This document shows, piece by piece, positions 1 to 64,000 of a stretch of DNA of 64,000 bases. The stretch's first letter is position 1, and every line of letters starts with the position of its first letter. The stretch comes from Nocardia bhagyanarayanae (GTDB lineage Bacteria > Actinomycetota > Actinomycetes > Mycobacteriales > Mycobacteriaceae): positions 496,001-560,000 of the forward strand of contig NZ_VFPG01000002.1 of NCBI RefSeq assembly GCF_006716565.1, read 5' to 3'. A model generated the notes under the pieces. That model was not told the origin of the DNA and ran no database searches. It saw only the letters and a list, made by a program, of their open reading frames with translations. A program made the position numbers and the translations under genes.

Positions 1-503
1 TGCTGTTCTGGAATGCGGACACCACCCGGATGCCCGCCGCGCTGCATCGTGACTTCGTCCTGGCGGGCGTGCACAACACACTCGCCGCCCCGAACCAGGC
101 GACCATGCTCGGCACGCGGATCGACCTGTCGATGCTGCCGGTCGACGCCTACGTGGTAGCGGGCATCGCCGATCACATCTCCCCGTGGCAAGCCTGCTAC
201 CGCAGCGCGCGGCTGCTCGGCAGCAAGGATCTTCGTTTCGTGCTGTCCACCAGCGGCCATATCGCGGCCTTGGTCAACCCACCGGGAAACCCCAGGGCTT
301 CCTACCGCATCGGACCGGTAGACCAGATCGAACCCGACGGGTGGGCCGAAAGGCATGCTACGCAGCAGGGTTCGTGGTGGCCGAACTACGTCGAATGGCT
401 CGCCGTGCGCAGCGGTCCGGACATGGCGGCGCCGACCACGCTCGGTAGTGCCGAACTGCCGCCGCTCGCACCGGCGCCGGGGACCTATGTGCTCGAACAC
501 TGA
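1..503 (+). CDS. phaC: Poly(3-hydroxyalkanoate) synthase, C-terminal fragment
   Basis: This is the 3' end of a polyester synthase gene cut by the window edge; the frame is open from base 3. The visible 167 residues begin LFWNADTTRMP, a signature of PhaC enzymes, which polymerise hydroxyacyl-CoA into storage granules. They continue with the catalytic Asp region (GIADHISPW) and the catalytic His (STSGHIAALVNPP), then the Trp-rich C-terminus (GSWWPNYVEW). The active-site Cys would lie upstream and cannot be seen. The gene overlaps the start of the depolymerase phaZ by 17 bp, so synthesis and breakdown of the polymer are probably translationally coupled. Confidence 0.9.
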   Translation, partial: LFWNADTTRMPAALHRDFVLAGVHNTLAAPNQATMLGTRIDLSMLPVDAYVVAGIADHISPWQACYRSARLLGSKDLRFVLSTSGHIAALVNPPGNPRASYRIGPVDQIEPDGWAERHATQQGSWWPNYVEWLAVRSGPDMAAPTTLGSAELPPLAPAPGTYVLEH

Positions 504-1380
504 GCGTCCCGGCGCGGAACTCTCGCGCGGCAGGACCGAACAACGCCTCGTTTCCATACTCGGACAGCAGATCCGGGTCGACGTGCGCTGGGGGACCGGC
601 GTGCCGCTCGTGTTGTGCAATGGCATCGGCGCCAGTCTGGAGGTCCTCGATCCCCTTGTCGCGCAGCTCGATCCGGACAGCACCGTGGTCCGGATCGACG
701 TTCCCGGCACGGGCGGCTCGCCGAATTCTCCCTTGCCCTACGGGTTTCCGTATCTGGCCACGGTGCTCGGCCGACTGCTGCGCAAGATCGGCTTCTCCGG
801 GCAGGTGGACGTCCTCGGCTTCTCCTGGGGCGGCGCGCTGGCCCAGCAGTTCGCCTTCCAGCATCCACGCCGCTGTCGCACCATGATCCTGGTCGCCACC
901 GGTACCGGAATCCTCATGGTTCCTGGCGATCCGCGCGCGCTGCTGAAGATGCTGACCCCACGCCGGTTCCTGGACCACGAATACGCTGCCCGGATCGCCG
1001 CCGACATCTATGGCGGCAGCGCGCGTGACGATCCACGCGTCGTGCGGCAACTGCTCGGTCGCCAGCTCATGGCGGGCTCCCGGGTCGGCTACCTCCACCA
1101 GCTGATGGCCGGCTCGGTCTGGACCAGCCTGCCCGCCCTTCCGCTGATTCGCCAGCCCACCTTGATCATCGCGGGCGCCGACGATCCGATCATTCCGCTC
1201 GCCAATCCCCGCATCATGCGACGGCTGCTCCCGCGCGCCGTCGTTCACCTCCACACCGGCGGTCACGTCGACCTGATCACCAATGCCGCGGAATTGGCTC
1301 CGGTCATCGAACGCTTTCGACGGGCGCCTCAGCGCGTCCTCGATGGAGATTGCCCGTCGTCCGACAGCACTGCCGACTGA
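487..1380 (+). CDS. phaZ: Intracellular poly(3-hydroxyalkanoate) depolymerase
   Basis: An alpha/beta hydrolase of about 297 residues closely resembling the medium-chain-length PHA depolymerases of pseudomonads. It shares the CNGIGASLE oxyanion region, the nucleophile elbow GFSWGGALAQQFA, the Asp region GADDPIIPLAN and the catalytic His in GGHVDLIT. It should release hydroxyacids from storage granules. The frame is open upstream inside phaC, but ATG 487 (MCSNTERP) is the last ATG before the conserved body and overlaps the phaC stop, typical of a coupled pair. The C-terminal 20 residues are polar and not conserved. Confidence 0.88.
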   Translation: MCSNTERPGAELSRGRTEQRLVSILGQQIRVDVRWGTGVPLVLCNGIGASLEVLDPLVAQLDPDSTVVRIDVPGTGGSPNSPLPYGFPYLATVLGRLLRKIGFSGQVDVLGFSWGGALAQQFAFQHPRRCRTMILVATGTGILMVPGDPRALLKMLTPRRFLDHEYAARIAADIYGGSARDDPRVVRQLLGRQLMAGSRVGYLHQLMAGSVWTSLPALPLIRQPTLIIAGADDPIIPLANPRIMRRLLPRAVVHLHTGGHVDLITNAAELAPVIERFRRAPQRVLDGDCPSSDSTAD

Positions 1381-1392
1381 CCCACCGCCGCT

Positions 1393-2928
1393 TCAGTCGC
1401 CGAGCATGTCCCACACCGCCAGATGGCTGAACAGCATCGATGCGCCGATCGGGTTGCCGCCACCGGGATAGACGGTGCCGCTGACCGCGGCCATGGTGTT
1501 GCCCGCCGCGTACAGGCCCGGGATCGGCGTGCCGTCCCGGTCGAGCACCCGGGCGGCGCTGTCGGTCCGCAGCCCGCCCTTGGTCCCCAGGTCCGAGATG
1601 CCGAACGCGGCGGCGTGGAAGGGCCCTTGGTCGATCGGCACGAGCGGCGGTTCACCGTTGGAGAAGGCGCGATCGTAGGCCTCGTCACCGCGGCCGAAGT
1701 CGGTGTCGACGCCGGCGGCGGCCATCGTGTTGAACCGTTCGACGGTCGCGACCAGCGCGTCGGCCGGGACGCCGATCTTCTCCGCGAGTTCGGGCAGTGT
1801 GTCGGCGGTGTGCCAGAGACCGGCCGCGACGTACTTCTCGGTTTCCACCATCGAGACGTTGGTCGCCTTGACCGGGGGCTTCTCGCCTTCCTTGTGGTCG
1901 TAGATCATCCAGTAGGGCAGCGTGATCGAGCCTTCCCGCAGCTGCCGGATCACCTCGCGACCGAGCCGGTCGTAGGGCGCGGACTCGTTGACGAACCGCT
2001 TGCCGTCCTGGTCGACGAAGATGCCGCCGGTGAACCACAGCGCGAACGCCGAGCGACCGTCGGGGTGGGTCAGCCCGGGCGACCACCACGCCTGGTCCAT
2101 CAGGTCGACGTCGGCGCCCACCGCGATGCCGGCCTGGTGCGCGAATCCTTGATTTCCCCAGGGGCCCATGGTGTCTCGGGCCTCGCCCGGTACGCCGTAC
2201 TGTCGGCGCATCTCGTCGTTCTGCTCGAAGCCACCGGTCGCCAGTAGCACGCCGCGCCGCGCACGGATCGCGAAGCGTTCGCCCTCGCGTTCGATCAGCG
2301 CGCCGAGTACCGCGCCGTCCTCGACAACCAGCTCGATCAGCGGTGAGTTCAGGTGCAACCGGACCTGCGGGTAGGTCGACAGCGCCCGCAGGAAGCGGCC
2401 GATGAGTGCCTGACCGCCGATCAGCACATCGGGCAGCGGCGCACCGAGCCGGTCGGTGTCCAGCGGTCCCCGGAGGGACTGGCGCAGCTCCCCGAGTTCC
2501 GCCGCGGGGAGCGGCGTCGGCATGGTGTGGCGCAGTCCGTCGAGACGGGCCTTCGGCGCCGTGCCGAAGTAGTCCGGCCAGGGCAGAACCTCGAACGCGA
2601 AGTGGTCGTCGGCCTCGAGGTATTCGATGAGGTCGCGGCCGCGGCGGACGTAGGTTTCCTGCAGTTCCCGCGGGGTCCGGTCGCCGACGACGGCATGGTA
2701 GTAGGTGAGCGCGTCCTCGATGGTGTCGTCGCTGCCCGCTCGCTGCAGCACAGGGTTGCACGGGAACCACACGCCGCCGCCACCCGAATAGGCTGTGGTG
2801 CCGCCGAATTTGTCGGTCGCCTCGACGACCGCGACGCTCAGTCCCTCGCGGGCCGCGGTATAGGCGCCGGCCAGACCGCCACCCGAACCCGCGACCAGCA
2901 CATCGACTTCGTCGTTCCAATCCACCAC
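1393..2928 (-). CDS. FAD-dependent 3-ketosteroid-delta1-dehydrogenase-like oxidoreductase
   Basis: A flavoprotein of about 511 residues in the KstD / fumarate-reductase-like FAD-binding family. The N-terminal dinucleotide motif is VLVAGSGGGLAG (around residues 10-21), followed by GGTTAYSGGGVWF and the C-terminal FAD loop YPGGGNPIGASMLFSHLA. KstD enzymes introduce the C1-C2 double bond in ring A of 3-ketosteroids; the substrate here is not certain, since several FAD dehydrogenases share this frame. The frame is open back to 3195, but the low-complexity extension has no family match. GTG 2928 (or 2925) follows GGAGG at 2935-2939. A TetR gene lies upstream on the same strand. Confidence 0.8.
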   Translation of the reverse strand: MVDWNDEVDVLVAGSGGGLAGAYTAAREGLSVAVVEATDKFGGTTAYSGGGGVWFPCNPVLQRAGSDDTIEDALTYYHAVVGDRTPRELQETYVRRGRDLIEYLEADDHFAFEVLPWPDYFGTAPKARLDGLRHTMPTPLPAAELGELRQSLRGPLDTDRLGAPLPDVLIGGQALIGRFLRALSTYPQVRLHLNSPLIELVVEDGAVLGALIEREGERFAIRARRGVLLATGGFEQNDEMRRQYGVPGEARDTMGPWGNQGFAHQAGIAVGADVDLMDQAWWSPGLTHPDGRSAFALWFTGGIFVDQDGKRFVNESAPYDRLGREVIRQLREGSITLPYWMIYDHKEGEKPPVKATNVSMVETEKYVAAGLWHTADTLPELAEKIGVPADALVATVERFNTMAAAGVDTDFGRGDEAYDRAFSNGEPPLVPIDQGPFHAAAFGISDLGTKGGLRTDSAARVLDRDGTPIPGLYAAGNTMAAVSGTVYPGGGNPIGASMLFSHLAVWDMLGD

Positions 2929-3217
2929 TGTTTCCTCCCGCGCCACCGTGTTTCCGTCGACGCTAGGCCGGGCGGCTCGATCGGAGCACCGGTCATCTCG
3001 GTCATCGGAATAGCGCGCAGCGGGAGAAGATCGAACGTCGCCAGTTTCGAGCGGCGACGAGCGATCGGGCGAACTGTCCGTGATCATCGCGCGGAGAGCA
3101 GGGGGATGTGTGGCCGCGCCGGCGGCGCGGTTCGGCATGCGGCAACAGCCAGAAGTAGCGGCTGCGGGGCTGCCGGAGGGTGATGTAGCGGTCATGCCCG
3201 CGGACTGTCGAAGTCGA

Positions 3218-3880
3218 TCAGCGGGACAGGGCGACCGACCGCATCATCGCCAGCAGAAGAGCGCCGCAGGCCTCGAGCTGTTGATCGGCGGCGTGGGGGT
3301 CGTCGCTTACTGTTCCGATGGTCGTCTTGAGGCCGTCGAAGGCGCCGACGAGGACGGTGGCGAGCAGTTGCGGGTCTACTTCGTCTGATACCTCACCGAG
3401 GTGCTGGGCGTCGCGAACGAGGTCGGCGACGCGGTCGATCCATCGGCGGGTCAGTGCTGTGGCGAGGTTTCGGGTCGCGGGCACCTCGGCGAGGTTCTGG
3501 GCAAGGCGCGAGATGACCCAGGCGTCGGGATCGGCACGGTGGAGATCCAGCATGGCGGGCAGCAGCGCTTCCATCCGCTGCAGGCCGGGGGGTGCCGTGG
3601 CCAGTCGTGCTTGGACCCGATCGAGCCACTGCGCGTGCTTCTCGGTGAGCACGGCGACGGCGAGGGCTTCCTTGCTCTCGAAATGAAAGTAGACCGAGCC
3701 CTTGGTCATTCCGCTCGCTTCGACGACGTCGGCCATGCGTGCCCGGTCGTAACCGACCTGCGCGAACACAGCGGCGGCGGCATCGAGGATCCGCTCGCGG
3801 GATGCCGCTCCGTGTTCGGTGGGGCCGGACGGGCGGCCGACGCGTCGCCGGGCCTGCGTGCTGCGGTGGGGGCTTGCCAT
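3218..3880 (-). CDS. TetR/AcrR-family transcriptional regulator
   Basis: A 220-residue repressor-type protein. The N-terminal helix-turn-helix is well formed (RERILDAAAAVFAQVGY ... MADVVEASGMTKGSVYFHF ... SKEAL), in the style of the gamma-butyrolactone-receptor-like branch. The C-terminal ligand domain is helical. It is divergent from the SDR gene at 3936, with 55 bp between the starts. That gap holds an excellent palindrome (3899-3928) covering both promoters, so autoregulation plus control of the SDR is the obvious model. It may also influence the KstD-like gene downstream on the same strand. Confidence 0.88.
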   Translation of the reverse strand: MASPHRSTQARRRVGRPSGPTEHGAASRERILDAAAAVFAQVGYDRARMADVVEASGMTKGSVYFHFESKEALAVAVLTEKHAQWLDRVQARLATAPPGLQRMEALLPAMLDLHRADPDAWVISRLAQNLAEVPATRNLATALTRRWIDRVADLVRDAQHLGEVSDEVDPQLLATVLVGAFDGLKTTIGTVSDDPHAADQQLEACGALLLAMMRSVALSR

Positions 3881-3898
3881 GGCCTCAGCATAGCGGTA

Positions 3899-3928
3899 TT
3901 AATTAGACCGTCAGGCAGGTTTAATTAA
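3899..3928. promoter_or_regulatory. Palindromic operator between TetR and SDR genes
   Basis: Arms TTAATTAGACC (3899-3909) and GGTTTAATTAA (3918-3928) are inverted repeats matching at 10 of 11 positions, around an 8-base spacer. The AT-rich arms stand out from very GC-rich surroundings. The right arm runs directly into the AAGGAGG ribosome-binding site of the SDR gene, so a bound repressor would block it. Binding by the adjacent TetR protein is inferred. Confidence 0.75.
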
Positions 3929-3935
3929 GGAGGTA

Positions 3936-4742
3936 GTGGTGGTCGGATACTTCGATCGACAGCGAGTACTGGTGACCGGGGCGTCATCGGGTATCGGGCG
4001 CGCGTTCGCGACGCGTGTCGCCGCGGACGGTGGTGACCTCGTTCTGGTCGCCCGCAGGGAGGCGGTATTGCGAGCACAGGCCGACGAACTGCACGCGCGA
4101 TTCGGTTCGAGCGTGGAGGTCATCCCCGCGGACCTCAGCGCCCCGAACGCCGCGGCGGGCGTCGCCGAACTTCTCGCCCAGCGTGCGATCACCGTCGACG
4201 CGCTCGTCAACAATGCGGGACTCGGAATCCACGGTGATCTCGCCGATGCCGACCTCGGGGCGGTCTCGAGTCAGATCGCGGTGAACATCACCGCTTTGAC
4301 CGAGCTCACAGCAATCCTGTTGCCCGGCATGATCACTCGCGGACGCGGAGCCGTCGTCAATGTGGCCAGCACCGCCGCGTTTCAGCCGGTTCCGCACATG
4401 GCGGTGTACGCGGCGACCAAGGCGTACGTGCTGTCCTTCACCCGCGCACTCTGGTCCGAGACCCGCGGCACCGGGGTGCAAGTACTTGCCGTGAGCCCGG
4501 GTGCCACCGACACCGCATTCTTCGAAATCGCCGGCGAGGACGCCTCGGTCGGCAGCCGGCGTGCTCCCGAACAGGTGGTCGAAGCGGCCTTGGGCGCGCT
4601 CGGGTCGAACCGTCCGGACATCGTCGACGGCGCGGCGAACGCTTTGCTGGCGCGCATCGCCTGCCGGATCCCCGCCAAGTGGGCGATCGCGCTCGCCGAG
4701 CGTTCTGTCCGGCCGGAATCGCCTGTATCCCAAGCCAATTGA
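3936..4742 (+). CDS. Short-chain dehydrogenase/reductase (SDR)
   Basis: A 268-residue classical SDR. The cofactor motif is TGASSGIG (residues 14-21), the structural motif NNAG lies at VDALVNNAGLG, and the catalytic Tyr/Lys are in YAATK. An Arg soon after the glycine motif (VARREAV) suggests NADP(H). The substrate is unknown; family members of this shape reduce or oxidise acyl, keto or steroid groups. Two GTG codons (3936, 3939) follow AAGGAGG at 3927-3933; 3939 has the better spacing. A SnoaL-like gene follows after 21 bp and is probably co-transcribed. Confidence 0.85.
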   Translation: MVVGYFDRQRVLVTGASSGIGRAFATRVAADGGDLVLVARREAVLRAQADELHARFGSSVEVIPADLSAPNAAAGVAELLAQRAITVDALVNNAGLGIHGDLADADLGAVSSQIAVNITALTELTAILLPGMITRGRGAVVNVASTAAFQPVPHMAVYAATKAYVLSFTRALWSETRGTGVQVLAVSPGATDTAFFEIAGEDASVGSRRAPEQVVEAALGALGSNRPDIVDGAANALLARIACRIPAKWAIALAERSVRPESPVSQAN

Positions 4743-4763
4743 TCGAATCGGAGAGAATGCGAC

Positions 4764-5183
4764 ATGTTCATCCAGCAGTTCACCAGAGCGGCTGCGGCCG
4801 CGGTGAACAAGCACAGCGTCGATGAGGTCGTTGGCCTGTGGCGAGAGCCCGCCGCCTACGACTCACCCCTGACGGGTCCGCAGCAAGGGCTTGCGGCGCT
4901 GGCTGCCCGAGAGTCCGCGCTGTTCGACGGTTTCAGCGACCTCACCGCCACTATCCAGCCCCTCGGGCAAGTGAATTCCATTGGTGCCGCGCTGGTTCGC
5001 TTCGACGGTACCCACGACGGGCACTACGCGGGAATAGCGCCGAGCGGGAATACGATTGCCGTCGAGATGGTCGCCGTCGTCACCTTCGACGACGAGGGCT
5101 ACATCATCGGCGAACGCGTCTTCCTCGATACCGCGGCAGTCCTGTCTCAACTCACCGGATCCGCCGGCACCGGCACGCCATAA
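4764..5183 (+). CDS. SnoaL-like / NTF2-fold protein
   Basis: A 139-residue single-domain protein of the alpha+beta barrel (cone) type used by SnoaL-like cyclases, isomerases and small hydrolases. Features are the helical N-terminus (FIQQFTRAAAAAVNKHSVDEVVGLW), a central AYDSPLTGPQQGLAAL segment, and paired beta strands ending GNTIAVEMVAVVTFDDEGYIIGERVFLD. ATG 4764 lies 21 bp after the SDR stop, so it likely belongs to the operon controlled at 3899-3928. No catalytic residue can be named with confidence; it could be an isomerase or hydrolase acting with the SDR. Confidence 0.7.
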   Translation: MFIQQFTRAAAAAVNKHSVDEVVGLWREPAAYDSPLTGPQQGLAALAARESALFDGFSDLTATIQPLGQVNSIGAALVRFDGTHDGHYAGIAPSGNTIAVEMVAVVTFDDEGYIIGERVFLDTAAVLSQLTGSAGTGTP

Positions 5184-5417
5184 CCTCGCCAATTTCATCC
5201 GCGCCGCCCGACGGATCAGGACTCGCCTCGATACGACGTGGACGACCCTATGACTGTCCGTTCGCTCCGTCTGGCCGGAGCGAACGGCGAATGTCGAATA
5301 CGCCGGTTATGCCGTGCTCGCCGCGGTCCGCTGACGGCGCCGACATTGTCGATGGTCACCGATATGGCCACGATGGTTCTTCTGTCACTGACCGCGGCGG
5401 TGACCGGTCCCGGAAGA

Positions 5418-6983
5418 TCACATCGGGTACACCGGGTGTTTCCGCGGGTTGAACTCCGGCTTCACCGGCGGCTTGTCGCGCAGCAGGCGCAGCGCGCGCC
5501 GGATCTCCAGGCGGGTGGTCGCCGGTTCGATGACCGCGTCGATGTAGCCGCGTTCGGCGGCGATCCACGGGGTGGCGATCGTCTCGTTGTACTGGTTGAT
5601 CATGAACTCGCGCGCCGCCGCCCGATGCTCCTCCGGCACCGCCGCCAGTTGCCGCTTGCCGATGAGGTCGACCGCGCTGTCGGCGCCGATCACCGCGATC
5701 CGGGCCGTCGGCCAGGCGAAACTGATATCGGCGCCCACCTGCCGGGCGGCCATCATGCCGTAGGCGCCACCGTAGGACTTGCGCACGACCAGGTTGATGA
5801 TCGGAACCGTCGCCTCGATGATCGCGCGCGGCACCCGGCCGCCGCGGATGATCACACCGTTGGCTTCCTGATCGAGCCCCGGCAGCACGCCGGGGGTGTC
5901 GGCGACGAACACCAGCGGGATATTGAACGCGTCGCAGAGCCGGATGAAGTAGGTCGACTTGTCCGAGCAGGCGGCGTCGATGGAACCGCCCAACACCAAC
6001 GGCTGGTTGGCGATCACGCCGACCGGATATCCGTCGACCCGGGCGAACCCGGTGATCAGATTCGGCGCGAACGCTTCACGGATCTCGTGGAATTCACCAT
6101 CGTCGAAGATCCGGAGCAGGATCTCGTGCATGTCGTAACCGGCGCGATCGGAATCCGGGATGATCTTGTCGAGCTCCCGATCGGAAGCGGTGATCTCCGG
6201 CTCCAGGCCCGGGTTCACGATCGGCGGTTGTTCGAGGCAGCTGGTCGGCATGTAGCTCAGGTAGTTGCGGGCCCAGTCGTAGGCTTCCTGCTCGGTGTCG
6301 GCGACGTAATGCAGCGTGCCGCGTTCGGCCTGGACCTTGGCGCCACCGAGCTCCTCGGCGGTGATGTCCTCGCCGTTGACGGCTTTGATCACCTCCGGCC
6401 CGGTGACGAACATGTACGAATCCTTGGTGCCGATGAGCACGTCGGTGTTGATCGGCCCGTACACCGAACCCGCGGCGCACTTGCCGAGAATGATCGACAC
6501 CTGCGGCACATACCCGGACAGCTTCTCCAACACGCGGGAGATATCACCGAACGAGGCGATCGAACCGACCGCGTCCTGGATACGCGCGCCGCCGGAATCG
6601 TTGATCGTCACCACCGGGCAGGCGTTGTCGAACGCGAGTTGCAGCGCCCGCATGAACTTGCGGGCGGACGTGATGCCGACCGACCCGCCGTACACGGTCT
6701 GATCGTGGGCGATCACCACCACCGGACGGCCCCCGATCAGCCCGCGACCGGTGACCAGCCCGTCACCGTAGAGAGCGTCCGCTTTGTCGGGCTGGCGGGC
6801 CAACGCACCGGTCTCGATGAACGTCCCGCTGTCGAGCAGCATCTCCACACGCTGGCGAACGCTCGGAATGCCCTTCTTCTCCCGCTTGGCGACACCGGCC
6901 TCACCTGCCGGTTCCGCAGCGATCGTCAGGATCTTGACCAGTTCATCGAGCTTCGCCTGGGTACCTGCCACGCTCGCTGCCAC
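5418..6983 (-). CDS. Acyl-CoA carboxylase carboxyltransferase (beta) subunit, AccD4-like
   Basis: A 521-residue biotin-dependent carboxyltransferase with both crotonase-like halves. The N-half carries YGDGLVTGRGLI and INDSGGARIQDAVGS, and the C-half carries DTPGVLPGLDQEANG and RKSYGGAYGMM. Length and wording (KKGIPS, VNPGLEPEIT, DMHEILLRIFDDG) resemble mycobacterial AccD4, which carboxylates long-chain acyl-CoA for mycolate condensation. The pks13/fadD32 neighbours of true accD4 are absent, so this is probably a paralogue with another acyl-CoA substrate. The first GTG (6983) abuts AAAGG; GTG 6971 gives better spacing. No alpha subunit is nearby. Confidence 0.85.
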   Translation of the reverse strand: MAASVAGTQAKLDELVKILTIAAEPAGEAGVAKREKKGIPSVRQRVEMLLDSGTFIETGALARQPDKADALYGDGLVTGRGLIGGRPVVVIAHDQTVYGGSVGITSARKFMRALQLAFDNACPVVTINDSGGARIQDAVGSIASFGDISRVLEKLSGYVPQVSIILGKCAAGSVYGPINTDVLIGTKDSYMFVTGPEVIKAVNGEDITAEELGGAKVQAERGTLHYVADTEQEAYDWARNYLSYMPTSCLEQPPIVNPGLEPEITASDRELDKIIPDSDRAGYDMHEILLRIFDDGEFHEIREAFAPNLITGFARVDGYPVGVIANQPLVLGGSIDAACSDKSTYFIRLCDAFNIPLVFVADTPGVLPGLDQEANGVIIRGGRVPRAIIEATVPIINLVVRKSYGGAYGMMAARQVGADISFAWPTARIAVIGADSAVDLIGKRQLAAVPEEHRAAAREFMINQYNETIATPWIAAERGYIDAVIEPATTRLEIRRALRLLRDKPPVKPEFNPRKHPVYPM

Positions 6984-7247
6984 CTTTCAAACCAACTGTT
7001 GTGCCGTCGCGACGTTAAGCGGTGTCGACACGGAAGGTGTCATTCAACCCGGATATACGGGACAAGTCACAGTCGAGGCCCGGCACACATCGCCTCCCGT
7101 CCAAGAAGTTCGAGCACAGGGACTAGTTTGTCGCGGTTGCTCCGCTCGCCGTGTGGCTCAGCCCGGTGGCCCGATTCGACGGGCACGGCGGTCGAAAAGC
7201 CGTCGACCGTCGCGACGCACGAACTAGATGTCGCGTCGCGGGCGCCA

Positions 7248-8015
7248 CTAGGCAGTTGGCGTGCTCCCGAGGTAGTCGTGGCCGCCGATGTAGACGGTGT
7301 GGCCGGATTCGGCTGTGCTCGTGGTGGCGTCGGCGATAGCGGTGGCGAACTCTTCGACGGTGGGGAGTGGGCCGTGGTCGCGGCGGGTGCCGACGGCGTC
7401 CGGGTCTCGGCGTTCGAGGAGGCGGACGATGATGGTGCCGTCGATCATGTCGCCGGAGACGACGGTCAGGGTGATGCCGAGGGCTTCGAGTTCGGGGATG
7501 ATGGCTCGGAGGGCGTCCTCGCCGGCGCGTTTGCTGGCGGCGATCGGTTCGTAGTCCGTGGGGACGGGCTTGCGGCCGTGAAAGTGGGCCTGGTGGCTGG
7601 TGACGAAGACTATGCGGCCGCCGGAAGGCATGAGCGGCAACGCGAGTCGGGTCAGGCGCAGTTGTGCGTCGCGATTGATGGACATGGCGTAGTCCGCGGC
7701 CGCGCCGCGTTCGAGACCGCCGGATGCGTTGAGTACCAAGACATCCAGGCGGCCGAAGCGGTCGGTGATGTCGGCGATCAACGCGCGGGTGGCGGTTTCG
7801 TCCGAGACGTCCGCTCCCGCGACCGATGCGCTGCCTCCGGCGGCCGTGATCTCGTCGGCGATGGTCTGGGCGCGGCGGCGCTTCTCGCGGTAGTTCACGA
7901 TCACGTGGTCGCCGCGGGCGGCGAGGATGCGGGCGGTGTCGGCGCCGATACCGCGCGAGGCCCCGGTGACGAGGGTGATTCGTCGATCGGTCGAGATGTC
8001 CGGTTCGTGCACCAC
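7248..8015 (-). CDS. Short-chain dehydrogenase/reductase (SDR)
   Basis: A 255-residue SDR with the cofactor motif TGASRGIG near residue 17 and an NYREKRRRAQ segment suited to NADP(H). The usual NNAG is replaced by LNASGG. The usual YxxxK region reads YEPIAASKRAGEDAL, so the Tyr-to-Lys spacing is non-standard (Tyr then Lys eight residues on, or Ser-Lys only), and activity may be atypical. It is divergent from an HxlR-type regulator at 8085, a common arrangement for redox enzymes responding to electrophiles. The substrate is unknown. Confidence 0.78.
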   Translation of the reverse strand: MVHEPDISTDRRITLVTGASRGIGADTARILAARGDHVIVNYREKRRRAQTIADEITAAGGSASVAGADVSDETATRALIADITDRFGRLDVLVLNASGGLERGAAADYAMSINRDAQLRLTRLALPLMPSGGRIVFVTSHQAHFHGRKPVPTDYEPIAASKRAGEDALRAIIPELEALGITLTVVSGDMIDGTIIVRLLERRDPDAVGTRRDHGPLPTVEEFATAIADATTSTAESGHTVYIGGHDYLGSTPTA

Positions 8016-8084
8016 GGTTCCTTTCCGCCGCGGACCGCCGCCCGCCCTGCTGCTTCTAAAACAGAATCACTATGGTGGTTCGAA

Positions 8085-8432
8085 ATGAGAAGCGCAAGCG
8101 GTGCGAAACCGTCCAGGGGCGAGGCCGACCCCGCGAACGAACCGATGCTCGCCGCCATGGAACTGCTCGGCCAGCGGTGGATGCTGCGCATCGTGTGGGA
8201 GTTGGAGCCCGGCACGCTGGGCTTTCTCGAACTGCGCCGCCGGATGGGGCAGTGCTCGTCGAGCATGCTCTCGGTGCGGTTGCAGCACCTTCAGGCGGCC
8301 GGATTGATCGTCAAGAAGCCGGACAAGTCCTACGAATTGACCACGGCCGGAAGGGAACTCGGCGCGGCGCTGGGTCCGGTGTGGGAGTGGTCGCGGCGGT
8401 GGGAGAAGTTGTTCCCGGAGTCCGGCGACTGA
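8085..8432 (+). CDS. HxlR-family (winged-helix) transcriptional regulator
   Basis: A 115-residue protein with the HxlR winged helix: MELLGQRWMLRIVWEL, LGFLELRRRMGQCSSSMLSVRLQHLQAAGLIVKK, and the wing SYELTTAGREL. ATG 8085 is used. The frame is open far upstream (to 5238), but that stretch only mirrors the AccD and SDR genes on the other strand. HxlR regulators often sense aldehydes, quinones or hypochlorite. Divergent to the SDR at 8015, which is the likely target. Its stop codon directly abuts the stop of the TetR gene on the opposite strand. Confidence 0.82.
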   Translation: MRSASGAKPSRGEADPANEPMLAAMELLGQRWMLRIVWELEPGTLGFLELRRRMGQCSSSMLSVRLQHLQAAGLIVKKPDKSYELTTAGRELGAALGPVWEWSRRWEKLFPESGD

Positions 8433-9053
8433 TTACGGCGTCGCCCGGAAGAGGCTGGTCAGGTCGACCAGCAGGGCCCGGCCGCGCTCCGCGCCGCCTT
8501 TGATGCGCCCGTCGAGCATCAGGCCGACCAGGCCGTGCAGATGTGCCCACAGCAGATCGGCGGCGGCATCGTCGTCCATGACCGCCTCGGGTAACTTCGG
8601 CGCACCCGCCGCGACCGCCGACCGCAGCGCCTCGAAGCAGGACCGCGCGGCCTCGGGTGCGTCGGCGGTGCCGAACGGTACCTCCGGCAGTGTGTGCATG
8701 AGCCGGTACAGGTGCGGGTCCGCGACGGCGAAATCCCAATAGGCCCAGGCGACTTCGAGCAGCGGATCGTCCTGGACGGGCGCGTCCAACGCACCGTGCA
8801 ACCGCTCCGCCAGATCGGTGAACCCGGCCTCCATCAGTTCGACCAGGAGCGCGCGCTTGTTCGCGAAGTACTGGTACACGATCGGCACCGCGTACCCGAC
8901 GCGGTCCGCCACCGATCGGACGGTGACGCCGTCGAACCCGCCGCTCTCGCGCGCGATCGAGCGTGCCGCCGAAAGCAGTTCCGCCCGTAGGCGTTCGCGC
9001 GCTTCGGCGCGTTCGTCCGCGGTGCCCTTGATTCGCTTGCCCGCACGTGGCAT
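8433..9053 (-). CDS. TetR-family transcriptional regulator
   Basis: A 206-residue TetR protein with the HTH RAELLSAARSIARESGG ... VTVRSVADRVGYAVPIVYQYFANKRALLVEL, followed by a TetR_C_33-like ligand domain (WAYWDFAVADPHLYRLMH). ATG 9053 (MPRAGKR) follows GAGGAG; the 9-residue longer form from 9080 has no such site. It is divergent from the epimerase-type gene at 9155. A perfect palindrome (9116-9136) and an extra half-site TTTCTAACAACG at 9071 lie between them. Confidence 0.85.
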   Translation of the reverse strand: MPRAGKRIKGTADERAEARERLRAELLSAARSIARESGGFDGVTVRSVADRVGYAVPIVYQYFANKRALLVELMEAGFTDLAERLHGALDAPVQDDPLLEVAWAYWDFAVADPHLYRLMHTLPEVPFGTADAPEAARSCFEALRSAVAAGAPKLPEAVMDDDAAADLLWAHLHGLVGLMLDGRIKGGAERGRALLVDLTSLFRATP

Positions 9054-9115
9054 CGGTTCTCCTCGGTCATTTTCTAACAACGGTAGACAATCGCTCGGGC
9101 GGAGTCGTAGGGTCG

Positions 9116-9136
9116 ATTTCTAACGTTGTTAGAAAT
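9116..9136. promoter_or_regulatory. Perfect palindrome, probable TetR operator
   Basis: ATTTCTAAC (9116-9124) and GTTAGAAAT (9128-9136) form a perfect 9-bp inverted repeat around GTT. A further half-site, TTTCTAACAACG, begins at 9071 next to the TetR start. The site lies 19 bp before the start of the epimerase-type gene and just before its AGGAG. This geometry fits repression of the enzyme gene and autoregulation by the adjacent TetR; binding itself is inferred. Confidence 0.78.
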
Positions 9137-9154
9137 ATCGACAGGAGCGCTCGG

Positions 9155-10006
9155 ATGCGAGTACTGGTAACTGGGGTGTCGGGAACGATCGGCAGCGCCG
9201 TCGCGCGCGCACTGCTCGGGCGTGGCCATGCCGTGGTCGGCACCGTCACGGGGGCCGACCGACCCGCACCCGACGGTGTCGAGCGGGTGATCGCCGATCT
9301 CTTCGATCCCGAGGCGTTGGTCGCTGTCGCGGCCGGGGTCGACGCGGCGGTGCATGCCGCGTCGAGCAACGACGAGCGGGCCGGTGAACTCGACCGCGGG
9401 GTGGTCACGGCGCTGCTCGACGCGTTCGAGGGCACCGGCAAGCCGCTCGTCTACACCAGCGGGCTTTGGCTGCACGGCAATACCGGCGAAGCGTCCGCCA
9501 CCGAGGAGTCGGCGTTCGATCCGCCGCTGGTGGTGTCGTGGCGGCCCGCCGTCGAGAAACTGCTGGAGGACGCGGCCGCGAATCGTGGCGTGCGGACTGT
9601 TCGCATCCGGCCCGGTCTCGTCTACGGCGCTGGTCGGGGGTATGTGCCGATGTTGCTGAGCCCGCAGCAAGACGGCGTCGTGCGGCACTTCGGGGACGGC
9701 TCGAATCGGTGGTCGGTCGTGCACGCCGACGACCTCGGTGACCTCTACGCGTTGGCGGTGGAATCCGCGCCCGCGGGGTCGGTCTATCTCGCCACTCTCG
9801 ACGAGCCGGTCGCGGTCCGGGATGTGGCGCGCGTGATCGCCGACGCCCACGGCGCGCAGGTGGCGGGCTGGGATCCGGCTGCGGCTCAACGGTATTGGGG
9901 CGTCATGGTCGAGGCCTTCATGCTCGACCAAGTCGCCACCGGAGCCAAGGCTCGCGCGGAGCTCGGGTGGTCGCCCACTCGGCCGACGCTGTTGGAGGAC
10001 CTGTGA
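9155..10006 (+). CDS. NAD-dependent epimerase/dehydratase (extended/atypical SDR)
   Basis: A 283-residue Rossmann protein beginning MRVLVTGVSGTIGSAVARALL, the GxxGxxG motif of nucleoside-sugar epimerases and related reductases. It continues with VHAASSND and YTSGLWLHG, where Ser/Tyr would be catalytic; a classical YxxxK is not evident (the usual place reads SWRPAVEKLL), so it may belong to the atypical NmrA-like group. ATG 9155 follows AGGAG. The palindrome at 9116-9136 and the divergent TetR gene suggest induction by a small molecule. The substrate is unknown. Confidence 0.78.
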   Translation: MRVLVTGVSGTIGSAVARALLGRGHAVVGTVTGADRPAPDGVERVIADLFDPEALVAVAAGVDAAVHAASSNDERAGELDRGVVTALLDAFEGTGKPLVYTSGLWLHGNTGEASATEESAFDPPLVVSWRPAVEKLLEDAAANRGVRTVRIRPGLVYGAGRGYVPMLLSPQQDGVVRHFGDGSNRWSVVHADDLGDLYALAVESAPAGSVYLATLDEPVAVRDVARVIADAHGAQVAGWDPAAAQRYWGVMVEAFMLDQVATGAKARAELGWSPTRPTLLEDL

Positions 10007-10099
10007 CGGCGGTGCGGTGGGTGTTCTCCCAGGTGGGCGCGGGCGCCGCGCCGCCGCTGAAGTAGGCTGACGGCTCCACTTCAGCACGGGAAAGAGACC

Positions 10100-10411
10100 A
10101 TGTCGCAGTTCGAGAATGTCAGCGTCACGAAGAAGGCCAACGTCTACTTCGACGGCAAGTGCATCAGCCACAGCATCGAGCTGGCCGACGGCACCGCCAA
10201 GTCGGTCGGCGTCATCCTGCCCTCGACCCTGACGTTCAACACCGGCGCGCCGGAGATCATGGAACTCATCGAGGGCGAATGCAAGGTCACCCTCGCCGGC
10301 GCGACCGAGGCCGTCACCTACAAGGGCGGCGAGTCCTTCGACGTGCCCGGCAACAGCTCGTTCCAGATCGAGGTCCTGGAGACGGTGCATTACGTCTGCC
10401 ACTTCGGCTGA
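10100..10411 (+). CDS. ppnP: Pyrimidine/purine nucleoside phosphorylase (PpnP, DUF1255)
   Basis: A 103-residue single-cupin protein matching the PpnP (YaiE) family: [48 protein letters not shown], and the C-terminal [17 protein letters not shown] ... YVCHFG. The family phosphorolyses several nucleosides to free base and ribose-1-phosphate, acting in nucleotide salvage. Full length for the family. It stands alone, with its own GGAAAG-type ribosome site before ATG 10100. Confidence 0.9.
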
Positions 10412-10895
10412 GTTCTCGCCACCTCCCGCTGCCGTGCTCGTGGGTGGCGGCAGTGTCAGCTCGCCGGGTCGACCGGCGCAGTGGTCCGTGACCCCGAATT
10501 GACTCGTTCGACCCGGGCCGGGCGCTGATTTCGCCGGGCGCGGTTGTTCGCGACTCCGCGTGGTGGCCGTAGGGCGCCTTCGATTCGCGGGGCGTAGGGG
10601 CGCGCATCGCTGCCTGCGATCCGCATCTTCGTAGCGGGCGCGCTGGGCTCAGGCAACGACTCTCGGCTGCGCGCCGGAGCGCTGGTGCGACCCGATCAGT
10701 CGCGAACCGCCATTCGACTACCGTCGATAGAGAAATGGTTTCGACGGTAGTCGAATGGCGGTCACACACACCGCCAGAACCACCATTTCTCTCCCGTCGA
10801 TCCGCCAGCGCCTAGTGCGAAGGGCTGCAACAGGTTTGGTTGCGGCTGGGCCGGGGTACTGTGCCGGACAGTGGTCGCGCAGCTGAGGGGGCCAC
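10412..10895. other. Intergenic region with a palindromic repeat element
   Basis: No convincing gene in these 484 bases; open frames here are short and basic. The notable content is the perfect inverted repeat at 10706-10762 and a partial copy of it at about 10780-10800. The stretch 10440-10700 shows nothing recognisable. Confidence 0.6.
10706..10762. repeat. 57-bp palindromic repeat element, copy 1
   Basis: Two 22-base arms (10706-10727 and 10741-10762) are perfect reverse complements around a 13-base loop, TAGAGAAATGGTT. Read on the other strand, the loop AACCATTTCTCTA matches the loop of a second copy at 57576-57630 at 12 of 13 positions. The arms share the core CGACGGTAGTC, with paired changes between copies. 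About 20 bases further on (10780-10800) lies a rearranged fragment with CCATTTCTCT and CCGTCGA. It could be a mobile palindromic repeat, a structured RNA or a protein-binding site. Confidence 0.85.
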
Positions 10896-11369
10896 ATGGT
10901 CATGGCGAATACCTTGCGGACCTTGTCGGCGCGACAGTTTCGGTTGATGACGAACGCCTACCCCGTCTTCCTGATGGGTGGGGTCCGAATCGAGCACGTG
11001 GCCGACGACTGGTCCAGTGTCACGGTTCGGTACAAGGTGAGCGGCTGGAACAAGAACCACGCGGGTGTGGCGTTCGGCGGGATTCTGTCCATGATGACCG
11101 ACCCGTTCTTCGGGCTGATGGCCCTGTGGCAGCTGGGCGAGGGATACCGCGTCTGGAACACCACGGCCACAACCGAATTCGTGCGGCCGGGTCGCGGGCT
11201 GGTGCGCGTGACGATGCTGATGCCGCCCGAGGACATGGCCGAGATCCGTGCGAACCTGGAGGCGGACGGCGTCTCTCGCGCCAACCACTCCGCCGAGCTC
11301 GTCGGTGCCGACGGCGAGCTGGTCGCGCGCACGAGCCAGGAACTCTACGTGCGCAGGCGCTCTCGGTAG
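10896..11369 (+). CDS. DUF4442 / hotdog-fold thioesterase-like protein
   Basis: A 157-residue protein of the DUF4442 hotdog group, related to PaaI-type acyl-CoA thioesterases. Hallmarks are NAYPVFLMGGVRIEHV, the strand pair VTVRYKVSGWNKNHAGVAFGGILSMMTDPFFGLM (the segment of the hot-dog helix) and TTATTEFVRPGRG. It probably binds or hydrolyses an acyl-CoA, but the substrate cannot be read. ATG 10896 and ATG 10902 are both possible. It is isolated, between the palindrome element and the repeat field downstream of lysG. Confidence 0.72.
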   Translation: MVMANTLRTLSARQFRLMTNAYPVFLMGGVRIEHVADDWSSVTVRYKVSGWNKNHAGVAFGGILSMMTDPFFGLMALWQLGEGYRVWNTTATTEFVRPGRGLVRVTMLMPPEDMAEIRANLEADGVSRANHSAELVGADGELVARTSQELYVRRRSR

Positions 11370-11650
11370 TGCAGCGCGCCCGCCGCACTCGGCGAGTGCG
11401 CGGCACAACGTCCGGCTGCGCAGGATGGCTCGCCACACCGCGCGAGGATCGGCCTGGCACGCGCTGCGACCGATCTCGCCGGGCCAGGCGAGTCAGCGGA
11501 GCGCGCGGGTGACCTGGCCCAGCCTGGACCTCAGCTCAGCGCGGGCGACCCGGCCCAGCCTGATCGCACTCAGCGCAGCGCGCGGGCGATCCCGCCCAGC
11601 CTGAACGCACTCACCGCAGCGCGCGGACGACCCTGCGCAACCTGGATAAC

Positions 11651-11740
11651 TCAGCGCAACGCCGCGGCAGCCGCCTCGCCCCGGTGACCGCGCTCGACGC
11701 GGGGAGCGCAACTTCCGCTGCTGCAGGTAGAGCGGCGCGC
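11651..11740 (-). pseudogene. Degenerate copy of the lysG 3' end (copy 2)
   Basis: This stretch mirrors the last about 30 codons of lysG (12170-12265): stop codon, Ala-rich end and the tyrosine-tryptophan-glutamine strand. Small indels break the frame, so the peptide reads LYLQQRKLRSPRRARS rather than PLYWQQWKLHSPALSAIAG. It continues into the 40-base block shared with copy 1. Only the gene tail is present; no DNA-binding domain is associated. Confidence 0.72.
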
Positions 11741-12005
11741 GGTGCGATTGCTCGCCGGGCTCGCCGAGTGAGGGCAGCGCGCGGCCGGCCCGTTCAGCTT
11801 GGGCAACTCAGCGCAGCGCTCGGGCGACGGCGGGCCAGCCTCGAACCAGGCGGAGCGCGCGGGCGACCCGGCGCGGCTGGACGACTCGGTGCAGCGCGCG
11901 GGCGACCCGGCCCAGCCTGCAACTCAGCGCAGTGCGCGGGTGAGGCGGCCCAGCCTGAACGCACTCACCGCAGCGCGCGGGCGACCCCGCCCAGCCTGGG
12001 CCAGT

Positions 12006-12101
12006 TCAGCGCAGCGCCGCGGCAGCCGCTTCGGCGATCGCCCCCGCGATCGCGCTCGACGCGGGGAAGCGGAACTTCCGCTGCTGCCAGTAGAGCGGCG
12101 C
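12006..12101 (-). pseudogene. Copy of the lysG 3' end (copy 1), frame kept
   Basis: On the minus strand this encodes APLYWQQRKFRFPASSAIAG followed by AIAEAAAAALR and a stop. That is nearly the last 31 residues of LysG (VPLYWQQWKLHSPALSAIAG then AIARAAAAALR). It lies 164 bp downstream of the real gene end. Protein-level conservation with silent and conservative differences suggests an old duplication of a tail that was once under selection, or repeated recombination with a paralogue. Confidence 0.78.
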
Positions 12102-12169
12102 GCGGTGTGATAACTCGCCGGGCTCGGCGAGTGAGGGCAGCGCGGGTGACCCGGCCCAGCCTGAACACC

Positions 12170-13054
12170 TCAGCGCAACGCCGCTGCCGCCGCCCGGGCG
12201 ATCGCCCCCGCGATCGCGCTCAACGCGGGGGAGTGCAACTTCCACTGCTGCCAGTAGAGCGGCACGTCGATGAACGAATCTCCGTCTATCGGAACCAAAC
12301 TCGTCGGTGGGTCGTCGGCGGTCTGGAGGTCGGGGAGCATGCCCCAGCCGAGGCCGAGGCGAATGGCCGTGCCGAAGGCGGTGGACGAGGGGACGTAGTG
12401 GCGGGGCGGATCGATCGGCTGCCGGGTTCGGCGGCGGAGCTGGCGGTCTTGAAGGTCGTCTTTGCGGTCGAACAGGACGACGGGCGCCGCGGCGTAGGCC
12501 TTGGCGGTCGGGCCGTCGGGGAACCAGGTCCGGGCGAACTCGGGGCTGGCCATCGGGCGGTACCGCATGGCCCCGAGCCTGTCGACCTTGCAGCCCTGCA
12601 CCGGCTTCGCGGTGGCGGTGATGGCCGCCATGACGGTGCCGTCGCGCAGCAGGGCGGTGGTGTGCTCCTCGTCCTCGCGGTGGATTTCGAAGCACACGCC
12701 GGGCGGCGCGTCGCGGAGGGCGGGCATCACCCAGGTTTCGAGCGAGTCGGCGTTCACCGCGATGGGGAGGCGGATCGGGCGGTCGACCGGCTGGTCGGCG
12801 TCACCGAGTTCGCGTGCGGTGTCGCCGGTGAGCAGGTCGATCTGCCGGGCCAGGCGCAGCACGGCGAGTCCGGATTCGGTGGCGCGCACCGGTTTCGTGC
12901 GTTGCAGCAGGATGCGGCCTGCGGCGTCCTCGAGCGCTTTGATGCGCTGGCTGACCGCCGACGGAGTGACCCGCAGACTGCGCGCGGCCGCCTCGAAGGT
13001 CCCCTCGGTGACCGCCGCGTTGAGTGCCCTGAGCTGGTCGAGCTGCAGATCCAT
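12170..13054 (-). CDS. lysG: LysR-family regulator LysG/ArgP (controls LysE)
   Basis: A 294-residue LysR-type regulator. The HTH is at the start (MDLQLDQLRALNAAVTEGTF, then EAAARSLRVTPSAVSQRIKALE), followed by the substrate-binding fold with SLETWVMPAL and LGLGWGMLPD. It is divergent from a LysE-type exporter 68 bp away, the arrangement known for corynebacterial lysG-lysE, where the regulator activates export when lysine, arginine or histidine accumulate. The intergenic gap is unusually AT-rich and should hold the binding site. Fragments of its 3' end are repeated downstream. Confidence 0.9.
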   Translation of the reverse strand: MDLQLDQLRALNAAVTEGTFEAAARSLRVTPSAVSQRIKALEDAAGRILLQRTKPVRATESGLAVLRLARQIDLLTGDTARELGDADQPVDRPIRLPIAVNADSLETWVMPALRDAPPGVCFEIHREDEEHTTALLRDGTVMAAITATAKPVQGCKVDRLGAMRYRPMASPEFARTWFPDGPTAKAYAAAPVVLFDRKDDLQDRQLRRRTRQPIDPPRHYVPSSTAFGTAIRLGLGWGMLPDLQTADDPPTSLVPIDGDSFIDVPLYWQQWKLHSPALSAIAGAIARAAAAALR

Positions 13055-13122
13055 ATTAAGGAATTGTAATGATGCTTCAGAATCTTTAGCTTGTCTGATC
13101 CGATGACGCGGTCTTAGCGTCG

Positions 13123-13752
13123 ATGGACGTGACGGTTTCCTCGGCGGGTTTCGCCACCATCTCCGGTCTGGGTTTCGGGTTGTCGCTGATCGTGGCGATC
13201 GGCGCGCAGAACGCCTTCGTGCTGCGCCAGGGTGTGCGCGGCCAGCACGTCGCCGCGGTGGTCGCGGTGTGCGCGGCGTCGGACATCGTGCTGATCGCCG
13301 CGGGCATCGCGGGCTTCGGAGCGCTGGTGGAGTCGCTGCCTTCGGTGGTGACGGTGGTGCGCTACGCGGGCGCGGCGTTCCTCATCGGCTACGGCGTGCT
13401 GGCGGCGCGGCGCGCGATCTCCGGCGGCGCGCTCACCGCGGACGGAACGGGTTCGTCGGTGGCACTCGGCGCGACCGTCCTCACCTGCCTGGCGCTGACC
13501 TGGCTCAACCCACACGTCTACCTGGACACGGTCCTGCTGCTCGGCTCCTTCGCCAACACCTACGCCCCGCCGGACCGCTGGTTCCTCGGCGCGGGCGCGA
13601 TGCTCGCCAGCATCCTCTGGTTCGTCGCCCTCGGCTTCGGCGCTCGTCTGCTCGGCCCGCTGTTCGCCCGCCCCGCGGCCTGGCGAGCGCTGGATTCAGT
13701 GATCGCGCTGATCATGTTCACACTCGCCGCGGTACTGGTGTTCTCAGGCTGA
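13123..13752 (+). CDS. lysE: LysE/ArgO-family basic amino acid exporter
   Basis: A 209-residue polytopic membrane protein with about six hydrophobic segments. It carries the family hallmark near the N-terminus (GLSLIVAIGAQNAFVLRQG) and the second-half motif LTCLALTWLNPHVYLDTVLLLG. LysE/ArgO transporters pump out excess lysine and arginine. Divergence from lysG supports regulated export of basic amino acids. ATG 13123 gives a normal family length. Confidence 0.92.
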   Translation: MDVTVSSAGFATISGLGFGLSLIVAIGAQNAFVLRQGVRGQHVAAVVAVCAASDIVLIAAGIAGFGALVESLPSVVTVVRYAGAAFLIGYGVLAARRAISGGALTADGTGSSVALGATVLTCLALTWLNPHVYLDTVLLLGSFANTYAPPDRWFLGAGAMLASILWFVALGFGARLLGPLFARPAAWRALDSVIALIMFTLAAVLVFSG

Positions 13753-13779
13753 CTGGTGCCGCGTCCATAAACGGTGGAC

Positions 13780-13912
13780 ACCTTTCCGGCCAAAGGCCAC
13801 CGTCAGCCGGCCCACCGCGATGAAGGTCGCCCTCGGTCGGTTCACCGGGCACGCGGGCCGGGTGAATGAAGGTCACGTCCGATCGGTGTGGAAGGTGGCC
13901 TTCGGTCGGTGG
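13780..13912. repeat. Short degenerate repeats after lysE
   Basis: Three related units of about 24 bases (13819, 13864, 13889) share ATGAAGGTCGCC..TCGGTCGG or GGAAGGTGGCCTTCGGTCGG. An inverted relative (AAAGGCCACCGTC) lies at about 13790. They sit between two convergent genes, where a bidirectional terminator would be expected, so the GGTGGCC/GGCCACC pairing may form a terminator stem. No gene here. Confidence 0.5.
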
Positions 13913-13936
13913 GCGCCGGCCATTCTGGACGCGGCA

Positions 13937-14677
13937 CTAGAACGTCTTGTGCGGCACCCCCACCGTCAACCCACCATCGATGACGAACTCCGCGCCCGTC
14001 GAATACGACGACTCGTCACTCGCCAAATACGTCACCAAGTTCGACACCTCGGCCGGATCCGCCGCACGCCCCAGCGGAATCTGCAGAAAATCCGCCGGAA
14101 TCCCTTCGGTCATCGGCGTGCTGATCAACCCCGGATGCACCGAATTCACGCGAATCCCATACTGCGCCAACTCCAGCGCCGTCGACTTCGTGAGCCCGCG
14201 GACCGCGAACTTGGTCGCCGTGTACCCGTGCAGACCGGGGCTCCCGCGCATGCCCTCGACGGAGGAGATGTTGACGATGGAACCGCCGCCCGCCTCGATC
14301 ATCGCCGGGGTCGCGGCTTGCATACCGAGGAAGGTGCCGGTCAGGTTGATGTCGACGATGCGCTGCCATTCCTCGAGCGCGAAATCGACCAGCAGGTTCC
14401 CGTTGACGATCCCGGCGTTGTTCACCAGCACGTTCAGCGCGCCGAACCGCCGCACGGCCTCTTCGGCGGCGGCCTGCCAGTCCTGCTTCTGCCGGACGTC
14501 GAGGTGCACGTAGACGGCGTGGTCGCCGAGTTCCTCGGCCAGCGCCTTGCCCTCGTCGTCGAGAATGTCGCCGAGTACAACGCGCGCGTCCTCGGCCACG
14601 AATTTCCTGGCGTGCGCGGCGCCCATACCGCGCGCTCCGCCGCTGATCAAGGCCACCTTGCCGGTGAGTCGCCCCAT
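13937..14677 (-). CDS. FabG3-like SDR (3-alpha/20-beta-hydroxysteroid dehydrogenase type)
   Basis: A 246-residue classical SDR very like mycobacterial FabG3 (Rv2002): MGRLTGKVALISGGARGMGA at the start, GDILDDEGKALAEELGD (an acidic NAD(H) pocket), NNAGIVNGN, ISSVEG, catalytic YTATK and the C-terminal ASDESSYSTGAEFVIDGGLT. That enzyme acts as an NADH-dependent 20-beta-hydroxysteroid dehydrogenase. ATG 14677 has GGAGG at the right distance; upstream in-frame codons to 14776 look non-coding. A KstR-type site lies in the divergent promoter region (14813-14826), which fits a sterol or lipid role. Confidence 0.87.
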   Translation of the reverse strand: MGRLTGKVALISGGARGMGAAHARKFVAEDARVVLGDILDDEGKALAEELGDHAVYVHLDVRQKQDWQAAAEEAVRRFGALNVLVNNAGIVNGNLLVDFALEEWQRIVDINLTGTFLGMQAATPAMIEAGGGSIVNISSVEGMRGSPGLHGYTATKFAVRGLTKSTALELAQYGIRVNSVHPGLISTPMTEGIPADFLQIPLGRAADPAEVSNLVTYLASDESSYSTGAEFVIDGGLTVGVPHKTF

Positions 14678-14812
14678 TGCGATACCTCCGTCCGTCGCGG
14701 AACAGTCGTCGGCGGAAGCCGACGTGAACACGTTACATAACTCCGGGGCGGTTGCGACCCGAAGACTGGGCGGCACAGCGAAGAAGGCTCATGACCGTAT
14801 GGCATCATCGAA

Positions 14813-14826
14813 TAGAACGTGTTCCA
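14813..14826. promoter_or_regulatory. KstR-type operator, site A
   Basis: TAGAACGTGTTCCA matches the published KstR consensus TnnAACnnGTTnnA at every fixed position. It lies between the divergent FabG3-like SDR (start 14677) and the alpha/beta hydrolase (start 14850), 24 bp before the latter. KstR represses sterol and lipid catabolism genes in mycobacteria and rhodococci; no kstR gene is in the window. Confidence 0.72.
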
Positions 14827-14849
14827 GTAAAGACTGGAGGAGGCCGACG

Positions 14850-15737
14850 ATGCCGAACCGGTTACGACGCTTGATCCGGCGGGCGGGTGTCCCGGACATC
14901 GCCGAGGTGCCGGGCGGCCGACTGGTCGACCTGCCCGGCCGGGGACGCACCTACGTGGTCGACATACCGGGGCCCGAAGGAGCTCCCACACTCATCCTGC
15001 TGCACGGCACCGCGAGCACCGCCTGCCTCACCTGGTTCCCGGCGCTGGAAGCGCTCGCCCAGCGGTACCGGGTCATCCTGTTCGACCAGCGCTGGCACGG
15101 CCGCGGCATCCGATCTCCGCGCTTCTCGGTGGACGACTGCGCCGACGACGTCATCGCGGTCGCCGACGCGATGGGAGTCGAACGCCCGATCTGCGCGGGT
15201 TATTCGCTCGGCGGAGTGGTGACGCTGACGGCCGCGCACCGGCACCCCGACCGTGTCGGCGGGCTGGTGCTGTGCGCGACGCCGTACCGCTTCCGGGAGA
15301 AGTGGCGCGAGCAGGCGTTCCATCAGGTGTTCGGCGCGTTCGCCGACGCCATCGGTCCGTATTCGCTGCGGCGCATCGAGAAATTCGCGAGCACACTGTC
15401 CGAGCTGCCGGAACATACATGGCCGGCGGGCGGCTTCGAGAAGTGGGCGCTCGGTGAATTCCGCAGTACGAGCGGGTGGGCGCTGGCCCAGGTCATCGCG
15501 GAGGTCGGGCGCTTCGACGCGTCCATGTGGCTGCACATGATCGAGGCGCCGACGGCGGTGGTCATCACGACCCGCGACCGGGCGATTCCGGTGTATCGGC
15601 AGCTGGAGATGGCGACGATGATCCCCGAGGCGACCATTCACCTGGCCGGCGTGGGACACGCGGGCTGCGTTTTCGGCGCGGAGCGTTTCGTTCCCGCACT
15701 GCTCGACGGCTGCGCGTCGGTCACCGGGCAGACGTAG
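14850..15737 (+). CDS. Alpha/beta hydrolase
   Basis: A 295-residue alpha/beta hydrolase. The oxyanion region is LLHGTASTACLTWFP, the nucleophile elbow GYSLGGVVTLTAAH (Ser), and the C-terminal His lies in LAGVGHAGCVFG. ATG 14850 follows GGAGGAGG. A KstR-type site sits 24 bp upstream, so it is likely expressed with lipid/sterol genes and may be an esterase or lipase; a specific substrate is not readable. The WS/DGAT gene converges on it from downstream. Confidence 0.8.
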   Translation: MPNRLRRLIRRAGVPDIAEVPGGRLVDLPGRGRTYVVDIPGPEGAPTLILLHGTASTACLTWFPALEALAQRYRVILFDQRWHGRGIRSPRFSVDDCADDVIAVADAMGVERPICAGYSLGGVVTLTAAHRHPDRVGGLVLCATPYRFREKWREQAFHQVFGAFADAIGPYSLRRIEKFASTLSELPEHTWPAGGFEKWALGEFRSTSGWALAQVIAEVGRFDASMWLHMIEAPTAVVITTRDRAIPVYRQLEMATMIPEATIHLAGVGHAGCVFGAERFVPALLDGCASVTGQT

Positions 15738-15793
15738 CGAAATCCGCCGCGGTCGACCCTGTTCGGCGCCGGTGGCGAACAGGGCGGCGCGAA

Positions 15794-17191
15794 TCACCCC
15801 GCTTCGTGTGCCGCGGAACGCAATTCGTCGATGATGCCCGGCACCGCATCGGCCATCGCGGCGAGATCGGGGACGAGCTCCTTGCAGGCGATGAACCCGA
15901 AATCGAGATCGCCGTTGTTGGACAACACCGTGACGGTGAGCCCGGCCCCGTGGAAGACCGGTCCGAACGGATACATCGCGTTCACCTTCACGCCGAGGAA
16001 GTACAGCGGCATCGGCGGTCCCGGCACGTTCGAGACGACGAGGTTGTGTACCACCGGATGGTGCTCGGCCAGCTTCAGCGACGAGTAGACCCGCGCGGCG
16101 AGCTGAAAAGTGTTGGGCGGGGCGTACTGTGACCAGTCCTGCAGGAAGTCGGCGCCGATGAGATCGTGCTCGTCCTTGGCATCGCGGTTGGCCGCGGCGA
16201 CCTTGCGCAGCCGCTCGACCGGGTCGGCGATGTCGGTGCCGAGTTCGGAGAACAGCGAGGAGACCTTGTTGATTCCGGCCTTGTGCCGGGAGGATTCGTG
16301 CACCGACACCGGTACCGAGGCGATGAGCGAGCGATCGGGCAGCTCGCCGTGCTTGTCCAGATAGGCGCGCAGCACACCGCCGACCACGGTCAGCACCACG
16401 TCGTTGACCTTCACGTCGAACGCGGTCTTGATCTCCTTGATGGCGGCCAGATCCGCTTCGGCGAAGGCGACCGTGCGATGCGGTGTGATGGCCTTGTTGA
16501 ACGGCGTGCGTGGCGCGGTGAGCGGAATCGCCATGCCCGCCTGGTTGTTTCGTCGCCGCTGTGCGAAACCGGCCAGCATGCCCACGGTCTTGGGCAGCAT
16601 GCCGACGATGCCCGCCTTCCCGGGCAGCCGAACGGCCGCCTCCGCCAACAGTTTCCAGTCGTTCGGCGCGGACTCGGGCCGCCATTCGTCGGTCGGCTCC
16701 GGATGCGTCACGCCCGGTTCCATGTCGCACAGATGCATCATCATGTTCGTGCCGGTGATGCCGTCCACGGCGGCGTGGTGGTACTTGCAGATCACCGCGA
16801 CCTTGTCGTCGTCGATGCCCTCGACCACGTTCATCTGCCACAGTGGCCGGTCCCGGTCCATCGGCCTGCTGGCGATGTCGCCGACCAGTTCGGCCAGCTC
16901 GCGCCTGCCGCCCGGACTCGGGATGCCGATGCGGCGGATGTGGTAGTCGAGATCGAAGTCGGGGTCCTCCACCCAGACGGGGTGGTCCAGGTTGAACGGC
17001 ACCTCGTGCAACCGCCGCCGCATCTGCGGAATCAGCGGCACCCGGCGGCCGAGTTCGGCCTTGAACGAGTCGAAGGAGTACCGCACGCCGTCCGCGGTCG
17101 GGTCCAAGATGAGCAGCGCGCACACGTGCAGATGCTGGGTCCCGGTCTCGAGATAGAGGAAACTGGCATCCAATCCGGTTAAACGTTCCAT
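15794..17191 (-). CDS. Wax ester synthase/diacylglycerol acyltransferase (WS/DGAT)
   Basis: A 465-residue WS/DGAT acyltransferase, full length. The active-site motif HHxxxDG is HHAAVDG at residues 138-144; other family marks are MERLTGLDASFLYLE at the start, NVMNDVVL-type VKVNDVVLTVVGG, and SNVPGPPMPLYFLG near the C-terminus. It joins acyl-CoA to diacylglycerol or fatty alcohol to make storage triacylglycerol or wax esters at the membrane/lipid-body surface. It is divergent from the hydrolase-reductase-EphD operon, with a perfect KstR-type palindrome between them. Confidence 0.92.
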   Translation of the reverse strand: MERLTGLDASFLYLETGTQHLHVCALLILDPTADGVRYSFDSFKAELGRRVPLIPQMRRRLHEVPFNLDHPVWVEDPDFDLDYHIRRIGIPSPGGRRELAELVGDIASRPMDRDRPLWQMNVVEGIDDDKVAVICKYHHAAVDGITGTNMMMHLCDMEPGVTHPEPTDEWRPESAPNDWKLLAEAAVRLPGKAGIVGMLPKTVGMLAGFAQRRRNNQAGMAIPLTAPRTPFNKAITPHRTVAFAEADLAAIKEIKTAFDVKVNDVVLTVVGGVLRAYLDKHGELPDRSLIASVPVSVHESSRHKAGINKVSSLFSELGTDIADPVERLRKVAAANRDAKDEHDLIGADFLQDWSQYAPPNTFQLAARVYSSLKLAEHHPVVHNLVVSNVPGPPMPLYFLGVKVNAMYPFGPVFHGAGLTVTVLSNNGDLDFGFIACKELVPDLAAMADAVPGIIDELRSAAHEAG

Positions 17192-17204
17192 AGCGAAAGC
17201 CTAC

Positions 17205-17218
17205 TAGAACGTGTTCTA
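17205..17218. promoter_or_regulatory. KstR-type operator, site B (perfect palindrome)
   Basis: TAGAACGTGTTCTA is a perfect 14-base palindrome and a full match to the KstR consensus TnnAACnnGTTnnA. It lies 14 bp before the WS/DGAT start and 249 bp before the first gene of the divergent operon (17467), so it most directly covers the WS/DGAT promoter. Confidence 0.75.
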
Positions 17219-17466
17219 ATTTCGGGCCGGATCCGGGGGGAGATCGCTCACAGTGGTGAGCTCTATCGTCAACTTGGATAACCGAATTCATCGGATGAAT
17301 GCCTGGGATAGCCCGTCGTGCCGGGTTCGAGTCCGATCGGTGACACGCGTGTGTGTTACTGCTAGTTCCATATATGTGTATGATCGTTGCTACACCAGCG
17401 CAGGAACCGGCGCGCCGCCGTGCCGACTCCCCGCTGACGTGCACGTATGAGGATCGAGGAGTACCG

Positions 17467-18369
17467 ATGAAGCTACTTCGCAGGGCTCACCGGCGACCGG
17501 AGACCGACCCGGGCGAGGTGGCCCTCAACGCACGCAATGTCCGGTTCGACTGGGCCGACACTCCGCTGCACTGGATGCCCGAGGAGCCGATCGCCTCGCA
17601 TCTGATCAACTCGCTGAATCTGCTGCTGCCCGAGGGCGAACGCATGTTCTGCGCCGCGTACGCCGAGGCGCTGCCCTACGTCAAGGACGAGAAGCTTCGC
17701 GAGGCCATGCTCGGCTTCATCGGTCAGGAATCGATGCACGCCGAGACTCACGACAAGGTGTTGCACGAGGTGCTCGCGGCCAACGGCATCGACCCGGCAC
17801 CCTATGTGCGGCAAGCCGAATACCTGTTCCGCAAGACCCTCGGACCCAAGGACGCCGAGGGCATCGCGCAGCGCCAGCTCATGGTCGAGCGGCTGGCGTT
17901 CATCGCCTGCCTCGAGCACTTCTTCGCTTTCCTCGGCGACTGGGTGCTCAACGCCGACCTGGAGAAGTTCGGGGCGGACCCGCGGGTGGCCGACCTCTTC
18001 CGCTGGCACGGCGCTGAGGAAGTGGAGCACCGGCATGTCGCCCACGACGTGGCGGTGTACTTCGGCGCGGGATACGTCCGCAGGTCGGCGCTGATGGTGC
18101 TGGTGTTCCCGATCTTCATCTCGCTGGTCGTGCGCGGCACCAAGTTCATGGTCCAGCAGGACCCCGCGCTGCCCGATCTCGGCTATCCGCGGCTTATCAA
18201 GCGGGTTTTCGGCGCCATGTGGCGCGGTTCCCTGCCCGGCGTACCGTCGCTGCTGTGGAGCGCGCTGTCGACGTTCAAGCCCGGCTACAACCCGGAGACT
18301 GTCGGCTCCACCGCGCAGGCGGTGGCGTACCTGGCCGCCTCTCCCGCGGCGCGCGCGGTCGCCTCGTGA
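17467..18369 (+). CDS. Predicted metal-dependent hydrolase (PF10118 family)
   Basis: A 300-residue all-helical protein with ferritin-like carboxylate/His motifs: GQESMHAETHD, LEHFFAFLGDW and HGAEEVEHRHVAHDV. These match the predicted metal-dependent hydrolase family PF10118, found in actinobacteria and proteobacteria, and would bind a di-metal centre. ATG 17467 follows GAGGA. Its stop overlaps the GTG of the downstream reductase (GTGA), and that reductase may feed it electrons, so an oxygenase-type reaction is at least as likely as hydrolysis. Confidence 0.8.
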   Translation: MKLLRRAHRRPETDPGEVALNARNVRFDWADTPLHWMPEEPIASHLINSLNLLLPEGERMFCAAYAEALPYVKDEKLREAMLGFIGQESMHAETHDKVLHEVLAANGIDPAPYVRQAEYLFRKTLGPKDAEGIAQRQLMVERLAFIACLEHFFAFLGDWVLNADLEKFGADPRVADLFRWHGAEEVEHRHVAHDVAVYFGAGYVRRSALMVLVFPIFISLVVRGTKFMVQQDPALPDLGYPRLIKRVFGAMWRGSLPGVPSLLWSALSTFKPGYNPETVGSTAQAVAYLAASPAARAVAS

Positions 18370-19472
18370 GTCCCCGGGTCGTTCCCGAGCAGCTGCCCGC
18401 CGACCTGTTCGGCAAGCGCGATCGGGACCGGACGGTACGGGTCTTCGATGCCGTCGCCTCGGCCCGGTTGCGCTGGGCCACGCTGGTCAACCGGCGGGAT
18501 CTGCGCCCGAAGGTCGACGACCGTAGGCTCGCGCTCGTCGTCACCGAGCGCCGGGTCGAAGCGCACGACCAGGACGTGGTGAGTCTGCGGCTCGAGTCGC
18601 CGGACGGGCGCGAACTGCCCGCGTGGCGGCCGGGCGCGCACCTGGATCTGGAGTTGCCGTCCGGCCGATTGCGGCAGTACTCGCTGTGCGGCGACCCCGC
18701 CGACACCCGCGCCTACCGTGTCGCGGTGCGTCGCATCCCGGAGGGCGGCGGCGGATCGGTGGAGGTGCACGACGCGCTGCCGGTCGGCTCGCCGATCGTG
18801 GTGCGCGGGCCGCGCAACGCCTTTCCGTTCGCCGTGCCCGGCTACGGCTCACCCGCGGTGCACCTGCATTTCGTGGCGGGCGGCATCGGGATCACCCCGA
18901 TCCTGCCGATGGCGCGGCTGGCGATGCGGCTCGGCCTGGACTGGTCCATGGTCTACGTCGGCCGCAGCCGCGAGACCATCCCGTTCCTCGACGAGATCGA
19001 GACGTTCGGCGACCGGGTCACCGTGCGCACCGACGACGGACACGGTCTGCCGGACGCGGCCGCACTGCTACCCGGCGTGACCACCGGCACCGCGGTGTAC
19101 TGCTGCGGCCCGGTGCCGATGACGACAACCATCGCCGAAGCCGTGCGCCGAATGCGCGGCGTGGAACTGCATTCCGAGCGTTTCTCGCCGCCGCCGATCG
19201 TGAACGGGCGGCCGTTCGAGATCCAGCTCGCCTCGACCGGTGAAGTGCTCCAAGTGCCCGCCGACGAGTCCGCGCTGACCACCCTTCTGAGATCCCGCCC
19301 CGATCAACCGTATTCGTGTCGGCAGGGCTTCTGCCGGACCTGCAAGGTGCGCGTGCTGGCCGGTGAGCCGGACCATCGCGACACTGTGCTCACCGAGGAC
19401 GAACGCGCGGACGGTGAGATGCTGGCCTGCGTATCGCGCTGCGACGGTGGCCGTCTCGTGCTCGACCTGTAG
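18366..19472 (+). CDS. Ferredoxin-NAD(P)H oxidoreductase (PDR/VanB type)
   Basis: A 368-residue electron-transfer protein. It has a flavin domain (LRQYSLCGDP), an NAD-binding domain (FVAGGIGITPILPMARLA; YCCGPVPM) and a C-terminal plant-type [2Fe-2S] ferredoxin with Cys ligands in YSCRQGFCRTCKVRV and LACVSRC. This is the phthalate-dioxygenase-reductase order. An N-terminal extension of about 50 residues precedes the flavin domain. GTG 18366 overlaps the previous stop by four bases, indicating translational coupling; the ferritin-like PF10118 protein is the likely redox partner. Confidence 0.88.
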   Translation: MSPRVVPEQLPADLFGKRDRDRTVRVFDAVASARLRWATLVNRRDLRPKVDDRRLALVVTERRVEAHDQDVVSLRLESPDGRELPAWRPGAHLDLELPSGRLRQYSLCGDPADTRAYRVAVRRIPEGGGGSVEVHDALPVGSPIVVRGPRNAFPFAVPGYGSPAVHLHFVAGGIGITPILPMARLAMRLGLDWSMVYVGRSRETIPFLDEIETFGDRVTVRTDDGHGLPDAAALLPGVTTGTAVYCCGPVPMTTTIAEAVRRMRGVELHSERFSPPPIVNGRPFEIQLASTGEVLQVPADESALTTLLRSRPDQPYSCRQGFCRTCKVRVLAGEPDHRDTVLTEDERADGEMLACVSRCDGGRLVLDL

Positions 19473-19509
19473 TGAAGACACCTCCGACCCGGAGAACAAG
19501 GAGACGTCG

Positions 19510-21282
19510 ATGACGACGGATATCGACTCGGCGGCGACCGAGCGGATCGTGCGCAGCGGTGAATTCGACCTCGCCGTCTACGAATACGGCGATCCCGCCA
19601 ACCCGACCGTGGTGCTCGTGCACGGCTGGCCGGACACCCACCACCTCTGGGACGCCGTGGTGCCGCTGATGACGCCGCGGTTCCACGTCGTCGCCTACGA
19701 CACCCGCGGGCACGGCCGGTCGACCCGTACCCGGCGCACCGCGGACTTCCGGCTCGAGGCGCTCGCCGCCGACTTCTACGCCGTCGCCGACGCGGTGAGC
19801 CCGGACGCGCCGGTGCACGTCCTCGCCCACGACTGGGGCTCGGTGCAGGTGTGGGAGGCGGTGTGCGAACCGCGCGCCGCCGACCGTATCGCCTCGTTCA
19901 CCTCCGTGTCCGGGCCGAACCTCGACCACCTCGGAAAGTGGGTGCGCGACAGGCTGTCCCGTCCCACGCCGCGCAACATCTGGCAGCCCTTCACCCAGCT
20001 GCTGTCCTCGGCCTACACCGCCTTCTTCATGACGCCGGTGCTGCCGCGGGCCGCTTTCACCGCGCTCGGCACCGAAGAGCGTTGGCAGCGCGTCGTTTCC
20101 CTCATGAACGACACGCCGACGTCGAACGTCACCCTGGCGCCCACCTTCCGGCGTGACATCGTCGACGGCCTGCGCATCTACCGCGCGAACATCGTGCCGC
20201 GGCTGCTCGCCCCGCGCGATCGGCACACCGAGGTGCCGGTTCAGCTGATCGTGGCGGGTCGCGACGTCGCGGTGCGGCCCGCGGGCTACGACGACGAGCG
20301 CAAGTGGGTCTCGCGGCTGTGGCGTCGGGACGTGCCCGCCGGACACTGGACGCCGTTCTCGCACCCCGAACTACTGGCCACCGCCACCACCGAGCTGATC
20401 GACACCCTCGAGGGCGGTGCGGTGCCGCGTGGCCTGCGTCGTGCCGAAACCGACCGGACTCGAAAGGAATTCGACGACCAGCTGGTGGTGATCACCGGCG
20501 GCGGCAGCGGCATCGGCAGGGAGACCGCGCTGGCGTTCGCCCGCCTCGGCGCCGAAATCGTGCTCTCCGACATCAATCTGGACGCCGCCAAGCACACCGC
20601 GGAGCTGATCGCCGCGGAAGGCGGTGTGGCGCATGCCTATCGCCTCGACGTCTCGGACGAGGCCGAGGTCACCGCGCACGCGGCCGAGGTGTTCGCGGCG
20701 CACGGCGTGCCCGACATCCTGGTCAACAACGCGGGCATCGGCCAGGCGGGCGGGTTCTTCGACACGCCGTCGGCGGAGTTCGATCGAGTGCTGCGGATCA
20801 ATCTCGGCGGCGTCGTCAACGGCTGTCGCGCCTTCGGCGCCGCCATGGCCGAGCGCGGCTCGGGCGGACACATCGTCAACCTGTCCAGCATGGCGGCCTA
20901 CAGTCCGCAGCAGGGGTTCAGCGCGTACTCCACCAGCAAGTCGGCGGTGTTCATGTTCTCCGACTGCCTGCGCGCCGAGCTGGCGGGCCGCGGCATCTCG
21001 GTGCACACCATCTGTCCGGGCATCGTGCACACCAATATCGTTGCCACCACCACCTTCTCGGGCGTCAGCGCGGCGGAGGAGAAGCGCAAGCAGGCCAAGT
21101 ACGACGACCTGTACCGCAAGCGCCGCTACACGCCCGACAAAGTGGCCGATCAGATCGTGCGGGCCGTCCGGCACAACCGCAGCATCGTGCCGGTCACCCC
21201 GGAGGCGCGCTTGCAGTACCAGTTCAACCGCTTCGCGCCCGCGGTGGTGCGGTTCTTCGCGGCGCGGGTGAAGCTCACTTAA
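19510..21282 (+). CDS. ephD: EphD-type fusion: epoxide-hydrolase-like domain plus SDR domain
   Basis: A 590-residue two-domain protein matching mycobacterial EphD (about 592 residues). The N-terminal alpha/beta hydrolase has HGW (residues 39-41) and nucleophile Asp108 in AHDWGS. The C-terminal SDR has TGGGSGIG (329-336), NNAG (406-409) and Tyr473/Lys477 (YSTSK). EphD has been linked to removal of epoxy-mycolic acids. ATG 19510 is preceded by AAGGAG. It is the third gene of the operon, and its 3' end overlaps the convergent gene by 8 bp. A ligand-specific role in an epoxy-lipid pathway with the upstream oxygenase-like pair is inferred. Confidence 0.88.
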   Translation: MTTDIDSAATERIVRSGEFDLAVYEYGDPANPTVVLVHGWPDTHHLWDAVVPLMTPRFHVVAYDTRGHGRSTRTRRTADFRLEALAADFYAVADAVSPDAPVHVLAHDWGSVQVWEAVCEPRAADRIASFTSVSGPNLDHLGKWVRDRLSRPTPRNIWQPFTQLLSSAYTAFFMTPVLPRAAFTALGTEERWQRVVSLMNDTPTSNVTLAPTFRRDIVDGLRIYRANIVPRLLAPRDRHTEVPVQLIVAGRDVAVRPAGYDDERKWVSRLWRRDVPAGHWTPFSHPELLATATTELIDTLEGGAVPRGLRRAETDRTRKEFDDQLVVITGGGSGIGRETALAFARLGAEIVLSDINLDAAKHTAELIAAEGGVAHAYRLDVSDEAEVTAHAAEVFAAHGVPDILVNNAGIGQAGGFFDTPSAEFDRVLRINLGGVVNGCRAFGAAMAERGSGGHIVNLSSMAAYSPQQGFSAYSTSKSAVFMFSDCLRAELAGRGISVHTICPGIVHTNIVATTTFSGVSAAEEKRKQAKYDDLYRKRRYTPDKVADQIVRAVRHNRSIVPVTPEARLQYQFNRFAPAVVRFFAARVKLT

Positions 21283-21802
21283 CGGGGTCCGTCGACGCCC
21301 GGTGCAGTTCGGCCTCGATCGCCGCGACGCGCCGGGCGTCGATGCCCCACGGTTTGTCGACGCCGACCTTGCTGTCGAGATCCCACAGCACACAGGTCTC
21401 ACCGGGCCGCGCGACCATCGACCAAGCCACCACCGTGCGGCCGAGCTGCTCGGCCATCGAGCCGTGCGCGGCGGGCTCGGCCGGACCGTCCCCGTCCGGA
21501 TAGTGGTGCAGGAACCGGCCGTAGGCGGCCGTGCAGAACGCGGCGTAGCGCTGCGTGCACAGGATGAGCCCGTGCCAGGCCTCGTCCACCGCGTGCGAGG
21601 GCATGCCGATGACCTGGCCGTCGCGCATCGCCGCGCCGCAGCAGCGCAGCCACTGACGCAGGCCGGTCTCCACCAGGTCGCGCGGCTGCCACGGGCACGT
21701 CTTGAAGACGGCCTCGGTGAGTTCCAGCGCGTCCACCGCCTCCTCGACGTCGCGTAGGTCGACCTGGCGGCGGAGGCGCTGTCGGGAACGGAAAAACTGC
21801 AC
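21275..21802 (-). CDS. Glycine-rich-domain-protein-like (GRDP-like) conserved protein
   Basis: A 175-residue protein starting at GTG 21802. The recognisable core is PSHAVDEAWHGLILCTQRYAAF followed by CTAAYGRFLHHYP, resembling the DEAWH...FLHH pattern of GRDP-like proteins (PF07173 group), whose biochemical role is unknown. Conserved His, Asp and Cys could form a metal site. It is divergent, by only 37 bp, from a small membrane protein with a Gly/Ser/Cys repeat tail, suggesting that the two work together. Confidence 0.65.
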   Translation of the reverse strand: MQFFRSRQRLRRQVDLRDVEEAVDALELTEAVFKTCPWQPRDLVETGLRQWLRCCGAAMRDGQVIGMPSHAVDEAWHGLILCTQRYAAFCTAAYGRFLHHYPDGDGPAEPAAHGSMAEQLGRTVVAWSMVARPGETCVLWDLDSKVGVDKPWGIDARRVAAIEAELHRASTDPVK

Positions 21803-21839
21803 GATTCACTGTACGGCCGCGCGCCGCTACCATTCGGGG

Positions 21840-22211
21840 ATGAGGGCCCTGCTCCTGCTTCTGTTTCTGCTCGTGATCCTGCTGATCGTGGGCGCCGTCG
21901 TTTTGTTCGTGGTGGTTCTGGTCAAGGCGGTCAGCAGGCCGCCGCGGCAGCCCGGGTGGGGGCCGAACCACAATCCGGGACCGTGGTTCGCGGGCGGCGC
22001 CGGGGCGGGGCACCGCCACCACGGCAGCGGCTGCGGTGCGGGCGGAGCCTGGGACTCCGGGAGCAGCTGTTCGGGCGGCAGCGGCGGCGACAGCGGGTCG
22101 GGCGGGGGTAGCGGCAGTAGCTGTGGCGGCGGGAGCAGCAGTAGTTGTGGCGGTGGCAGCAGCAGTAGCTGCGGTGGGGGCAGCAGCAGTAGCTGCGGCG
22201 GGGGTTCCTGA
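21840..22211 (+). CDS. Small membrane protein with Cys/Gly/Ser repeat tail
   Basis: A 123-residue protein. Residues 1-33 are a strong hydrophobic segment (MRALLLLLFLLVILLIVGAV...), then a Pro/Gly/His region (WGPNHNPGPWFAGG), then a tail of Gly, Ser and Cys. The tail carries four near-identical units of the form SSSSCGGG, visible as DNA repeats at about 22110-22205, after looser SGC/SGGD units. Similar tails are seen on actinobacterial TIGR04222-type membrane proteins. The regular Cys every eight residues would suit metal binding, disulphide cross-linking or lipid/peptide modification. ATG 21840 is chosen because it precedes the membrane segment. Confidence 0.7.
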   Translation: MRALLLLLFLLVILLIVGAVVLFVVVLVKAVSRPPRQPGWGPNHNPGPWFAGGAGAGHRHHGSGCGAGGAWDSGSSCSGGSGGDSGSGGGSGSSCGGGSSSSCGGGSSSSCGGGSSSSCGGGS

Positions 22212-22255
22212 ACGCGTTGTCCGGCCTCGCGCGCGAGTGACGCCGCTCTCAGCGC

Positions 22256-22286
22256 TTGACCTCTACTGAACTTCAGGTTTCATGCT
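22256..22286 (+). promoter_or_regulatory. MerR/SoxR-type promoter with 19-bp spacer
   Basis: A -35 element TTGACC (22256-22261) and a -10-like CATGCT (22281-22286) are separated by exactly 19 bp, the stretched spacing of MerR-family promoters. The sequence 22260-22277 matches the SoxR-box consensus CCTCAAGTTAACTTGAGG at 14 of 18 positions and is centred on CTGAACTTCAG. It drives the quinone oxidoreductase at 22319. Redox-stress control by SoxR or a relative is inferred; no merR/soxR gene is in the window. Confidence 0.65.
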
Positions 22287-22318
22287 GGGCACTGCCCAAT
22301 GAGATGTGGAGGTCAGTG

Positions 22319-23314
22319 ATGCGGGTTGTGCAGGCAACGGAATTCGGTGGACCGGAGGTGCTCGCGGTGCGCGAGATCCCGGACCCGACACCAGGCCCCG
22401 GGCAGGTGGTCGTCCAGGTCGCGGCGGCCGACGTGATGTTCCTCGACACCCGGCTGCGCGGCGGGTGGGGGAGCGAATACTTCAAGATCGAAACCCCTTA
22501 TGTGCCGGGCGGCGCGGTCGCGGGCGTGGTCGTCGAGGTCGGCGCCGAGGTCGATCCGGCGTGGATCGGCAAGCGCGTCGCCACCAGCACCGCCGCGAGC
22601 GGCATCGGCGGGGGTCAGCCGATCGGCGGGTACGCCGAGAAGGCGCTGGCCAAGGCCGAGACGCTCATCGAAGTGCCGGAAGGTCTTTCGCTCGAGCAGG
22701 CCGTGGCGCTGAGCCACGACGGCAAGACCGCGCTCGCCGTCTTCGACCGGGCCGCGATAAAGCCGGGGGAGTGGGTTCTCGTCACCGCGGCGGGCGGCGG
22801 GCTCGGCACGCTGCTCATCCAATTGGCCCGTTCCGCAGGGGCACACGTCGTCGCGGCGGCTCGCGGCCGTGCCAAGCTCGAACTCGCCGAACGGCTCGGC
22901 GCGCACGCCGTCGTCGACTATTCCGAGCCGGATTGGTCCGCAGAGGTACGCGCCGCGACCGGCGGAGCCGGGGTGAACGTCGTGCTCGATGGAGCGGGTG
23001 GCGACCTCGGCGCGGCGGCCACCGAAGCGATCGCCGACCACGGCCGATTCCTCGGATACGGCGCCGCGGCGGGCGATTTCGCCGAGCTGGACCGCGACGG
23101 GCTGGCCGCGCGCGACATCGAGGTGCTCGGCCTGTTCGACATCACCGGCGCCGACACCGATTGGAACGCCCTCGCGCGGGGTATCCAAGACGCTGTCGCC
23201 GCCGGTGACATCGAGGTGGTGATCGGTCAGACCTTCCCCCTCGAAGAAGCCGACCGAGCCCATGCCGCAATCGAATTGAGGAAATCTCTCGGTCGAACGC
23301 TGCTTACTTTGTGA
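22319..23314 (+). CDS. Zinc-independent quinone oxidoreductase (MDR superfamily)
   Basis: A 331-residue medium-chain reductase of the zeta-crystallin type: MRVVQATEFGGPEVLAVREI, VPGGAVAGVVVEVG, cofactor motif AAGGGLGTLLIQLA, ARGRAKLELAERLGA and a C-terminal RKSLGRTLLTL. The catalytic-zinc Cys/His set is absent. It should reduce quinones or enones with NAD(P)H. ATG 22319 follows TGGAGGT. The SoxR-like promoter upstream fits detoxification of redox-cycling compounds. Confidence 0.88.
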   Translation: MRVVQATEFGGPEVLAVREIPDPTPGPGQVVVQVAAADVMFLDTRLRGGWGSEYFKIETPYVPGGAVAGVVVEVGAEVDPAWIGKRVATSTAASGIGGGQPIGGYAEKALAKAETLIEVPEGLSLEQAVALSHDGKTALAVFDRAAIKPGEWVLVTAAGGGLGTLLIQLARSAGAHVVAAARGRAKLELAERLGAHAVVDYSEPDWSAEVRAATGGAGVNVVLDGAGGDLGAAATEAIADHGRFLGYGAAAGDFAELDRDGLAARDIEVLGLFDITGADTDWNALARGIQDAVAAGDIEVVIGQTFPLEEADRAHAAIELRKSLGRTLLTL

Positions 23315-23364
23315 CTTGTCCGGCAGTACGTGCGATCGGTCTGAGACAGCGCTAGGGTGCCCCC

Positions 23365-23517
23365 GTGCAAACTCTGATCGTCGTCGGCGTCGTCGCCGTC
23401 GTCCTCTTCCTCGTTTTCGCCGTTGTCCAATTCGCAAGTCGCCCACCGAGAATGGAGAGTCGGTGGGACGACAGCGTGCCGGTCGACAAGGGGCGCTGGG
23501 GGGACGGCGACGACTGA
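23365..23517 (+). CDS. Small single-span membrane protein, 50 aa
   Basis: GTG 23365 opens a 50-codon frame. The first 24 residues are hydrophobic (VQTLIVVGVVAVVLFLVFAV) and form one membrane span; the rest is a charged tail (SRPPRMESRWDDSVPVDKGRWGDG). The composition is typical of small actinobacterial membrane proteins rather than chance, and third positions are G/C. No family is recognised. It ends 3 bp before the stop of the convergent F420-type gene. Confidence 0.6.
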   Translation: MQTLIVVGVVAVVLFLVFAVVQFASRPPRMESRWDDSVPVDKGRWGDGDD

Positions 23518-23520
23518 CAG

Positions 23521-23952
23521 TCACCTCGCCTGCGTCAACACCACCACCGCGATGGGCCGCTTGGTCATTTTCTGATAGGCGCTGTAGCGGCCCTGATTCA
23601 CTTCGTCGACTATCGCCCAACGTCGTGCGTAGTCCGGATCGTCCGGATACGTCGCTCGCGCAACCACTTTCATCCTGCGCCGCCCCACCTGAATCTCGCA
23701 CTCCGGCGCTGCCTTCACATTCGCCAGCCACCCCGGCGGACGCGGCGAGCCGCCGTTCGACGCGGTCACCAGGTACGCCTCGCCGTCGCGCCCATAGGTC
23801 AGCGCCGAGGTCCGTTCCCGACCCGTCTTGCGCCCGACGGTCCGCAACAGCAGGGTCGGATTCCCGAACAGCAGCTTGTGGCCCACCAGCCCGCCGCTCT
23901 TCTCGTACACCCACTGATGAACCCGCAGCACATTCGCGAACACACTGGCCAT
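23521..23952 (-). CDS. Deazaflavin (F420)-dependent nitroreductase family protein (Ddn-like)
   Basis: A 143-residue split-barrel protein of the F420-dependent Ddn/FDOR-A group. Marks are HQWVYEKSGGLVGHKLL, LLRTVGRKTGRERTSALTYGRDGEAYLVTASNGG (with PPGWLANVKA) and the strand EIQVGRRRMKVVARAT. Such enzymes reduce quinones, nitroaromatics or lactones with F420H2 near the membrane. ATG 23952 has GGAGGG upstream; the longer in-frame start at 24117 would run through the tRNA-proximal region and is unlikely. Confidence 0.85.
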   Translation of the reverse strand: MASVFANVLRVHQWVYEKSGGLVGHKLLFGNPTLLLRTVGRKTGRERTSALTYGRDGEAYLVTASNGGSPRPPGWLANVKAAPECEIQVGRRRMKVVARATYPDDPDYARRWAIVDEVNQGRYSAYQKMTKRPIAVVVLTQAR

Positions 23953-24126
23953 ATCTGACCCTCCAGTAAGTTTCCGGTGTCGGGCCCACCATAATCGACA
24001 TCGCCGAGCCGAGTCGCCCGACAGACCGGGCTTCATCACGGAGCGTCGCGGGTCCGGGGAGTCAACTGGTGCCTGCCCCGCCGCGCCCGGTAGCATCCTG
24101 AGCAGTCGCGGTTCCACCGCGCGAGC

Positions 24127-24200
24127 GGGGCGGTAGCTCAGTCGGTTAGAGCCGTGGACTCATAATCCATTGGTCGCGGGTTCGAGCCCCGCCCGCCCCA
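24127..24200 (+). tRNA. tRNA-Met (CAT anticodon), elongator type
   Basis: A full cloverleaf can be drawn: acceptor GGGGCGG (24127-24133) with CCGCCCC (24193-24199), D stem GCTC/GAGC, anticodon stem GTGGA/TCCAT enclosing CTCATAA (anticodon CAT), variable loop TGGTC, and T arm GCGGG-TTCGAGC-CCCGC. CCA is not encoded. The first pair is G-C, so it is not the initiator. A CAT tRNA modified to read isoleucine (tRNA-Ile2) cannot be excluded from sequence alone. Confidence 0.93.
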
Positions 24201-24481
24201 CAAATCCCCTGATCAGAGCCCTTGTGACTGGTTGTAGGCTGGCCACTGGAGGGCCAAGTCGCTGTCTGCTCTCTTTCCTCATCTCAGGCACAAGCTGCCC
24301 GCTCGTGGCCTCCTCTGCAGTCGTGCCACCGAGGCCTTGGGCGCTGGTGGCCGGCTGTGACTTCCCAAGCGTTGCAACAAATTTGCTCCGGTCAGGCGGC
24401 GTTGGTCGGTCTACAGGAGACGAATTCGGGTCTGATCGAGCTCGCTCAGGGTGCGGGCCGAGAGCGGATTGGTAGCCGTAC
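24201..24481. other. Region downstream of tRNA-Met, no gene seen
   Basis: About 280 bases with no convincing coding frame. Composition is less GC-extreme than the metabolic genes upstream. Integrases commonly use the 3' end of tRNA genes, so a relic attachment region is possible, but no integrase gene or second copy of the tRNA end was found in the window. Confidence 0.45.
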
Positions 24482-25774
24482 TCACTGGTTCGGGTCCGGC
24501 CGCAGAACGGCGGGGCCATACCAGTGGCACACCAGCAGCGCGAGTTCGACGTCGAGCCGGTCGGCGCCGATCGGTCGCCCGCGTCGGGCGACAGCGCGTC
24601 CAATCCGGTATTTCACGGAGTTGGAATGCAGATTGAGCTCGGTAGCGGCGGCTTTGTAGCTGGATCCGGCGCCGAGGAATATCCGCAGGGTGTCACGCAA
24701 GCGTTCGTCGTGCTCGTCGTCAGCGGCCAGGTTGCCGAGCACCTCGCCCACCCAGTCGCGGGTCTCGGCAACGGCGCCGCCCAGTAGTGCGGCAGTCATC
24801 AGGCCGGGATCGTCGGCTGCGACGACGGTGGACGAGTTCAGCCCGCGTGCCAGGGCGACGGAGCAGGCGCGCTGAGCGCTGCGATGGGAGTTGCGGAAGC
24901 CCTCGATTCCCGCGGCGACGGTGCCGATCACAACGTTCGGGTGGTCGCGGCGGGCGGTCACGAATGTGCGTACATCGGCGACCAAGGTGCCTGGCGCAGT
25001 CCGGTACGGCAGCCAGGCCCAGACGCTGGTCTGATCCGCGACGACGACCAGCGGGTTCGACGCGGCGGCAACCATGTCCCCGAGCGCGCGGACGAACCGC
25101 TGCAGGCGCGGTATCGCATCGCTGTCGGGCTCGGGGTACCACAGGACGAGCGCCAGGTGTTGCCAACGCAGCGGATACCGGATCGCCTCGCTCACCGCGT
25201 CGACATCGATGCTCTTCCGGCCATCGAGTACCTCCCGAACCCGCACCGCTCGGACGCTGTTCTGGCTTTCCAACCAGCGCTCCCGCTCGTCGTCGTAGAT
25301 CGCCACGAGCTGTTCGATGATGCGGTCGCTGAAGTCGAACAGAGTCGTGGTGATGCGTTCGATCACGCTGATCCGCTCGGCCGGGGGCATGGCCAGTGTC
25401 CGCAGTTCGGCGAAGACCAGCTCGAACATGCGCCGCTGCCCGAGCCGGAAGGCGCGGTTGAGGGCATTGGCCGGCACCCCTTGCCGGGCCAGGCGTCTGG
25501 CGAACCCCACGGCGGCAAGTGGAGCTCGAACGTCTGCAGCGGGAAGGTCGTAACGCAGGGCACGTAGAACGGTGGCGACGTTGGATTCGACGCTGGCGGC
25601 GAGCAGATCAGCGGTGCGCGGATCGCCGCGAAGCTCGGGGATGCTTTCTTCGAGATAAGCGCAGATTGCCGCGCTGACGTCTGTCACCCGGTCGTGCATC
25701 CGGGCGGCTGTCGCCGCGATGAAGCGGTCTGGATCGACGTCGTCGTGACGCGCGGTCGTCACGCTCTCAACCAT
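24482..25774 (-). CDS. PucR/CdaR-type transcriptional regulator
   Basis: A 430-residue regulator. The N-terminal helical region (RFIAATAARMHDRVTDVSAAI) is typical of actinobacterial PucR relatives, followed by a GGDEF-like middle domain (HLALVLWYPEP, VVIGTVAAGIEGFRNSHRSA). The C-terminal PucR HTH is LRIFLGAGSSYKAAATELNL followed by HSNSVKYRIGRA. ATG 25774 is used; the upstream in-frame extension to 26086 looks non-coding. It is divergent from the truncated acyl-CoA synthetase at 26114, which may be the relic of its target operon. Confidence 0.82.
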   Translation of the reverse strand: MVESVTTARHDDVDPDRFIAATAARMHDRVTDVSAAICAYLEESIPELRGDPRTADLLAASVESNVATVLRALRYDLPAADVRAPLAAVGFARRLARQGVPANALNRAFRLGQRRMFELVFAELRTLAMPPAERISVIERITTTLFDFSDRIIEQLVAIYDDERERWLESQNSVRAVRVREVLDGRKSIDVDAVSEAIRYPLRWQHLALVLWYPEPDSDAIPRLQRFVRALGDMVAAASNPLVVVADQTSVWAWLPYRTAPGTLVADVRTFVTARRDHPNVVIGTVAAGIEGFRNSHRSAQRACSVALARGLNSSTVVAADDPGLMTAALLGGAVAETRDWVGEVLGNLAADDEHDERLRDTLRIFLGAGSSYKAAATELNLHSNSVKYRIGRAVARRGRPIGADRLDVELALLVCHWYGPAVLRPDPNQ

Positions 25775-26113
25775 AATCTTCGGCCCACCTTCGTGGCGGC
25801 GTCGACCGCTTGTTGTTCCGCGACAAAATCGCCACGAACCCCCTCCCACATCGATGACGGCGACCAAGCGACCGACTGTTCCCACCGCAGGCGCCCGACC
25901 GCTGAGCTCCCGCCTCGCAGTGCCCTCCACGCCGACATTGCGCCGCGACGAAGCGGCTGTTACATCGCGATTACCACCCAGCAGATCAACCCGTCGGTAT
26001 CGTCCTCGAGCGACAACAGACGCCGTGAAGTTCAGCCACGCGCGACGGTGTCGAGCGACCCCGGGGGTTCCTACCGTTGGTGTCATTCCTACGCCCCCTC
26101 CCCAGGATCGACC
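25775..26113. other. Divergent intergenic region, 339 bp
   Basis: Separates the PucR-type regulator and the acyl-CoA-synthetase relic. It should carry two divergent promoters, but no clear operator palindrome was found by eye. Frames open through it have no family content. Confidence 0.4.
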
Positions 26114-27025
26114 ATGAACCTTGCGACACTCCCGGACTGCCGTGCCGGCACGGCACCGCGCGCCGCTGCCCTCGCCGATGACAACACCGACCTGAACAAC
26201 ATCGGATTCCTGACCGCTGTACGGCGGGCCACCACTTCCCTGCGCGCCGCGGGAGTTTCGATGGGCGACGTGGTCTCGGTCATGCTGCCCAACACAGCCG
26301 CCTTGGTCGTATCCCTGTTCGCCACCTGGCGCCTGGGTGCCAGCGCCGCCCCCATAGACCCGGCGCTATCCGTCGAAGACGCCGGCCACCAAATGGCCTA
26401 CACGGGCGCCAAAGTCCTCATTGCCGGGCAAGACCCCGCCTACGCCTTTCCGGTCCAAACCGTGATACCCGCAGACCGGCTCACCACAGCGCAGCCCGAC
26501 ACCCGCGGGCCCGCCCAGGCCCGCGACGAAGCACCCGCACTACTCGTCTACGACGGCAACGCCGACAGCGATCCGAAGTTCGTGACGCTCGATCACCTGA
26601 ACCTCGAGGCCCTGTGCCGATTGGCGATCAGGATATTCACACTCACCGGCACCGACCACAGCCTGTCGATCCTGCCGCTGTTCCATGTCAACGGCATCGC
26701 AGTGGGCACCGTGTCACCACTGCTCGCCGGTGGCCGCACCACCGTCGCCGGCCCATTCAGTCCCACCACATTCTTCGACCGGATCGAATGCAGCCGGGCC
26801 ACCTACTTCACCGCCGACCCGGCCATCTACAGACAGCTGTCCGATCTACCCGCCGAGATACAGCCCGACACCGCGTCCGTGCGGTTCGCCATCTGCGGCG
26901 CCGCGCCGGCCGGCGTCGAACTGCGGACCAAGTTCGAACACCGCTACGGCATACCGATCATCCACGACCACGGACTGACCGAGGTACCTGGACGAGCACG
27001 CTCCATCCGCCGAGCAGCACCCTGA
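26114..27025 (+). pseudogene. Truncated, degenerate acyl-CoA synthetase (AMP-binding)
   Basis: 303 residues equivalent to the N-terminal part of an AMP-forming acyl-CoA synthetase (normally about 500 residues). Recognisable blocks are GVSMGDVVSVMLPNTAALVV, LGASAAPIDPALS, LPLFHVNGIAVGTVSPLLAGG and ICGAAPAGVEL. Two faults argue against activity. The phosphate-binding motif (normally YTSGTTGxPKG) reads YDGNADSDPKF, and the protein stops just after the HDHGLTE block, losing the C-terminal domain that carries the catalytic Lys. The tail VPGRARSIRRAAP is unrelated. It is either a decaying gene or one reused for binding only. Confidence 0.75.
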
Positions 27026-27137
27026 AACACTCCTGCCGATCTGGATGATCCGACCCGTCGCCCCGGACTCAGCCCTTCACCATCGGTCGGATTCGCGAGT
27101 ATCACCACATACGGCCCGCGCGCCGCGGATCCCGGAT

Positions 27138-28058
27138 TCAGGCGCACGACAGACGCTCCGCAATCCACGATTCGATATCCCGAACAGCTGCGGCCGCCAT
27201 GCCTGTCGGGCGGTGGGTGAAGGCGTGTGTGGACTCGGGGTACACCCGGATGTCCACGTCGTTTCCCGCGGCGGAGAGGCGGGCGGCCATGGCCAGGTTG
27301 TCCTCGAGGAGGATATCGAGACCTCCTACCACCAGCAGCGTCGGCGGTAGGTCGGCGAGGTCGCCGTAGAGGGGAGAAATATCGGGATCGGTCCGATCGG
27401 CGACATGGCCGGCATACGCCTCGATGAAGAACTCGTCGGCGTACAGTCTGCCGCCGGGAGATCGTCCGCTGAGATCGTAGGCGCCGAACTGTAGGACAGC
27501 ACCGGCGAACGGATCGGCCAGGCCCTGGTCGCGTAGCCGTAGCAAGGTGGTCATGACGAGAGTGGATCCCGCCGATGCTCCGCCGATCACCAGTTTCGTT
27601 GTCCCGAACAACGACTCCGCCTGTTCCAGGAGCCAGAGTGCAGCGGTTTCGCAGTCGTCGGGAGCCGCGGGCCATGGATGTTCGGGCGCCAATCGATAGT
27701 CGATGCTCAGCACGGCCACGCCGAGAGCGTCGGCCAGACGAGCATTGCGAGCATCCTCGTTGGCTGCCGATCCGAGGTAGAAGCCGCCGGCGTGGATGTC
27801 GAGGTAGGCGCCCCGGATCTCCGTATCCCTGGGAACGGTGATCCGCACCGGGACTCGACGCCCGCCGGCTTCGGCGGTGTGCTGACCAGCCCTACTCCCC
27901 GATGTCGTGAGAGACGTGGCCTGTCTGTGCCTCACCTGCCGTAGCTCCTCGAGATTGGCCGGGCCAGCGACAGCTTTCGAGGCTGCGTTGAACCGTCGGC
28001 TCTCCTCGACGTAAGCGTCGAGTCCCTCGCCGATCAGCCGTCTCAGTCCGATCTCCAT
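27138..28058 (-). CDS. Alpha/beta hydrolase fold-3 esterase (HSL/LipH-like)
   Basis: A 306-residue esterase of the hormone-sensitive-lipase group. The oxyanion motif reads HAGGFYLGS (usual HGGG), the nucleophile elbow GGASAGSTL (usual GDSAG), and YRLAPEHPWPAAPDD is a strong family mark. The Asp/His pair lies at GGLDILLED and ESTHAF. ATG 28058 follows GGGAGGA. The frame of the upstream hypothetical protein runs into this gene, showing that the intervening region has been rearranged. Confidence 0.83.
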   Translation of the reverse strand: MEIGLRRLIGEGLDAYVEESRRFNAASKAVAGPANLEELRQVRHRQATSLTTSGSRAGQHTAEAGGRRVPVRITVPRDTEIRGAYLDIHAGGFYLGSAANEDARNARLADALGVAVLSIDYRLAPEHPWPAAPDDCETAALWLLEQAESLFGTTKLVIGGASAGSTLVMTTLLRLRDQGLADPFAGAVLQFGAYDLSGRSPGGRLYADEFFIEAYAGHVADRTDPDISPLYGDLADLPPTLLVVGGLDILLEDNLAMAARLSAAGNDVDIRVYPESTHAFTHRPTGMAAAAVRDIESWIAERLSCA

Positions 28059-28872
28059 GTTCCTCCCGTTCGCAGTGTGCCGGCGACCGGCGCCGACCAG
28101 AAGAGTCGGCGCGCCGCCGTGTCCGGACAACCACATTGATCAGGAGGATGCAACCAGGTGAGACGACGTCCCTCAAACAACCAATCCACGTGCTGGCAAC
28201 AACCATTGGTTGTGCCCTCACGTTGTGACGGCATAAGCGATCCGAACTCTCGGAGGTCGACTCCGGCGTCGAGCATGCTGGTCCCGCAGTAGGCGGTCCC
28301 GCTGCGTTGAGCCCAACGTTTCTGGCGCGCCCGCTCACCCTGCGGCGTGAGAGTGCGGTGGCAACAGGGGCATTGGCTTCAACGATGTCCGAAGGCAGGA
28401 AAGCCAGCACCAGTCCACCCTCGCCGATGAAGACACCGATCAACGCTGTACCGACCGCACGACAGTGATCGGCCAACAACTGCAAGTAGGCCGGGAGATC
28501 GGTCTCGGCATTCCATGCCTCGGTATCGCCGTCGTACCAGTTCCAGGTGAGCCCTTCCGGGCAAGTGGGCAGCAGTGTCAGGCGGCCGCGAATCGTATCG
28601 GGATCGGCGAGGACGCGAACGAAGTAGGCCAAGCCACTGTCGAGGTCCTCGAGTAGCGGCCCCTCGGCATACGTAGTGTCGACGGGCACAAAGTCTTCCA
28701 GGTGGAAGTCGGTGTGAGAGCATTCCCACCCGGTCAGGTCGAAGAAGGGCCCCGGCGCGTCGTCGGCGCTCGGGGGAACCGGAGCCCAGCAGACGACCTC
28801 ACCGCGGCATCCGATCCCGCCGTCCACCCAAGTGCGCAAGCCGGGCGCCAAATGTGGCTGTACGACGAACAT
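27892..28872 (-). CDS. Hypothetical protein, C-terminal part doubtful
   Basis: From ATG 28872 (MFVVQPHLAPGLRTWVDGGI) the first about 165 residues look like a genuine protein: VDTTYAEGPLLEDLDSGLAYF, LTLLPTCPEGLTWNWYDGDT, VGTALIGVFIGEGGLVLAFLP. After about 28370 the composition turns into Arg/Ser-rich shadow coding, and the frame then runs 167 bp into the esterase gene. The true stop has probably been lost by a frameshift or rearrangement near 28360. No family recognised. Confidence 0.45.
   Translation of the reverse strand: MFVVQPHLAPGLRTWVDGGIGCRGEVVCWAPVPPSADDAPGPFFDLTGWECSHTDFHLEDFVPVDTTYAEGPLLEDLDSGLAYFVRVLADPDTIRGRLTLLPTCPEGLTWNWYDGDTEAWNAETDLPAYLQLLADHCRAVGTALIGVFIGEGGLVLAFLPSDIVEANAPVATALSRRRVSGRARNVGLNAAGPPTAGPACSTPESTSESSDRLCRHNVRAQPMVVASTWIGCLRDVVSPGCILLINVVVRTRRRADSSGRRRSPAHCEREEHGDRTETADRRGTRRLRRGEPTVQRSLESCRWPGQSRGATAGEAQTGHVSHDIGE
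28043..28378 (-). pseudogene. Cys-rich orphan frame without a start, possible gene remnant
   Basis: In one minus-strand frame, right after a TGA at 28379-28381, the translation reads QCPCCHRTLTPQGERARQKR, then WAQRSGTAYCG, then LDAGVDLREFGSLMPS and GCCQHVDWLFEG. This is ordered, Cys/His-rich and looks like a real zinc-binding protein rather than a shadow. There is no start codon before the internal ATG at 28276, and the 5' part is missing. It overlaps the tail of the frame coming from 28872. I read it as the 3' remnant of a lost gene, or as the original C-terminal part separated by frameshift. Confidence 0.35.
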
Positions 28873-29069
28873 GCTCCGACAACAGCACGCCGTTCTCGCC
28901 ACGCTTTCACCACCTCGAGCGACTCGCGATAGTCGGGATGAGCGTGTTCCGCGGACGCATCCAGCCAGCGAAGCACGCTCGCCACCCAGCCGTTCCGTGT
29001 ACCGCTCCGGGTCGCGGGCTCGGTTAGGCTTCCTCCGGAACTTCTGGCATCACTCACGCGAGGTGTGGC

Positions 29070-29540
29070 ATGGATTCGTCGGCGGTCGCCGCCGCTGCTG
29101 GTGTCGCGACAGCGGTGATCGCGCTCGTCGCCGCGTCGCTGGTGGTGTGGCAGGTGACCGAGATGCGAAAGACGACCTACGTCAGTGCTTTCAAAGCGGT
29201 GTACGACATGCTGCAGGCGGAAGGGATCCGGCAGGATCGGCGTTTCGTGATGCGGGAGCTGCGGATTCGCAACCTCGACACCTGGACCGAAGACGACATC
29301 CTGCGCGCCGAACGGGTCTGCCACAGCTACGACTCTGTCGCCATCATGTGCCGCAACGGATTCATCCCGACCGATGTGGTCGCCGATTCTTGGGGCGATT
29401 CCCTCCGGACATGCTGGAGCGTCCTGCGACCGCTGGTCGAGAAATACCGTTCGGACCGGGGCGCGCCGGAGCTGTGGGACGACTTCGCGTGGCTCGCCGG
29501 ACGCGCTACGGAACTGCACGGGCAGCGACAGTCGCGGTGA
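29070..29540 (+). CDS. DUF4760-like membrane-anchored protein
   Basis: A 156-residue protein with an N-terminal membrane segment (AAAAGVATAVIALVAASLVVWQV) and a cytoplasmic helical domain (FKAVYDMLQAEGIRQDRRFV, ERVCHSYDSVAIMCRNGFIP, WGDSLRTCWSVLRPLVEKYR). The layout resembles DUF4760 proteins of unknown function. Its stop overlaps a GTG (GTGA), the likely start of the next frame. Confidence 0.65.
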   Translation: MDSSAVAAAAGVATAVIALVAASLVVWQVTEMRKTTYVSAFKAVYDMLQAEGIRQDRRFVMRELRIRNLDTWTEDDILRAERVCHSYDSVAIMCRNGFIPTDVVADSWGDSLRTCWSVLRPLVEKYRSDRGAPELWDDFAWLAGRATELHGQRQSR

Positions 29541-29830
29541 GCTGCGGCACCTCAGAGTGGATGCGGCGCAGCAACATTCCGACCTCGATGTCGACACTGC
29601 TCGAGCGATATCCCTCCATCGAGCACGCGGTGCGACTGGTGCTCGACCATCTCGATATGGACGAAGACGTCGTCGAGCAGACCATCGCGCGTGGGCGCGA
29701 CGAAGACGTGCCGGTATCGCGCACGGCGACCGAGCGGGTGGGCCACCTGCTGCTCGACGGAGCCGACATTTCGCCCAAGGCACTGGCCGTCGTCGGCCCT
29801 GGGCGTACTACCTCGACCGGAAGGGTGTGA
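29537..29830 (+). CDS. Small hypothetical protein coupled to DUF4760-like gene
   Basis: GTG 29537 overlaps the preceding stop. The 97-residue product has an ordered middle (LLERYPSIEHAVRLVLDHLD, ATERVGHLLLDGADISPKAL). After the TGA at 29828-29830 the same frame continues for 28 plausible codons (RRIYLAARSDAELRDRIAPA...) to a TAG at 29915, so the present stop may be a nonsense mutation or the gene may be recently shortened. Function unknown. Confidence 0.45.
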   Translation: MSCGTSEWMRRSNIPTSMSTLLERYPSIEHAVRLVLDHLDMDEDVVEQTIARGRDEDVPVSRTATERVGHLLLDGADISPKALAVVGPGRTTSTGRV

Positions 29831-29945
29831 CGGAGGATCTACCTGGCGGCGCGATCGGACGCCGAATTGCGGGACCGGATCGCGCCGGCGGTATCCCTGG
29901 CGCGACAGCGGAAATAGTTCGTCCCGGTCCTGCGCTTCGCGGCGA

Positions 29946-30215
29946 TCAGTAGGGCCGGTCGATGGTTTGCGGGACTTCCCATTCGTCGGTGATGTCGAGG
30001 GCTCGGTTCCGGGCCTCGCCGAGCAGGGCGTGCGAGTGCCTGCTGCGCTTGGTCAGCTCGTAGCGGCGAGCGCCGAGGCCCGTCGTGGTCTGCAGCTCGT
30101 AGTCGAGGTCGTCGATCATGTGATGTAGTTCGTCGACCTGGGCGAGTGTCGGCCGTTCGCCGAGACCCTCGAGTTGTTCGATGACGTCGCCGAATCGGTC
30201 TTCCAGACTGCGCAT
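29946..30215 (-). CDS. Small hypothetical helical protein
   Basis: An 89-residue acidic helical protein starting at ATG 30215 after GGGAGGGCG: MRSLEDRFGDVIEQLEGLGE, then LAQVDELHHMIDDLDYEL and KRSRHSHALLGEARNRALDI. It looks like a genuine coiled-coil-type small protein, but no family is recognised. In-frame upstream codons to 30353 lack a ribosome site. Confidence 0.55.
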   Translation of the reverse strand: MRSLEDRFGDVIEQLEGLGERPTLAQVDELHHMIDDLDYELQTTTGLGARRYELTKRSRHSHALLGEARNRALDITDEWEVPQTIDRPY

Positions 30216-30413
30216 CACGCGCCCTCCCCTGTATCGCAGTGTGCCCCTTGCCATCTCAGAGTAAGACGGAATCCGGTATTCGGCGAACGATCGGAACCCG
30301 TCCGTGCGGGGTTGGCCTCGAATCCGGCGTACACCGCGCGCTTTGGCTAGCATCTGACCGAGGCGTACGGGTTTGGTGGATTGGGCGCAAGCTCAGCGGC
30401 GGTACGGGAGCCC

Positions 30414-31490
30414 ATGAATCAGATCTTGTTCTCGGCGATGATCGCACTCGCGGTGTCGATCATGGTGACGCCATTTTTGATCAAGGCGTTCGTCACGAGG
30501 AACTTCGGTCAGGAGATCCGGGTCGACGGACCGGCCAGCCATCAGGCCAAGCGCGGCACGCCGACGATGGGCGGCATAGCCATCATCGCCGGTCTGTGGG
30601 CCGGATATCTCGGCTCGCATCTGATCGTGGTCCGGGACGGCGTCGACGGCCCATCGGCTTCCGCGCTGCTCGTTCTCGCGTTGGCGACCGCCTTGGGTTT
30701 CGTCGGCTTCCTCGACGACTCCATCAAACTGCGCAAGCAACGCAATCTCGGCCTCACCGCGACGGGCAAGTACATCGGCCAGCTCGGCGCCGCGGTGCTG
30801 TTCGGCGTGCTGGCGCTGCGATTCCCCGACGGCGCCGGGCTGACGCCCGCCAGCGAGCGCATGTCCTACGTCCGGGATTTCAACGCTGTATCGCTGGGGC
30901 TGGTCGGGTTTCTGCTCGTCGTCTGTTTCCTCGTGGTGGCCTGGTCGAACGCCGTGAACATCACCGACGGCCTCGACGGTCTCGCCGCCGGATCCATGAG
31001 CTTCGCGCTCGGCGCGTACGTGATCATCACCTTCTGGCAGTACACCAACGCGTGCGCGACCGGGGTCGCGCCGGGCTGCTACGAGGTCCGCGATCCGCTC
31101 GATCTCGCGGTGGTGTGCGCCTCGGGCGTCGGCGCGTGCATCGGATTCCTGTGGTGGAACGCCGCACCGGCGAAGATCTTCATGGGCGACACCGGCTCGC
31201 TGGCCCTCGGCGGCCTGCTCGCGGGCCTCTCGATCACCACCCACACCGAGTTGCTGATGGCGGTGGTCGGCGCGCTGTTCTGCGCGGAGATCCTCTCGGT
31301 CCTGCTGCAGATCGTCGTCTTCCGGACCACGGGCAACCGGGTGTTCAAGATGGCCCCGTTCCACCACCATTTCGAGCTCAGCAAATGGGCCGAAACCACG
31401 GTCATCATCCGCTTCTGGCTCCTCGCGGGCATCGCCGCGGCCGTCGGCCTCATGCTCTTCTACGGCGAGTACCTCGCGGTCGTCGGCTGA
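30414..31490 (+). CDS. mraY: Phospho-N-acetylmuramoyl-pentapeptide transferase, orphan MraY
   Basis: A 358-residue membrane enzyme of full MraY length with about ten spans. The catalytic set is intact: [17 protein letters not shown] (paired Asp), [32 protein letters not shown] and the MraY-specific MAPFHHHFE. It transfers phospho-MurNAc-pentapeptide to undecaprenyl phosphate, making lipid I. No mur/fts genes surround it, whereas the housekeeping copy normally lies in the division-cell-wall cluster. It is therefore probably a second copy, perhaps for a special growth state or as an inhibitor-tolerant variant. Confidence 0.92.
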
Positions 31491-31516
31491 CCGCCGCGGG
31501 CTACCGTGTAGGGATC

Positions 31517-32113
31517 ATGGCCGATACACCGCGCAAGTCGCCGCGGCAGCGGCGGTCGAAGGAGACCGTGGACACGCTGCTCGAGGCGGCCGCGCAGATG
31601 TTCGGGCGGGAGGGGTTGGCGACGACGACGAACCGGATCGCCGAGCGCGCCGGGGTGTCGATCGGGTCGCTGTATCAGTATTTCCCGAACAAGCACGCGC
31701 TGTTGCACGCGCTGGCCGAACGGCATGTGGCCGAGGCGATGGCGCGGCTGGACGCGGTGTTCGCCGAGGCCCGCGAGACGCGGGCCGGATTCGACGAGAC
31801 CATGCGGGCGATCCTGGAGGCGGTCGTCGACCTGCATCGGGACCGGCCCGCGCTGCACGCGGTGCTGCACCGGGTCGCACCCCGGTTGCCCGCGGAAGTG
31901 ACGGCGATGCGGGCGTTCGAGGACCGGCTCGCCGACGAGGTGGCCTTCCATCTCGTGCGCTGCGGCCGGGGCGGCGAGGATCCGAATTACTTGGCGCGCA
32001 CCATTGTTCACGCCGTGGATGTTCAGGTGCATCGGGTGCTGATCCCACACCGGCTCGACACCGAACGGCTGCTGGAACTGGTCCGCCGGATCACCGCCGA
32101 TCCGGCGGCGTGA
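31517..32113 (+). CDS. TetR-family transcriptional regulator
   Basis: A 198-residue TetR protein: RRSKETVDTLLEAAAQMFGR, RIAERAGVSIGSLYQYFPNK in the HTH, then a C-terminal ligand domain (VVDLHRDRPALHAVLHRVAP). ATG 31517 is 26 bp after mraY. Its 3' end overlaps the convergent alpha/beta hydrolase by 23 bp. The target is not evident; no palindrome was spotted in the short gap to mraY. Confidence 0.85.
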   Translation: MADTPRKSPRQRRSKETVDTLLEAAAQMFGREGLATTTNRIAERAGVSIGSLYQYFPNKHALLHALAERHVAEAMARLDAVFAEARETRAGFDETMRAILEAVVDLHRDRPALHAVLHRVAPRLPAEVTAMRAFEDRLADEVAFHLVRCGRGGEDPNYLARTIVHAVDVQVHRVLIPHRLDTERLLELVRRITADPAA

Positions 32114-33062
32114 GCGCGGCCGTTTCGGCCAGCACGGCGCGCAAGGTCGTCGCCAAGCGGCTCAGACCGGGTTCTTCGATCGGGAAGTGTCCGCAGCCGT
32201 CCAGGAGAACGCTCCGGGTCGGTCCGGGGATCCTGGCCAGAAACCGGAGGCTGAGCGACGGCGGCGTCCACCGGTCGGCCGCGGGGTGCACCAGCGTCAC
32301 CGGCGCGGCGCCGAACTCCTCCGGCGGGGTGTGCCGGAAGTTCAGGAAGTCGGCGAGAAATCCCAGCGGTACGCGCACGCCGCCGCCCTTCGGGTCGCGG
32401 CCGCACAGGTCGGAAAGGGCCGGGTCCAGGCTCATGTTCCGCATGTCGACCAACCACCTGATCGGCACCCGCAGTCCGGCCAACGGTGTGAGCGATCGCA
32501 GCAACAGGGGAGCGAAGCCTCCGGTGAACGACCAGCGCGCCGCGGCTCGTCGTGCCGCGGGGTCGGCCGGGTCGAGCAGGCAGGTGGCGACGACATGCGC
32601 CACCGCTCGGGTCCGCGCGGCCGTCTCGTAGGCGAGCATCCCGCCGATACTCGCGCCGAACAGGATCAGCGGCCGGTCGTCGGATTCCATTTCGGCGCCG
32701 ACGAATTCGCTGAGCAGCTCCACCCAGTGGGCGTAGCGCACCGAGGTCGGATCGGGTTCGACGGTGTCGCCGTAGAGCGGCAGATCGATGGCCATCGCCT
32801 CGACCCCCTCGTTCGCGGCGAGCGCGGCGAACGGCCAGAGCAGTCCCGCGTGCCCACCCGCGCCGTGGATGAGCAGCACCCGCACCGCCGCATCGGGTCG
32901 CGCCGCCCGGGCGACGTGCACCCTGCGCCCGCGCCACGGCCACCAGGTGGAGGTCGGTTCGATCAAAGGTTCGCGTCGATAGTCGGCGGGCAGGAACTGG
33001 GCGTATCGCAGGTATTCCATGTACTCAGGCTCGGCTCTGGCGGCCATATGGACAACTCGCAT
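32091..33062 (-). CDS. Alpha/beta hydrolase
   Basis: A 323-residue alpha/beta hydrolase: VLLIHGAGGHAGLLWPFAAL (oxyanion region), GASIGGMLAYETA (Ser nucleophile elbow), HPAADRWTPP (Asp region) and GCGHFPIEEPG (His). An N-terminal 45-residue segment (FLPADYRREPLIEPTSTWWP) precedes the fold. Substrate unknown; its shape resembles lysophospholipase/esterase relatives. The stop lies inside the 3' end of the convergent TetR gene. Confidence 0.8.
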   Translation of the reverse strand: MRVVHMAARAEPEYMEYLRYAQFLPADYRREPLIEPTSTWWPWRGRRVHVARAARPDAAVRVLLIHGAGGHAGLLWPFAALAANEGVEAMAIDLPLYGDTVEPDPTSVRYAHWVELLSEFVGAEMESDDRPLILFGASIGGMLAYETAARTRAVAHVVATCLLDPADPAARRAAARWSFTGGFAPLLLRSLTPLAGLRVPIRWLVDMRNMSLDPALSDLCGRDPKGGGVRVPLGFLADFLNFRHTPPEEFGAAPVTLVHPAADRWTPPSLSLRFLARIPGPTRSVLLDGCGHFPIEEPGLSRLATTLRAVLAETAALTPPDRR

Positions 33063-33439
33063 TCGACCCGGTCAGCTCCGTCTCGCGGCACCCCGCTGAA
33101 CTGCACAGATCAGTACCCTGCCTAGCCTGCGCAACCCCCGGCTCACATTCGGACCGTGCTCCCTTGCCGCCGACGCCCCGGACACGGGGACACGGTGAGT
33201 AAGGCCGCTGCCGACCCGATGTGCGCATGCCGGCGGCCTGAGTTGGAGCTGATGAATCCGGTCCGGCGCACGCTGCGGAGAACCTGCCGTATCGACGGTG
33301 CGGTTTCGCGCTACCGCAGCGAATCGCCGCGCTGACCCCGGCGCTGATGGCGCACCACACGGAGCGCGGATCGGGTTGTCTCACAGCGGAATCGGCGCCG
33401 CGCTGCTAGAGTCGCGCGCAAGCCCGAGGGAGGTGAGGC
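33063..33439. other. Intergenic region, 377 bp, no gene seen
   Basis: Lies between divergent genes. No coding frame with family content and no clear operator was found by eye. It must contain the promoter of the ATPase-binding-protein operon; GGGAGGTGAGG just before 33440 is its ribosome-binding site. Confidence 0.45.
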
Positions 33440-33442
33440 TTG

Positions 33443-35365
33443 GTGATCGTGGGGCGCGCCGAGCTGCTGGAACTGATCGACACCCTGGTGCGGGTTCCGA
33501 GGGGGAAAACCGAAGAAGCCGGGAATCCCGTGCTGGTCCTGGAGGGGTACGGCGGGTCGGGGCGCACCACCGTGCTGGAGCAGGTGCTCGACCGGTGGCA
33601 GCGACGGACGCCGACCGTGCTGGTCCGGCCGTTGGAACGTCCGTACGACCCGGACAACCCGGCCCGTCCCGTTCTCGCCGCGGCGATGCTCGGGCTGAGC
33701 ATGGATCTGCCCGGCTTCCCGATGGCGTTTCCGCGCACCGTGGTGGCGCAGATCGCGATCAGCGAGAACTTCACCGAGATTCCCGCCACCGAACATCGCG
33801 AACGGTTGCGCACGGCACTGAATCAGTACAAGGATCGCGCCGCGCTGGTCGGTTTCATCGGCGATCTGGTCGGGTTGGTCGGCGCGCAGGCCGCCAACAT
33901 CAAGCTGCCCGGCGCCAGCGTGATCGCGCCGACCCTGAGCCAGCACCTGTCGAACCTGGTGGTGGGCAGACTGACTCGCGGCAGGTTGATCACCAAGATC
34001 ACCTGGGGTTCGGCGGTTTCCTGGTATGGACACCAGGATCTCGGGCTGCGGGCCGACGCCGAGACGGTGCTCATCGAACTCGGCATCAAAGCGGCCAGCG
34101 AAGACGCGGCCACCCGGCGCGGCGTGGACGACCTGCTGATCAGCGCCTTCCTCGCCGACCTTCGGCACAGCGCGGCGCGGGTCGCCGGACGACCGTCGAA
34201 TGTCGTTGTGCTGCTGGACGATGGTGACACCCCGACCGCGATCGCCTTCACCAGCGCACTGCTGCGTGCGCGCGAGGCGATGACCGCCGCCGGTTCTTCG
34301 CTGACGGATCCGCTGACGCTCGTCACCACCAGTTCCGGCGTGCTCGCCGAGGAACTCGACGGACAGGTCCCCGCGCCCGTGACTTGGACGCCGCGCCGGC
34401 GCGCCGACCCGTCCGAGCGGGACGCGTGGGCACGTTTGCGGATCGACGACTTCACGGAGTTCGAGGTCAAGACCCTCGCCAAGGACGTCACCTCGATCGA
34501 GGCGGACCGGATCGGCGAACACGTGTACCGGCTGACCGACGGCCACCCCGCCGCGACCGCCTATGTGCTGGATCGGATGCGGCAGCGTCGGCGATCGGTC
34601 GACGGCCTGGACGACCTGTTGCGCGACAACCACGCGGGGCCGGGCACCGCCGTCCAACGCCACCTGCTCGGCATGTTCGCCAAGGACCTGCATCCGCGCA
34701 AGCAACTCGACGACGACATCCTCGACGCGCTCGTCACGGTGTCGGCGGCACGCACCAAGGGAGACGCACTCCGGCTGCTGACGCTGTTGCCATCCGGGAT
34801 CGGGGAGCGTTCGCCGCTGTTCCGATCCCCGTCGCTGTGGAGCGGGCCGCCCGACAGCGAGGTGCTGCCCGCCTTCGTCCGTCGCATGGGCCTGCGCGAA
34901 CTGGCGGCCCGCACGAACCATCGCGCCGGCTGGGACCGCGTGTTCGGAAAGTTGCTCGACACGGTGCCTTCCGGCGATCGCCCTGGCAGGCTGCATTACA
35001 CGCGGCTGCTGCGCGGTGGCGCCGCCATCGTCGACGAACTGGGTGAGCTGCTGCCGATCACAGCCGCTACCGAGTGGTTGTCGCTGTTCGACGAGATCGT
35101 CGAGATGTCCGATCCGCGCAGGCCGGATGCCGACCTCGTCGACGGCAGCGACCACGCCACGAGTCGCGTCGAGCACATCGCGGTGCTGCTCGCGGTCGTG
35201 CCCGCGGTGGAATCGGACCTGCGGATCACCATCGCGGGGCGCAGGGAGATCCTCTGCGCACGGGCGGCGCACAGCTTCGAACGCCTCGCCGTCGACGCCA
35301 CGGACCGGAGCCCTTTCCTGTTGCGCGCCAACGACTACCACGACCGTGCGCGCCGAAGCCGTTGA
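33443..35365 (+). CDS. Predicted ATP-binding (STAND/AAA-like) protein, 640 aa
   Basis: Starts MIVGRAELLELIDTLVRV, the usual opening of orphan signal-transduction ATPases. A P-loop follows, GYGGSGRTT (residues 35-43), in which the canonical Lys is Arg. A Walker-B-like strand reads VVVLLDDGD. The second half is helical with no known effector. Start is GTG 33443 (TTG 33440 also in frame) after GGAGGT. It is followed after 24 bp by a membrane-anchored periplasmic-binding-type protein, so the pair is one operon. Similar pairs in other actinomycetes would suggest sensing outside coupled to an NTP switch inside; that is inference. Confidence 0.7.
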   Translation: MIVGRAELLELIDTLVRVPRGKTEEAGNPVLVLEGYGGSGRTTVLEQVLDRWQRRTPTVLVRPLERPYDPDNPARPVLAAAMLGLSMDLPGFPMAFPRTVVAQIAISENFTEIPATEHRERLRTALNQYKDRAALVGFIGDLVGLVGAQAANIKLPGASVIAPTLSQHLSNLVVGRLTRGRLITKITWGSAVSWYGHQDLGLRADAETVLIELGIKAASEDAATRRGVDDLLISAFLADLRHSAARVAGRPSNVVVLLDDGDTPTAIAFTSALLRAREAMTAAGSSLTDPLTLVTTSSGVLAEELDGQVPAPVTWTPRRRADPSERDAWARLRIDDFTEFEVKTLAKDVTSIEADRIGEHVYRLTDGHPAATAYVLDRMRQRRRSVDGLDDLLRDNHAGPGTAVQRHLLGMFAKDLHPRKQLDDDILDALVTVSAARTKGDALRLLTLLPSGIGERSPLFRSPSLWSGPPDSEVLPAFVRRMGLRELAARTNHRAGWDRVFGKLLDTVPSGDRPGRLHYTRLLRGGAAIVDELGELLPITAATEWLSLFDEIVEMSDPRRPDADLVDGSDHATSRVEHIAVLLAVVPAVESDLRITIAGRREILCARAAHSFERLAVDATDRSPFLLRANDYHDRARRSR

Positions 35366-35389
35366 CCCGACCTGGATGAGGAGCCCGCT

Positions 35390-36985
35390 GTGGAGTCGCG
35401 TTACTGGGCAGGCATAGTCCCGAAGCGGCGGAGGCCGATTCCGCGACCTTGGACCGACTGGGTGCGGCTGGGGGTGGTCGTGATCCTGGTGGTCGGCGCG
35501 GTGAGCGCGTTCGCGGCCCGCGACCCGCTGCGGCGATTGGCCACCTGCAACGACGGCTTGCCGAACACGTCGGCGTGGGAGGCGGGCGGCCGGTGCGTCG
35601 GATTGTCGGCGGGCCCTTACGCTTTCGGCCTTCCCGCGTTCGAGCACGTCATGCGGGTCATCGACGAGCAGAACCGCACCGCCGCCGACGGATGTCCCGG
35701 AACGCCGGTGACTGTCGGTGTGCTGCTGACCATGACCGACCAACTGGCGGGCAGTCGCGCCGTGCACGAACTGGAGGGTATGGCCGTCGGCCAGCGCCGG
35801 GCGAACGACATCGGATGTGTGCATCCAATGCGGCTCGTCGTAGGCAATCTGGGTGACTACGGACGCGAGGGCGACGCACTGGCGGTGGCGCGGAAACTGG
35901 CGCAGCGCCGCGACGTGGTCGCCGTCGCGGGCATCGGGCTGAGCGACCAGACCACGGCCGAGGTCGCGGATCTGCTTGCCGCCGAAAAGATTCCGATGGT
36001 TTCGGACGTGGTCACCGCCGAGGGCTTCGACCAGGCCGGTTCCGCGGGCGACGATCCCGACTTCACCCGGTGCGACGAGAACATCACCTACCCGCGGGGG
36101 GTCGGGAAGGACTACTACTATCGGGTCGCCTACCGTGTCGCGGTGCAGGTCTACGCGCTGCGTGCGGTCGCGCCGACCAGGCCCGATTTCGTCATGGTTC
36201 CGACCGGTGGGTCGGACCCGTACACCTGCACGACGCTGCCCTTCCTGCACCGCGAGTACGGCGGCGAGTTGCTGGAGGTGAAGTTCGACGCCGAAGAGCC
36301 GACCACCGTGTCGCAGACGGCGCGACGGGTGTGCGCGACGGCCAAGGACGTGACGATCGCGTATGTGGCGCGCGGTCGCGACCTCGGTCGCCTGCTCTAC
36401 GACCTGGACGAGTCGTACACCAACGGGCAGTGCGCGGCAACCTCGATCACGGTGCTGAGCACGTCCGACGGAAATCGGCTGCGTACCGCGGAATCCAATG
36501 CGGCGCTCGAGGATCTGCGTGGCAAGGCGCTGAGCTCTCCCAGCTTCACCGGCGGACGCGTCCGGGTGCTGTTCACCCTCGTCGCGGGGGCCGATGGACC
36601 CGAGCAGGACAATCCGCAGTGGGCGGAGTTCGAAGAGGCGTACGCCGCAGCGGGATTCGATCTCGCGCATATCGGCGACGGGTGGGCGGTCAACGCCTAC
36701 GACGCTTTGAGCACCGTTGTCGCCGCGGTGCGCGCGCTTCCTGCCGCGTCAACGGTTCAGCGCAGCCAGGTCAACATCACCATCGGCGGTTTCACCTCGC
36801 TCGAGCTGGCGGTTGCGGGTGCGGGCGGCAAAATCTACTTCGACAACAGCGGTAACCGAGCCGGACCAGGGCCCGCGGTGGTGCGGCTGTGCCCGGCGGG
36901 TGAGCTCGGGGGTAGGCCGTACGTGCCGACCGTCGAGGCGAAGCCCGGAGAACCGATGCCCGAATGCGCCCGGCCCGGTGCGTGA
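35390..36985 (+). CDS. Membrane-anchored type-I periplasmic-binding-like protein
   Basis: A 531-residue protein from GTG 35390. One membrane span (WVRLGVVVILVVGAVSAFAA, around residues 25-45) follows a short basic cytoplasmic end. The outside part resembles branched-chain amino acid/amide binding proteins: TVGVLLTMTDQL, VVAVAGIGLSDQTTAEVADL then AEKIPMVSDVVTAEGF, FVMVPTGGSDPYTCTTLPFL, DGWAVNAYDALSTVVAAVRA. Paired Cys suggest disulphides. No permease or ABC ATPase is nearby, so a sensor rather than a transporter component is more likely. Confidence 0.7.
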   Translation: MESRYWAGIVPKRRRPIPRPWTDWVRLGVVVILVVGAVSAFAARDPLRRLATCNDGLPNTSAWEAGGRCVGLSAGPYAFGLPAFEHVMRVIDEQNRTAADGCPGTPVTVGVLLTMTDQLAGSRAVHELEGMAVGQRRANDIGCVHPMRLVVGNLGDYGREGDALAVARKLAQRRDVVAVAGIGLSDQTTAEVADLLAAEKIPMVSDVVTAEGFDQAGSAGDDPDFTRCDENITYPRGVGKDYYYRVAYRVAVQVYALRAVAPTRPDFVMVPTGGSDPYTCTTLPFLHREYGGELLEVKFDAEEPTTVSQTARRVCATAKDVTIAYVARGRDLGRLLYDLDESYTNGQCAATSITVLSTSDGNRLRTAESNAALEDLRGKALSSPSFTGGRVRVLFTLVAGADGPEQDNPQWAEFEEAYAAAGFDLAHIGDGWAVNAYDALSTVVAAVRALPAASTVQRSQVNITIGGFTSLELAVAGAGGKIYFDNSGNRAGPGPAVVRLCPAGELGGRPYVPTVEAKPGEPMPECARPGA

Positions 36986-37384
36986 CGGCTCGGCCGCGGT
37001 CTGGACGCGTATCGCCCGGGCTACGGCGTGACCGGTCCGCCGCGGTCTGGACAAGGATCGCCTGCTGCGGCGTGCACGGGATCGGCCATTGTTCCGCGCT
37101 CGGGGATCGCTGATTCATCAAGGGGCGCTGCGCATTCGGCCGTCTCGCGATGGTGTCGGCGGTGCGTGATACCGTACGGCGCGAACGGCGAGAGGTCGTT
37201 CGTCAGGGGTGAGGGGGAGTGGGCGAGTCCGCCACGTGATCCGGGTTTCGGGTAGCCGATCGTCTCGCGTGTCGGGGCGCGCGTCGGTCGGCTGTCCGTG
37301 GATTCGCGGCGAGCCTTCCGCCGATCGGGCGCATCGAGTTACACAGGCCGACCGCGCCTCGGCCACGCATGAGGAAGCGTGAAC
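36986..37384. other. Intergenic region with a two-copy direct repeat
   Basis: 399 bases without a convincing gene. A unit of about 43 bases is present twice in tandem (about 36991-37031 and 37034-37075), sharing CCGCGGTCTGGAC, ATCGCC and CGGCGTG. The rest shows nothing recognisable apart from GAGGAAG, the ribosome site of the peptidase gene. Confidence 0.5.
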
Positions 37385-38050
37385 ATGAACTACCGCAACA
37401 AGCTGACGCAGCTCCTGCTGGCGGCGGCGTTGGCGACGGGTCTCGGCGCGGCGTTCCCCGCAGCCGCGCACGCACAGGGGGTCGCCTATCCCGGCATGAC
37501 CATCACGACGGGCGAGAGCATCTGCTCGGTCGGCGCGACCGGGCACATGGGCAACGCGCAGTACGCGGTCACCGCCGCGCACTGTTTCCAGGAAGGACGG
37601 ACCGTCTACGACGAGAACGGCAGGGTGATCGGCCGATACGAGCAGAGCTACGGCGACGACGCCACCATCGGCGGGCTGGGCTTCGCGCTCATCCGGCTGG
37701 CCGCCGGAGTGGGCGTCTCCGCCTCGCTCGGCGACTTCGGCATCGAATCGACCTACACCGATGCCCAAGTGGGACAGGAGGTCTGCCATGTCGGCTGGGC
37801 GACCAACTGGACCTGCGGACGGGTCACCGATGTGGGCGCGACCTTCTTCGTCGCGGATTTCGTGGCTGACCGGGGTGATTCGGGCGGCATCGTCTACTTC
37901 CCGACACCGGAGGGCCGCGCGGCCTTTCTCGGCATCGTGATCGGCAGCCTGGAATCGGGCGGCGTGCTCGTCGAGTCGGCCAACTACCTGCGCGACACCA
38001 TCGACGCTCACGCCCAGGGCCCCGATCACTTCCGGTGGTACGTGGAGTGA
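37385..38050 (+). CDS. Secreted S1 (trypsin-like) peptidase homologue
   Basis: A 221-residue exported protein. The signal peptide (NYRNKLTQLLLAAALATGLG) probably cleaves after AHA, before QGVAYPG. The chymotrypsin-fold His is in VTAAHCF and the Ser in DRGDSGG. The segment that normally holds the triad Asp (DFALI-type) reads LGFALIRL, with Gly in place of Asp, so activity is doubtful unless another acid substitutes (DDATIGG lies just before). Cys pairs CSVG...HC and CHVG...CG would form disulphides. ATG 37385 is preceded by GAGGAAG; GTG 37379 is also in frame. Confidence 0.82.
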   Translation: MNYRNKLTQLLLAAALATGLGAAFPAAAHAQGVAYPGMTITTGESICSVGATGHMGNAQYAVTAAHCFQEGRTVYDENGRVIGRYEQSYGDDATIGGLGFALIRLAAGVGVSASLGDFGIESTYTDAQVGQEVCHVGWATNWTCGRVTDVGATFFVADFVADRGDSGGIVYFPTPEGRAAFLGIVIGSLESGGVLVESANYLRDTIDAHAQGPDHFRWYVE

Positions 38051-38103
38051 TCCGAAGGTGGGGAAGAGCGGGACGGAATGTCCCGCTCTTCCCGCGCAGC
38101 TCG

Positions 38104-38301
38104 TCAGCGACCCTGGTGGCTGTGCCGGCCGCCGAGCCGCTTGGCCTCGGTCGGCTGGGCCGCGGCGCCCTTCTTGCCCGCTTCGCTGGCCCTTCGCGGG
38201 TCGTTGTCGAAGCTGCCGCCGCTGGCCTTGCCGCCCTGGCTGGCGATCCTGCGCTGCTGCTCGGAATCCATTGCCGCGAAACCTCGTCGGTTGTCTGCCA
38301 T
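38104..38301 (-). CDS. KGG-motif small stress protein
   Basis: A 65-residue very hydrophilic protein: MADNRRGFAAMDSEQQRRIA, SQGGKASGGSFDNDPRRASE, AGKKGAAAQ. Repeated GGKA/GGSF/GKKG elements match the KGG domain of stress-induced proteins (YciG/con-10 type), associated with desiccation or general stress. ATG 38301 has GGAGG at ideal distance; ATG 38307 lies within that ribosome site. Confidence 0.8.
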   Translation of the reverse strand: MADNRRGFAAMDSEQQRRIASQGGKASGGSFDNDPRRASEAGKKGAAAQPTEAKRLGGRHSHQGR

Positions 38302-38546
38302 CGTCATCCTCCCTCGGAAGGTCGGCGGTTCCGGTGACGCGGGATTGCGCCACCACTCCTGGCGCTACCCGGGGTCGGCGGACACAAACATGCGCCACGG
38401 CGATCGACGCGCTGCGTAATCGGCGAGTTCGCCGCCTCGTGAGTTGAATCACGCTCTGCGGTAAGCCTTTCCGCTCGAGCAGCGGCAGGCGCGGGCACAG
38501 CCTACCCTCGACTCCAGCGGGGCGGTCCGGCGGAAGGGGAGCAGTC

Positions 38547-39014
38547 ATGGGACATGTCGAGCACAAGGCGACCGGTGCCGCGCCGGTGGATTTCGTGTTC
38601 GGGTACATCGCCGACTATCGGAATGTGCCGAAGTGGATGTTCGGAGTTCGCCATTACACGCCGGTCGGCGAGCAGACCTCCGGCGTCGGCGCGGTCTTCG
38701 ACACGGCGCTGCACCTGGGCCCGACCACGCTCCACTTGCGCGCTGAGGTCACCGAATGGGAAGACGGCGCGAAGGTCTCCCTGCACGCGATCAAGGGCAT
38801 CGAGGGCACGGTCCACTGGAGTTTCGAAGCCATCGATCCGACCACGACCGAGATCGGTGTGGTGGTCGACTACCGGGTGCCAGGCGGATTCGCGGGCCGC
38901 GCGCTGGACAAGATCATCCAGGCGTTCGTCGGCCCGGCCATCCGGCACACCGAGAAGAGTCTGCGCGAGCAGGTGCTCGCGAGTTATCGGGAATCCCTCG
39001 GCGAGAACGCCTGA
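38547..39014 (+). CDS. SRPBCC-fold (polyketide cyclase/START-like) protein
   Basis: A 155-residue SRPBCC protein: PVDFVFGYIADYRNVPKWM, GVGAVFDTALHLGPTTLHLR, VHWSFEAIDPTTTEIGVVVD, and the C-terminal helix AIRHTEKSLREQVLASYRES. Members bind hydrophobic ligands in a deep pocket; the ligand cannot be inferred. ATG 38547 is preceded by AAGGGGAG. It is convergent with the MFS pump gene. Confidence 0.8.
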   Translation: MGHVEHKATGAAPVDFVFGYIADYRNVPKWMFGVRHYTPVGEQTSGVGAVFDTALHLGPTTLHLRAEVTEWEDGAKVSLHAIKGIEGTVHWSFEAIDPTTTEIGVVVDYRVPGGFAGRALDKIIQAFVGPAIRHTEKSLREQVLASYRESLGENA

Positions 39015-39023
39015 CGAGATGGG

Positions 39024-40493
39024 CTACGCCCGCACGGACTCCGGATCCGGATCCGGTTCCGCGACCGGCGTCTTACGCGCCCGCAGCAGCACCATGCCGA
39101 GCACGGCGGCGGCGATGCTGAAGCCCGCGCTGATCCACGCGCCGCTCGACATGGCTTCGGTGAACGCCGTCTTGGCCGGTTCCTCGAAACCGAGTTGGAA
39201 TGCCGCGCCGATGGATTCGCGCGCGGCCTCGGGCGCGTCGGCGGGCATGTTCGCCGTGAACACCCCGGCCAGCACACTGCCAAGCACCGCGATGCTGATC
39301 GCCATGCCGACCTGTTGGAGCGTGTCGTTCATGGCGGAGCCGACGCCCGCGTGCTCCAGCGGAATGGCGCTCATGATGGCGGCGTAGGCGGCGGGTCCCG
39401 CCAAGCCGCCGCCGACACCCATGACCAGCATGCTGACCAGCACCCACGTGTACCCGCTGCCGACGGCGAGGATCGCGAAGGCCAGTCCCATGACCAGCAG
39501 TCCCGACACGATCAGCGTCTTGTTGCTCAGCTTCTTGCCGAGAGTCGCGCCGAGCCCGTTGCAGACGGCCGCGGCCACGGCGTAGGGCAGCAGCGCCAGA
39601 CCCGCCTTCATCGGGCCGTACCCGAGCACGAACTGCAGGTACTGGGTGAGCATCAGCATGATCGCGCCCATGCCGAAGACCATGAGCAGCAGCGTGAAAC
39701 AGGTGCCTGTGAAGTCCCGGTTGCGGAACACGGCGAGCGGCAGCATCGGATGCGCCGAGCGGCTCTCCCACGCGACGAACCCGACCGTCGCCAGCGCCGC
39801 GAGCACGATCACCGGAATGTTCCATTCGCGTTCGATGATGACGTAGACGATCGAGACGAGCGCGACGATCGACAGCAGCACGCCGATCAGGTCGACGGGC
39901 CGCTGCTCACCGGTGGTCTCCGGCATGAGCACGAGCGCGGCGACGATGGCGAGCACCGCGACCGGGATGTTGAGCAGGAACACCGAGCCCCACCAGTAGT
40001 GCTCCAGCAGGAATCCGCCCAGCGTGGGGCCCGCGACGATGCCGACCATCGAGACGGTGCTCCAAGCGGCCATCGCGGTGCGCCGTTCGTCCTCGGCGAA
40101 GGTGGTCATCAGGATGGACAGCGTCGATGGCATGAGCAGCGAGCCGCCGACGCCCATCGCGGCCCTCGCGGCGATCACCTGCCACGGTTCGGTGGCGACG
40201 ACGGCCGCGAGCGAGGCCGCGCCGAAGACGGCAAGGCCCGTGACGAGCATCCGTCGCCTGCCGAACCGGTCGGAAAGGCTGCCCGCCGTGAGCAGCAGCC
40301 CGGCGAAGACCAGCACGTAGGCGTCCAGGATCCATTGCACGTCGGACGGCGTGGCGCCGAGTTCTCGAATCAGTGACGGGATGGCGAGATTGAGGACGGT
40401 GCCGTCGATCATCAGCACCAGCAAGGACAGGCAGAGGACCCCCAGCACCCACCAGCGGCGCGGGTCTCGTACGGTGTTCGATTCCACTCGCAC
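39024..40493 (-). CDS. MFS drug transporter, DHA2 (14-span) family
   Basis: A 489-residue efflux pump of the EmrB/QacA type with about 14 spans. Motif A reads GSLSDRFGRRRMLVTG, and the antiporter motif C region reads VGIVAGPTLGGFLLEHYWWGSVFLLN. The start WWVLGVLCLSLLVLMIDGTV is typical (motif D1). GTG 40493 or GTG 40487 is possible. It is divergent from a TetR regulator, with an operator-like palindrome between them, the usual arrangement for drug-inducible export. Confidence 0.9.
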   Translation of the reverse strand: MRVESNTVRDPRRWWVLGVLCLSLLVLMIDGTVLNLAIPSLIRELGATPSDVQWILDAYVLVFAGLLLTAGSLSDRFGRRRMLVTGLAVFGAASLAAVVATEPWQVIAARAAMGVGGSLLMPSTLSILMTTFAEDERRTAMAAWSTVSMVGIVAGPTLGGFLLEHYWWGSVFLLNIPVAVLAIVAALVLMPETTGEQRPVDLIGVLLSIVALVSIVYVIIEREWNIPVIVLAALATVGFVAWESRSAHPMLPLAVFRNRDFTGTCFTLLLMVFGMGAIMLMLTQYLQFVLGYGPMKAGLALLPYAVAAAVCNGLGATLGKKLSNKTLIVSGLLVMGLAFAILAVGSGYTWVLVSMLVMGVGGGLAGPAAYAAIMSAIPLEHAGVGSAMNDTLQQVGMAISIAVLGSVLAGVFTANMPADAPEAARESIGAAFQLGFEEPAKTAFTEAMSSGAWISAGFSIAAAVLGMVLLRARKTPVAEPDPDPESVRA

Positions 40494-40500
40494 ACCGTAC

Positions 40501-40529
40501 TATGCACTCGAACGATGTGCGAGTGAATA
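40501..40529. promoter_or_regulatory. Operator-like palindromes between MFS pump and TetR
   Basis: TATGCACTCG (40501-40510) and CGAGTGAATA (40520-40529) are inverted repeats with one mismatch around nine bases. A second arrangement pairs CACTCGCACA (40485-40494) perfectly with TGTGCGAGTG (40516-40525). Repeated CACTCG half-sites cover both start regions, fitting repression of the pump and of the TetR gene by the TetR protein. Confidence 0.72.
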
Positions 40530-40541
40530 TAGGATCATGTC

Positions 40542-41261
40542 GTGACCAAGCAGTTCACTTCGGTATGGATCCGCGAACTCCGGCAGCCGCGGGCGTCGGG
40601 GCTGGATCGCGCGCAGATCGTCGCGGCGGCCCTCGAGATTCTCGATTCCGAGGGGCTGGACGCGCTGAGCATGCGCAAGATCGGCGCGAAGCTGAACGCG
40701 GGCGCGACCAGCCTGTACTGGTACGTCGCCAACAAGGACGAACTGCTCGAACTCGTCCTCGACGAGTTCTGGGGGATGCTGCAAGCCCCGGAATCGGAAG
40801 AGGCGTCCTGGCGCGAGGTGCTCACCGCCTTCGCCTACAGCCTGCGCGGCACCATGCGCGCGCACCCGTGGGTCGCCGGACTCATCGGCCACATCCCGAG
40901 CATCGGACCGAACGCGATGCGCATCACCGATCGGTTGCGGCGGGCATTCACGGAGGCGGGCTTTCGCGGTATGGACATCTACCTCGCCAGCGGCACGGTG
41001 ATGTCTTTCGTGCTCGGCCAAGTACTTCCGGAGATCGCGTATGCCAAGGCCTACGGCGAGGACTACGACGCCGAAGGCATCTTGCGAGTGATGAGCGAAG
41101 TCACCGCGGACTATCCCGAGATGTACGCCGACTACCGGGCCGTCACACCGACCGACCCGGAAGTCGCTCGCGCGCTCGCCTTCGATTTCGGGCTGCTGTC
41201 GGTGCTCGACGGACTGGAGTTGCGCCTGCGCGATGGCGACCGGTCGCGGCTGCGGAAGTGA
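40542..41261 (+). CDS. TetR-family regulator (TetR_C type) of the MFS pump
   Basis: A 239-residue regulator of the tetracycline-repressor-proper branch: LDRAQIVAAALEILDSEGLD, LSMRKIGAKLNAGATSLYWY, VANKDELLELVLDE, with the LYWYVANKDEL signature. A long C-terminal TetR_C-like ligand domain follows (FAYSLRGTMRAHPWVAGLIG). GTG 40542 is used. Position and the palindromes at 40485-40529 make the MFS gene its clear target. Confidence 0.88.
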   Translation: MTKQFTSVWIRELRQPRASGLDRAQIVAAALEILDSEGLDALSMRKIGAKLNAGATSLYWYVANKDELLELVLDEFWGMLQAPESEEASWREVLTAFAYSLRGTMRAHPWVAGLIGHIPSIGPNAMRITDRLRRAFTEAGFRGMDIYLASGTVMSFVLGQVLPEIAYAKAYGEDYDAEGILRVMSEVTADYPEMYADYRAVTPTDPEVARALAFDFGLLSVLDGLELRLRDGDRSRLRK

Positions 41262-41337
41262 GGGCGGTGCGCGGAACCGCGGTCGACCGGCCGGGGCCTG
41301 CCGTACGCTGAGCCGGTCGCGGCGACAGGAGTTTTCG

Positions 41338-42603
41338 GTGGGCACAGTCTTGGTCAAGGGGCAGAACGGGCCGGTGGTGGCGGGGCGGGTCGTGGTGTCC
41401 GTCCGCACCGAGGCGAAGGTCGACGTGTCGGCGCTGCTGGTCACCGAAGCCGGTACGGTTCGTTCCGACGCGGACTTCGTGTTCTTCAACCAGCCCGTCG
41501 CGCCCGGTGTCGAGCTGACCTCGGGTGCGCCCGCCGCACTGGCGATATCGCCCGCCGACCTGCCCGACGAGATCGCTCAGGTGCGCGCGGTGCTCACGCT
41601 GGACGACCCCGCCGCCACCTTCGGACGATTCGCGCCGCCGGTCGCGACCGTCGCCGACGACCTCGGAAACGTGCTGTACGAGTACGAGATCGAGGGACTC
41701 GGCAGCGAATCGGTGGTGATCGCGCTCGAGCTCTACCGGCGCGGTCCGCAGTGGAAGGTGCGCGCGGTCGGGCAGGGGTACGCGGGCGGGTTCGCCGCGC
41801 TCGTCACCGATCACGGAGTCGTCGTGGACGACGAGCCGTCGCCGAGCGCCGCCGCGGCACCGCCGACCGTGCCCGAGGTTCGCACCGTGCCGGGAGAGTC
41901 GAAACTCTCGTTCGAGAAGCGCACCGTGCTCGACATGCGCAAGCGTGCGGTCGCCAAGGTTCTGATCGATCAGAACGCCATGGGCGTCCGGGCGCGAGTG
42001 GTGCTCGTCATCGACAAGACCGGAAGCATGCAGAAGCAGTACCGGCAGAAGGTCGTGCACCGCGTGGTGGATCGGATGATCCCGATCGCCACCCAGCTCG
42101 ACGACGACGGGACGCTCGAGGCCTACCTGTACGCGCTGTCCTACACCAAACTGCCGGATATCCAAGTGTCCGAGGGCGATCACTGGTCGGAGACCCACCT
42201 GCACCTCAGCGGCACGCACGCGGGCATCGACTACGGCGCCCTCGGCGGACGCAACGACGAGTTGCCGATCATGCGCGCCGTCATCGATACGCTGCGCCCC
42301 GGCGATCGGCCGACGCTGGTGCTGTTCTTCACCGACGGCGGTTTCGCCAAGAAGCCGGAGATCACCGCCCTGATGCGGGAAGCCTCACGGCTGCCCGCGT
42401 TCTGGCAGTTCGTCGGGCTTGGCAAGGCCAACTACGGGTTGCTGCGCAGCATCGACGAGATGGACGGCAGGCTCGTCGACAACGCCGGCTTCTTCGCGCT
42501 CGACGACATCGACAGCGTCGACGACGCGCAGCTGTACGCCAGGTTGCTCGGCGAATTCCCGCAGTGGTTGCGCGCCGCGCGTGCCGCGGGCGTGACGAGC
42601 TGA
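41338..42603 (+). CDS. TerD-vWA fusion protein (TerF-like)
   Basis: A 421-residue protein with an N-terminal TerD domain (about residues 1-165: VSALLVTEAGTVRSDADFVF, VIALELYRRGPQWKVRAVGQ, GYAGGFAALV), a Pro/Ala linker, and a C-terminal vWA domain (VVLVIDKTGSMQKQYRQKVV with MIDAS DxTxS; TLVLFFTDGG). TerD domains bind calcium and belong to tellurite/stress and phage-defence-associated complexes; vWA domains mediate metal-dependent assembly. GTG 41338 follows AGGAG. A second TerD protein with an HNH nuclease lies 2 kb downstream on the other strand. Confidence 0.85.
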   Translation: MGTVLVKGQNGPVVAGRVVVSVRTEAKVDVSALLVTEAGTVRSDADFVFFNQPVAPGVELTSGAPAALAISPADLPDEIAQVRAVLTLDDPAATFGRFAPPVATVADDLGNVLYEYEIEGLGSESVVIALELYRRGPQWKVRAVGQGYAGGFAALVTDHGVVVDDEPSPSAAAAPPTVPEVRTVPGESKLSFEKRTVLDMRKRAVAKVLIDQNAMGVRARVVLVIDKTGSMQKQYRQKVVHRVVDRMIPIATQLDDDGTLEAYLYALSYTKLPDIQVSEGDHWSETHLHLSGTHAGIDYGALGGRNDELPIMRAVIDTLRPGDRPTLVLFFTDGGFAKKPEITALMREASRLPAFWQFVGLGKANYGLLRSIDEMDGRLVDNAGFFALDDIDSVDDAQLYARLLGEFPQWLRAARAAGVTS

Positions 42604-42630
42604 GCCGCGGCGGTCAGCCGTCGACGAGGA

Positions 42631-42906
42631 TCAGCCGATCACCGCGTTCATGATGGTGCCCGCGCTGGTGGCGACCACGCCGCCGATCATCGCGCCCGCC
42701 ACCATCTTCGGCGACTCGAGGCCGCCTCCGGTCCACTTCTCCCAGGCGAACCGGCCGCCCGCGTAGATGATGCCGCAGATACCCGACAGCAGAACGAACC
42801 AGGTCAGGTAGCGGACGAGCTGCAAGATCTTATCGGACACCGGCGGCGCCTCGGGCGTCGGATTGCCGATCTGCGCCAGGGTGTCGTATGCGACGGCCAG
42901 GATCAT
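42631..42906 (-). CDS. Small two-span membrane protein (paralogue of 43186 gene)
   Basis: A 91-residue protein: MILAVAYDTLAQIGNPTPEA, PPVSDKILQLVRYLTWFVLL, SGICGIIYAGGRFAWEKWTG, and the second span MVAGAMIGGVVATSAGTIMN. It is about 80% identical to the divergent gene at 43186. Size and layout resemble pilin-like VirB2/TrbC subunits or holin-like proteins, but no motif proves either. The frame upstream of ATG 42906 (to 43122) looks non-coding. Confidence 0.72.
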   Translation of the reverse strand: MILAVAYDTLAQIGNPTPEAPPVSDKILQLVRYLTWFVLLSGICGIIYAGGRFAWEKWTGGGLESPKMVAGAMIGGVVATSAGTIMNAVIG

Positions 42907-43185
42907 CGTTCGCTGCTCATTCCGGGTTCGGGACAAGGAGAATCGCTGAAAAGATGGTATCCGGTTCTGCGGCCTGACGCAGACACCTCGCGCCCGTGGC
43001 GCGATCGTCGCCGCCGCCCCGGCACAGCCCCGAACGACACCGCGCCGTAGCCATGCTGTCGCTGTGGCGCAGACATCGTTGTGACACAGCGCCTTGCGAG
43101 CGGCCGGGTCCGTCCGGATCATGGGTGGGACGTGGTGGTCGATGCCCGGCCGCCGTGAAACCGGTGAATCCCGAGGTAACCAACA

Positions 43186-43479
43186 GTGAGCATGATCTTG
43201 ATGTCGGTCGGGGACACGTATTCCACCCTGGCGCAGATCGGTAACCCGACTCCCGAGGCGCCGCCGTTGTCGGACAAACTCATGCAGTTCGTCCGGTACG
43301 CGACCTGGTTCGCGCTGCTGTCCGGCATCATGAGCATCATCTACGCGGGCGGCCGCTTCGCCTGGGAGAAATGGTCCGGCGGGGCACTGCAGTCGCCGAA
43401 GATGGTGGCGGGCGCGATGATCGGCGGAGTCGTCGCGACCAGCGCGGGCACCATCATGAACGCGGTCGTCGGAAGCTGA
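43186..43479 (+). CDS. Small two-span membrane protein (paralogue of 42631 gene)
   Basis: A 97-residue protein from GTG 43186 (ATG 43192 and 43201 also in frame) after GAGGTAACC. It shares DTYSTLAQIGNPTPEAPPLS, IIYAGGRFAWEKWSGG and SPKMVAGAMIGGVVATSAGT with its divergent paralogue. The two genes form an inverted duplication around a 279-bp centre. An oligomeric membrane component serving the flanking TerD proteins is a reasonable guess; function unknown. Confidence 0.72.
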   Translation: MSMILMSVGDTYSTLAQIGNPTPEAPPLSDKLMQFVRYATWFALLSGIMSIIYAGGRFAWEKWSGGALQSPKMVAGAMIGGVVATSAGTIMNAVVGS

Positions 43480-43527
43480 CTTCAGACCGGCCGGTATCCA
43501 GCCACGGGGCTGTCTCGCGCCGGCCGC

Positions 43528-43965
43528 TCAGCCCTCCCAAGTCCAGCGCGGCACCGCGCGGATCGGATGCAACTCCTCGTCGGTGCCCGCGTGCGAGTTC
43601 TGCTGCGCAACTTCCGCGCCGAACTCCACGTGCGAGCGCACCGCGTCGCGGAACGCCGCCGACTCCAGCAGTCCCGCCTCCTGGAACGCCTCCATGTACA
43701 GTTCGGCGAAGCGCTCGCGCTGCTCGTCGGTGATCTTCAGGTGGCGGTGCACCGCGATGAGGTAGTCGAACCCGAGTTCGCGGCTGAAGCGATCCGGGCC
43801 GCCGAACGACTCCGCGGTGAACCAGGTCAGGTGATCGACGTGGTGCGGGCGACGCTCGGGGAACAGCGACTTCAGCACCGGGTCGGCCAGCACCTTGTCG
43901 TAGAAGGCGGTCTCGACCCGGCGCAGCGCCTCCTCGCCTCCGACGTGTTCGTACATGCTCGTCAT
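43528..43965 (-). CDS. glbO: Group II truncated haemoglobin (TrHbO/GlbO type)
   Basis: A 145-residue 2-on-2 globin: SMYEHVGGEEALRRVETAFY, VLADPVLKSLFPERRPHHVD, HLTWFTAESFGGPDRFSREL, and the proximal-His helix LIAVHRHLKITDEQRERF. Group II truncated globins bind oxygen and NO and are linked to respiration or peroxide/NO protection in mycobacteria. It starts at ATG 43965. Neighbours are TerD-type stress genes. Confidence 0.88.
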   Translation of the reverse strand: MTSMYEHVGGEEALRRVETAFYDKVLADPVLKSLFPERRPHHVDHLTWFTAESFGGPDRFSRELGFDYLIAVHRHLKITDEQRERFAELYMEAFQEAGLLESAAFRDAVRSHVEFGAEVAQQNSHAGTDEELHPIRAVPRWTWEG

Positions 43966-44141
43966 GGGTGACCTCCCGACTGGCTGCGATTGCTACCCAT
44001 TGAAGGCCCGCGCGCCGCGGAATGCGCCCGGTTTCGCCGAGAGCGGACCCGAAATCCGTGTTTTCTCAGGGTGTTTCCCGATTCTCGCGCCCGCGTTCCT
44101 GCCGCACGATCGATGCGACCGGATCGAGACGAGGAGCTGAG

Positions 44142-44621
44142 ATGACAGATCGGGCGAAGGACGAGGCGCTGATCCGCGAGGTGGTGGCGCGCGCCGCGCG
44201 GGCGTGGGACGCGGGTGACGCGACGGCCTACGCGGCCGAATTCACCGAGGACAGCGACTACGTCGCGTTCGACGGGACGCTGCTGCGCGGACGCGAGGCG
44301 AACCGCGCCCTGCACGCCGGGCTGTTCGACGGCGTGCTGTACGGCACGAGGATGGAGGGCTCGATCGAGTCGATCCGCTTCCTCACCGACGACGTCGCCG
44401 TCGTGCACCTCACCGGATCGGTGGCGTTCGCCTGGCAGCGCGAGGTGCCCAAGGGCCGTCGCTCCCGCAACACCTGGGTGCTGGTGCGCACCGCGGACGG
44501 CTGGCGCGTCGCCGCGTTCCACAACACCCGGGTGCGGCCGATGCCGGGGGAGGGGCCGGTGGTGCGGTTGTTCGGCGACTACGTGCGCTGGCGGACCGCG
44601 CGGGCGCGAGCGAACGGGTAG
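44142..44621 (+). CDS. SgcJ/EcaC-family SnoaL-like protein
   Basis: A 159-residue NTF2-fold protein: ALIREVVARAARAWDAGDAT, YAAEFTEDSDYVAFDGTLLR, GREANRALHAGLFDGVLYGT, and NTWVLVRTADGWRVAAFHNT. This matches the SgcJ/EcaC oxidoreductase family, whose members have no single defined reaction. ATG 44142 follows GAGGAG. Its 3' end converges on the TerD-HNH gene. Confidence 0.8.
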   Translation: MTDRAKDEALIREVVARAARAWDAGDATAYAAEFTEDSDYVAFDGTLLRGREANRALHAGLFDGVLYGTRMEGSIESIRFLTDDVAVVHLTGSVAFAWQREVPKGRRSRNTWVLVRTADGWRVAAFHNTRVRPMPGEGPVVRLFGDYVRWRTARARANG

Positions 44622-44641
44622 CGGAACAGCGTCCGCGGACG

Positions 44642-46684
44642 TCAGATCCGGGCGCCCTTGGCGCGATTGCAGGCGCGGCAGAGGATCTGCAAGTTGCTCG
44701 CGCTGGTGGCGCCGCCGCGGCTGAGCGGGATGACGTGGTCGAACTCGAGGTAATGCGCGCTGCCGCATTCCACGCACTTGCCGCCGTCGCGCTGCCAGAC
44801 TTCGGCTTTCACTTCCTGCGGGATGCTGCGCGAGTCGCGCTGGCCCGGCGTGAGCACCAGGCGCTTCGCGACCCGCAGCGCGCCTTCCAGCGCGGCGGCG
44901 ACGTAATCCGGGTCCGCCACCTCGAAGGTCGCGCCGCCGCGGGCCGAGGTCGCCGCGATCACCACGACGCCCGCCTCGACGTGCACCGAGACGACCCTGG
45001 ACCACGGCATCTCCACGCCGGCGCCGGTGCCGACGAAACGCAGCTTCTTGTTGCTGGCGATCAGCCTGCCCTCGGTGAGCTTCGGTCCGCGGGCCAGCTG
45101 CCGCACGTGCGTGGCGACCAGGTCGAGGTGCACCTTCTCTTCCGAATCCAGGTGCAAGCCGGGCGTGCGAACCATCGGCAGATCGCCCTCGCGCAACCGG
45201 CACAGCGTGCGACCGCGGTGCATGCGCCTGCGCAGATCCTCGATGAGCGGTCCGGTCAGCGCCAGCTCGGCGATGGCGCGTTCGAAGATGTCGTACTCCG
45301 GCTGCTGGATCGCCCCGTCCGCGAACGCGAAGGTGACCAGCCGCTCGACGTAGCTGAGCCCGACCCCGCGCAACGCCGTGCGTCCGATGTTCTCGTCGAT
45401 GCGCTGGTAGCGCAGCGACGCCCACAGCGCCTCCCACGGCTCGCCCTGCGGCCCCGAGCCGATCAGCACCCGCCAGGCCCTGGTGTGCCAGTGGGTGAGG
45501 AACTCCTCGATCTCGGCCTCGCAGTACTGGCAAGGTGCGGTTCCGCCGAACAGCTTGCGCCGCAGCGTATTCCCGCAGCGCGGGCAGGCGCGGGGACCCG
45601 GTGGCGCCGTGCGGTAGGTCGCCGAGGTCCATTCCGAGCCGTCCCACCAGCGCATGCGGGACGGGTCCTCGGGATCCGGATGCCAGTCGGCGCGTTCGGG
45701 ATTCGGTGGCGGCGGCGGTGGGGCAGGTTGCCGCGATCGCCGAGTCAGATCGACGTGCTGATCGGCGCGCGAAGGTCTATCCCAAGGAGAGGGCTCCTGC
45801 GTCTGGGGGCCGCTCGGGTTCGTCGGTTCCCCGGCTCCGGTGGATTCATGACCGGTCCGCCTGGATGTCGCCGGCGGGTCGACGGGATGGCGTGGCGCGC
45901 CGGTCCCTTGCCTGGCGGCGGTTTCCGCGGCACCGACCTGCGCGGCGCGGTGCGACACGTCCCCCGGTATCTGCCGGGCGGGGTAGGGAGCGCCTGAAGG
46001 CAGGTGCCGTTCCGGTGCGGAGTCGGCGGTCCGCGTGCCGCGCGCGACGGTATCGTGCGCGCCGGGTCGCGTCGCCGTCCCGGGACGCCCGACGGAACCC
46101 GCGGTCCCACGCGCCGCGTCCAGAGCGTCACTGGCGTGCGGCCGGGCGAATGGGTCCGAGGGCCGTGCCGGGCGCCGGGGCGACTCGTCGACCGCGACGC
46201 CGAACTCGGTGACCAGCCCGGCCAGCCCGCTGCTCCACCCCTGACCGATCGCGCGGAACCGCCACCGGCCGTCGCGGCGGTAGAACTCGCCGAACATCAT
46301 GGCGGCCACCGCGTCGGCGTCCTCGATGTCGAAGCGGGCGATCGGGCCGTCGGCGGCGAAGACGGTCACCGTCAAACCCGCTATGTCCCCGAATGTTCCG
46401 TGCTCGATGGAGCCGCTGACCACGATCCGGTCCACGTCGTTCTCGGTGCGCGGCAGCGAGACGCTCAGCCGCGCGGTCCCCGGCGCGGGTTCCTGATCCA
46501 GGGTCACCGCCTGCGAGATGTGCCGAGGCGCGTTGTAGAACACCAGATCCCGGTCCGTGCGCACCGCGCCCGACCCGTCCAGCAACAGCGCGTGCGCGTC
46601 GACGACATGCTCCGACCGCCATGAAACGACCACGGCTAGAAGGGATGTCGGTACCGGCGCGTGCGCGCCCTTGCTCAGTTTCAT
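44642..46684 (-). CDS. TerD / DUF2510-like / zinc-ribbon / HNH nuclease protein, 680 aa
   Basis: An unusual multidomain protein from ATG 46684. Domains in order: TerD (1-166; AHALLLDGSGAVRTDRDLVF, RWRFRAIGQGWSSGLAGLV); Pro/Arg-rich disordered linker (167-330); DUF2510-like motif (333-354; DWHPDPEDPSRMRWWDGSEW); zinc ribbon (Cys 367, 370, 385, 388); a helical part with a TerB-like FADGAIQQPEYDIFERA (about 455-471); a GRAM/PH-like beta region (536-600); and an HNH endonuclease (627-677; CVECGSAHYLEFDHVIPLSR, Asn664, CRAC). The HNH catalytic and zinc residues are intact, so it can plausibly cut DNA. Upstream in-frame codons to 46846 look non-coding. Confidence 0.85.
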   Translation of the reverse strand: MKLSKGAHAPVPTSLLAVVVSWRSEHVVDAHALLLDGSGAVRTDRDLVFYNAPRHISQAVTLDQEPAPGTARLSVSLPRTENDVDRIVVSGSIEHGTFGDIAGLTVTVFAADGPIARFDIEDADAVAAMMFGEFYRRDGRWRFRAIGQGWSSGLAGLVTEFGVAVDESPRRPARPSDPFARPHASDALDAARGTAGSVGRPGTATRPGAHDTVARGTRTADSAPERHLPSGAPYPARQIPGDVSHRAAQVGAAETAARQGTGAPRHPVDPPATSRRTGHESTGAGEPTNPSGPQTQEPSPWDRPSRADQHVDLTRRSRQPAPPPPPPNPERADWHPDPEDPSRMRWWDGSEWTSATYRTAPPGPRACPRCGNTLRRKLFGGTAPCQYCEAEIEEFLTHWHTRAWRVLIGSGPQGEPWEALWASLRYQRIDENIGRTALRGVGLSYVERLVTFAFADGAIQQPEYDIFERAIAELALTGPLIEDLRRRMHRGRTLCRLREGDLPMVRTPGLHLDSEEKVHLDLVATHVRQLARGPKLTEGRLIASNKKLRFVGTGAGVEMPWSRVVSVHVEAGVVVIAATSARGGATFEVADPDYVAAALEGALRVAKRLVLTPGQRDSRSIPQEVKAEVWQRDGGKCVECGSAHYLEFDHVIPLSRGGATSASNLQILCRACNRAKGARI

Positions 46685-46817
46685 CGTGCTCGAATATTGC
46701 CACGACCCTCCGACACGCCGAATTCGCGAGGTCCGCGCGCGGGCGCGCCGAGGCGACACAGACCGGGCGGTCCGGGATTTACCGGCGTTCCGGCGCTCGG
46801 TCGGGCACAGTATTGCT

Positions 46818-47312
46818 ATGAGTACCCCGAAGGGGTCGGGCCGCAAGAAACAGACCCCGAAGTCAACGGGACCGCGCGTCCCCGGCCCCGCGGAGATCCT
46901 GGCCGCCGCGCAGACGGCGGTCGAGGCGGCCCAATCGGCCGCTGGTCAGGCGCTGGAATCGGCGCAGCTCACCGCCGGACACGCCTTCGACGCCGCGGTC
47001 CGGCTGCCACCGGCCTCGGCCCAGCTGGCCGCGCAACTGCCCGATCTGATCGAGAACCTGACGATGGCCATCGACCGGCTGAACTCGACCATCGACCGGT
47101 TGGACCGGACACTCGCGCTGGCCGACCCGGCGTTCGCCGCCTACGACCGGTTGCTGCCGCGACTGGAGGCGATGATCGCCCTCGGTGAGGACGTGCTCGG
47201 CAGGCTCGCCAGATTGCCGGGCGTCGCCATGCTCGGCAAGGTGACCGGATTCGGCGGCAGGCGGCCCGGCGAGGAGGAACCGCCGCCCGAGCCGCCGAAG
47301 CGGCGTCGCTGA
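46818..47312 (+). CDS. Hypothetical Ala-rich coiled-coil protein
   Basis: A 164-residue protein from ATG 46818. It has a basic N-terminus (MSTPKGSGRKKQTPKSTGPR), an Ala/Gln helical stretch (ILAAAQTAVEAAQSAAGQAL), a coiled-coil-like segment with regular Leu/Ile (LIENLTMAIDRLNSTIDRLD), and a Pro/Arg tail. It is divergent from the TerD-HNH gene. No family recognised; the layout resembles phasin-like or cell-envelope-associated small proteins. Confidence 0.6.
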   Translation: MSTPKGSGRKKQTPKSTGPRVPGPAEILAAAQTAVEAAQSAAGQALESAQLTAGHAFDAAVRLPPASAQLAAQLPDLIENLTMAIDRLNSTIDRLDRTLALADPAFAAYDRLLPRLEAMIALGEDVLGRLARLPGVAMLGKVTGFGGRRPGEEEPPPEPPKRRR

Positions 47313-47318
47313 CCGGCC

Positions 47319-49691
<2,373 letters not shown>

Positions 49692-49780
49692 GGTGTGCCA
49701 AACCCTACGCCTGGCAGGTTGGCAGGAACTGTTGTCACGTGCCTTCAGTTGCTGTGGACCGGTGGTGCAGAATGTGGGGC

Positions 49781-50836
49781 ATGTCTGTTGCGCAACCGGT
49801 CGAAGTGGATCGCGACGTCGTCGATTTCGCGATCGTCGGGAAGTGGATGGAAGAACAGGGCCTGCCCGGCGGCGCGTTCGAGGAGGTGACTTCGCTCGGC
49901 GGCGGCACGCAGAACATCATGCTGCGATTCCGTCGCGGCGGCCGGGACTACGTGCTGCGGCGCGGACCGAAGCATCTGCGCGCCAAGAGCAACGACGTCA
50001 TCCGCCGGGAGGCGCGGCTGCTCGGCGCGCTCAGCGGCGCGGGCGTGCGCGCGCCCGAGGTCATCGCCGCCTGCGCCGACGAGTCGGTCATCGGCGCGGT
50101 CTTCTATCTGATGGAGCCGATCGCCGGCTTCAACCCGCAGAACGAACTGCCCGAGTTGCACGCGAAAGACCCCGAGATCCGGCGGCAGATGGGACTGTCC
50201 GCGGTCGAGGCCATCGCCCGGCTCGGCGCGCTCGACTACCAGGCGCTCGGTCTGACCGACTACGGCAAACCCGAGGGCTTCCTGGAGCGCCAGGTGCCGC
50301 GCTGGCTCGGCGAGCTCGAATCGTATTCGGCCAACGAGGGTTATCCGGGGCCGGAGATTCCCGGCGTGCGGCAGGTTGGTGAGTGGCTGGATCGCAACCG
50401 GCCCGCCGAGTGGACGCCGGGCATCCTGCACGGCGACTGCCACCTGGCCAACATGATGTTCTCCTACGAGGGCCCCGAGGTGGCCGCGATGGTGGACTGG
50501 GAGATGTCCACCATCGGCGATCCGCTGCTCGACCTGGGCTGGCAGATCGCGACCCGGCCGGAGCCCGGCACCACCGGCGCGGCGCTGGTCGGCAAGCTGG
50601 GCGCCGTCGGCGGCCTGCCGACCCCGGAGGAGATGGTCGAGCACTACGGCCGGTTCTCCGATCGCGACCTGAGCCACGTCACCTGGTACACCGTGCTCGC
50701 CTGTTTCAAGCTGGGCATCGTGCTGGAGGGCACGCACGCGCGCGCCTTCGCGGGCAAGGCGCCCAAGCAGGTCGGCGACTTCCTGCACGCCATCACCCTG
50801 GAGTTGTTCGAGCGGGCGCACCGCCTGATGGAGTGA
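49781..50836 (+). CDS. Phosphotransferase-family (APH/ACAD10-like) kinase
   Basis: A 351-residue aminoglycoside-phosphotransferase-fold protein: SLGGGTQNIMLRFRRGGRDY, VLRRGPKH (ATP-site Lys region), catalytic loop ILHGDCHLANMMF and metal-binding DWEMSTIGDPLLDLGW. This subgroup resembles the kinase part of ACAD10/11 and actinobacterial lipid-catabolism kinases that phosphorylate hydroxyacyl-CoA, more than true drug-resistance enzymes. ATG 49781 is chosen; ATG 49772 (MWGMSVAQ) is also possible. Confidence 0.83.
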   Translation: MSVAQPVEVDRDVVDFAIVGKWMEEQGLPGGAFEEVTSLGGGTQNIMLRFRRGGRDYVLRRGPKHLRAKSNDVIRREARLLGALSGAGVRAPEVIAACADESVIGAVFYLMEPIAGFNPQNELPELHAKDPEIRRQMGLSAVEAIARLGALDYQALGLTDYGKPEGFLERQVPRWLGELESYSANEGYPGPEIPGVRQVGEWLDRNRPAEWTPGILHGDCHLANMMFSYEGPEVAAMVDWEMSTIGDPLLDLGWQIATRPEPGTTGAALVGKLGAVGGLPTPEEMVEHYGRFSDRDLSHVTWYTVLACFKLGIVLEGTHARAFAGKAPKQVGDFLHAITLELFERAHRLME

Positions 50837-50857
50837 CGGACCGGATCTCGACGAAAC

Positions 50858-50893
50858 CTGGCCGTATATGGGTGGAAATCCATATACGGCCAG
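50858..50893. promoter_or_regulatory. 14-bp perfect inverted repeat
   Basis: CTGGCCGTATATGG (50858-50871) and CCATATACGGCCAG (50880-50893) pair perfectly around the 8-base loop GTGGAAAT. It lies 22 bp after the kinase stop and 15 bp before the DinB-like start. With its AT-rich core and no T-run it looks more like an operator or leader hairpin than a rho-independent terminator, but either is possible. Confidence 0.6.
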
Positions 50894-50908
50894 TTCTAGT
50901 TTCGACGC

Positions 50909-51493
50909 ATGCCGATCGTTCCCGACGTGAAGAACTGGACCTGGGTGCTGGAGCGTGCCTGCCCCGAATGCGGATTCGACTCCGCCGCCACCACCTACGA
51001 GCAGGTGCCTGCGCTGGCCCGCGACAGCGCCGACCGGTTGCGCGCGGCGCTGGAACGTCCCGACGCCCGGCGGCGGCCGGACGAGTCGACCTGGTCGCCG
51101 CTGGAGTACGCGGCACATGTGCGCGATGTGTGCCGGATCTTCGCCTACCGTGCCGCCATTGCCGCGCGCACCGCCGCGGTCGATCCGCGCGTGCCCGCCT
51201 TCGACGCGCGCGGACTCACCCCGGAGGAGACTCCGGACGGTTTGCCGGTCTTCTCGAATTGGGATCAGGACGCGACCGCGATCGCCGACCGCTACGACGC
51301 GCAGGAGCCCGCCGCGGTCTCCGGTGAACTGGCGCTGGCGGCCGAGGCGGCGGCGCGCGCGTTCGAAGTGGTGCCCGCGGCGGACCGGGGTTTGCGGGTG
51401 CGTCGCGGCGACGGGTCGATCTTCACCGTGGAGTCGCTGGCGAAGTACTTCGTGCACGACCTCGTCCATCACGTGCACGACGTGCGCGGCTGA
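50909..51493 (+). CDS. DinB/maleylpyruvate-isomerase-like (DinB superfamily) protein
   Basis: A 194-residue helical protein: WTWVLERACPECGFDSAATT, DESTWSPLEYAAHVRDVCRI, and the C-terminal SLAKYFVHDLVHHVHDVRG. Three His positions (AAHVRDV, VHDLVHHVHD) match the metal-binding triad of the DinB/MDMPI fold, used in mycothiol-dependent isomerases and transferases. ATG 50909 lies right after the 14-bp palindrome. Substrate unknown. Confidence 0.75.
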   Translation: MPIVPDVKNWTWVLERACPECGFDSAATTYEQVPALARDSADRLRAALERPDARRRPDESTWSPLEYAAHVRDVCRIFAYRAAIAARTAAVDPRVPAFDARGLTPEETPDGLPVFSNWDQDATAIADRYDAQEPAAVSGELALAAEAAARAFEVVPAADRGLRVRRGDGSIFTVESLAKYFVHDLVHHVHDVRG

Positions 51494-51509
51494 AAACGAG
51501 TTCCAATTC

Positions 51510-51523
51510 TAGAACGTGTTCGG
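51510..51523. promoter_or_regulatory. KstR-type operator, site C (imperfect)
   Basis: TAGAACGTGTTCGG matches the KstR consensus TnnAACnnGTTnnA except for the last A. It lies 55 bp before site D, upstream of the alcohol dehydrogenase, suggesting a double site. A weaker AAAACGAGTTCCA stretch begins at 51493. Confidence 0.55.
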
Positions 51524-51564
51524 GCATCGCGCCGCGCCGCACCGATGAATTTCGGGATCGGTAC

Positions 51565-51578
51565 TAGAACGCGTTCCA
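51565..51578. promoter_or_regulatory. KstR-type operator, site D
   Basis: TAGAACGCGTTCCA is a full match to TnnAACnnGTTnnA, 61 bp upstream of the alcohol dehydrogenase ATG (51640), a normal promoter position. It links this gene to the lipid block at 13.9-21.3 kb. Confidence 0.72.
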
Positions 51579-51639
51579 CTTTTCTCGTAGTGTGGGTGCA
51601 GTCACATTGAAGCACTGTGCACGCGAGAGGTCGACAGGA

Positions 51640-52770
51640 ATGAAGACGAAGGGCGCGATCCTGTGGGGGATCGACGAGCCGTGGTCGGTGGAAGAGATCG
51701 AGATCGGTGACCCGGTCGCCGGCGAGGTGCAGATCCGGATGGAAACCGCCGGTATGTGCCACTCGGATCACCACATCGTCACCGGTGCGACACCGATGCC
51801 CGCCTTCCCCGTGATGGGCGGCCACGAAGGCGCGGGCGTGATCACCAAGCTCGGCCCGAACGTGCCGGGCGACCTTCAGGTCGGCGACCACGTCATCCTG
51901 TCCTTCATCCCCGCGTGCGGTCGCTGTCCGGCCTGCGTCTCGGGCAACATGGCCCTCTGCGACCTCGGCGCGGGTCTGCTGCTCGGCCAGGCGATCAGCG
52001 ACGGCACCTACCGCATCCAGGCGCGCGGCCAGAACGTCATCCCGATGTGCCTGCTCGGCACCTTCGCGCCGTACATGACCGTGCACCACACCTCGGTGGT
52101 GAAGATCGACCCGACCATCCCGTTCGAGGTGGCCTGCCTGGTCGGCTGCGGCGTGCCGACCGGCTTCGGCTCCTCGACCCACGTGGCCAACGTGATGCCC
52201 GGTGAGACCGTGGTGATCGCGGGCATCGGCGGCGTCGGCATGAGCGCGCTGCAGGGCGCGGTGCTCTCCGGCGCGTCCAAGGTCGTCGCCATCGACCCCA
52301 ACCCGTGGAAGCGGGAGCAGGCGCAGAAGTTCGGTGCCACCCACACCTACGCCAGCATGGCCGAGGCGATCATGCCGCTGATGGACGCCACCGAGGGGCG
52401 GATGGCCGAGAAGGTCATCCTCACCATGGGCGAAATGCACGGCGACTACATCGAAGAGGGCCTGATCCTCACCGCCAAGGCGGGCACCCTGGTGGTCACC
52501 TCCATGGGCCGCATGGACGCGGGCGAGGTCAAGATGAACAGCTTCCTGCTGTCCATGCTGCAGAAGACGGTGAAGGGCTGTATCTTCGGCGGCGGCAACG
52601 CCCGCCAGGACGCGCCGCGCCTCCTCTCGCTGTACAAGTCCGGCCAGCTCAACCTGGACGACATGGTGACCCGCAGCTACAAGCTGGAGGAGATCAACCA
52701 GGGCTACCAGGACATGTTGGACGGCAAGAACATTCGCGGCATCATCCGCTACACCGAGAACGACTGGTAG
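51640..52770 (+). CDS. NDMA-dependent (mycofactocin-type) alcohol dehydrogenase
   Basis: A 376-residue zinc medium-chain dehydrogenase: MKTKGAILWGIDEPWSVEEI at the start, catalytic-zinc residues in AGMCHSDHHIV and GGHEGAGVI, structural-zinc Cys in PACGRCPACVSGNMALCDLG, cofactor motif GIGGVGMSALQGA, and the family mark GCVPTGFGS-like GCGVPTGFGSS. This is the nicotinoprotein group that reoxidises bound NADH with NDMA in vitro and is tied to mycofactocin in vivo. ATG 51640 follows GAGAGG. KstR-type sites lie just upstream; no mycofactocin genes are in the window. Confidence 0.9.
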   Translation: MKTKGAILWGIDEPWSVEEIEIGDPVAGEVQIRMETAGMCHSDHHIVTGATPMPAFPVMGGHEGAGVITKLGPNVPGDLQVGDHVILSFIPACGRCPACVSGNMALCDLGAGLLLGQAISDGTYRIQARGQNVIPMCLLGTFAPYMTVHHTSVVKIDPTIPFEVACLVGCGVPTGFGSSTHVANVMPGETVVIAGIGGVGMSALQGAVLSGASKVVAIDPNPWKREQAQKFGATHTYASMAEAIMPLMDATEGRMAEKVILTMGEMHGDYIEEGLILTAKAGTLVVTSMGRMDAGEVKMNSFLLSMLQKTVKGCIFGGGNARQDAPRLLSLYKSGQLNLDDMVTRSYKLEEINQGYQDMLDGKNIRGIIRYTENDW

Positions 52771-52879
52771 GCCGTCGGCCGACCCGCTCGGCGAGCCGGA
52801 CCGCGACCTGGGCGACCAGATCGCGCGGGATCGGTTCGCCGAGCGGGACGGTTTTCGCCCGCCGGTATTCGCGCGGCGA

Positions 52880-54070
52880 TCACACCTTGCAGCGCAGCAA
52901 AGCTTCGCGGAGGTTGCGGCTGCGCACGTCGTCGAGGACGGCCATGCCGAGGCGGTTCATGGTGTAGCCGAAGCCGAGACCGGTGCTCGGATCGGCGAAT
53001 CCGAAGGAGCCGCCGAGGCCCGTCGTGCCGTAGGCGCGTTTGTCGGAGCCGAACCGGAACGAACCGCGGGACTTGCGGAAACCGAGGTGGTAGCGGCTCT
53101 TGGTGTGCAGCACCAGGTCTTCGGCGGGCACGTCGTCGGCGGTGTCGGCGGCGGCGAGCAGGTCGAGCAGGTCGTCGGCGATGGGTAGCGCGCCGGTGCG
53201 CGCCGCGGCCGCGCCGTAGACCTTGGCCAGCGATCGGGCGTTGCCGACGCCGCCGTGGCCGGGCGACTCGACCCCGAGGAATTCGCGGCGGGCGGCTCGC
53301 GCGGGCGCGCCGCAGCGCGGATTGGTCAGCGCCGCATGGGAATGTCCGCGTTCGAGGAAGACCTCGGCGCCGATGCGCAGCGGCAGATCGCGCTCGTAGC
53401 GCAGGATGTCCAGGCCCTTCGTTGCCGAGAGCACCGCGACGCGCTCGATCGGTTCGTCGGCGGGCAAGCCGATGAAGAAGTCCAGGCCGAGCGGCTTCGC
53501 GATGTCTTCGGCGAAAACGCGGCCGAGGGTGCGGCCCTGCGGATCGACGCGGCGCACCAGCTCGCCCTGGTAGAGGCCGAGGGTGATCGCGTGATAGCCG
53601 TGCCGGGTGCCGGGCTGCCACGCGGGCTTCTGCGCCGCGAGGATTTTCGCGAGGCCGTCCATGTCGGCGAGCTGAGGGAGTTTCACCACGGTGTCGAGTC
53701 CGGAAAGACCCGCCTGGTGATCGATCAGCTGGCGCACCGTGATCGCGCCCTTGCCCTGCGCGGCGAACTCCGGCCAGTAGTCGGCGACCGGCTTCTCGTA
53801 GTCCAGGACGCCCTTGGAGACCGCCGTCGCGACCACGAACGCCGCCATGCCCTTGGTCGAGGAGAAGACCGGCACGATGGTGTCCTGTTCCCACGGCTGG
53901 GTGCGGCGCCGGTCCCGGTATCCGGCCCACAGGTCGACGACGGGGCGATCGCCCGCGAAAACGGCTACGGCCGCGCCGATTTCGCCGTGCCGGGAGAAAT
54001 TGCGGCGGAACGCGTCGGCGACCGGACCGAAGCCGGGGGCCACCTCGCCGTGGATCGTGGGTGCACTCAT
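52880..54070 (-). CDS. Serine hydrolase (beta-lactamase/EstB family)
   Basis: A 396-residue class-C-beta-lactamase-like esterase. The catalytic SxxK is SSTKGMAAF, the Tyr element is YHAITLGLY (YxN variant), and family marks are VDLWAGYRDRRRTQPWEQDT, TVRQLIDHQAGLSGL and GLGGSFGFADPSTGLGFGYT. Actinobacteria use such enzymes on esters or lipids rather than lactams. ATG 54070. It is divergent from a second, smaller serine hydrolase. Confidence 0.87.
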   Translation of the reverse strand: MSAPTIHGEVAPGFGPVADAFRRNFSRHGEIGAAVAVFAGDRPVVDLWAGYRDRRRTQPWEQDTIVPVFSSTKGMAAFVVATAVSKGVLDYEKPVADYWPEFAAQGKGAITVRQLIDHQAGLSGLDTVVKLPQLADMDGLAKILAAQKPAWQPGTRHGYHAITLGLYQGELVRRVDPQGRTLGRVFAEDIAKPLGLDFFIGLPADEPIERVAVLSATKGLDILRYERDLPLRIGAEVFLERGHSHAALTNPRCGAPARAARREFLGVESPGHGGVGNARSLAKVYGAAAARTGALPIADDLLDLLAAADTADDVPAEDLVLHTKSRYHLGFRKSRGSFRFGSDKRAYGTTGLGGSFGFADPSTGLGFGYTMNRLGMAVLDDVRSRNLREALLRCKV

Positions 54071-54181
54071 GGTGAGTCGATGGTACCGGCGGTACCGAGA
54101 TCTTCCGGAGGGCTCCCATTCATCGGATCGATTTCCGGTGGCGGTACAACCGCGCCGCCGCGGTCTCGTAGGCTCGTTTGC

Positions 54182-55012
54182 GTGCGTTCACTCGAACAGA
54201 TCCAGGACTGGCCGGTTCGGCACGCGGCGGCCGGTGTGGTCACCGGCGCGGGTGCGGTATCGCAGGGCGACGCCGAGCGCGTCTTCCCGCTGGCCTCGGT
54301 GACCAAGCCGCTGGTCGCCTACGCGGTGCTCGTCGCGGTGGAAGAGGGCGCGATCGAGCTCGACCAGCCCGCGGGCCCACCAGGAGCAACCGTCCGGCAT
54401 CTGCTCGCGCACACTTCCGGGCTCGCCTTCGACACCACCGACGTGCTCGCCGAGCCGGGTGCGCGCCGCATCTATTCGAGTTCCGGCTTCGAGGTGCTCG
54501 CCGAATTCGTCGCGGACCAGACCGGAATCGCGTTCGACGAATACCTGCGGGACGCGGTTTTCGAACCGCTCGGCATGAAATCCTCGGCGCTCACCGGGTC
54601 CGCTGGACACGCGTGCAAGTCCTCGGTGGCGGACCTGCTGCTGTTCGCCGCCGAACTGCTGAACCCGCGGCTGATCTCGGTCGAGACCCACGCCGAGGCC
54701 ACCACCGTGCAATTCCCCGGCGTGAACGGCATCCTGCCCGGATACGGTTCGAAGCGTCCCAACGACTGGGGACTCGGATTCGAAATCCGCGACGCCAAAT
54801 CCCCGCACTGGACCGGCGGAGCGAACTCCCCGCGTACCTATGGGCATTTCGGCCAGTCCGGCACCTTCCTGTGGGTCGATCCGGAAATTGGAGTGGCGTG
54901 TGTCGCGTTGGCGGACGAGAATTTCGGCGACTGGGCACGGGAGGTGTGGCCGGTACTGAGTGACGCGGTGATCGCCGAAGCGAGACTCGCAAGCAACACA
55001 GTCGCGAAGTAA
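54182..55012 (+). CDS. Serine hydrolase (beta-lactamase-like, short form)
   Basis: A 276-residue member of the same fold from GTG 54182: FPLASVTKPLVAYAVLVAVE (SxxK as SVTK), ATVRHLLAHTSGLAFDT, IYSSSGFEVLAEFVAD (YSS in the YxN position), and YGHFGQSGTFLWVDPEIGVA with the HxG element. Substrate unknown. Upstream in-frame codons to 53255 only mirror the first serine hydrolase on the other strand. Confidence 0.83.
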   Translation: MRSLEQIQDWPVRHAAAGVVTGAGAVSQGDAERVFPLASVTKPLVAYAVLVAVEEGAIELDQPAGPPGATVRHLLAHTSGLAFDTTDVLAEPGARRIYSSSGFEVLAEFVADQTGIAFDEYLRDAVFEPLGMKSSALTGSAGHACKSSVADLLLFAAELLNPRLISVETHAEATTVQFPGVNGILPGYGSKRPNDWGLGFEIRDAKSPHWTGGANSPRTYGHFGQSGTFLWVDPEIGVACVALADENFGDWAREVWPVLSDAVIAEARLASNTVAK

Positions 55013-55105
55013 CATACGTAACTTCGGGCACTCCAGTACACTCAGGCAACGCCAGCTGGGACGAGTCGTTGGGGAAGACGTCCCTCGTCGAAGCTGGAGG
55101 TATCG

Positions 55106-55645
55106 GTGGTGCGCGCATCGAGTCAGTTCGCGGACGCGACGGCGGGTGTGGTGTGGATCCACTCGTCGCCCGCCGCGCTGTGCCCACACGTCGAGTGGGC
55201 GCTCACCTCGGCCCTCGGTTCCCCCGCCAAACTGCGGTGGACCACCCAACCGGCCGACGGACAACTGCGCGCGACCAGCGACTGGATCGGCCCCGTAGGC
55301 ACCGCCGCCCGTATTGCCCAGTCGTTGCGGTCTTGGCCGGTGCTCCGGTTCGAGGTCACCGAGGACCCGAGCGATGGGGTCGACGGGGAGCGGTACAGCT
55401 TCGTGCCCGCCTTGGGGTTGTGGCATGGGTCCACCAGTGCGAACGGGGATGTGACGCTGGGGGAGATGCGGTTGCGGGCGATGTTGCAGGCGGCGCGGGA
55501 GCTCGGGAAGTACTCCGCTTACGACCTGGCGTCCGAGATCGATCGTGCGTTGGGGACGGCGTGGGACGAGGACCTGGAGGTCTTTCGGTCCGGGGACGGT
55601 GGGGTTGGGGCCGAGGTGACTTGGTTGCGTCGGGACGTGGGGTAG
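55106..55645 (+). CDS. DUF3145-domain protein
   Basis: A 179-residue actinobacterial protein: SQFADATAGVVWIHSSPAAL, CPHVEWALTSALGSPAKLRW, RYSFVPALGLWHGSTSANGD, VTLGEMRLRAMLQAARELG. This is the DUF3145 signature; the family is conserved in Mycobacteriales, usually near lipid genes, with no known activity. GTG 55106 or 55109 follows GGAGG (55096-55100). It is the last gene before the repeat island. Confidence 0.87.
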   Translation: MVRASSQFADATAGVVWIHSSPAALCPHVEWALTSALGSPAKLRWTTQPADGQLRATSDWIGPVGTAARIAQSLRSWPVLRFEVTEDPSDGVDGERYSFVPALGLWHGSTSANGDVTLGEMRLRAMLQAARELGKYSAYDLASEIDRALGTAWDEDLEVFRSGDGGVGAEVTWLRRDVG

Positions 55646-55949
55646 GTCTTCGGTCCGCGCGAATTGGTTTTCGCTGCTTTTGCTTTCCGGTGTGGGGGTT
55701 TCGGTCGCGTGGGGGGTTGGGGGTTTCGGGGGCTTCTGGTCACGCTCGGCTTGCCAGGTGCGCTGGGGTGGCGTGCGGGTGACGTCCGGGGTGGGCATGG
55801 CGGTTGCGTCGGTGGAGCGGTTGCGTTGGGGTGGGCGGTTGCGTCGAGGTGGTTGCGTTGGAGTGGGTGTCGTCCGGGTGGGCGGAGCGGTTGCGTTTGG
55901 TCGACGTGGTTCCGGGGGTTTGGCCTGCTAGTCCATGCGCGGTTGTTTC

Positions 55950-56060
55950 AGGTTTGCCTCGAACGGTGCTGGGCGCGTTGGGAGCCGTACCCGGCTTACC
56001 TCCCGCAGTTGGTAGACGTGGGCTCGGCTTCCGGCGTGGTCATCTGGCTGTGGTTGCGTT
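55950..56060 (+). repeat. 111-bp inverted repeat, left arm
   Basis: About 85% identical to the reverse complement of 57678-57788. The best-kept part is CCGTACCCGGCTTACCTCCC followed by GCAGTTGG, then CGGCTTCCGGCGTGGTCATC followed by TGGCTGTGGTTGCGT. On the plus strand one frame reads YPAYLPQL ... GSASGVVIWLWLR, and the same peptide appears in the right arm, so the arms may derive from a once-coding sequence. Confidence 0.82.
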
Positions 56061-56164
56061 CTGGTTGGGAGCGGGTGGGGTTGGGCGTCGGAGTGCGGTG
56101 GGTGAGGTTGTGGCACACGGAGTTAGCGCTCCTGGCCCGGCACTGGCGCTGTGATACGTACGCG

Positions 56165-57500
56165 GGGTGAGTGGTAAGGGGTGGTGCGCGTCGTGGGTGA
56201 GTGGGTGGCGGTCGCTGCGGTGGTGGTCCGTGTTGTGGGTGAGTGGAGGCGGGCGGCTGCGGCGGCTGCGCGTATCGCGGGTCAGTGGGTGGCGGTCGTT
56301 GCCGTGGCCCCGTCGTGGGTGATGGAGACGGGCCGCTGCGGGGGCGGCGCGTGTCGCGGGTCAGTGGGTGGCGGTTGTTGCGGGGGCGGCGTGCGTCGCG
56401 CGTGAATGGGAGGCGGTCGCTGCGGGGGCGGCGCGTGTCGCGGGTCAGTGGTTCGCGGTCGTTGCGGTGGCGGCATGCGTCGCGCGTGAATGGGAGGCGG
56501 TCGTTGCGGGGGCGGCGTGCGTCGCGCGTGAATGGGAGGCGGTCGCTGCGGGGGCGGCGTGCGTCGTGGGTGAGGGGAGGCGGTCGTTGCGGTGGTGGCC
56601 CGTGTCGCGGGTCAGTGGCTGGCGGTCGCTGCGGTGATGGTGGCGCGTGTCGCGGTGAGTGGGTGGCGGTCGCTGCCGGTGGCGGCGCGTGTCGTGGGTG
56701 AGTGGGTGGCGGTCGCTGCCGGTGGCGGCATGCGTCGCGGTGAGTGGGTGGCGGTCGCTGCCGGTGGCGGCGTGCGTCGTGGGTGAGGGAGGAGGTCGCT
56801 GCGCTGGCGGCGTGCGTCGTGTGGCAGTCGTTGCGGTGGTGGCCCCGTCGTGGGTTATGGAGACGGGCCGCTGCGATGGTGGCGCGCGTCACGGGTCAGT
56901 GGCTGGCGGTCGTTGCGGTGGTGGCCCGTGTCGTTGGTGATGGAGACGGCCGCTGCTGCCGCGGCGCGTGTCGCGGGTCAGTGGGTTGCGCTGGTGGCCC
57001 GTGTCGTCGGTAATGGAGACGGGCCGCTGCGATGGTGGCGCGTGTCACGGGTCAATGGCTGGCGATCGCTGCGGTGGTGGCATGCGTCGCGGTGAGTGGG
57101 AGGCGGTCGCTGCGGTGGCGGCGTGCGTCGTGGATGAGGGGAGGCGGTCGCTGTGGCGGTGGCATGCGTCGTGGGTGGCGGTCGTTGCGGTGGTGGCATG
57201 GTCGCGCGTGAATGGGAGGCGGCCGTTGCGGGGCGGCGCGTGTTGTGGGTGATTGGGGGCGGGCCGTTGTGGGGGCGGCGCGTGTCGTGGGGCAGTGGGG
57301 GCGGTCGCTGTGGCGGTGGCGTGCGTCGTGGGTGGCGGTCGCTGTGGCGGTGGCGTGCGTCGTGGGTGGCGGTCGCTGTGGCGGTGGCGTGCGTCGTGGG
57401 TCGCGGTCGTTGCGGTGGTGGCATACGTCACGCGTGAATGGGAGGCGGCCGTTGCGGGGCGGCGCGTGTCGTGGGTAAGTGGACGGCGGTAGCTGTGGCG
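56165..57500. repeat. GC-rich minisatellite, about 32 units of about 42 bp
   Basis: Degenerate tandem units with cores GGGTGGCGGTCGCTGCGGTG, GTGGCGTGCGTCGTGGGTGA and variants (GTCGCGGGTCAGTGG, GCGCGTGAATGGGAGGCGG). Unit length is mostly 41-43 bases, i.e. about 14 codons, so several frames remain open. Higher-order repetition is visible: ATGGAGACGGGCCGCTGCG recurs at about 56320, 56858 and 57012. Strong strand asymmetry (G/T on the plus strand) is notable. Confidence 0.85.
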
Positions 57501-57575
57501 GCGGCGCACACCGAGAGTGGGTGCCGAGGCCGAGAATCGACGGTAGTCAAATGGTTGCTATTTGATCTTCGAACG

Positions 57576-57630
57576 CCACCATATGACTACCGTCGAATCC
57601 ATTTCTCTATCGACGGTAGTCAAATGGTGG
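57576..57630. repeat. Palindromic repeat element, copy 2
   Basis: Arms 57576-57596 and 57610-57630 are inverted repeats (20 of 21) around the 13-base loop ATCCATTTCTCTA. It is the inverted form of the element at 10706-10762. Compared with that copy, arm bases differ in pairs that keep the stem (GCC/GGC against ACC/GGT, TCG/CGA against a TGA/CAA-type change). An additional identical 19-base half-arm lies at 57537-57555. Confidence 0.85.
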
Positions 57631-57677
57631 TTGGGCCTTGACAGACCGATCAGCTCTTCACATTTGCGACTCCCTAG

Positions 57678-57788
57678 ACGCAACCACAGCCAGATGACCA
57701 CGCCGGAAGCCGAACCCAGCGCACCCAACTGCGGGAGGTAAGCCGGGTACGGCACACGACGCGCCCAGCACTGCTCCGAGGCGAACCT
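57678..57788 (-). repeat. 111-bp inverted repeat, right arm
   Basis: The reverse complement of this stretch matches 55950-56060 at about 85% with one single-base indel. Both arms read inward toward the minisatellite. No transposase gene and no target-site duplication were identified by eye. Confidence 0.82.
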
Positions 57789-57799
57789 GGGTAGGCCCA

Positions 57800-58110
57800 C
57801 CCTCATGGGCACCCTCAACATTGGGAGCCGTCAACCCAACGCATACCTCCGCGCAAAACCGAGCCCAATGCCCGACGGCAGGCTCACCTCTTGGGCACCT
57901 CCAACGTTGGGAACTGTCAACCCAACGCATACTTCCGCGCAAAACCGAGCCCAACCCAACGCATACCTCCGCGCAAAAACCGAGCCCAAAACCCGACGGC
58001 AGGTCCACCTCTTGGGCACCCCCGACATTGGGAACCGTCAACCCGCCCCATACTTCCGCGCAAAACCGAACTCGAGAACCCGACGGCAGGTCCACCTCAA
58101 CCAAACCCCA
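57800..58110. repeat. Tandem repeat of about 85-115 bp units
   Basis: Four imperfect units share ATTGGGAACCGTCAACCC, AACGCATACCTCCGCGCAAA, ACCGAGCCCAA, CCCGACGGCAGGTCCACCTC and TTGGGCACC. One unit contains an internal partial duplication (57950-57980). Composition is more AT-balanced than the minisatellite. No gene. Confidence 0.8.
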
Positions 58111-58226
58111 GCGCTCGGAAACGTCCACCAACCGGACGCGCCAGGCAAAAGCTCTGACACGGCGAGCAACCCGGGTACACCAACCTGCTGATTCGGGCTA
58201 CTTCCACCCGCGAAAGACCCCGCGAA

Positions 58227-58976
58227 TCAGCCCTCTTCGGCGCGACGCGAACTCACCTGCTGATCCTGCTCCGGCAACCTTGTCGTCGACGCCATCCGCA
58301 CCCACGGCCATGTCATCAATGCCCACACGACCAGCAGGATGACGGCCACGGTCCCCCAGTACCACGGCCAAGGTCCGAGCACGTCGAGCAGCGATGGCGT
58401 CGAAGGCTTTCGGTTGACGAATCCGTAGTTGGTGTCGGCGAGGGAGTTGAAGACGAAGGTGACCGCGACCCACACCACGGTGACCGCCACGGCGAACCAG
58501 TAGCTGCGCCAGGTCGGATGCATGCCGATGCCCCAGGTCAGGTAGATCGCGGCCCAGACCACGGCCAAGTGGATCGCCCAAAAGGCGAGGAACTCGTAGT
58601 GCGGGAACTCGGGGCTTTCCAGGGCCGGCGAGATGAGCGCTTGGGTGCTCAGGGTGAGGCACCAGTAGTAGGTCAGTGCGTACGCCCAGCGCTGGTGGGT
58701 CAACAGTGCGTAGCCTGCGACGATCGTCGCGAGATCGGTCAGGCGTAGCGGAACCGAGCGGCCGATGGTGGGTGGGAACAGCGTGGAGAGGTAGATCGCC
58801 AGATACATGCCCAACGTCACCGCACCGAACGTGCGGCTGAAACGGCGTGCGGCCGAAGGGGTTTGCGTTCGCCCGACTACGACGACCAGCACCGCGCCCA
58901 CCGCGAACACGGCGAGCACGATCCAATGCGACAGCCCGTAAGCGGAGAACTCCCGCTGCGCCGTGGGTGCGTCCAC
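58227..58976 (-). CDS. TIGR02206-family integral membrane protein
   Basis: A 249-residue membrane protein with six or seven hydrophobic segments: FSAYGLSHWIVLAVFAVGAV, PLRLTDLATIVAGYALLTHQ, YYWCLTLSTQALISPAL, HYEFLAFWAIHLAVVWAAIY, FVFNSLADTNYGFVNRKPST. The conserved H-W (LSHW), LC/LTD and YGF(V)NRKP motifs fit the TIGR02206 (YwaF-like) family of unknown function. The C-terminal 20 residues are charged. The repeat island lies just downstream. Confidence 0.83.
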   Translation of the reverse strand: MDAPTAQREFSAYGLSHWIVLAVFAVGAVLVVVVGRTQTPSAARRFSRTFGAVTLGMYLAIYLSTLFPPTIGRSVPLRLTDLATIVAGYALLTHQRWAYALTYYWCLTLSTQALISPALESPEFPHYEFLAFWAIHLAVVWAAIYLTWGIGMHPTWRSYWFAVAVTVVWVAVTFVFNSLADTNYGFVNRKPSTPSLLDVLGPWPWYWGTVAVILLVVWALMTWPWVRMASTTRLPEQDQQVSSRRAEEG

Positions 58977-59414
58977 CTGCTCAGTTTAGTTGTGGGAGCG
59001 GCGGAGATTTGGTTGCCGCGCGACCAAGGCGCGCGGCGCGGCGCGGAATGAAGCTCGACCGCTGGTACGACGGGTCACGCTGCTGAACCGGCCGTGTGCA
59101 CATGGCGGCGGGTTGATTCGGCCGCGTCGGTCCATGTCCCTGGTGTCGATTCGGGTCGCGAGGTCGGTCCGTGTCCAGCTGGACGCGGGAGGTGATTCGG
59201 GCTGCGACATGCGTCCGCGTCCATCGGGTCGCGGGCGCGAATTCAAGCCGCTCACCTGACCGCAGGTTTCGATCCGGGCTGCGACATCGTCTTCGTCCAT
59301 CGGGACGCGGGTTTGTATCAGGCCCGCGACATCCGTCCGAACCCCTCGGACCGCAGGCGTACGTTCAAGCCGCGACAGCAGATCGTCGGCGCGGCGCGGG
59401 CAGCGGGCGTCGGT
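58977..59414. repeat. Intergenic region with degenerate repeats of about 50 bp
   Basis: 438 bases without a gene. From about 59100 to 59370 loosely repeated units share TTCGGGCTGCGACAT, CGTCCATCGGG, GCGGG and GAATTCA/GTTCAAGCCG-type ends (e.g. around 59190, 59270, 59320). They resemble the degraded repeat fields near lysG in style but not in sequence. Confidence 0.55.
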
Positions 59415-60284
59415 TCAGGCGGCTACTGCCGAGCGTCGGCGGGCCGTGGCGATGCGGCGACCGATGATCCCTTGCCGCGGCGCGAACAGGTACGCCAGCG
59501 TGAACGCGACGCCCTGAACCACGACCACCATGCCGCCGGGCGCGGTGTCCAGGTGGTAGCTGACGTACAGCCCGATCACCGAACAGAGCGCCGAGACAGC
59601 GGGGGCTATCACCAGCATGCGACCGAAGCGGTCGGTGAGCAGGTACGCGGTGGCTCCCGGAATGATCAACATCGCCACCACGAGGATGACGCCGACAGCC
59701 TGGAGTGCGAGGACCGCGGTCAGCGCGAGCAGCGCCAGGAGCGCGGTGCCGAGGAGGCGCGGGCGCAGGCCGATGGCGTGGGCGTGGGTGGTGTCGAAGG
59801 CGTAGAGGGTGAAGTCGCGTCGCTTCAGGACGAGGGCGGTGAGCACGATGACGCCGAGGATGGCGATCTGGACGAGCTCGTCGCGGCTCACGCCGAGCAG
59901 GTTGCCGAAGATGATGTGGTTCAGGTCGGTCTGGCTCGGCGTTACCGAGACCAGGACCAGCCCGAAGGCGAACATCGTGGTGAAGACGATGCCGATCGCC
60001 GCGTCTTCCTTCACCCGGCTGGTGTTGCGCACGACGCCGATGAGCGCGACGGCGAGGAAGCCGAAGACGACGGCTCCCACCGCGAACGGCGCGCCGACGA
60101 TGTAGGCGAGGACGACACCGGGCAGCACGGCGTGCGACACCGCGTCGCCCATCAGGGACCACCCGATCAGCACCAGCCAGCACGACAACGTCGCGCACAC
60201 CACGGCGGTGACCAGGGTGGTGGCCAGCGCCCGGACCATGAACTCGTAGCGCAGCGGATCGACGAAGAACTCCACGAGCGACAT
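59415..60284 (-). CDS. Metal ABC transporter permease (Mn/Zn type)
   Basis: A 289-residue ABC-3-family permease with eight or nine spans: MSLVEFFVDPLRYEFMVRAL, LIGWSLMGDAVSHAVLPGVV, KEDAAIGIVFTTMFAFGLVL, NHIIFGNLLGVSRDELVQIA, LQAVGVILVVAMLIIPGATA. This matches ZnuB/MntB/SitC-like permeases. ATG 60284 follows the ATPase stop by one base. Third gene of the operon SBP-ATPase-permease. Confidence 0.9.
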   Translation of the reverse strand: MSLVEFFVDPLRYEFMVRALATTLVTAVVCATLSCWLVLIGWSLMGDAVSHAVLPGVVLAYIVGAPFAVGAVVFGFLAVALIGVVRNTSRVKEDAAIGIVFTTMFAFGLVLVSVTPSQTDLNHIIFGNLLGVSRDELVQIAILGVIVLTALVLKRRDFTLYAFDTTHAHAIGLRPRLLGTALLALLALTAVLALQAVGVILVVAMLIIPGATAYLLTDRFGRMLVIAPAVSALCSVIGLYVSYHLDTAPGGMVVVVQGVAFTLAYLFAPRQGIIGRRIATARRRSAVAA

Positions 60285-60285
60285 G

Positions 60286-61035
60286 TCAGCCCGCCTTCGG
60301 GAGTGAATCGCGTTCCAGCACATCGAGCCCGAAGGCCAGCGCCAGTTTCTCGGGCCGCAGCACCTCGCCGGTCTCGCCGTGCGCGAGCACTTTTCGCATG
60401 ATCAGGACCGACTCGTCGGCCAGGTCGGGCAGCGCGTGCAGGTCGTGGGTGGAGATCAGGATGGTGGCGCCGTCGGCGGCGAGTTCGCGAAGCAGCGTGG
60501 TGATGGTGGCCTCGGAACGCTTGTCCACTCCGGCGAACGGCTCGTCGAGCAGCAGAATGGTTGCGCCCTGGGCGATTCCGCGCGCCACGAAGGCTCGTTT
60601 GCGCTGTCCGCCGGACAGTTGCCCGATCTGGCGGTCGGCGAGATCGGTCAGTTCCACGCGTTCCAGGGCGTGTGCCACGGCTTCCCGGTCCGCGCGCCGG
60701 GGGCGGCGGGTGAAACCCATGTGACCGTAGCGTCCGGTCATCACGACATCGCGCACCGACAGCGGGAAACTCCAGTCGACCGCCTCGCTCTGCGGCACAT
60801 AGCCGAGCGATCCGGTGCGACGCGCGCCCGCGGGGTCGGTCCCGTTGATACGCACCGTGCCGCGATCGGGTCGCACCAGACCCATGATCGTCTTGAACAG
60901 CGTCGACTTGCCGGAGCCGTTCATGCCGACGAGTCCGCACACGCGCCCGGAACGCAAGGTCAGATCGACGCCGTCGAGCGCGAGTACTTCGCCGTAATGC
61001 ACTGTGACGTCACGGATTTCGATGCTGGGTGTCAT
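60286..61035 (-). CDS. Metal ABC transporter ATP-binding protein (Mn/Zn type)
   Basis: A 249-residue ABC ATPase: Walker A GMNGSGKST, Q-loop region LGYVPQSEAVDWSFPLSVRD, signature LSGGQRKRAFVARGIAQGA, Walker B LLLDEPFAGVD and switch His in STHDLH. The PQSEAVDWSFPLSVRDVVMTG segment is typical of manganese/zinc importers. ATG 61035 overlaps the stop of the binding-protein gene (ATGA), so they are coupled. Confidence 0.92.
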   Translation of the reverse strand: MTPSIEIRDVTVHYGEVLALDGVDLTLRSGRVCGLVGMNGSGKSTLFKTIMGLVRPDRGTVRINGTDPAGARRTGSLGYVPQSEAVDWSFPLSVRDVVMTGRYGHMGFTRRPRRADREAVAHALERVELTDLADRQIGQLSGGQRKRAFVARGIAQGATILLLDEPFAGVDKRSEATITTLLRELAADGATILISTHDLHALPDLADESVLIMRKVLAHGETGEVLRPEKLALAFGLDVLERDSLPKAG

Positions 61036-61973
61036 GGCCGAGCTCCCGTCAGCGCCGCGGTGATGGTCTTCACGTCGTGCCGGATCAGATCCAGGTACGT
61101 GGGCACCGGGCCATCGGCCTCGGAGAGCGAGTCGACGTAGAGCACGCCGCCGAAACGCGCGCCGCTCGCCTCGACCACACGCTGCATGGGAGCGTCGGAC
61201 ACCGTCGACTCGCAGAACACGGCGGGCACCCGGTTCGTGCGGACGAAATCGATCGCCGAGGTGATCTGCTGCGGCGTCGCCTGCTGTTCGGCGTTGACCG
61301 CCCAGATGTACTTCTCGGTGAGCCCGGCGTCGCGAGCCAGATAGGAGAACGCGCCCTCGCAGGTCACCAGTGCGCGCTCGTTGGGCGGCAGCGTGGCGAG
61401 GGTGGCCACCAGTTCGTCGTGGATCTTCTGCAGCTCGGCCTGGTAGGCGGCGCCGGCCGCGCGGAAGTCGGCGGCATGCTCGGGAGCGAGTTCGCTGAAG
61501 GCGCGAATCATGTTGTCCACGTAGATCTTCACGTTCAAGGGAGACATCCACGCGTGCGGGTTCGGCTTGCCCTGATACGCGTCCTCGGTGATCGACATCG
61601 GCGTCACGCCGTCGCTGACGACCACGTGCTTCACGTCCACATCCTCGACGAACTGCACGAACCACGCCTCGAGGTTCATGCCGTTGTCGAGGATGAGATC
61701 GGCGGTCGAGGCCCGGCGAACATCACCGGGGGTCGGCTCGTAGCCGTGAATCTCCGCGCCCGCCTTGGTAATCGATTCGACGGTGAGATGCTCACCCGCT
61801 ACTTGGCGCGCGATATCGGCGAGCACGGTGAATGTGGTCAGCACCACCGGTTTCTCGTTCCGGTTCGCGGACTCGCCACAGGCGGCAAGCGTCGCGGTGA
61901 GCGTGATCGCGCCGAGTAGAGCGGCGAACACGCGAGCGGTCGTGCGGAACAACGGGTGGAGCCAGGCCTTCAC
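61032..61973 (-). CDS. Metal-binding lipoprotein of Mn/Zn ABC transporter
   Basis: A 313-residue cluster-A-I (PsaA/MntC/ZnuA) binding protein. The lipoprotein signal ends LTATLAAC. Likely metal ligands are His in AEIHGYEPTPGD, His in NPHAWMSPLN, Glu in VTCEGAFSYLA and Asp in YVDSLS, the His2-Glu-Asp set most often seen with manganese-type members. There is no His-rich loop, arguing against a high-affinity zinc ZnuA. First gene of the operon; a palindrome lies 34 bp upstream of the start. Confidence 0.9.
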   Translation of the reverse strand: MKAWLHPLFRTTARVFAALLGAITLTATLAACGESANRNEKPVVLTTFTVLADIARQVAGEHLTVESITKAGAEIHGYEPTPGDVRRASTADLILDNGMNLEAWFVQFVEDVDVKHVVVSDGVTPMSITEDAYQGKPNPHAWMSPLNVKIYVDNMIRAFSELAPEHAADFRAAGAAYQAELQKIHDELVATLATLPPNERALVTCEGAFSYLARDAGLTEKYIWAVNAEQQATPQQITSAIDFVRTNRVPAVFCESTVSDAPMQRVVEASGARFGGVLYVDSLSEADGPVPTYLDLIRHDVKTITAALTGARP

Positions 61974-62007
61974 AAGCCGAATGATAAGTTTCGGGTTACC
62001 TAAATTT

Positions 62008-62021
62008 CAAGTTCGAACTTG
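62008..62021. promoter_or_regulatory. Palindrome upstream of the metal transporter operon
   Basis: CAAGTTCGAACTTG is a perfect 14-base palindrome 34 bp before the binding-protein start (61973). Between it and the gene, the minus strand reads TTTAGGTAACCCGAA, resembling a DtxR/IdeR-type half-site. Regulation by a metal-sensing repressor (MntR, IdeR or Zur) is likely for such an operon, but which one cannot be decided by eye. Confidence 0.5.
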
Positions 62022-62100
62022 CCGAACGATGCTCACGTCACATCGCGTCCGGTGCATATTCCCAGCTCATAAGGGTCTTTCTCGCTGAGGGCCGCAAAGC

Positions 62101-62137
62101 ACGGAGACCGTGCCAGATTCACTGGCACGGTCTCCGT
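62101..62137 (-). terminator. Strong hairpin downstream of gap
   Basis: ACGGAGACCGTGCCAG (62101-62116) pairs perfectly with CTGGCACGGTCTCCGT (62122-62137) around ATTCA. It lies 34 bp beyond the gap stop codon in the transcription direction and before the metal transporter operon on the same strand, so it is the likely terminator. No long T-run follows, as is common in actinomycetes. Confidence 0.82.
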
Positions 62138-62171
62138 TCGGTCTTCTCGAATCGGGCTGTCGCCCCGCGGA

Positions 62172-63653
62172 CTACCGCGCGTCGGCCAGCTCGGGCACAT
62201 CCTCGGCGCTGTCCTGCGCACCCAGACGCGGGTACGTCGGATATTCGATGCCGGAGATGTACTGCACCGTTCGCACGACCTGGCACGAGTAGCCGAATTC
62301 GTTGTCGTACCAGAGGTACAGGATCACGGTGTCGCCATCGACGATGGTGGCATTGGCGTCGACGATCGACGCCGCCCGGGATCCGATGAAATCGCTCGAG
62401 ACCACATCGGTGGCCGCGGTGTAATCGAGGTTGCGGCTCAACGGCCCGGACAGCGACACCTGGCGCAGGTATTCGAGCACTTCGCCGCTCGTGGTCTCGC
62501 GCTCGAGCTGCAGGTTCAGGATCGCGACCGAGACGTCCGGCGTGGGGACGCGGATCGAGTTGCCGGTGATCTTGGCCTTGAAGTCCGGCATCGCCTTGGC
62601 GACCGCGGACGCCGCGCCGGTCTCGGTGAGCACGAGGTTGAACGGCGCGGAGCGACCACGACGGTCGGCCTTGTGGAAGTTGTCCAGCAGGTTCTGGTCG
62701 TTGGTGAACGAATGCACCGTCTCCACGTGACCGCGGACGATGCCGTACTCGTCGTCCATCGCCTTGAGCGGCGGAACGATCGCGTTGGTCGTGCACGACG
62801 CGCACGAGACGATCCGCTCCGACAGGTCCAGCCCGCGGTGGTTGACGCCGTGCACGATGTTCGGAACGTCGCCCTTGCCCGGCGCGGTCAGAACGACCTT
62901 CGCGATGCCCGGACGCAGGTGCTGCGACAGGCCTTGACGGTCACGCCACTTGCCGGTGTTGTCGATCAGGATCGCTTCGTCGATTCCGTAAGCGGTGTAG
63001 TCGATCGCCGTCGGGTCATCGCTGTAGATGAACTTGATGACGTTGCCGTTCGCGATGATCGTGTCGTTGTCGGCGTCGACCTTGATCGTTCCGTTGAAAC
63101 TGCCGTGCACCGAATCCCGCCGCAGCAGGGAAGCGCGCTTGGCCAGGTCGCCCTCGCCGCCCTTGCGCACCACGACGGCACGCAGATTCAGCCCGTTGCC
63201 GGACCCGGTCTTCTCGATGAGCAGGCGAGCGACCAGCCTGCCGATACGGCCGAAGCCGTACAGGACCACGTCGCGCGGGCCCTGCGGTTCGGCCTTGTTG
63301 CCGTCGGTGACGTCGGCCAGCACCGCGGCCGTGAACTCGGGAATCGATAGTCCGCGTTCGTCGGTGCGATAGGCCATGACCAGGCGACCGAGATCGATCT
63401 TGCACGGCCCCAGATCCAGCAGGCTGAGCGCTTCCAGGAACGGCAGCGTCTCGTCGATCGACAGCTCCTCGCCCTCGATCTGCCGCGCGAAGCGGTGCGT
63501 GCGCAGGATGCTGATCACCGATTTGTTCACCAGCGACCGGCTGTGCAGGAGGATGGTCACCCCCTTTTCGCGATACAACCGTCCAATGATCGGAATCATC
63601 GCCTCCGCCGAAGCCTCGTGAGCGTTCCAGCGGTCAAGATGGTCTGTAGTCAA
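62172..63653 (-). CDS. gapB: Glyceraldehyde-3-phosphate dehydrogenase, long (GapB-like) form
   Basis: A 493-residue enzyme. The C-terminal 360 residues are a standard GAPDH: VVLYGFGRIGRLVARLLIEK (NAD site), catalytic Cys in SCASCTTNAIVPPLKAM, the His region HSFTNDQNLLDN, RGRSAPFNLVLT and LWYDNEFGYSCQVVR. A 130-residue N-terminal extension (DHLDRWNAHEASAEAMIPII, LLHSRSLVNKSVISILRTHR) is characteristic of the about 480-residue corynebacterial GapB, which favours NADP and gluconeogenesis. ATG 63653. Confidence 0.9.
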   Translation of the reverse strand: MTTDHLDRWNAHEASAEAMIPIIGRLYREKGVTILLHSRSLVNKSVISILRTHRFARQIEGEELSIDETLPFLEALSLLDLGPCKIDLGRLVMAYRTDERGLSIPEFTAAVLADVTDGNKAEPQGPRDVVLYGFGRIGRLVARLLIEKTGSGNGLNLRAVVVRKGGEGDLAKRASLLRRDSVHGSFNGTIKVDADNDTIIANGNVIKFIYSDDPTAIDYTAYGIDEAILIDNTGKWRDRQGLSQHLRPGIAKVVLTAPGKGDVPNIVHGVNHRGLDLSERIVSCASCTTNAIVPPLKAMDDEYGIVRGHVETVHSFTNDQNLLDNFHKADRRGRSAPFNLVLTETGAASAVAKAMPDFKAKITGNSIRVPTPDVSVAILNLQLERETTSGEVLEYLRQVSLSGPLSRNLDYTAATDVVSSDFIGSRAASIVDANATIVDGDTVILYLWYDNEFGYSCQVVRTVQYISGIEYPTYPRLGAQDSAEDVPELADAR

Positions 63654-64000
63654 CGCGCGTCCTCGGGGTTCCCTCGATCTGTACGACGATTGATGCTAGC
63701 CAGCCCCGTGCTATCACAAGGCCCCGCTACCACCCTGTGAGGAGCCGCGGGTGCTGCGGAACATAATCGGCGCCCACGGCGCGGCAGGGCGGAACAAGGC
63801 CCGAGGCGGACCCGCTGAGCGGCCGGGGGCGCCGAAACCCGTTGCGACTCCAGGACACAGCGCGGCCGCAGGACTTGGTCTCGAGGCGAAGCCCGAACCT
63901 CTGCGTCGAATCGGAGAGCCCGGGTGGGAGCATCGGTCGAAGTGGCGCTGCGTGGGGTGAGCCGAGCGCGGGCGTCCGGCGCGAAATGACTTTGTCTGGG
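63654..64000. other. Upstream region of gap to window end, no gene seen
   Basis: 347 bases. It should contain the gap promoter; the 69-codon plus-strand frame at 63751-63960 is Arg/Pro/Gly-rich with no family content. Nothing else recognisable. Confidence 0.45.

Follow-up and report, generated by a model that had tools for sequence, protein, structure and literature searches.

A conserved TerD-HNH fusion protein of Nocardia and its candidate DNA-damage promoter

Why join a TerD domain to a nuclease, and does such a gene act alone or together with its neighbors? TerD proteins have been linked with tellurite, with phage and with damage to DNA, and their mechanism has long been unsettled. Within the 64,000-nt stretch of DNA analyzed here (the window), from the soil bacterium Nocardia bhagyanarayanae, a preliminary description read 5.4 kb as one candidate stress or defense system built from a TerD-vWA protein, a pair of small membrane proteins, a truncated globin, a SnoaL-like protein and a 680-aa fusion. 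ORF calls and Pfam recover all of these parts at the positions first assigned to them, and two further genes adjoin the row:

41338..42603, plus strand: TerD-vWA (TerF-like), 421 aa (PF10138 E=1.7e-78, PF02342 E=7e-22)
42631..42906, minus strand: small membrane protein A, two transmembrane segments by eye, from a multicopy Nocardia family (ORF)
43186..43479, plus strand: small membrane protein B, a paralogue of A (ORF)
43528..43965, minus strand: truncated globin (PF01152 E=1.5e-15)
44142..44621, plus strand: SnoaL/DUF4440 (TIGR02246) protein (profile match)
44642..46684, minus strand: TerD-HNH, 680 aa, in the order TerD, DUF2510, zinc ribbon, TerB-like, PH-like, HNH (ORF, Pfam, alignment with 70 Nocardia homologues)
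46818..47312, plus strand: 164-aa helical protein, divergent neighbor of TerD-HNH, kept at 54 of 68 loci
47319..49691, minus strand: fused aminodeoxychorismate synthase (PabA-PabB), adjoining TerD-HNH at 66 of 66 loci

The membrane proteins are divergently oriented and 80% identical; Pfam returns a sub-threshold TrbC/VirB2 hint alone for A (E=0.039) and no match for B. By our own reading the 164-aa protein is phasin-like. The N. bhagyanarayanae genome holds 14 TerD domains.

Domains and conservation of the TerD-HNH protein

Chance does not explain the 680-aa reading frame, because 71 sequences (the window protein and its 70 Nocardia homologues) can be aligned end to end except for a variable linker, and for the PH and HNH parts dN/dS against three near relatives is low, at 0.02-0.10. 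These two parts are the most constrained of the protein, with values of 0.02-0.06 for HNH against 0.40-0.47 for the linker, and the proposed TerD-nuclease fusion is real and conserved. Its domains, from the N-terminus, are as follows:

46202..46678, minus strand: TerD domain, residues 3-161 (PF02342 E=2.3e-30, 105.9 bits against a cut-off of 25.3)
45593..45685, minus strand: DUF2510 motif, residues 334-364 (PF10708 E=9e-6, 25.8 bits against a cut-off of 24)
45521..45586, minus strand: four-Cys zinc ribbon, Cys 367, 370, 385 and 388, invariant in 17 sequences
45191..45529, minus strand: helical TerB-like region, residues ~386-498, with a FADG...E motif (predicted model, mean pLDDT 89)
44849..45166, minus strand: PH-like domain, residues ~507-612 (fold match)
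44648..44776, minus strand: HNH nuclease domain, residues 637-679, with DH at 649/650, N at 664 and CN..K from 672 (PF01844)

The HNH domain, first described as intact, does appear so from its score (E=2e-12, 47.5 bits against a cut-off of 21.4) and from its catalytic residues: the core is invariant or nearly so across the 71 sequences, and the D, H, N, N and K of DH...N...CN..K are unchanged out to Deinococcus. The zinc-ribbon cysteines are likewise retained out to Deinococcus (the first in at least 90%), and the DUF2510 motif is present in all 16 actinobacterial members and missing from both Deinococcus proteins. The Asp-rich TerD loop, GDNxTGxGxGDDE (GDNLTGEGEGDDE in one canonical TerD paralogue, L086), binds calcium; in the alignment it is absent from both TerD-HNH and TerD-vWA. 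Of the middle domains as originally drawn, the beta region stood and can now be specified, a new observation here, as a PH-like fold with a match that spans the domain. The TerB-like helix fared less well, and TerB homology of the window protein appears weak: hhalign against TerB gives 29 columns at a probability of 21.6%, a fold search with the region returned no clear match, and PF05099 is not listed for the window protein and matches three of the 16 actinobacterial members, none better than E 0.13. In the D. radiodurans homologue PF05099 reaches E=1.4e-4 and 22.6 bits, below the curated cut-off of 24.4.

Of 118 Nocardia genomes, 114 carry the module, which also occurs in a single further actinobacterial family, taken here to be Frankia, and on two Deinococcus replicons. 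Pairwise distances between TerD-HNH proteins track those of PabB (r=0.88), which, together with the unbroken PabB adjacency, fits vertical inheritance. Part of Nocardia carries a second, paralogous copy near rip1 and ispG.

A candidate damage promoter

Immediately ahead of the gene lies a sequence that looks like a RecA-NDp/PafBC promoter:

46694..46716, minus strand: GTGTCGGAG-8nt-CAATAT, its 3' end 9 nt ahead of the TerD-HNH start codon

The RecA-NDp consensus is given as tTGTCRgtg-8 nt-TannnT in PMC5656591. Across 67 Nocardia TerD-HNH upstreams, which are phylogenetically related and hence not independent events, the block from -32 to -10 is conserved with the published spacing. Each base of the TGTCGG core is kept in 97-99%, and in the -10 element the A and the last T are kept in 97-100% and the first base is C, not T, in 93%. 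Allowing at most three mismatches over the 12 specified bases, 47 of the 67 match at one shared offset (48 at offsets 3-20), against a control rate of 0-5% (PabB 2/47, phasin-like 1/44, APH 2/44, small membrane 0/109, TerD-vWA 1/29) and 0.67% of random windows. As a positive control, the consensus finds 55 matches with at most one mismatch in the N. bhagyanarayanae genome, where the reversed pattern finds 11; 12 of 20 marked genes scanned are recA, lexA, uvrA, polA, dnaX, ligA, a UvrD/PcrA helicase, sbcD, endonuclease IV, Fpg-type, EndoIII-type and SRAP genes, and at 14 of 30 loci the called start follows the site by 6-14 nt. For the paralogous copy by rip1 and ispG, six of seven loci show a site with one mismatch and the seventh a site with two, and these sites carry a TAnnnT -10 element.

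Several observations count against this reading. The main-gene site is degenerate, with at least two mismatches in all 67 upstreams and four at best in 19; its PWM score has a median of 8.8, whereas the 16 sites used to build the PWM score 20-28; and the window alone holds 55 sites with at most three mismatches where 26.6 are expected. Within 160 nt, no site with at most two mismatches was found in the second family (0/12), in Nocardia paralogue group 2 (0/6, one without a usable start) or in Deinococcus (0/2), and at three mismatches the counts are 2/12, 0/6 and 1/2 at scattered positions. A consensus search of 300 nt ahead of the Deinococcus genes revealed no RDRM-like box (best, five mismatches). 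The conserved, though degenerate, damage-type promoter that the Nocardia gene seems to carry is the second new element here.

We put at about even the chance that the following explanation holds as a whole: the real unit is one gene, TerD-HNH, a chromosomal core gene of Nocardia, which would encode a DNA-damage-inducible HNH endonuclease scaffolded by its TerD, TerB and PH parts. DNA damage would yield single-stranded DNA and activate the WYL regulator PafBC, and sigma-A RNA polymerase would then read the RecA-NDp-like promoter. Its built-in Ter-type modules may keep the nuclease inactive or localized: TerD and the TerB-like domain could bind a ligand, metal or other TerD proteins, and the PH-like domain, judging from its fold, could dock onto the membrane or a partner. 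The zinc-bound HNH domain, with its catalytic residues in place, would nick or cut DNA and so process damaged or foreign DNA. The Deinococcus Ter operon suggests that TerD-vWA could have been a partner ancestrally. More tentatively, and with the odds against it, TerD-HNH could be a dedicated PafBC-induced damage nuclease that unites Ter signaling (TerD/TerB sensing of a ligand or metal) with the actinobacterial RecA-independent damage response, having shed its Ter operon in Nocardia to become a core enzyme of repair or damage surveillance, with a duplicate next to rip1, behind a strong damage promoter, in some members of the genus. If so, two stress networks thought separate, Ter signaling and the actinobacterial damage response, would meet in one protein. 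A TerD domain fused to an intact nuclease behind a damage-type promoter offers a single gene in which to test whether TerD acts in DNA processing, with DRA0057 of D. radiodurans, a laboratory species that is harmless, as a ready counterpart.

Defense, multi-gene and structural alternatives

Could the protein instead be an anti-phage or plasmid-conflict effector, whose TerD and TerB parts sense a metabolite or phage cue and release HNH onto invading DNA? We consider this unlikely. The D. radiophilus homologue does sit in a Ter operon facing PRTase, HAD and ATP-grasp genes, phages also encode TerD proteins, and Ter systems have been proposed to sense such signals and counter phage (PMC7824862 and PMC3710099). 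However, almost all Nocardia genomes carry TerD-HNH, fixed at a single metabolic locus, unlike mobile defense genes. PADLOC gives 13 weak matches, at the HNH end only, and does not match TerD-vWA or either membrane protein; no phage record covers 80% of the protein; 12 viral-contig matches comprise DUF2510 stretches only; and, the two Deinococcus replicons apart, coverage of the C-terminal module stays below 80% in every plasmid record. The direct support obtained here favors a DNA-damage regulon, with none for anti-phage defense.

Less probable still is a Nocardia multi-gene system in which TerD-vWA is the assembly factor, the membrane pair the anchor and TerD-HNH the effector. The outcome first named as fatal to it, that TerD-HNH never occurs with TerD-vWA or the membrane genes, is not what is seen: they stand together at numerous loci of Nocardia, and in D. 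radiophilus TerD-vWA shares the gene run. Downstream sequence of at least 9.5 kb is available for 64 Nocardia TerD-HNH loci; membrane genes are present at 56, TerD-vWA at 34, the globin at 9 and SnoaL at 8. Membrane genes and TerD-vWA are both downstream at 34, and in every case vWA is encoded on the other strand. TerD-HNH is found in each of the 76 Nocardia genomes that match PF10138, no more than 12 kb away in 51, and the pairwise distances of TerD-HNH correlate with those of TerD-vWA (r=0.93). Yet PabB correlates almost equally (0.88 and 0.90), so shared ancestry is enough to explain this. All four neighbors stand together at only 2 of 64 loci, the strands alternate along the row, so there is no operon, and PF10138 is absent (E 0.001) from 38 of 114 Nocardia genomes carrying TerD-HNH, as it is from 12 of 22 in the class sample; the 5.4 kb thus does not hold up as one system. 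TerD-vWA also lacks a damage-type promoter (1/29). The membrane family is restricted to Nocardia save one weak match among 394 genomes, and of its seven matches in N. bhagyanarayanae two lie at this locus and five more than 40 kb from any TerD gene. Neither TerD-vWA nor membrane genes appear in the examined flanks of 13 second-family loci and L163, or of 12 further Nocardia paralogue loci. TerD-vWA is syntenic at about half of Nocardia loci, dispensable and no obligate partner; the globin and SnoaL genes are passengers, neighbors rather than parts, as is the membrane pair. TerD-HNH more likely belongs to the DNA-damage response than to a new multi-gene defense system.

In the least probable reading, the TerD protein serves chiefly in structure or regulation, and its HNH part binds DNA or zinc without cutting. 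This draws on short profile matches to solved nucleases and on TerD, TerB and PH modules being typical scaffolds, but the catalytic and zinc residues of HNH are invariant from Nocardia to Deinococcus and the HNH and PH parts are under the strongest constraint.

Comparison with known systems

The closest counterparts are in Deinococcus. D. radiophilus TerD-HNH (WP_126352148.1), on pRadio2, has the same architecture minus DUF2510 and opens the run TerD-HNH / TerD / TerD-vWA / TerD / TerD / TerC-DUF475, with AIM24, HAD, PRTase and ATP-grasp genes beside and opposite it. This homologue, inside a Ter operon with a TerF-like TerD-vWA two genes downstream and with TerC, bears out the suggested link to Ter systems, although none of TerC/DUF475, AIM24, HAD, PRTase or ATP-grasp is found among the eleven Nocardia genes scanned (38547-49691). 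The D. radiodurans homologue WP_162177623.1, which we take to be DRA0057 from a published description and the gene order, has TerD, zinc ribbon, TerB-like, PH-like and HNH parts in identical order, with a C-terminal module 38% identical to that of the window protein; unlike the latter it lacks DUF2510, has a shorter linker and a neighborhood without Ter genes. DRA0057 is mentioned as an endonuclease fused to TerDEXZ/CABP in PMC10614293; the fusion is to that extent already known, and the earlier label of undescribed is right only in part.

The nuclease core exists independent of TerD, since a 333-aa protein (G199, L097) aligns over the zinc ribbon, helical, PH-like and HNH parts with 38% identity and has neither TerD nor DUF2510; its source is presumably Rhodococcus-like. 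The Ter-dependent stress response systems reportedly described by Anantharaman et al. in 2012 share TerD, the TerF-type TerD-vWA (in the window and at 34 of 64 loci, though outside any shared operon) and the TerB-like domain, whereas the Nocardia genes have no adjacent biosynthetic module or TerC. The HNH match is of the type seen in McrA, ZRANB3, IscB and Cas9, with DH...N...N and CxxC pairs, but similarity covers only ~20-85 C-terminal residues, and Pfam finds no RuvC, guide or methyl-binding part in TerD-HNH. Compared with the RecA-NDp/PafBC regulon, the TerD-HNH site differs in the C that opens its -10 element and is a weaker match than repair genes of the same genome, and it shares the TGTCGG box, the 8-nt spacer, a -10-like element and a position close to the start codon.

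Architecture and distribution of TerD-HNH

The genome comprises two contigs (7.56 Mb in total), the second of which contains the window, and every part named in the preliminary description was found there. The central protein, for which the best-scoring named locus is that of Nocardia amikacinitolerans, is built as follows.

44642-46684, minus strand: TerD-HNH gene, 680 aa
Residues 3-161: TerD domain, followed by a variable linker
Residues 334-364: DUF2510
Residues 367, 370, 385 and 388: four cysteines, followed by a helical stretch and a beta stretch
Residues 637-679: HNH domain

Alignment across Nocardia, a second actinobacterial family (f32), genome G199 and Deinococcus shows that the zinc ribbon is kept, as are D...E in the ADG motif and the catalytic HNH core. 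L050, L066, L068, L074, L083 and L084 were left out of the alignment of the Nocardia homologues. The helical, TerB-like part gave no significant match in a structure search. An Rfam scan of 40000-48000 returned no RNA family, and the only tRNA of the window is a tRNA-Met (CAT) at 24127-24201. The genome holds 14 TerD domains (L085-L093), of which one is fused to AIM24 (L091); another TerD protein, L088, shows a D...ExK-like stretch, recognised by eye, and may be a further TerD-nuclease.

Searched by alignment without its HNH part, the module is nearly universal in Nocardia (114 of 118 genomes, 18 of which match more than once). The class sample of 394 has it in 22 genomes, comprising four of the genus, G199 from the same family, and 17 of f32, a family that would include Frankia judging from one named locus, L083. 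Among the matches listed for the order sample (200 genomes), most of the module is covered only in three genomes of the genus and in G199, the remainder being HNH or DUF2510 ends; another query (A7) matched 3 of 296 genomes of the phylum sample, all Nocardia. The G199 protein (L097 / L154; 333 aa) lacks TerD; it combines ribbon, helices, PH-like part and HNH, and is possibly an ancestral nuclease core.

Homologues with both TerD and the C-terminal module were found on two Deinococcus replicons in the plasmid search, where 2615 records matched the whole-protein query, 15 of which were listed, and none of the 2615 had 80% covered at one place. All 12 matches in viral contigs are DUF2510 stretches; one such contig, L209, is prophage-like and carries two or three separate adjacent DUF2510 stretches. 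Phage records do match (39), none covering 80% of TerD-HNH, and the 10 listed correspond either to TerD alone or to part of the HNH end. Could TerD-HNH be an effector in conflict with phages? We consider this unlikely.

Gene order around TerD-HNH

The preliminary description had proposed 41338-46684 as a single 5.4-kb multi-gene system. We surveyed 75 Nocardia loci (L083, not Nocardia, and L084, lacking the HNH part, dropped; L162 added), with identity limits of 55-60% for the globin, SnoaL and membrane genes. PabB lies upstream in 66/66 loci with at least 3.5 kb of upstream sequence, and a divergent 164-aa gene in 54/68 with at least 1 kb. Of the 64 loci for which at least 9.5 kb was available downstream, 56 carry the membrane genes, 34 TerD-vWA (always on the opposite strand, at a median distance of 4.8 kb), nine globin and eight SnoaL; two carry all four. 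Intervening genes at four loci (ten scanned) are metabolic, regulatory or unnamed and depend on the clade. Across genomes, the TerD-vWA family PF10138 occurs in 76 of 118 Nocardia, all of them among the 114 with the module, within 12 kb of TerD-HNH in 51 and farther away or on another contig in 25. The small membrane family was found in five of 394 class genomes, four of the genus plus one weak match, and has seven matches in the window's genome, two of them at this locus. The family (42631-42906, 43186-43479) is faintly TrbC/VirB2-like, with 4-7 matches in each of four Nocardia genomes.

Beyond these loci, TerD-vWA or membrane genes occur in the available flanks of none of the 13 f32 loci and of none of 12 further Nocardia paralogue loci. 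To look for a partner gene that recurs, 36 loci in nine groups were compared all against all: three gene clusters span at least seven groups and two others six and five; counted beyond the TerD-HNH gene and its surrounding 1.2 kb, those three have members in two to four groups only. Nor do the flanking genes suggest a common theme, either the ten scanned in f32 and at paralogue locus L163 (among them aldehyde dehydrogenase, PLD-like, Sir2, dehydrogenase, integrase, GcpE and M50) or the ten in Nocardia (among them TetR, P450, DUF1254, FBP_C, flavin oxidoreductase and MerR). One kind of paralogue sits between an M50 protease and gcpE/ispG (L163, L183, L190, L191, L192, L194), and at L193 a paralogue adjoins ispG; Pfam gives GcpE and M50, and the names rip1, for the protease, and dxr are our own presumed assignments. 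This second copy near M50 / ispG, present in part of Nocardia, has a near-consensus promoter of the actinobacterial DNA-damage type (RecA-NDp).

On plasmid pRadio2 of D. radiophilus, TerD-HNH opens a Ter operon (L221, 7518-17608) that includes a TerF-like TerD-vWA and DUF475/TerC, with AIM24, HAD, PRTase and ATP-grasp genes on the opposite side; around the D. radiodurans homologue no annotated Ter gene lies within 12 kb on either side. From this survey, Deinococcus loci included, we conclude that the connection of TerD-HNH to Ter systems is real and that the 5.4 kb in Nocardia are mostly inherited gene order plus passengers. The proposed multi-gene system is rejected by its alternating strands and by partners inconsistent across loci and genomes, and we now regard it as quite unlikely.

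A conserved damage-type promoter

Upstream regions were compared for 67 Nocardia genes, leaving out the loci excluded from the alignment and L031, L035, L041 and L058 (<200 bases upstream). They share a block from -32 to -10: TGTCGG, each base of it 97-99% conserved, then five variable bases and CGTGGCATAGT. Published work gives the LexA/RecA-independent damage promoter of mycobacteria as tTGTCRgtg-8 nt-TannnT (PMC5656591), extends it to other Actinobacteria (PMC5087735, PMC8223512) and names PafBC as its reader (PMC6789036, PMC11804915). The block agrees with this consensus, with the exact spacer; its -10 element starts with C. The window's own site (46694-46716) matches 9 of 12 specified bases, and by mismatch count alone such sites are common in the window (55 versus 26.6 expected). 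The case for a promoter is fixed position and conservation: a consensus-like site stands at one offset in 47 of the 67 upstreams, which are related and therefore not independent events. For five control genes the corresponding rate is 0-5%, and 0.67% of random windows have a comparable site. A point against is that TerD-vWA does not have the promoter in common with TerD-HNH (1/29).

Paralogues fall into group 1 (L163 and six of the 12 Nocardia paralogue loci) and group 2 (the other six). Group 1 lends the promoter further support, with a one-mismatch site in six of seven loci and two mismatches in the seventh; one-mismatch sites occur in 0.4% of random 160-nt windows of these loci, true sites counted in. 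Counting against it, sites with at most two mismatches were found in 0/12 f32 upstreams, 0/6 of group 2 and 0/2 Deinococcus; L187 had no start codon usable for the comparison.

The RecA-NDp consensus works in the window's own genome: allowing one mismatch, it has 55 sites and the reversed pattern 11. We scanned 20 downstream genes, behind 11 of 13 exact sites (L227 and L236, 147 and 247 nt from the start, left out) and behind nine of 42 one-mismatch sites, selected for lying close to the start. Twelve are familiar genes of DNA repair or replication, or are SOS-associated (recA, lexA, uvrA, polA, dnaX, ligA, UvrD/PcrA, sbcD, endonuclease IV, Fpg-type, EndoIII-type, SRAP), and three encode a NUDIX protein, a WYL regulator and an FAD oxidoreductase. 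The other five match no Pfam family at E 1e-4 (L226 1530-2717, L230 209-1486, L228, L232, L247) and, by their position behind such sites, are candidate Nocardia DNA-damage genes. A WYL/PafC-like regulator (L235 793-1494; C2:1163366) has its own exact site.

Proposed function and known relatives

We propose that TerD-HNH is a damage-induced, scaffolded HNH nuclease, a reading we hold at about even confidence. PafBC would control its expression, the TerD and TerB parts may sense a ligand or metal, the PH-like part would serve in docking, and the HNH domain would cut DNA. A scaffold that does not cut is improbable for a protein with this kept HNH core.

Is such a protein undescribed, as first suggested? 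A literature search, with most subscription papers outside its coverage, brought to notice no paper on the actinobacterial form, the PH fold or the promoter, nor was TerD found together with DUF2510, and to that extent the suggestion holds; the fusion of TerD to an endonuclease, however, is in print. A 2023 genome paper, citing Makarova 2001, states that in DRA0057 of D. radiodurans an endonuclease domain is joined to a member of the TerDEXZ/CABP family (PMC10614293). The D. radiodurans homologue found here, whose sequence record bears no locus number, fits the description of DRA0057.
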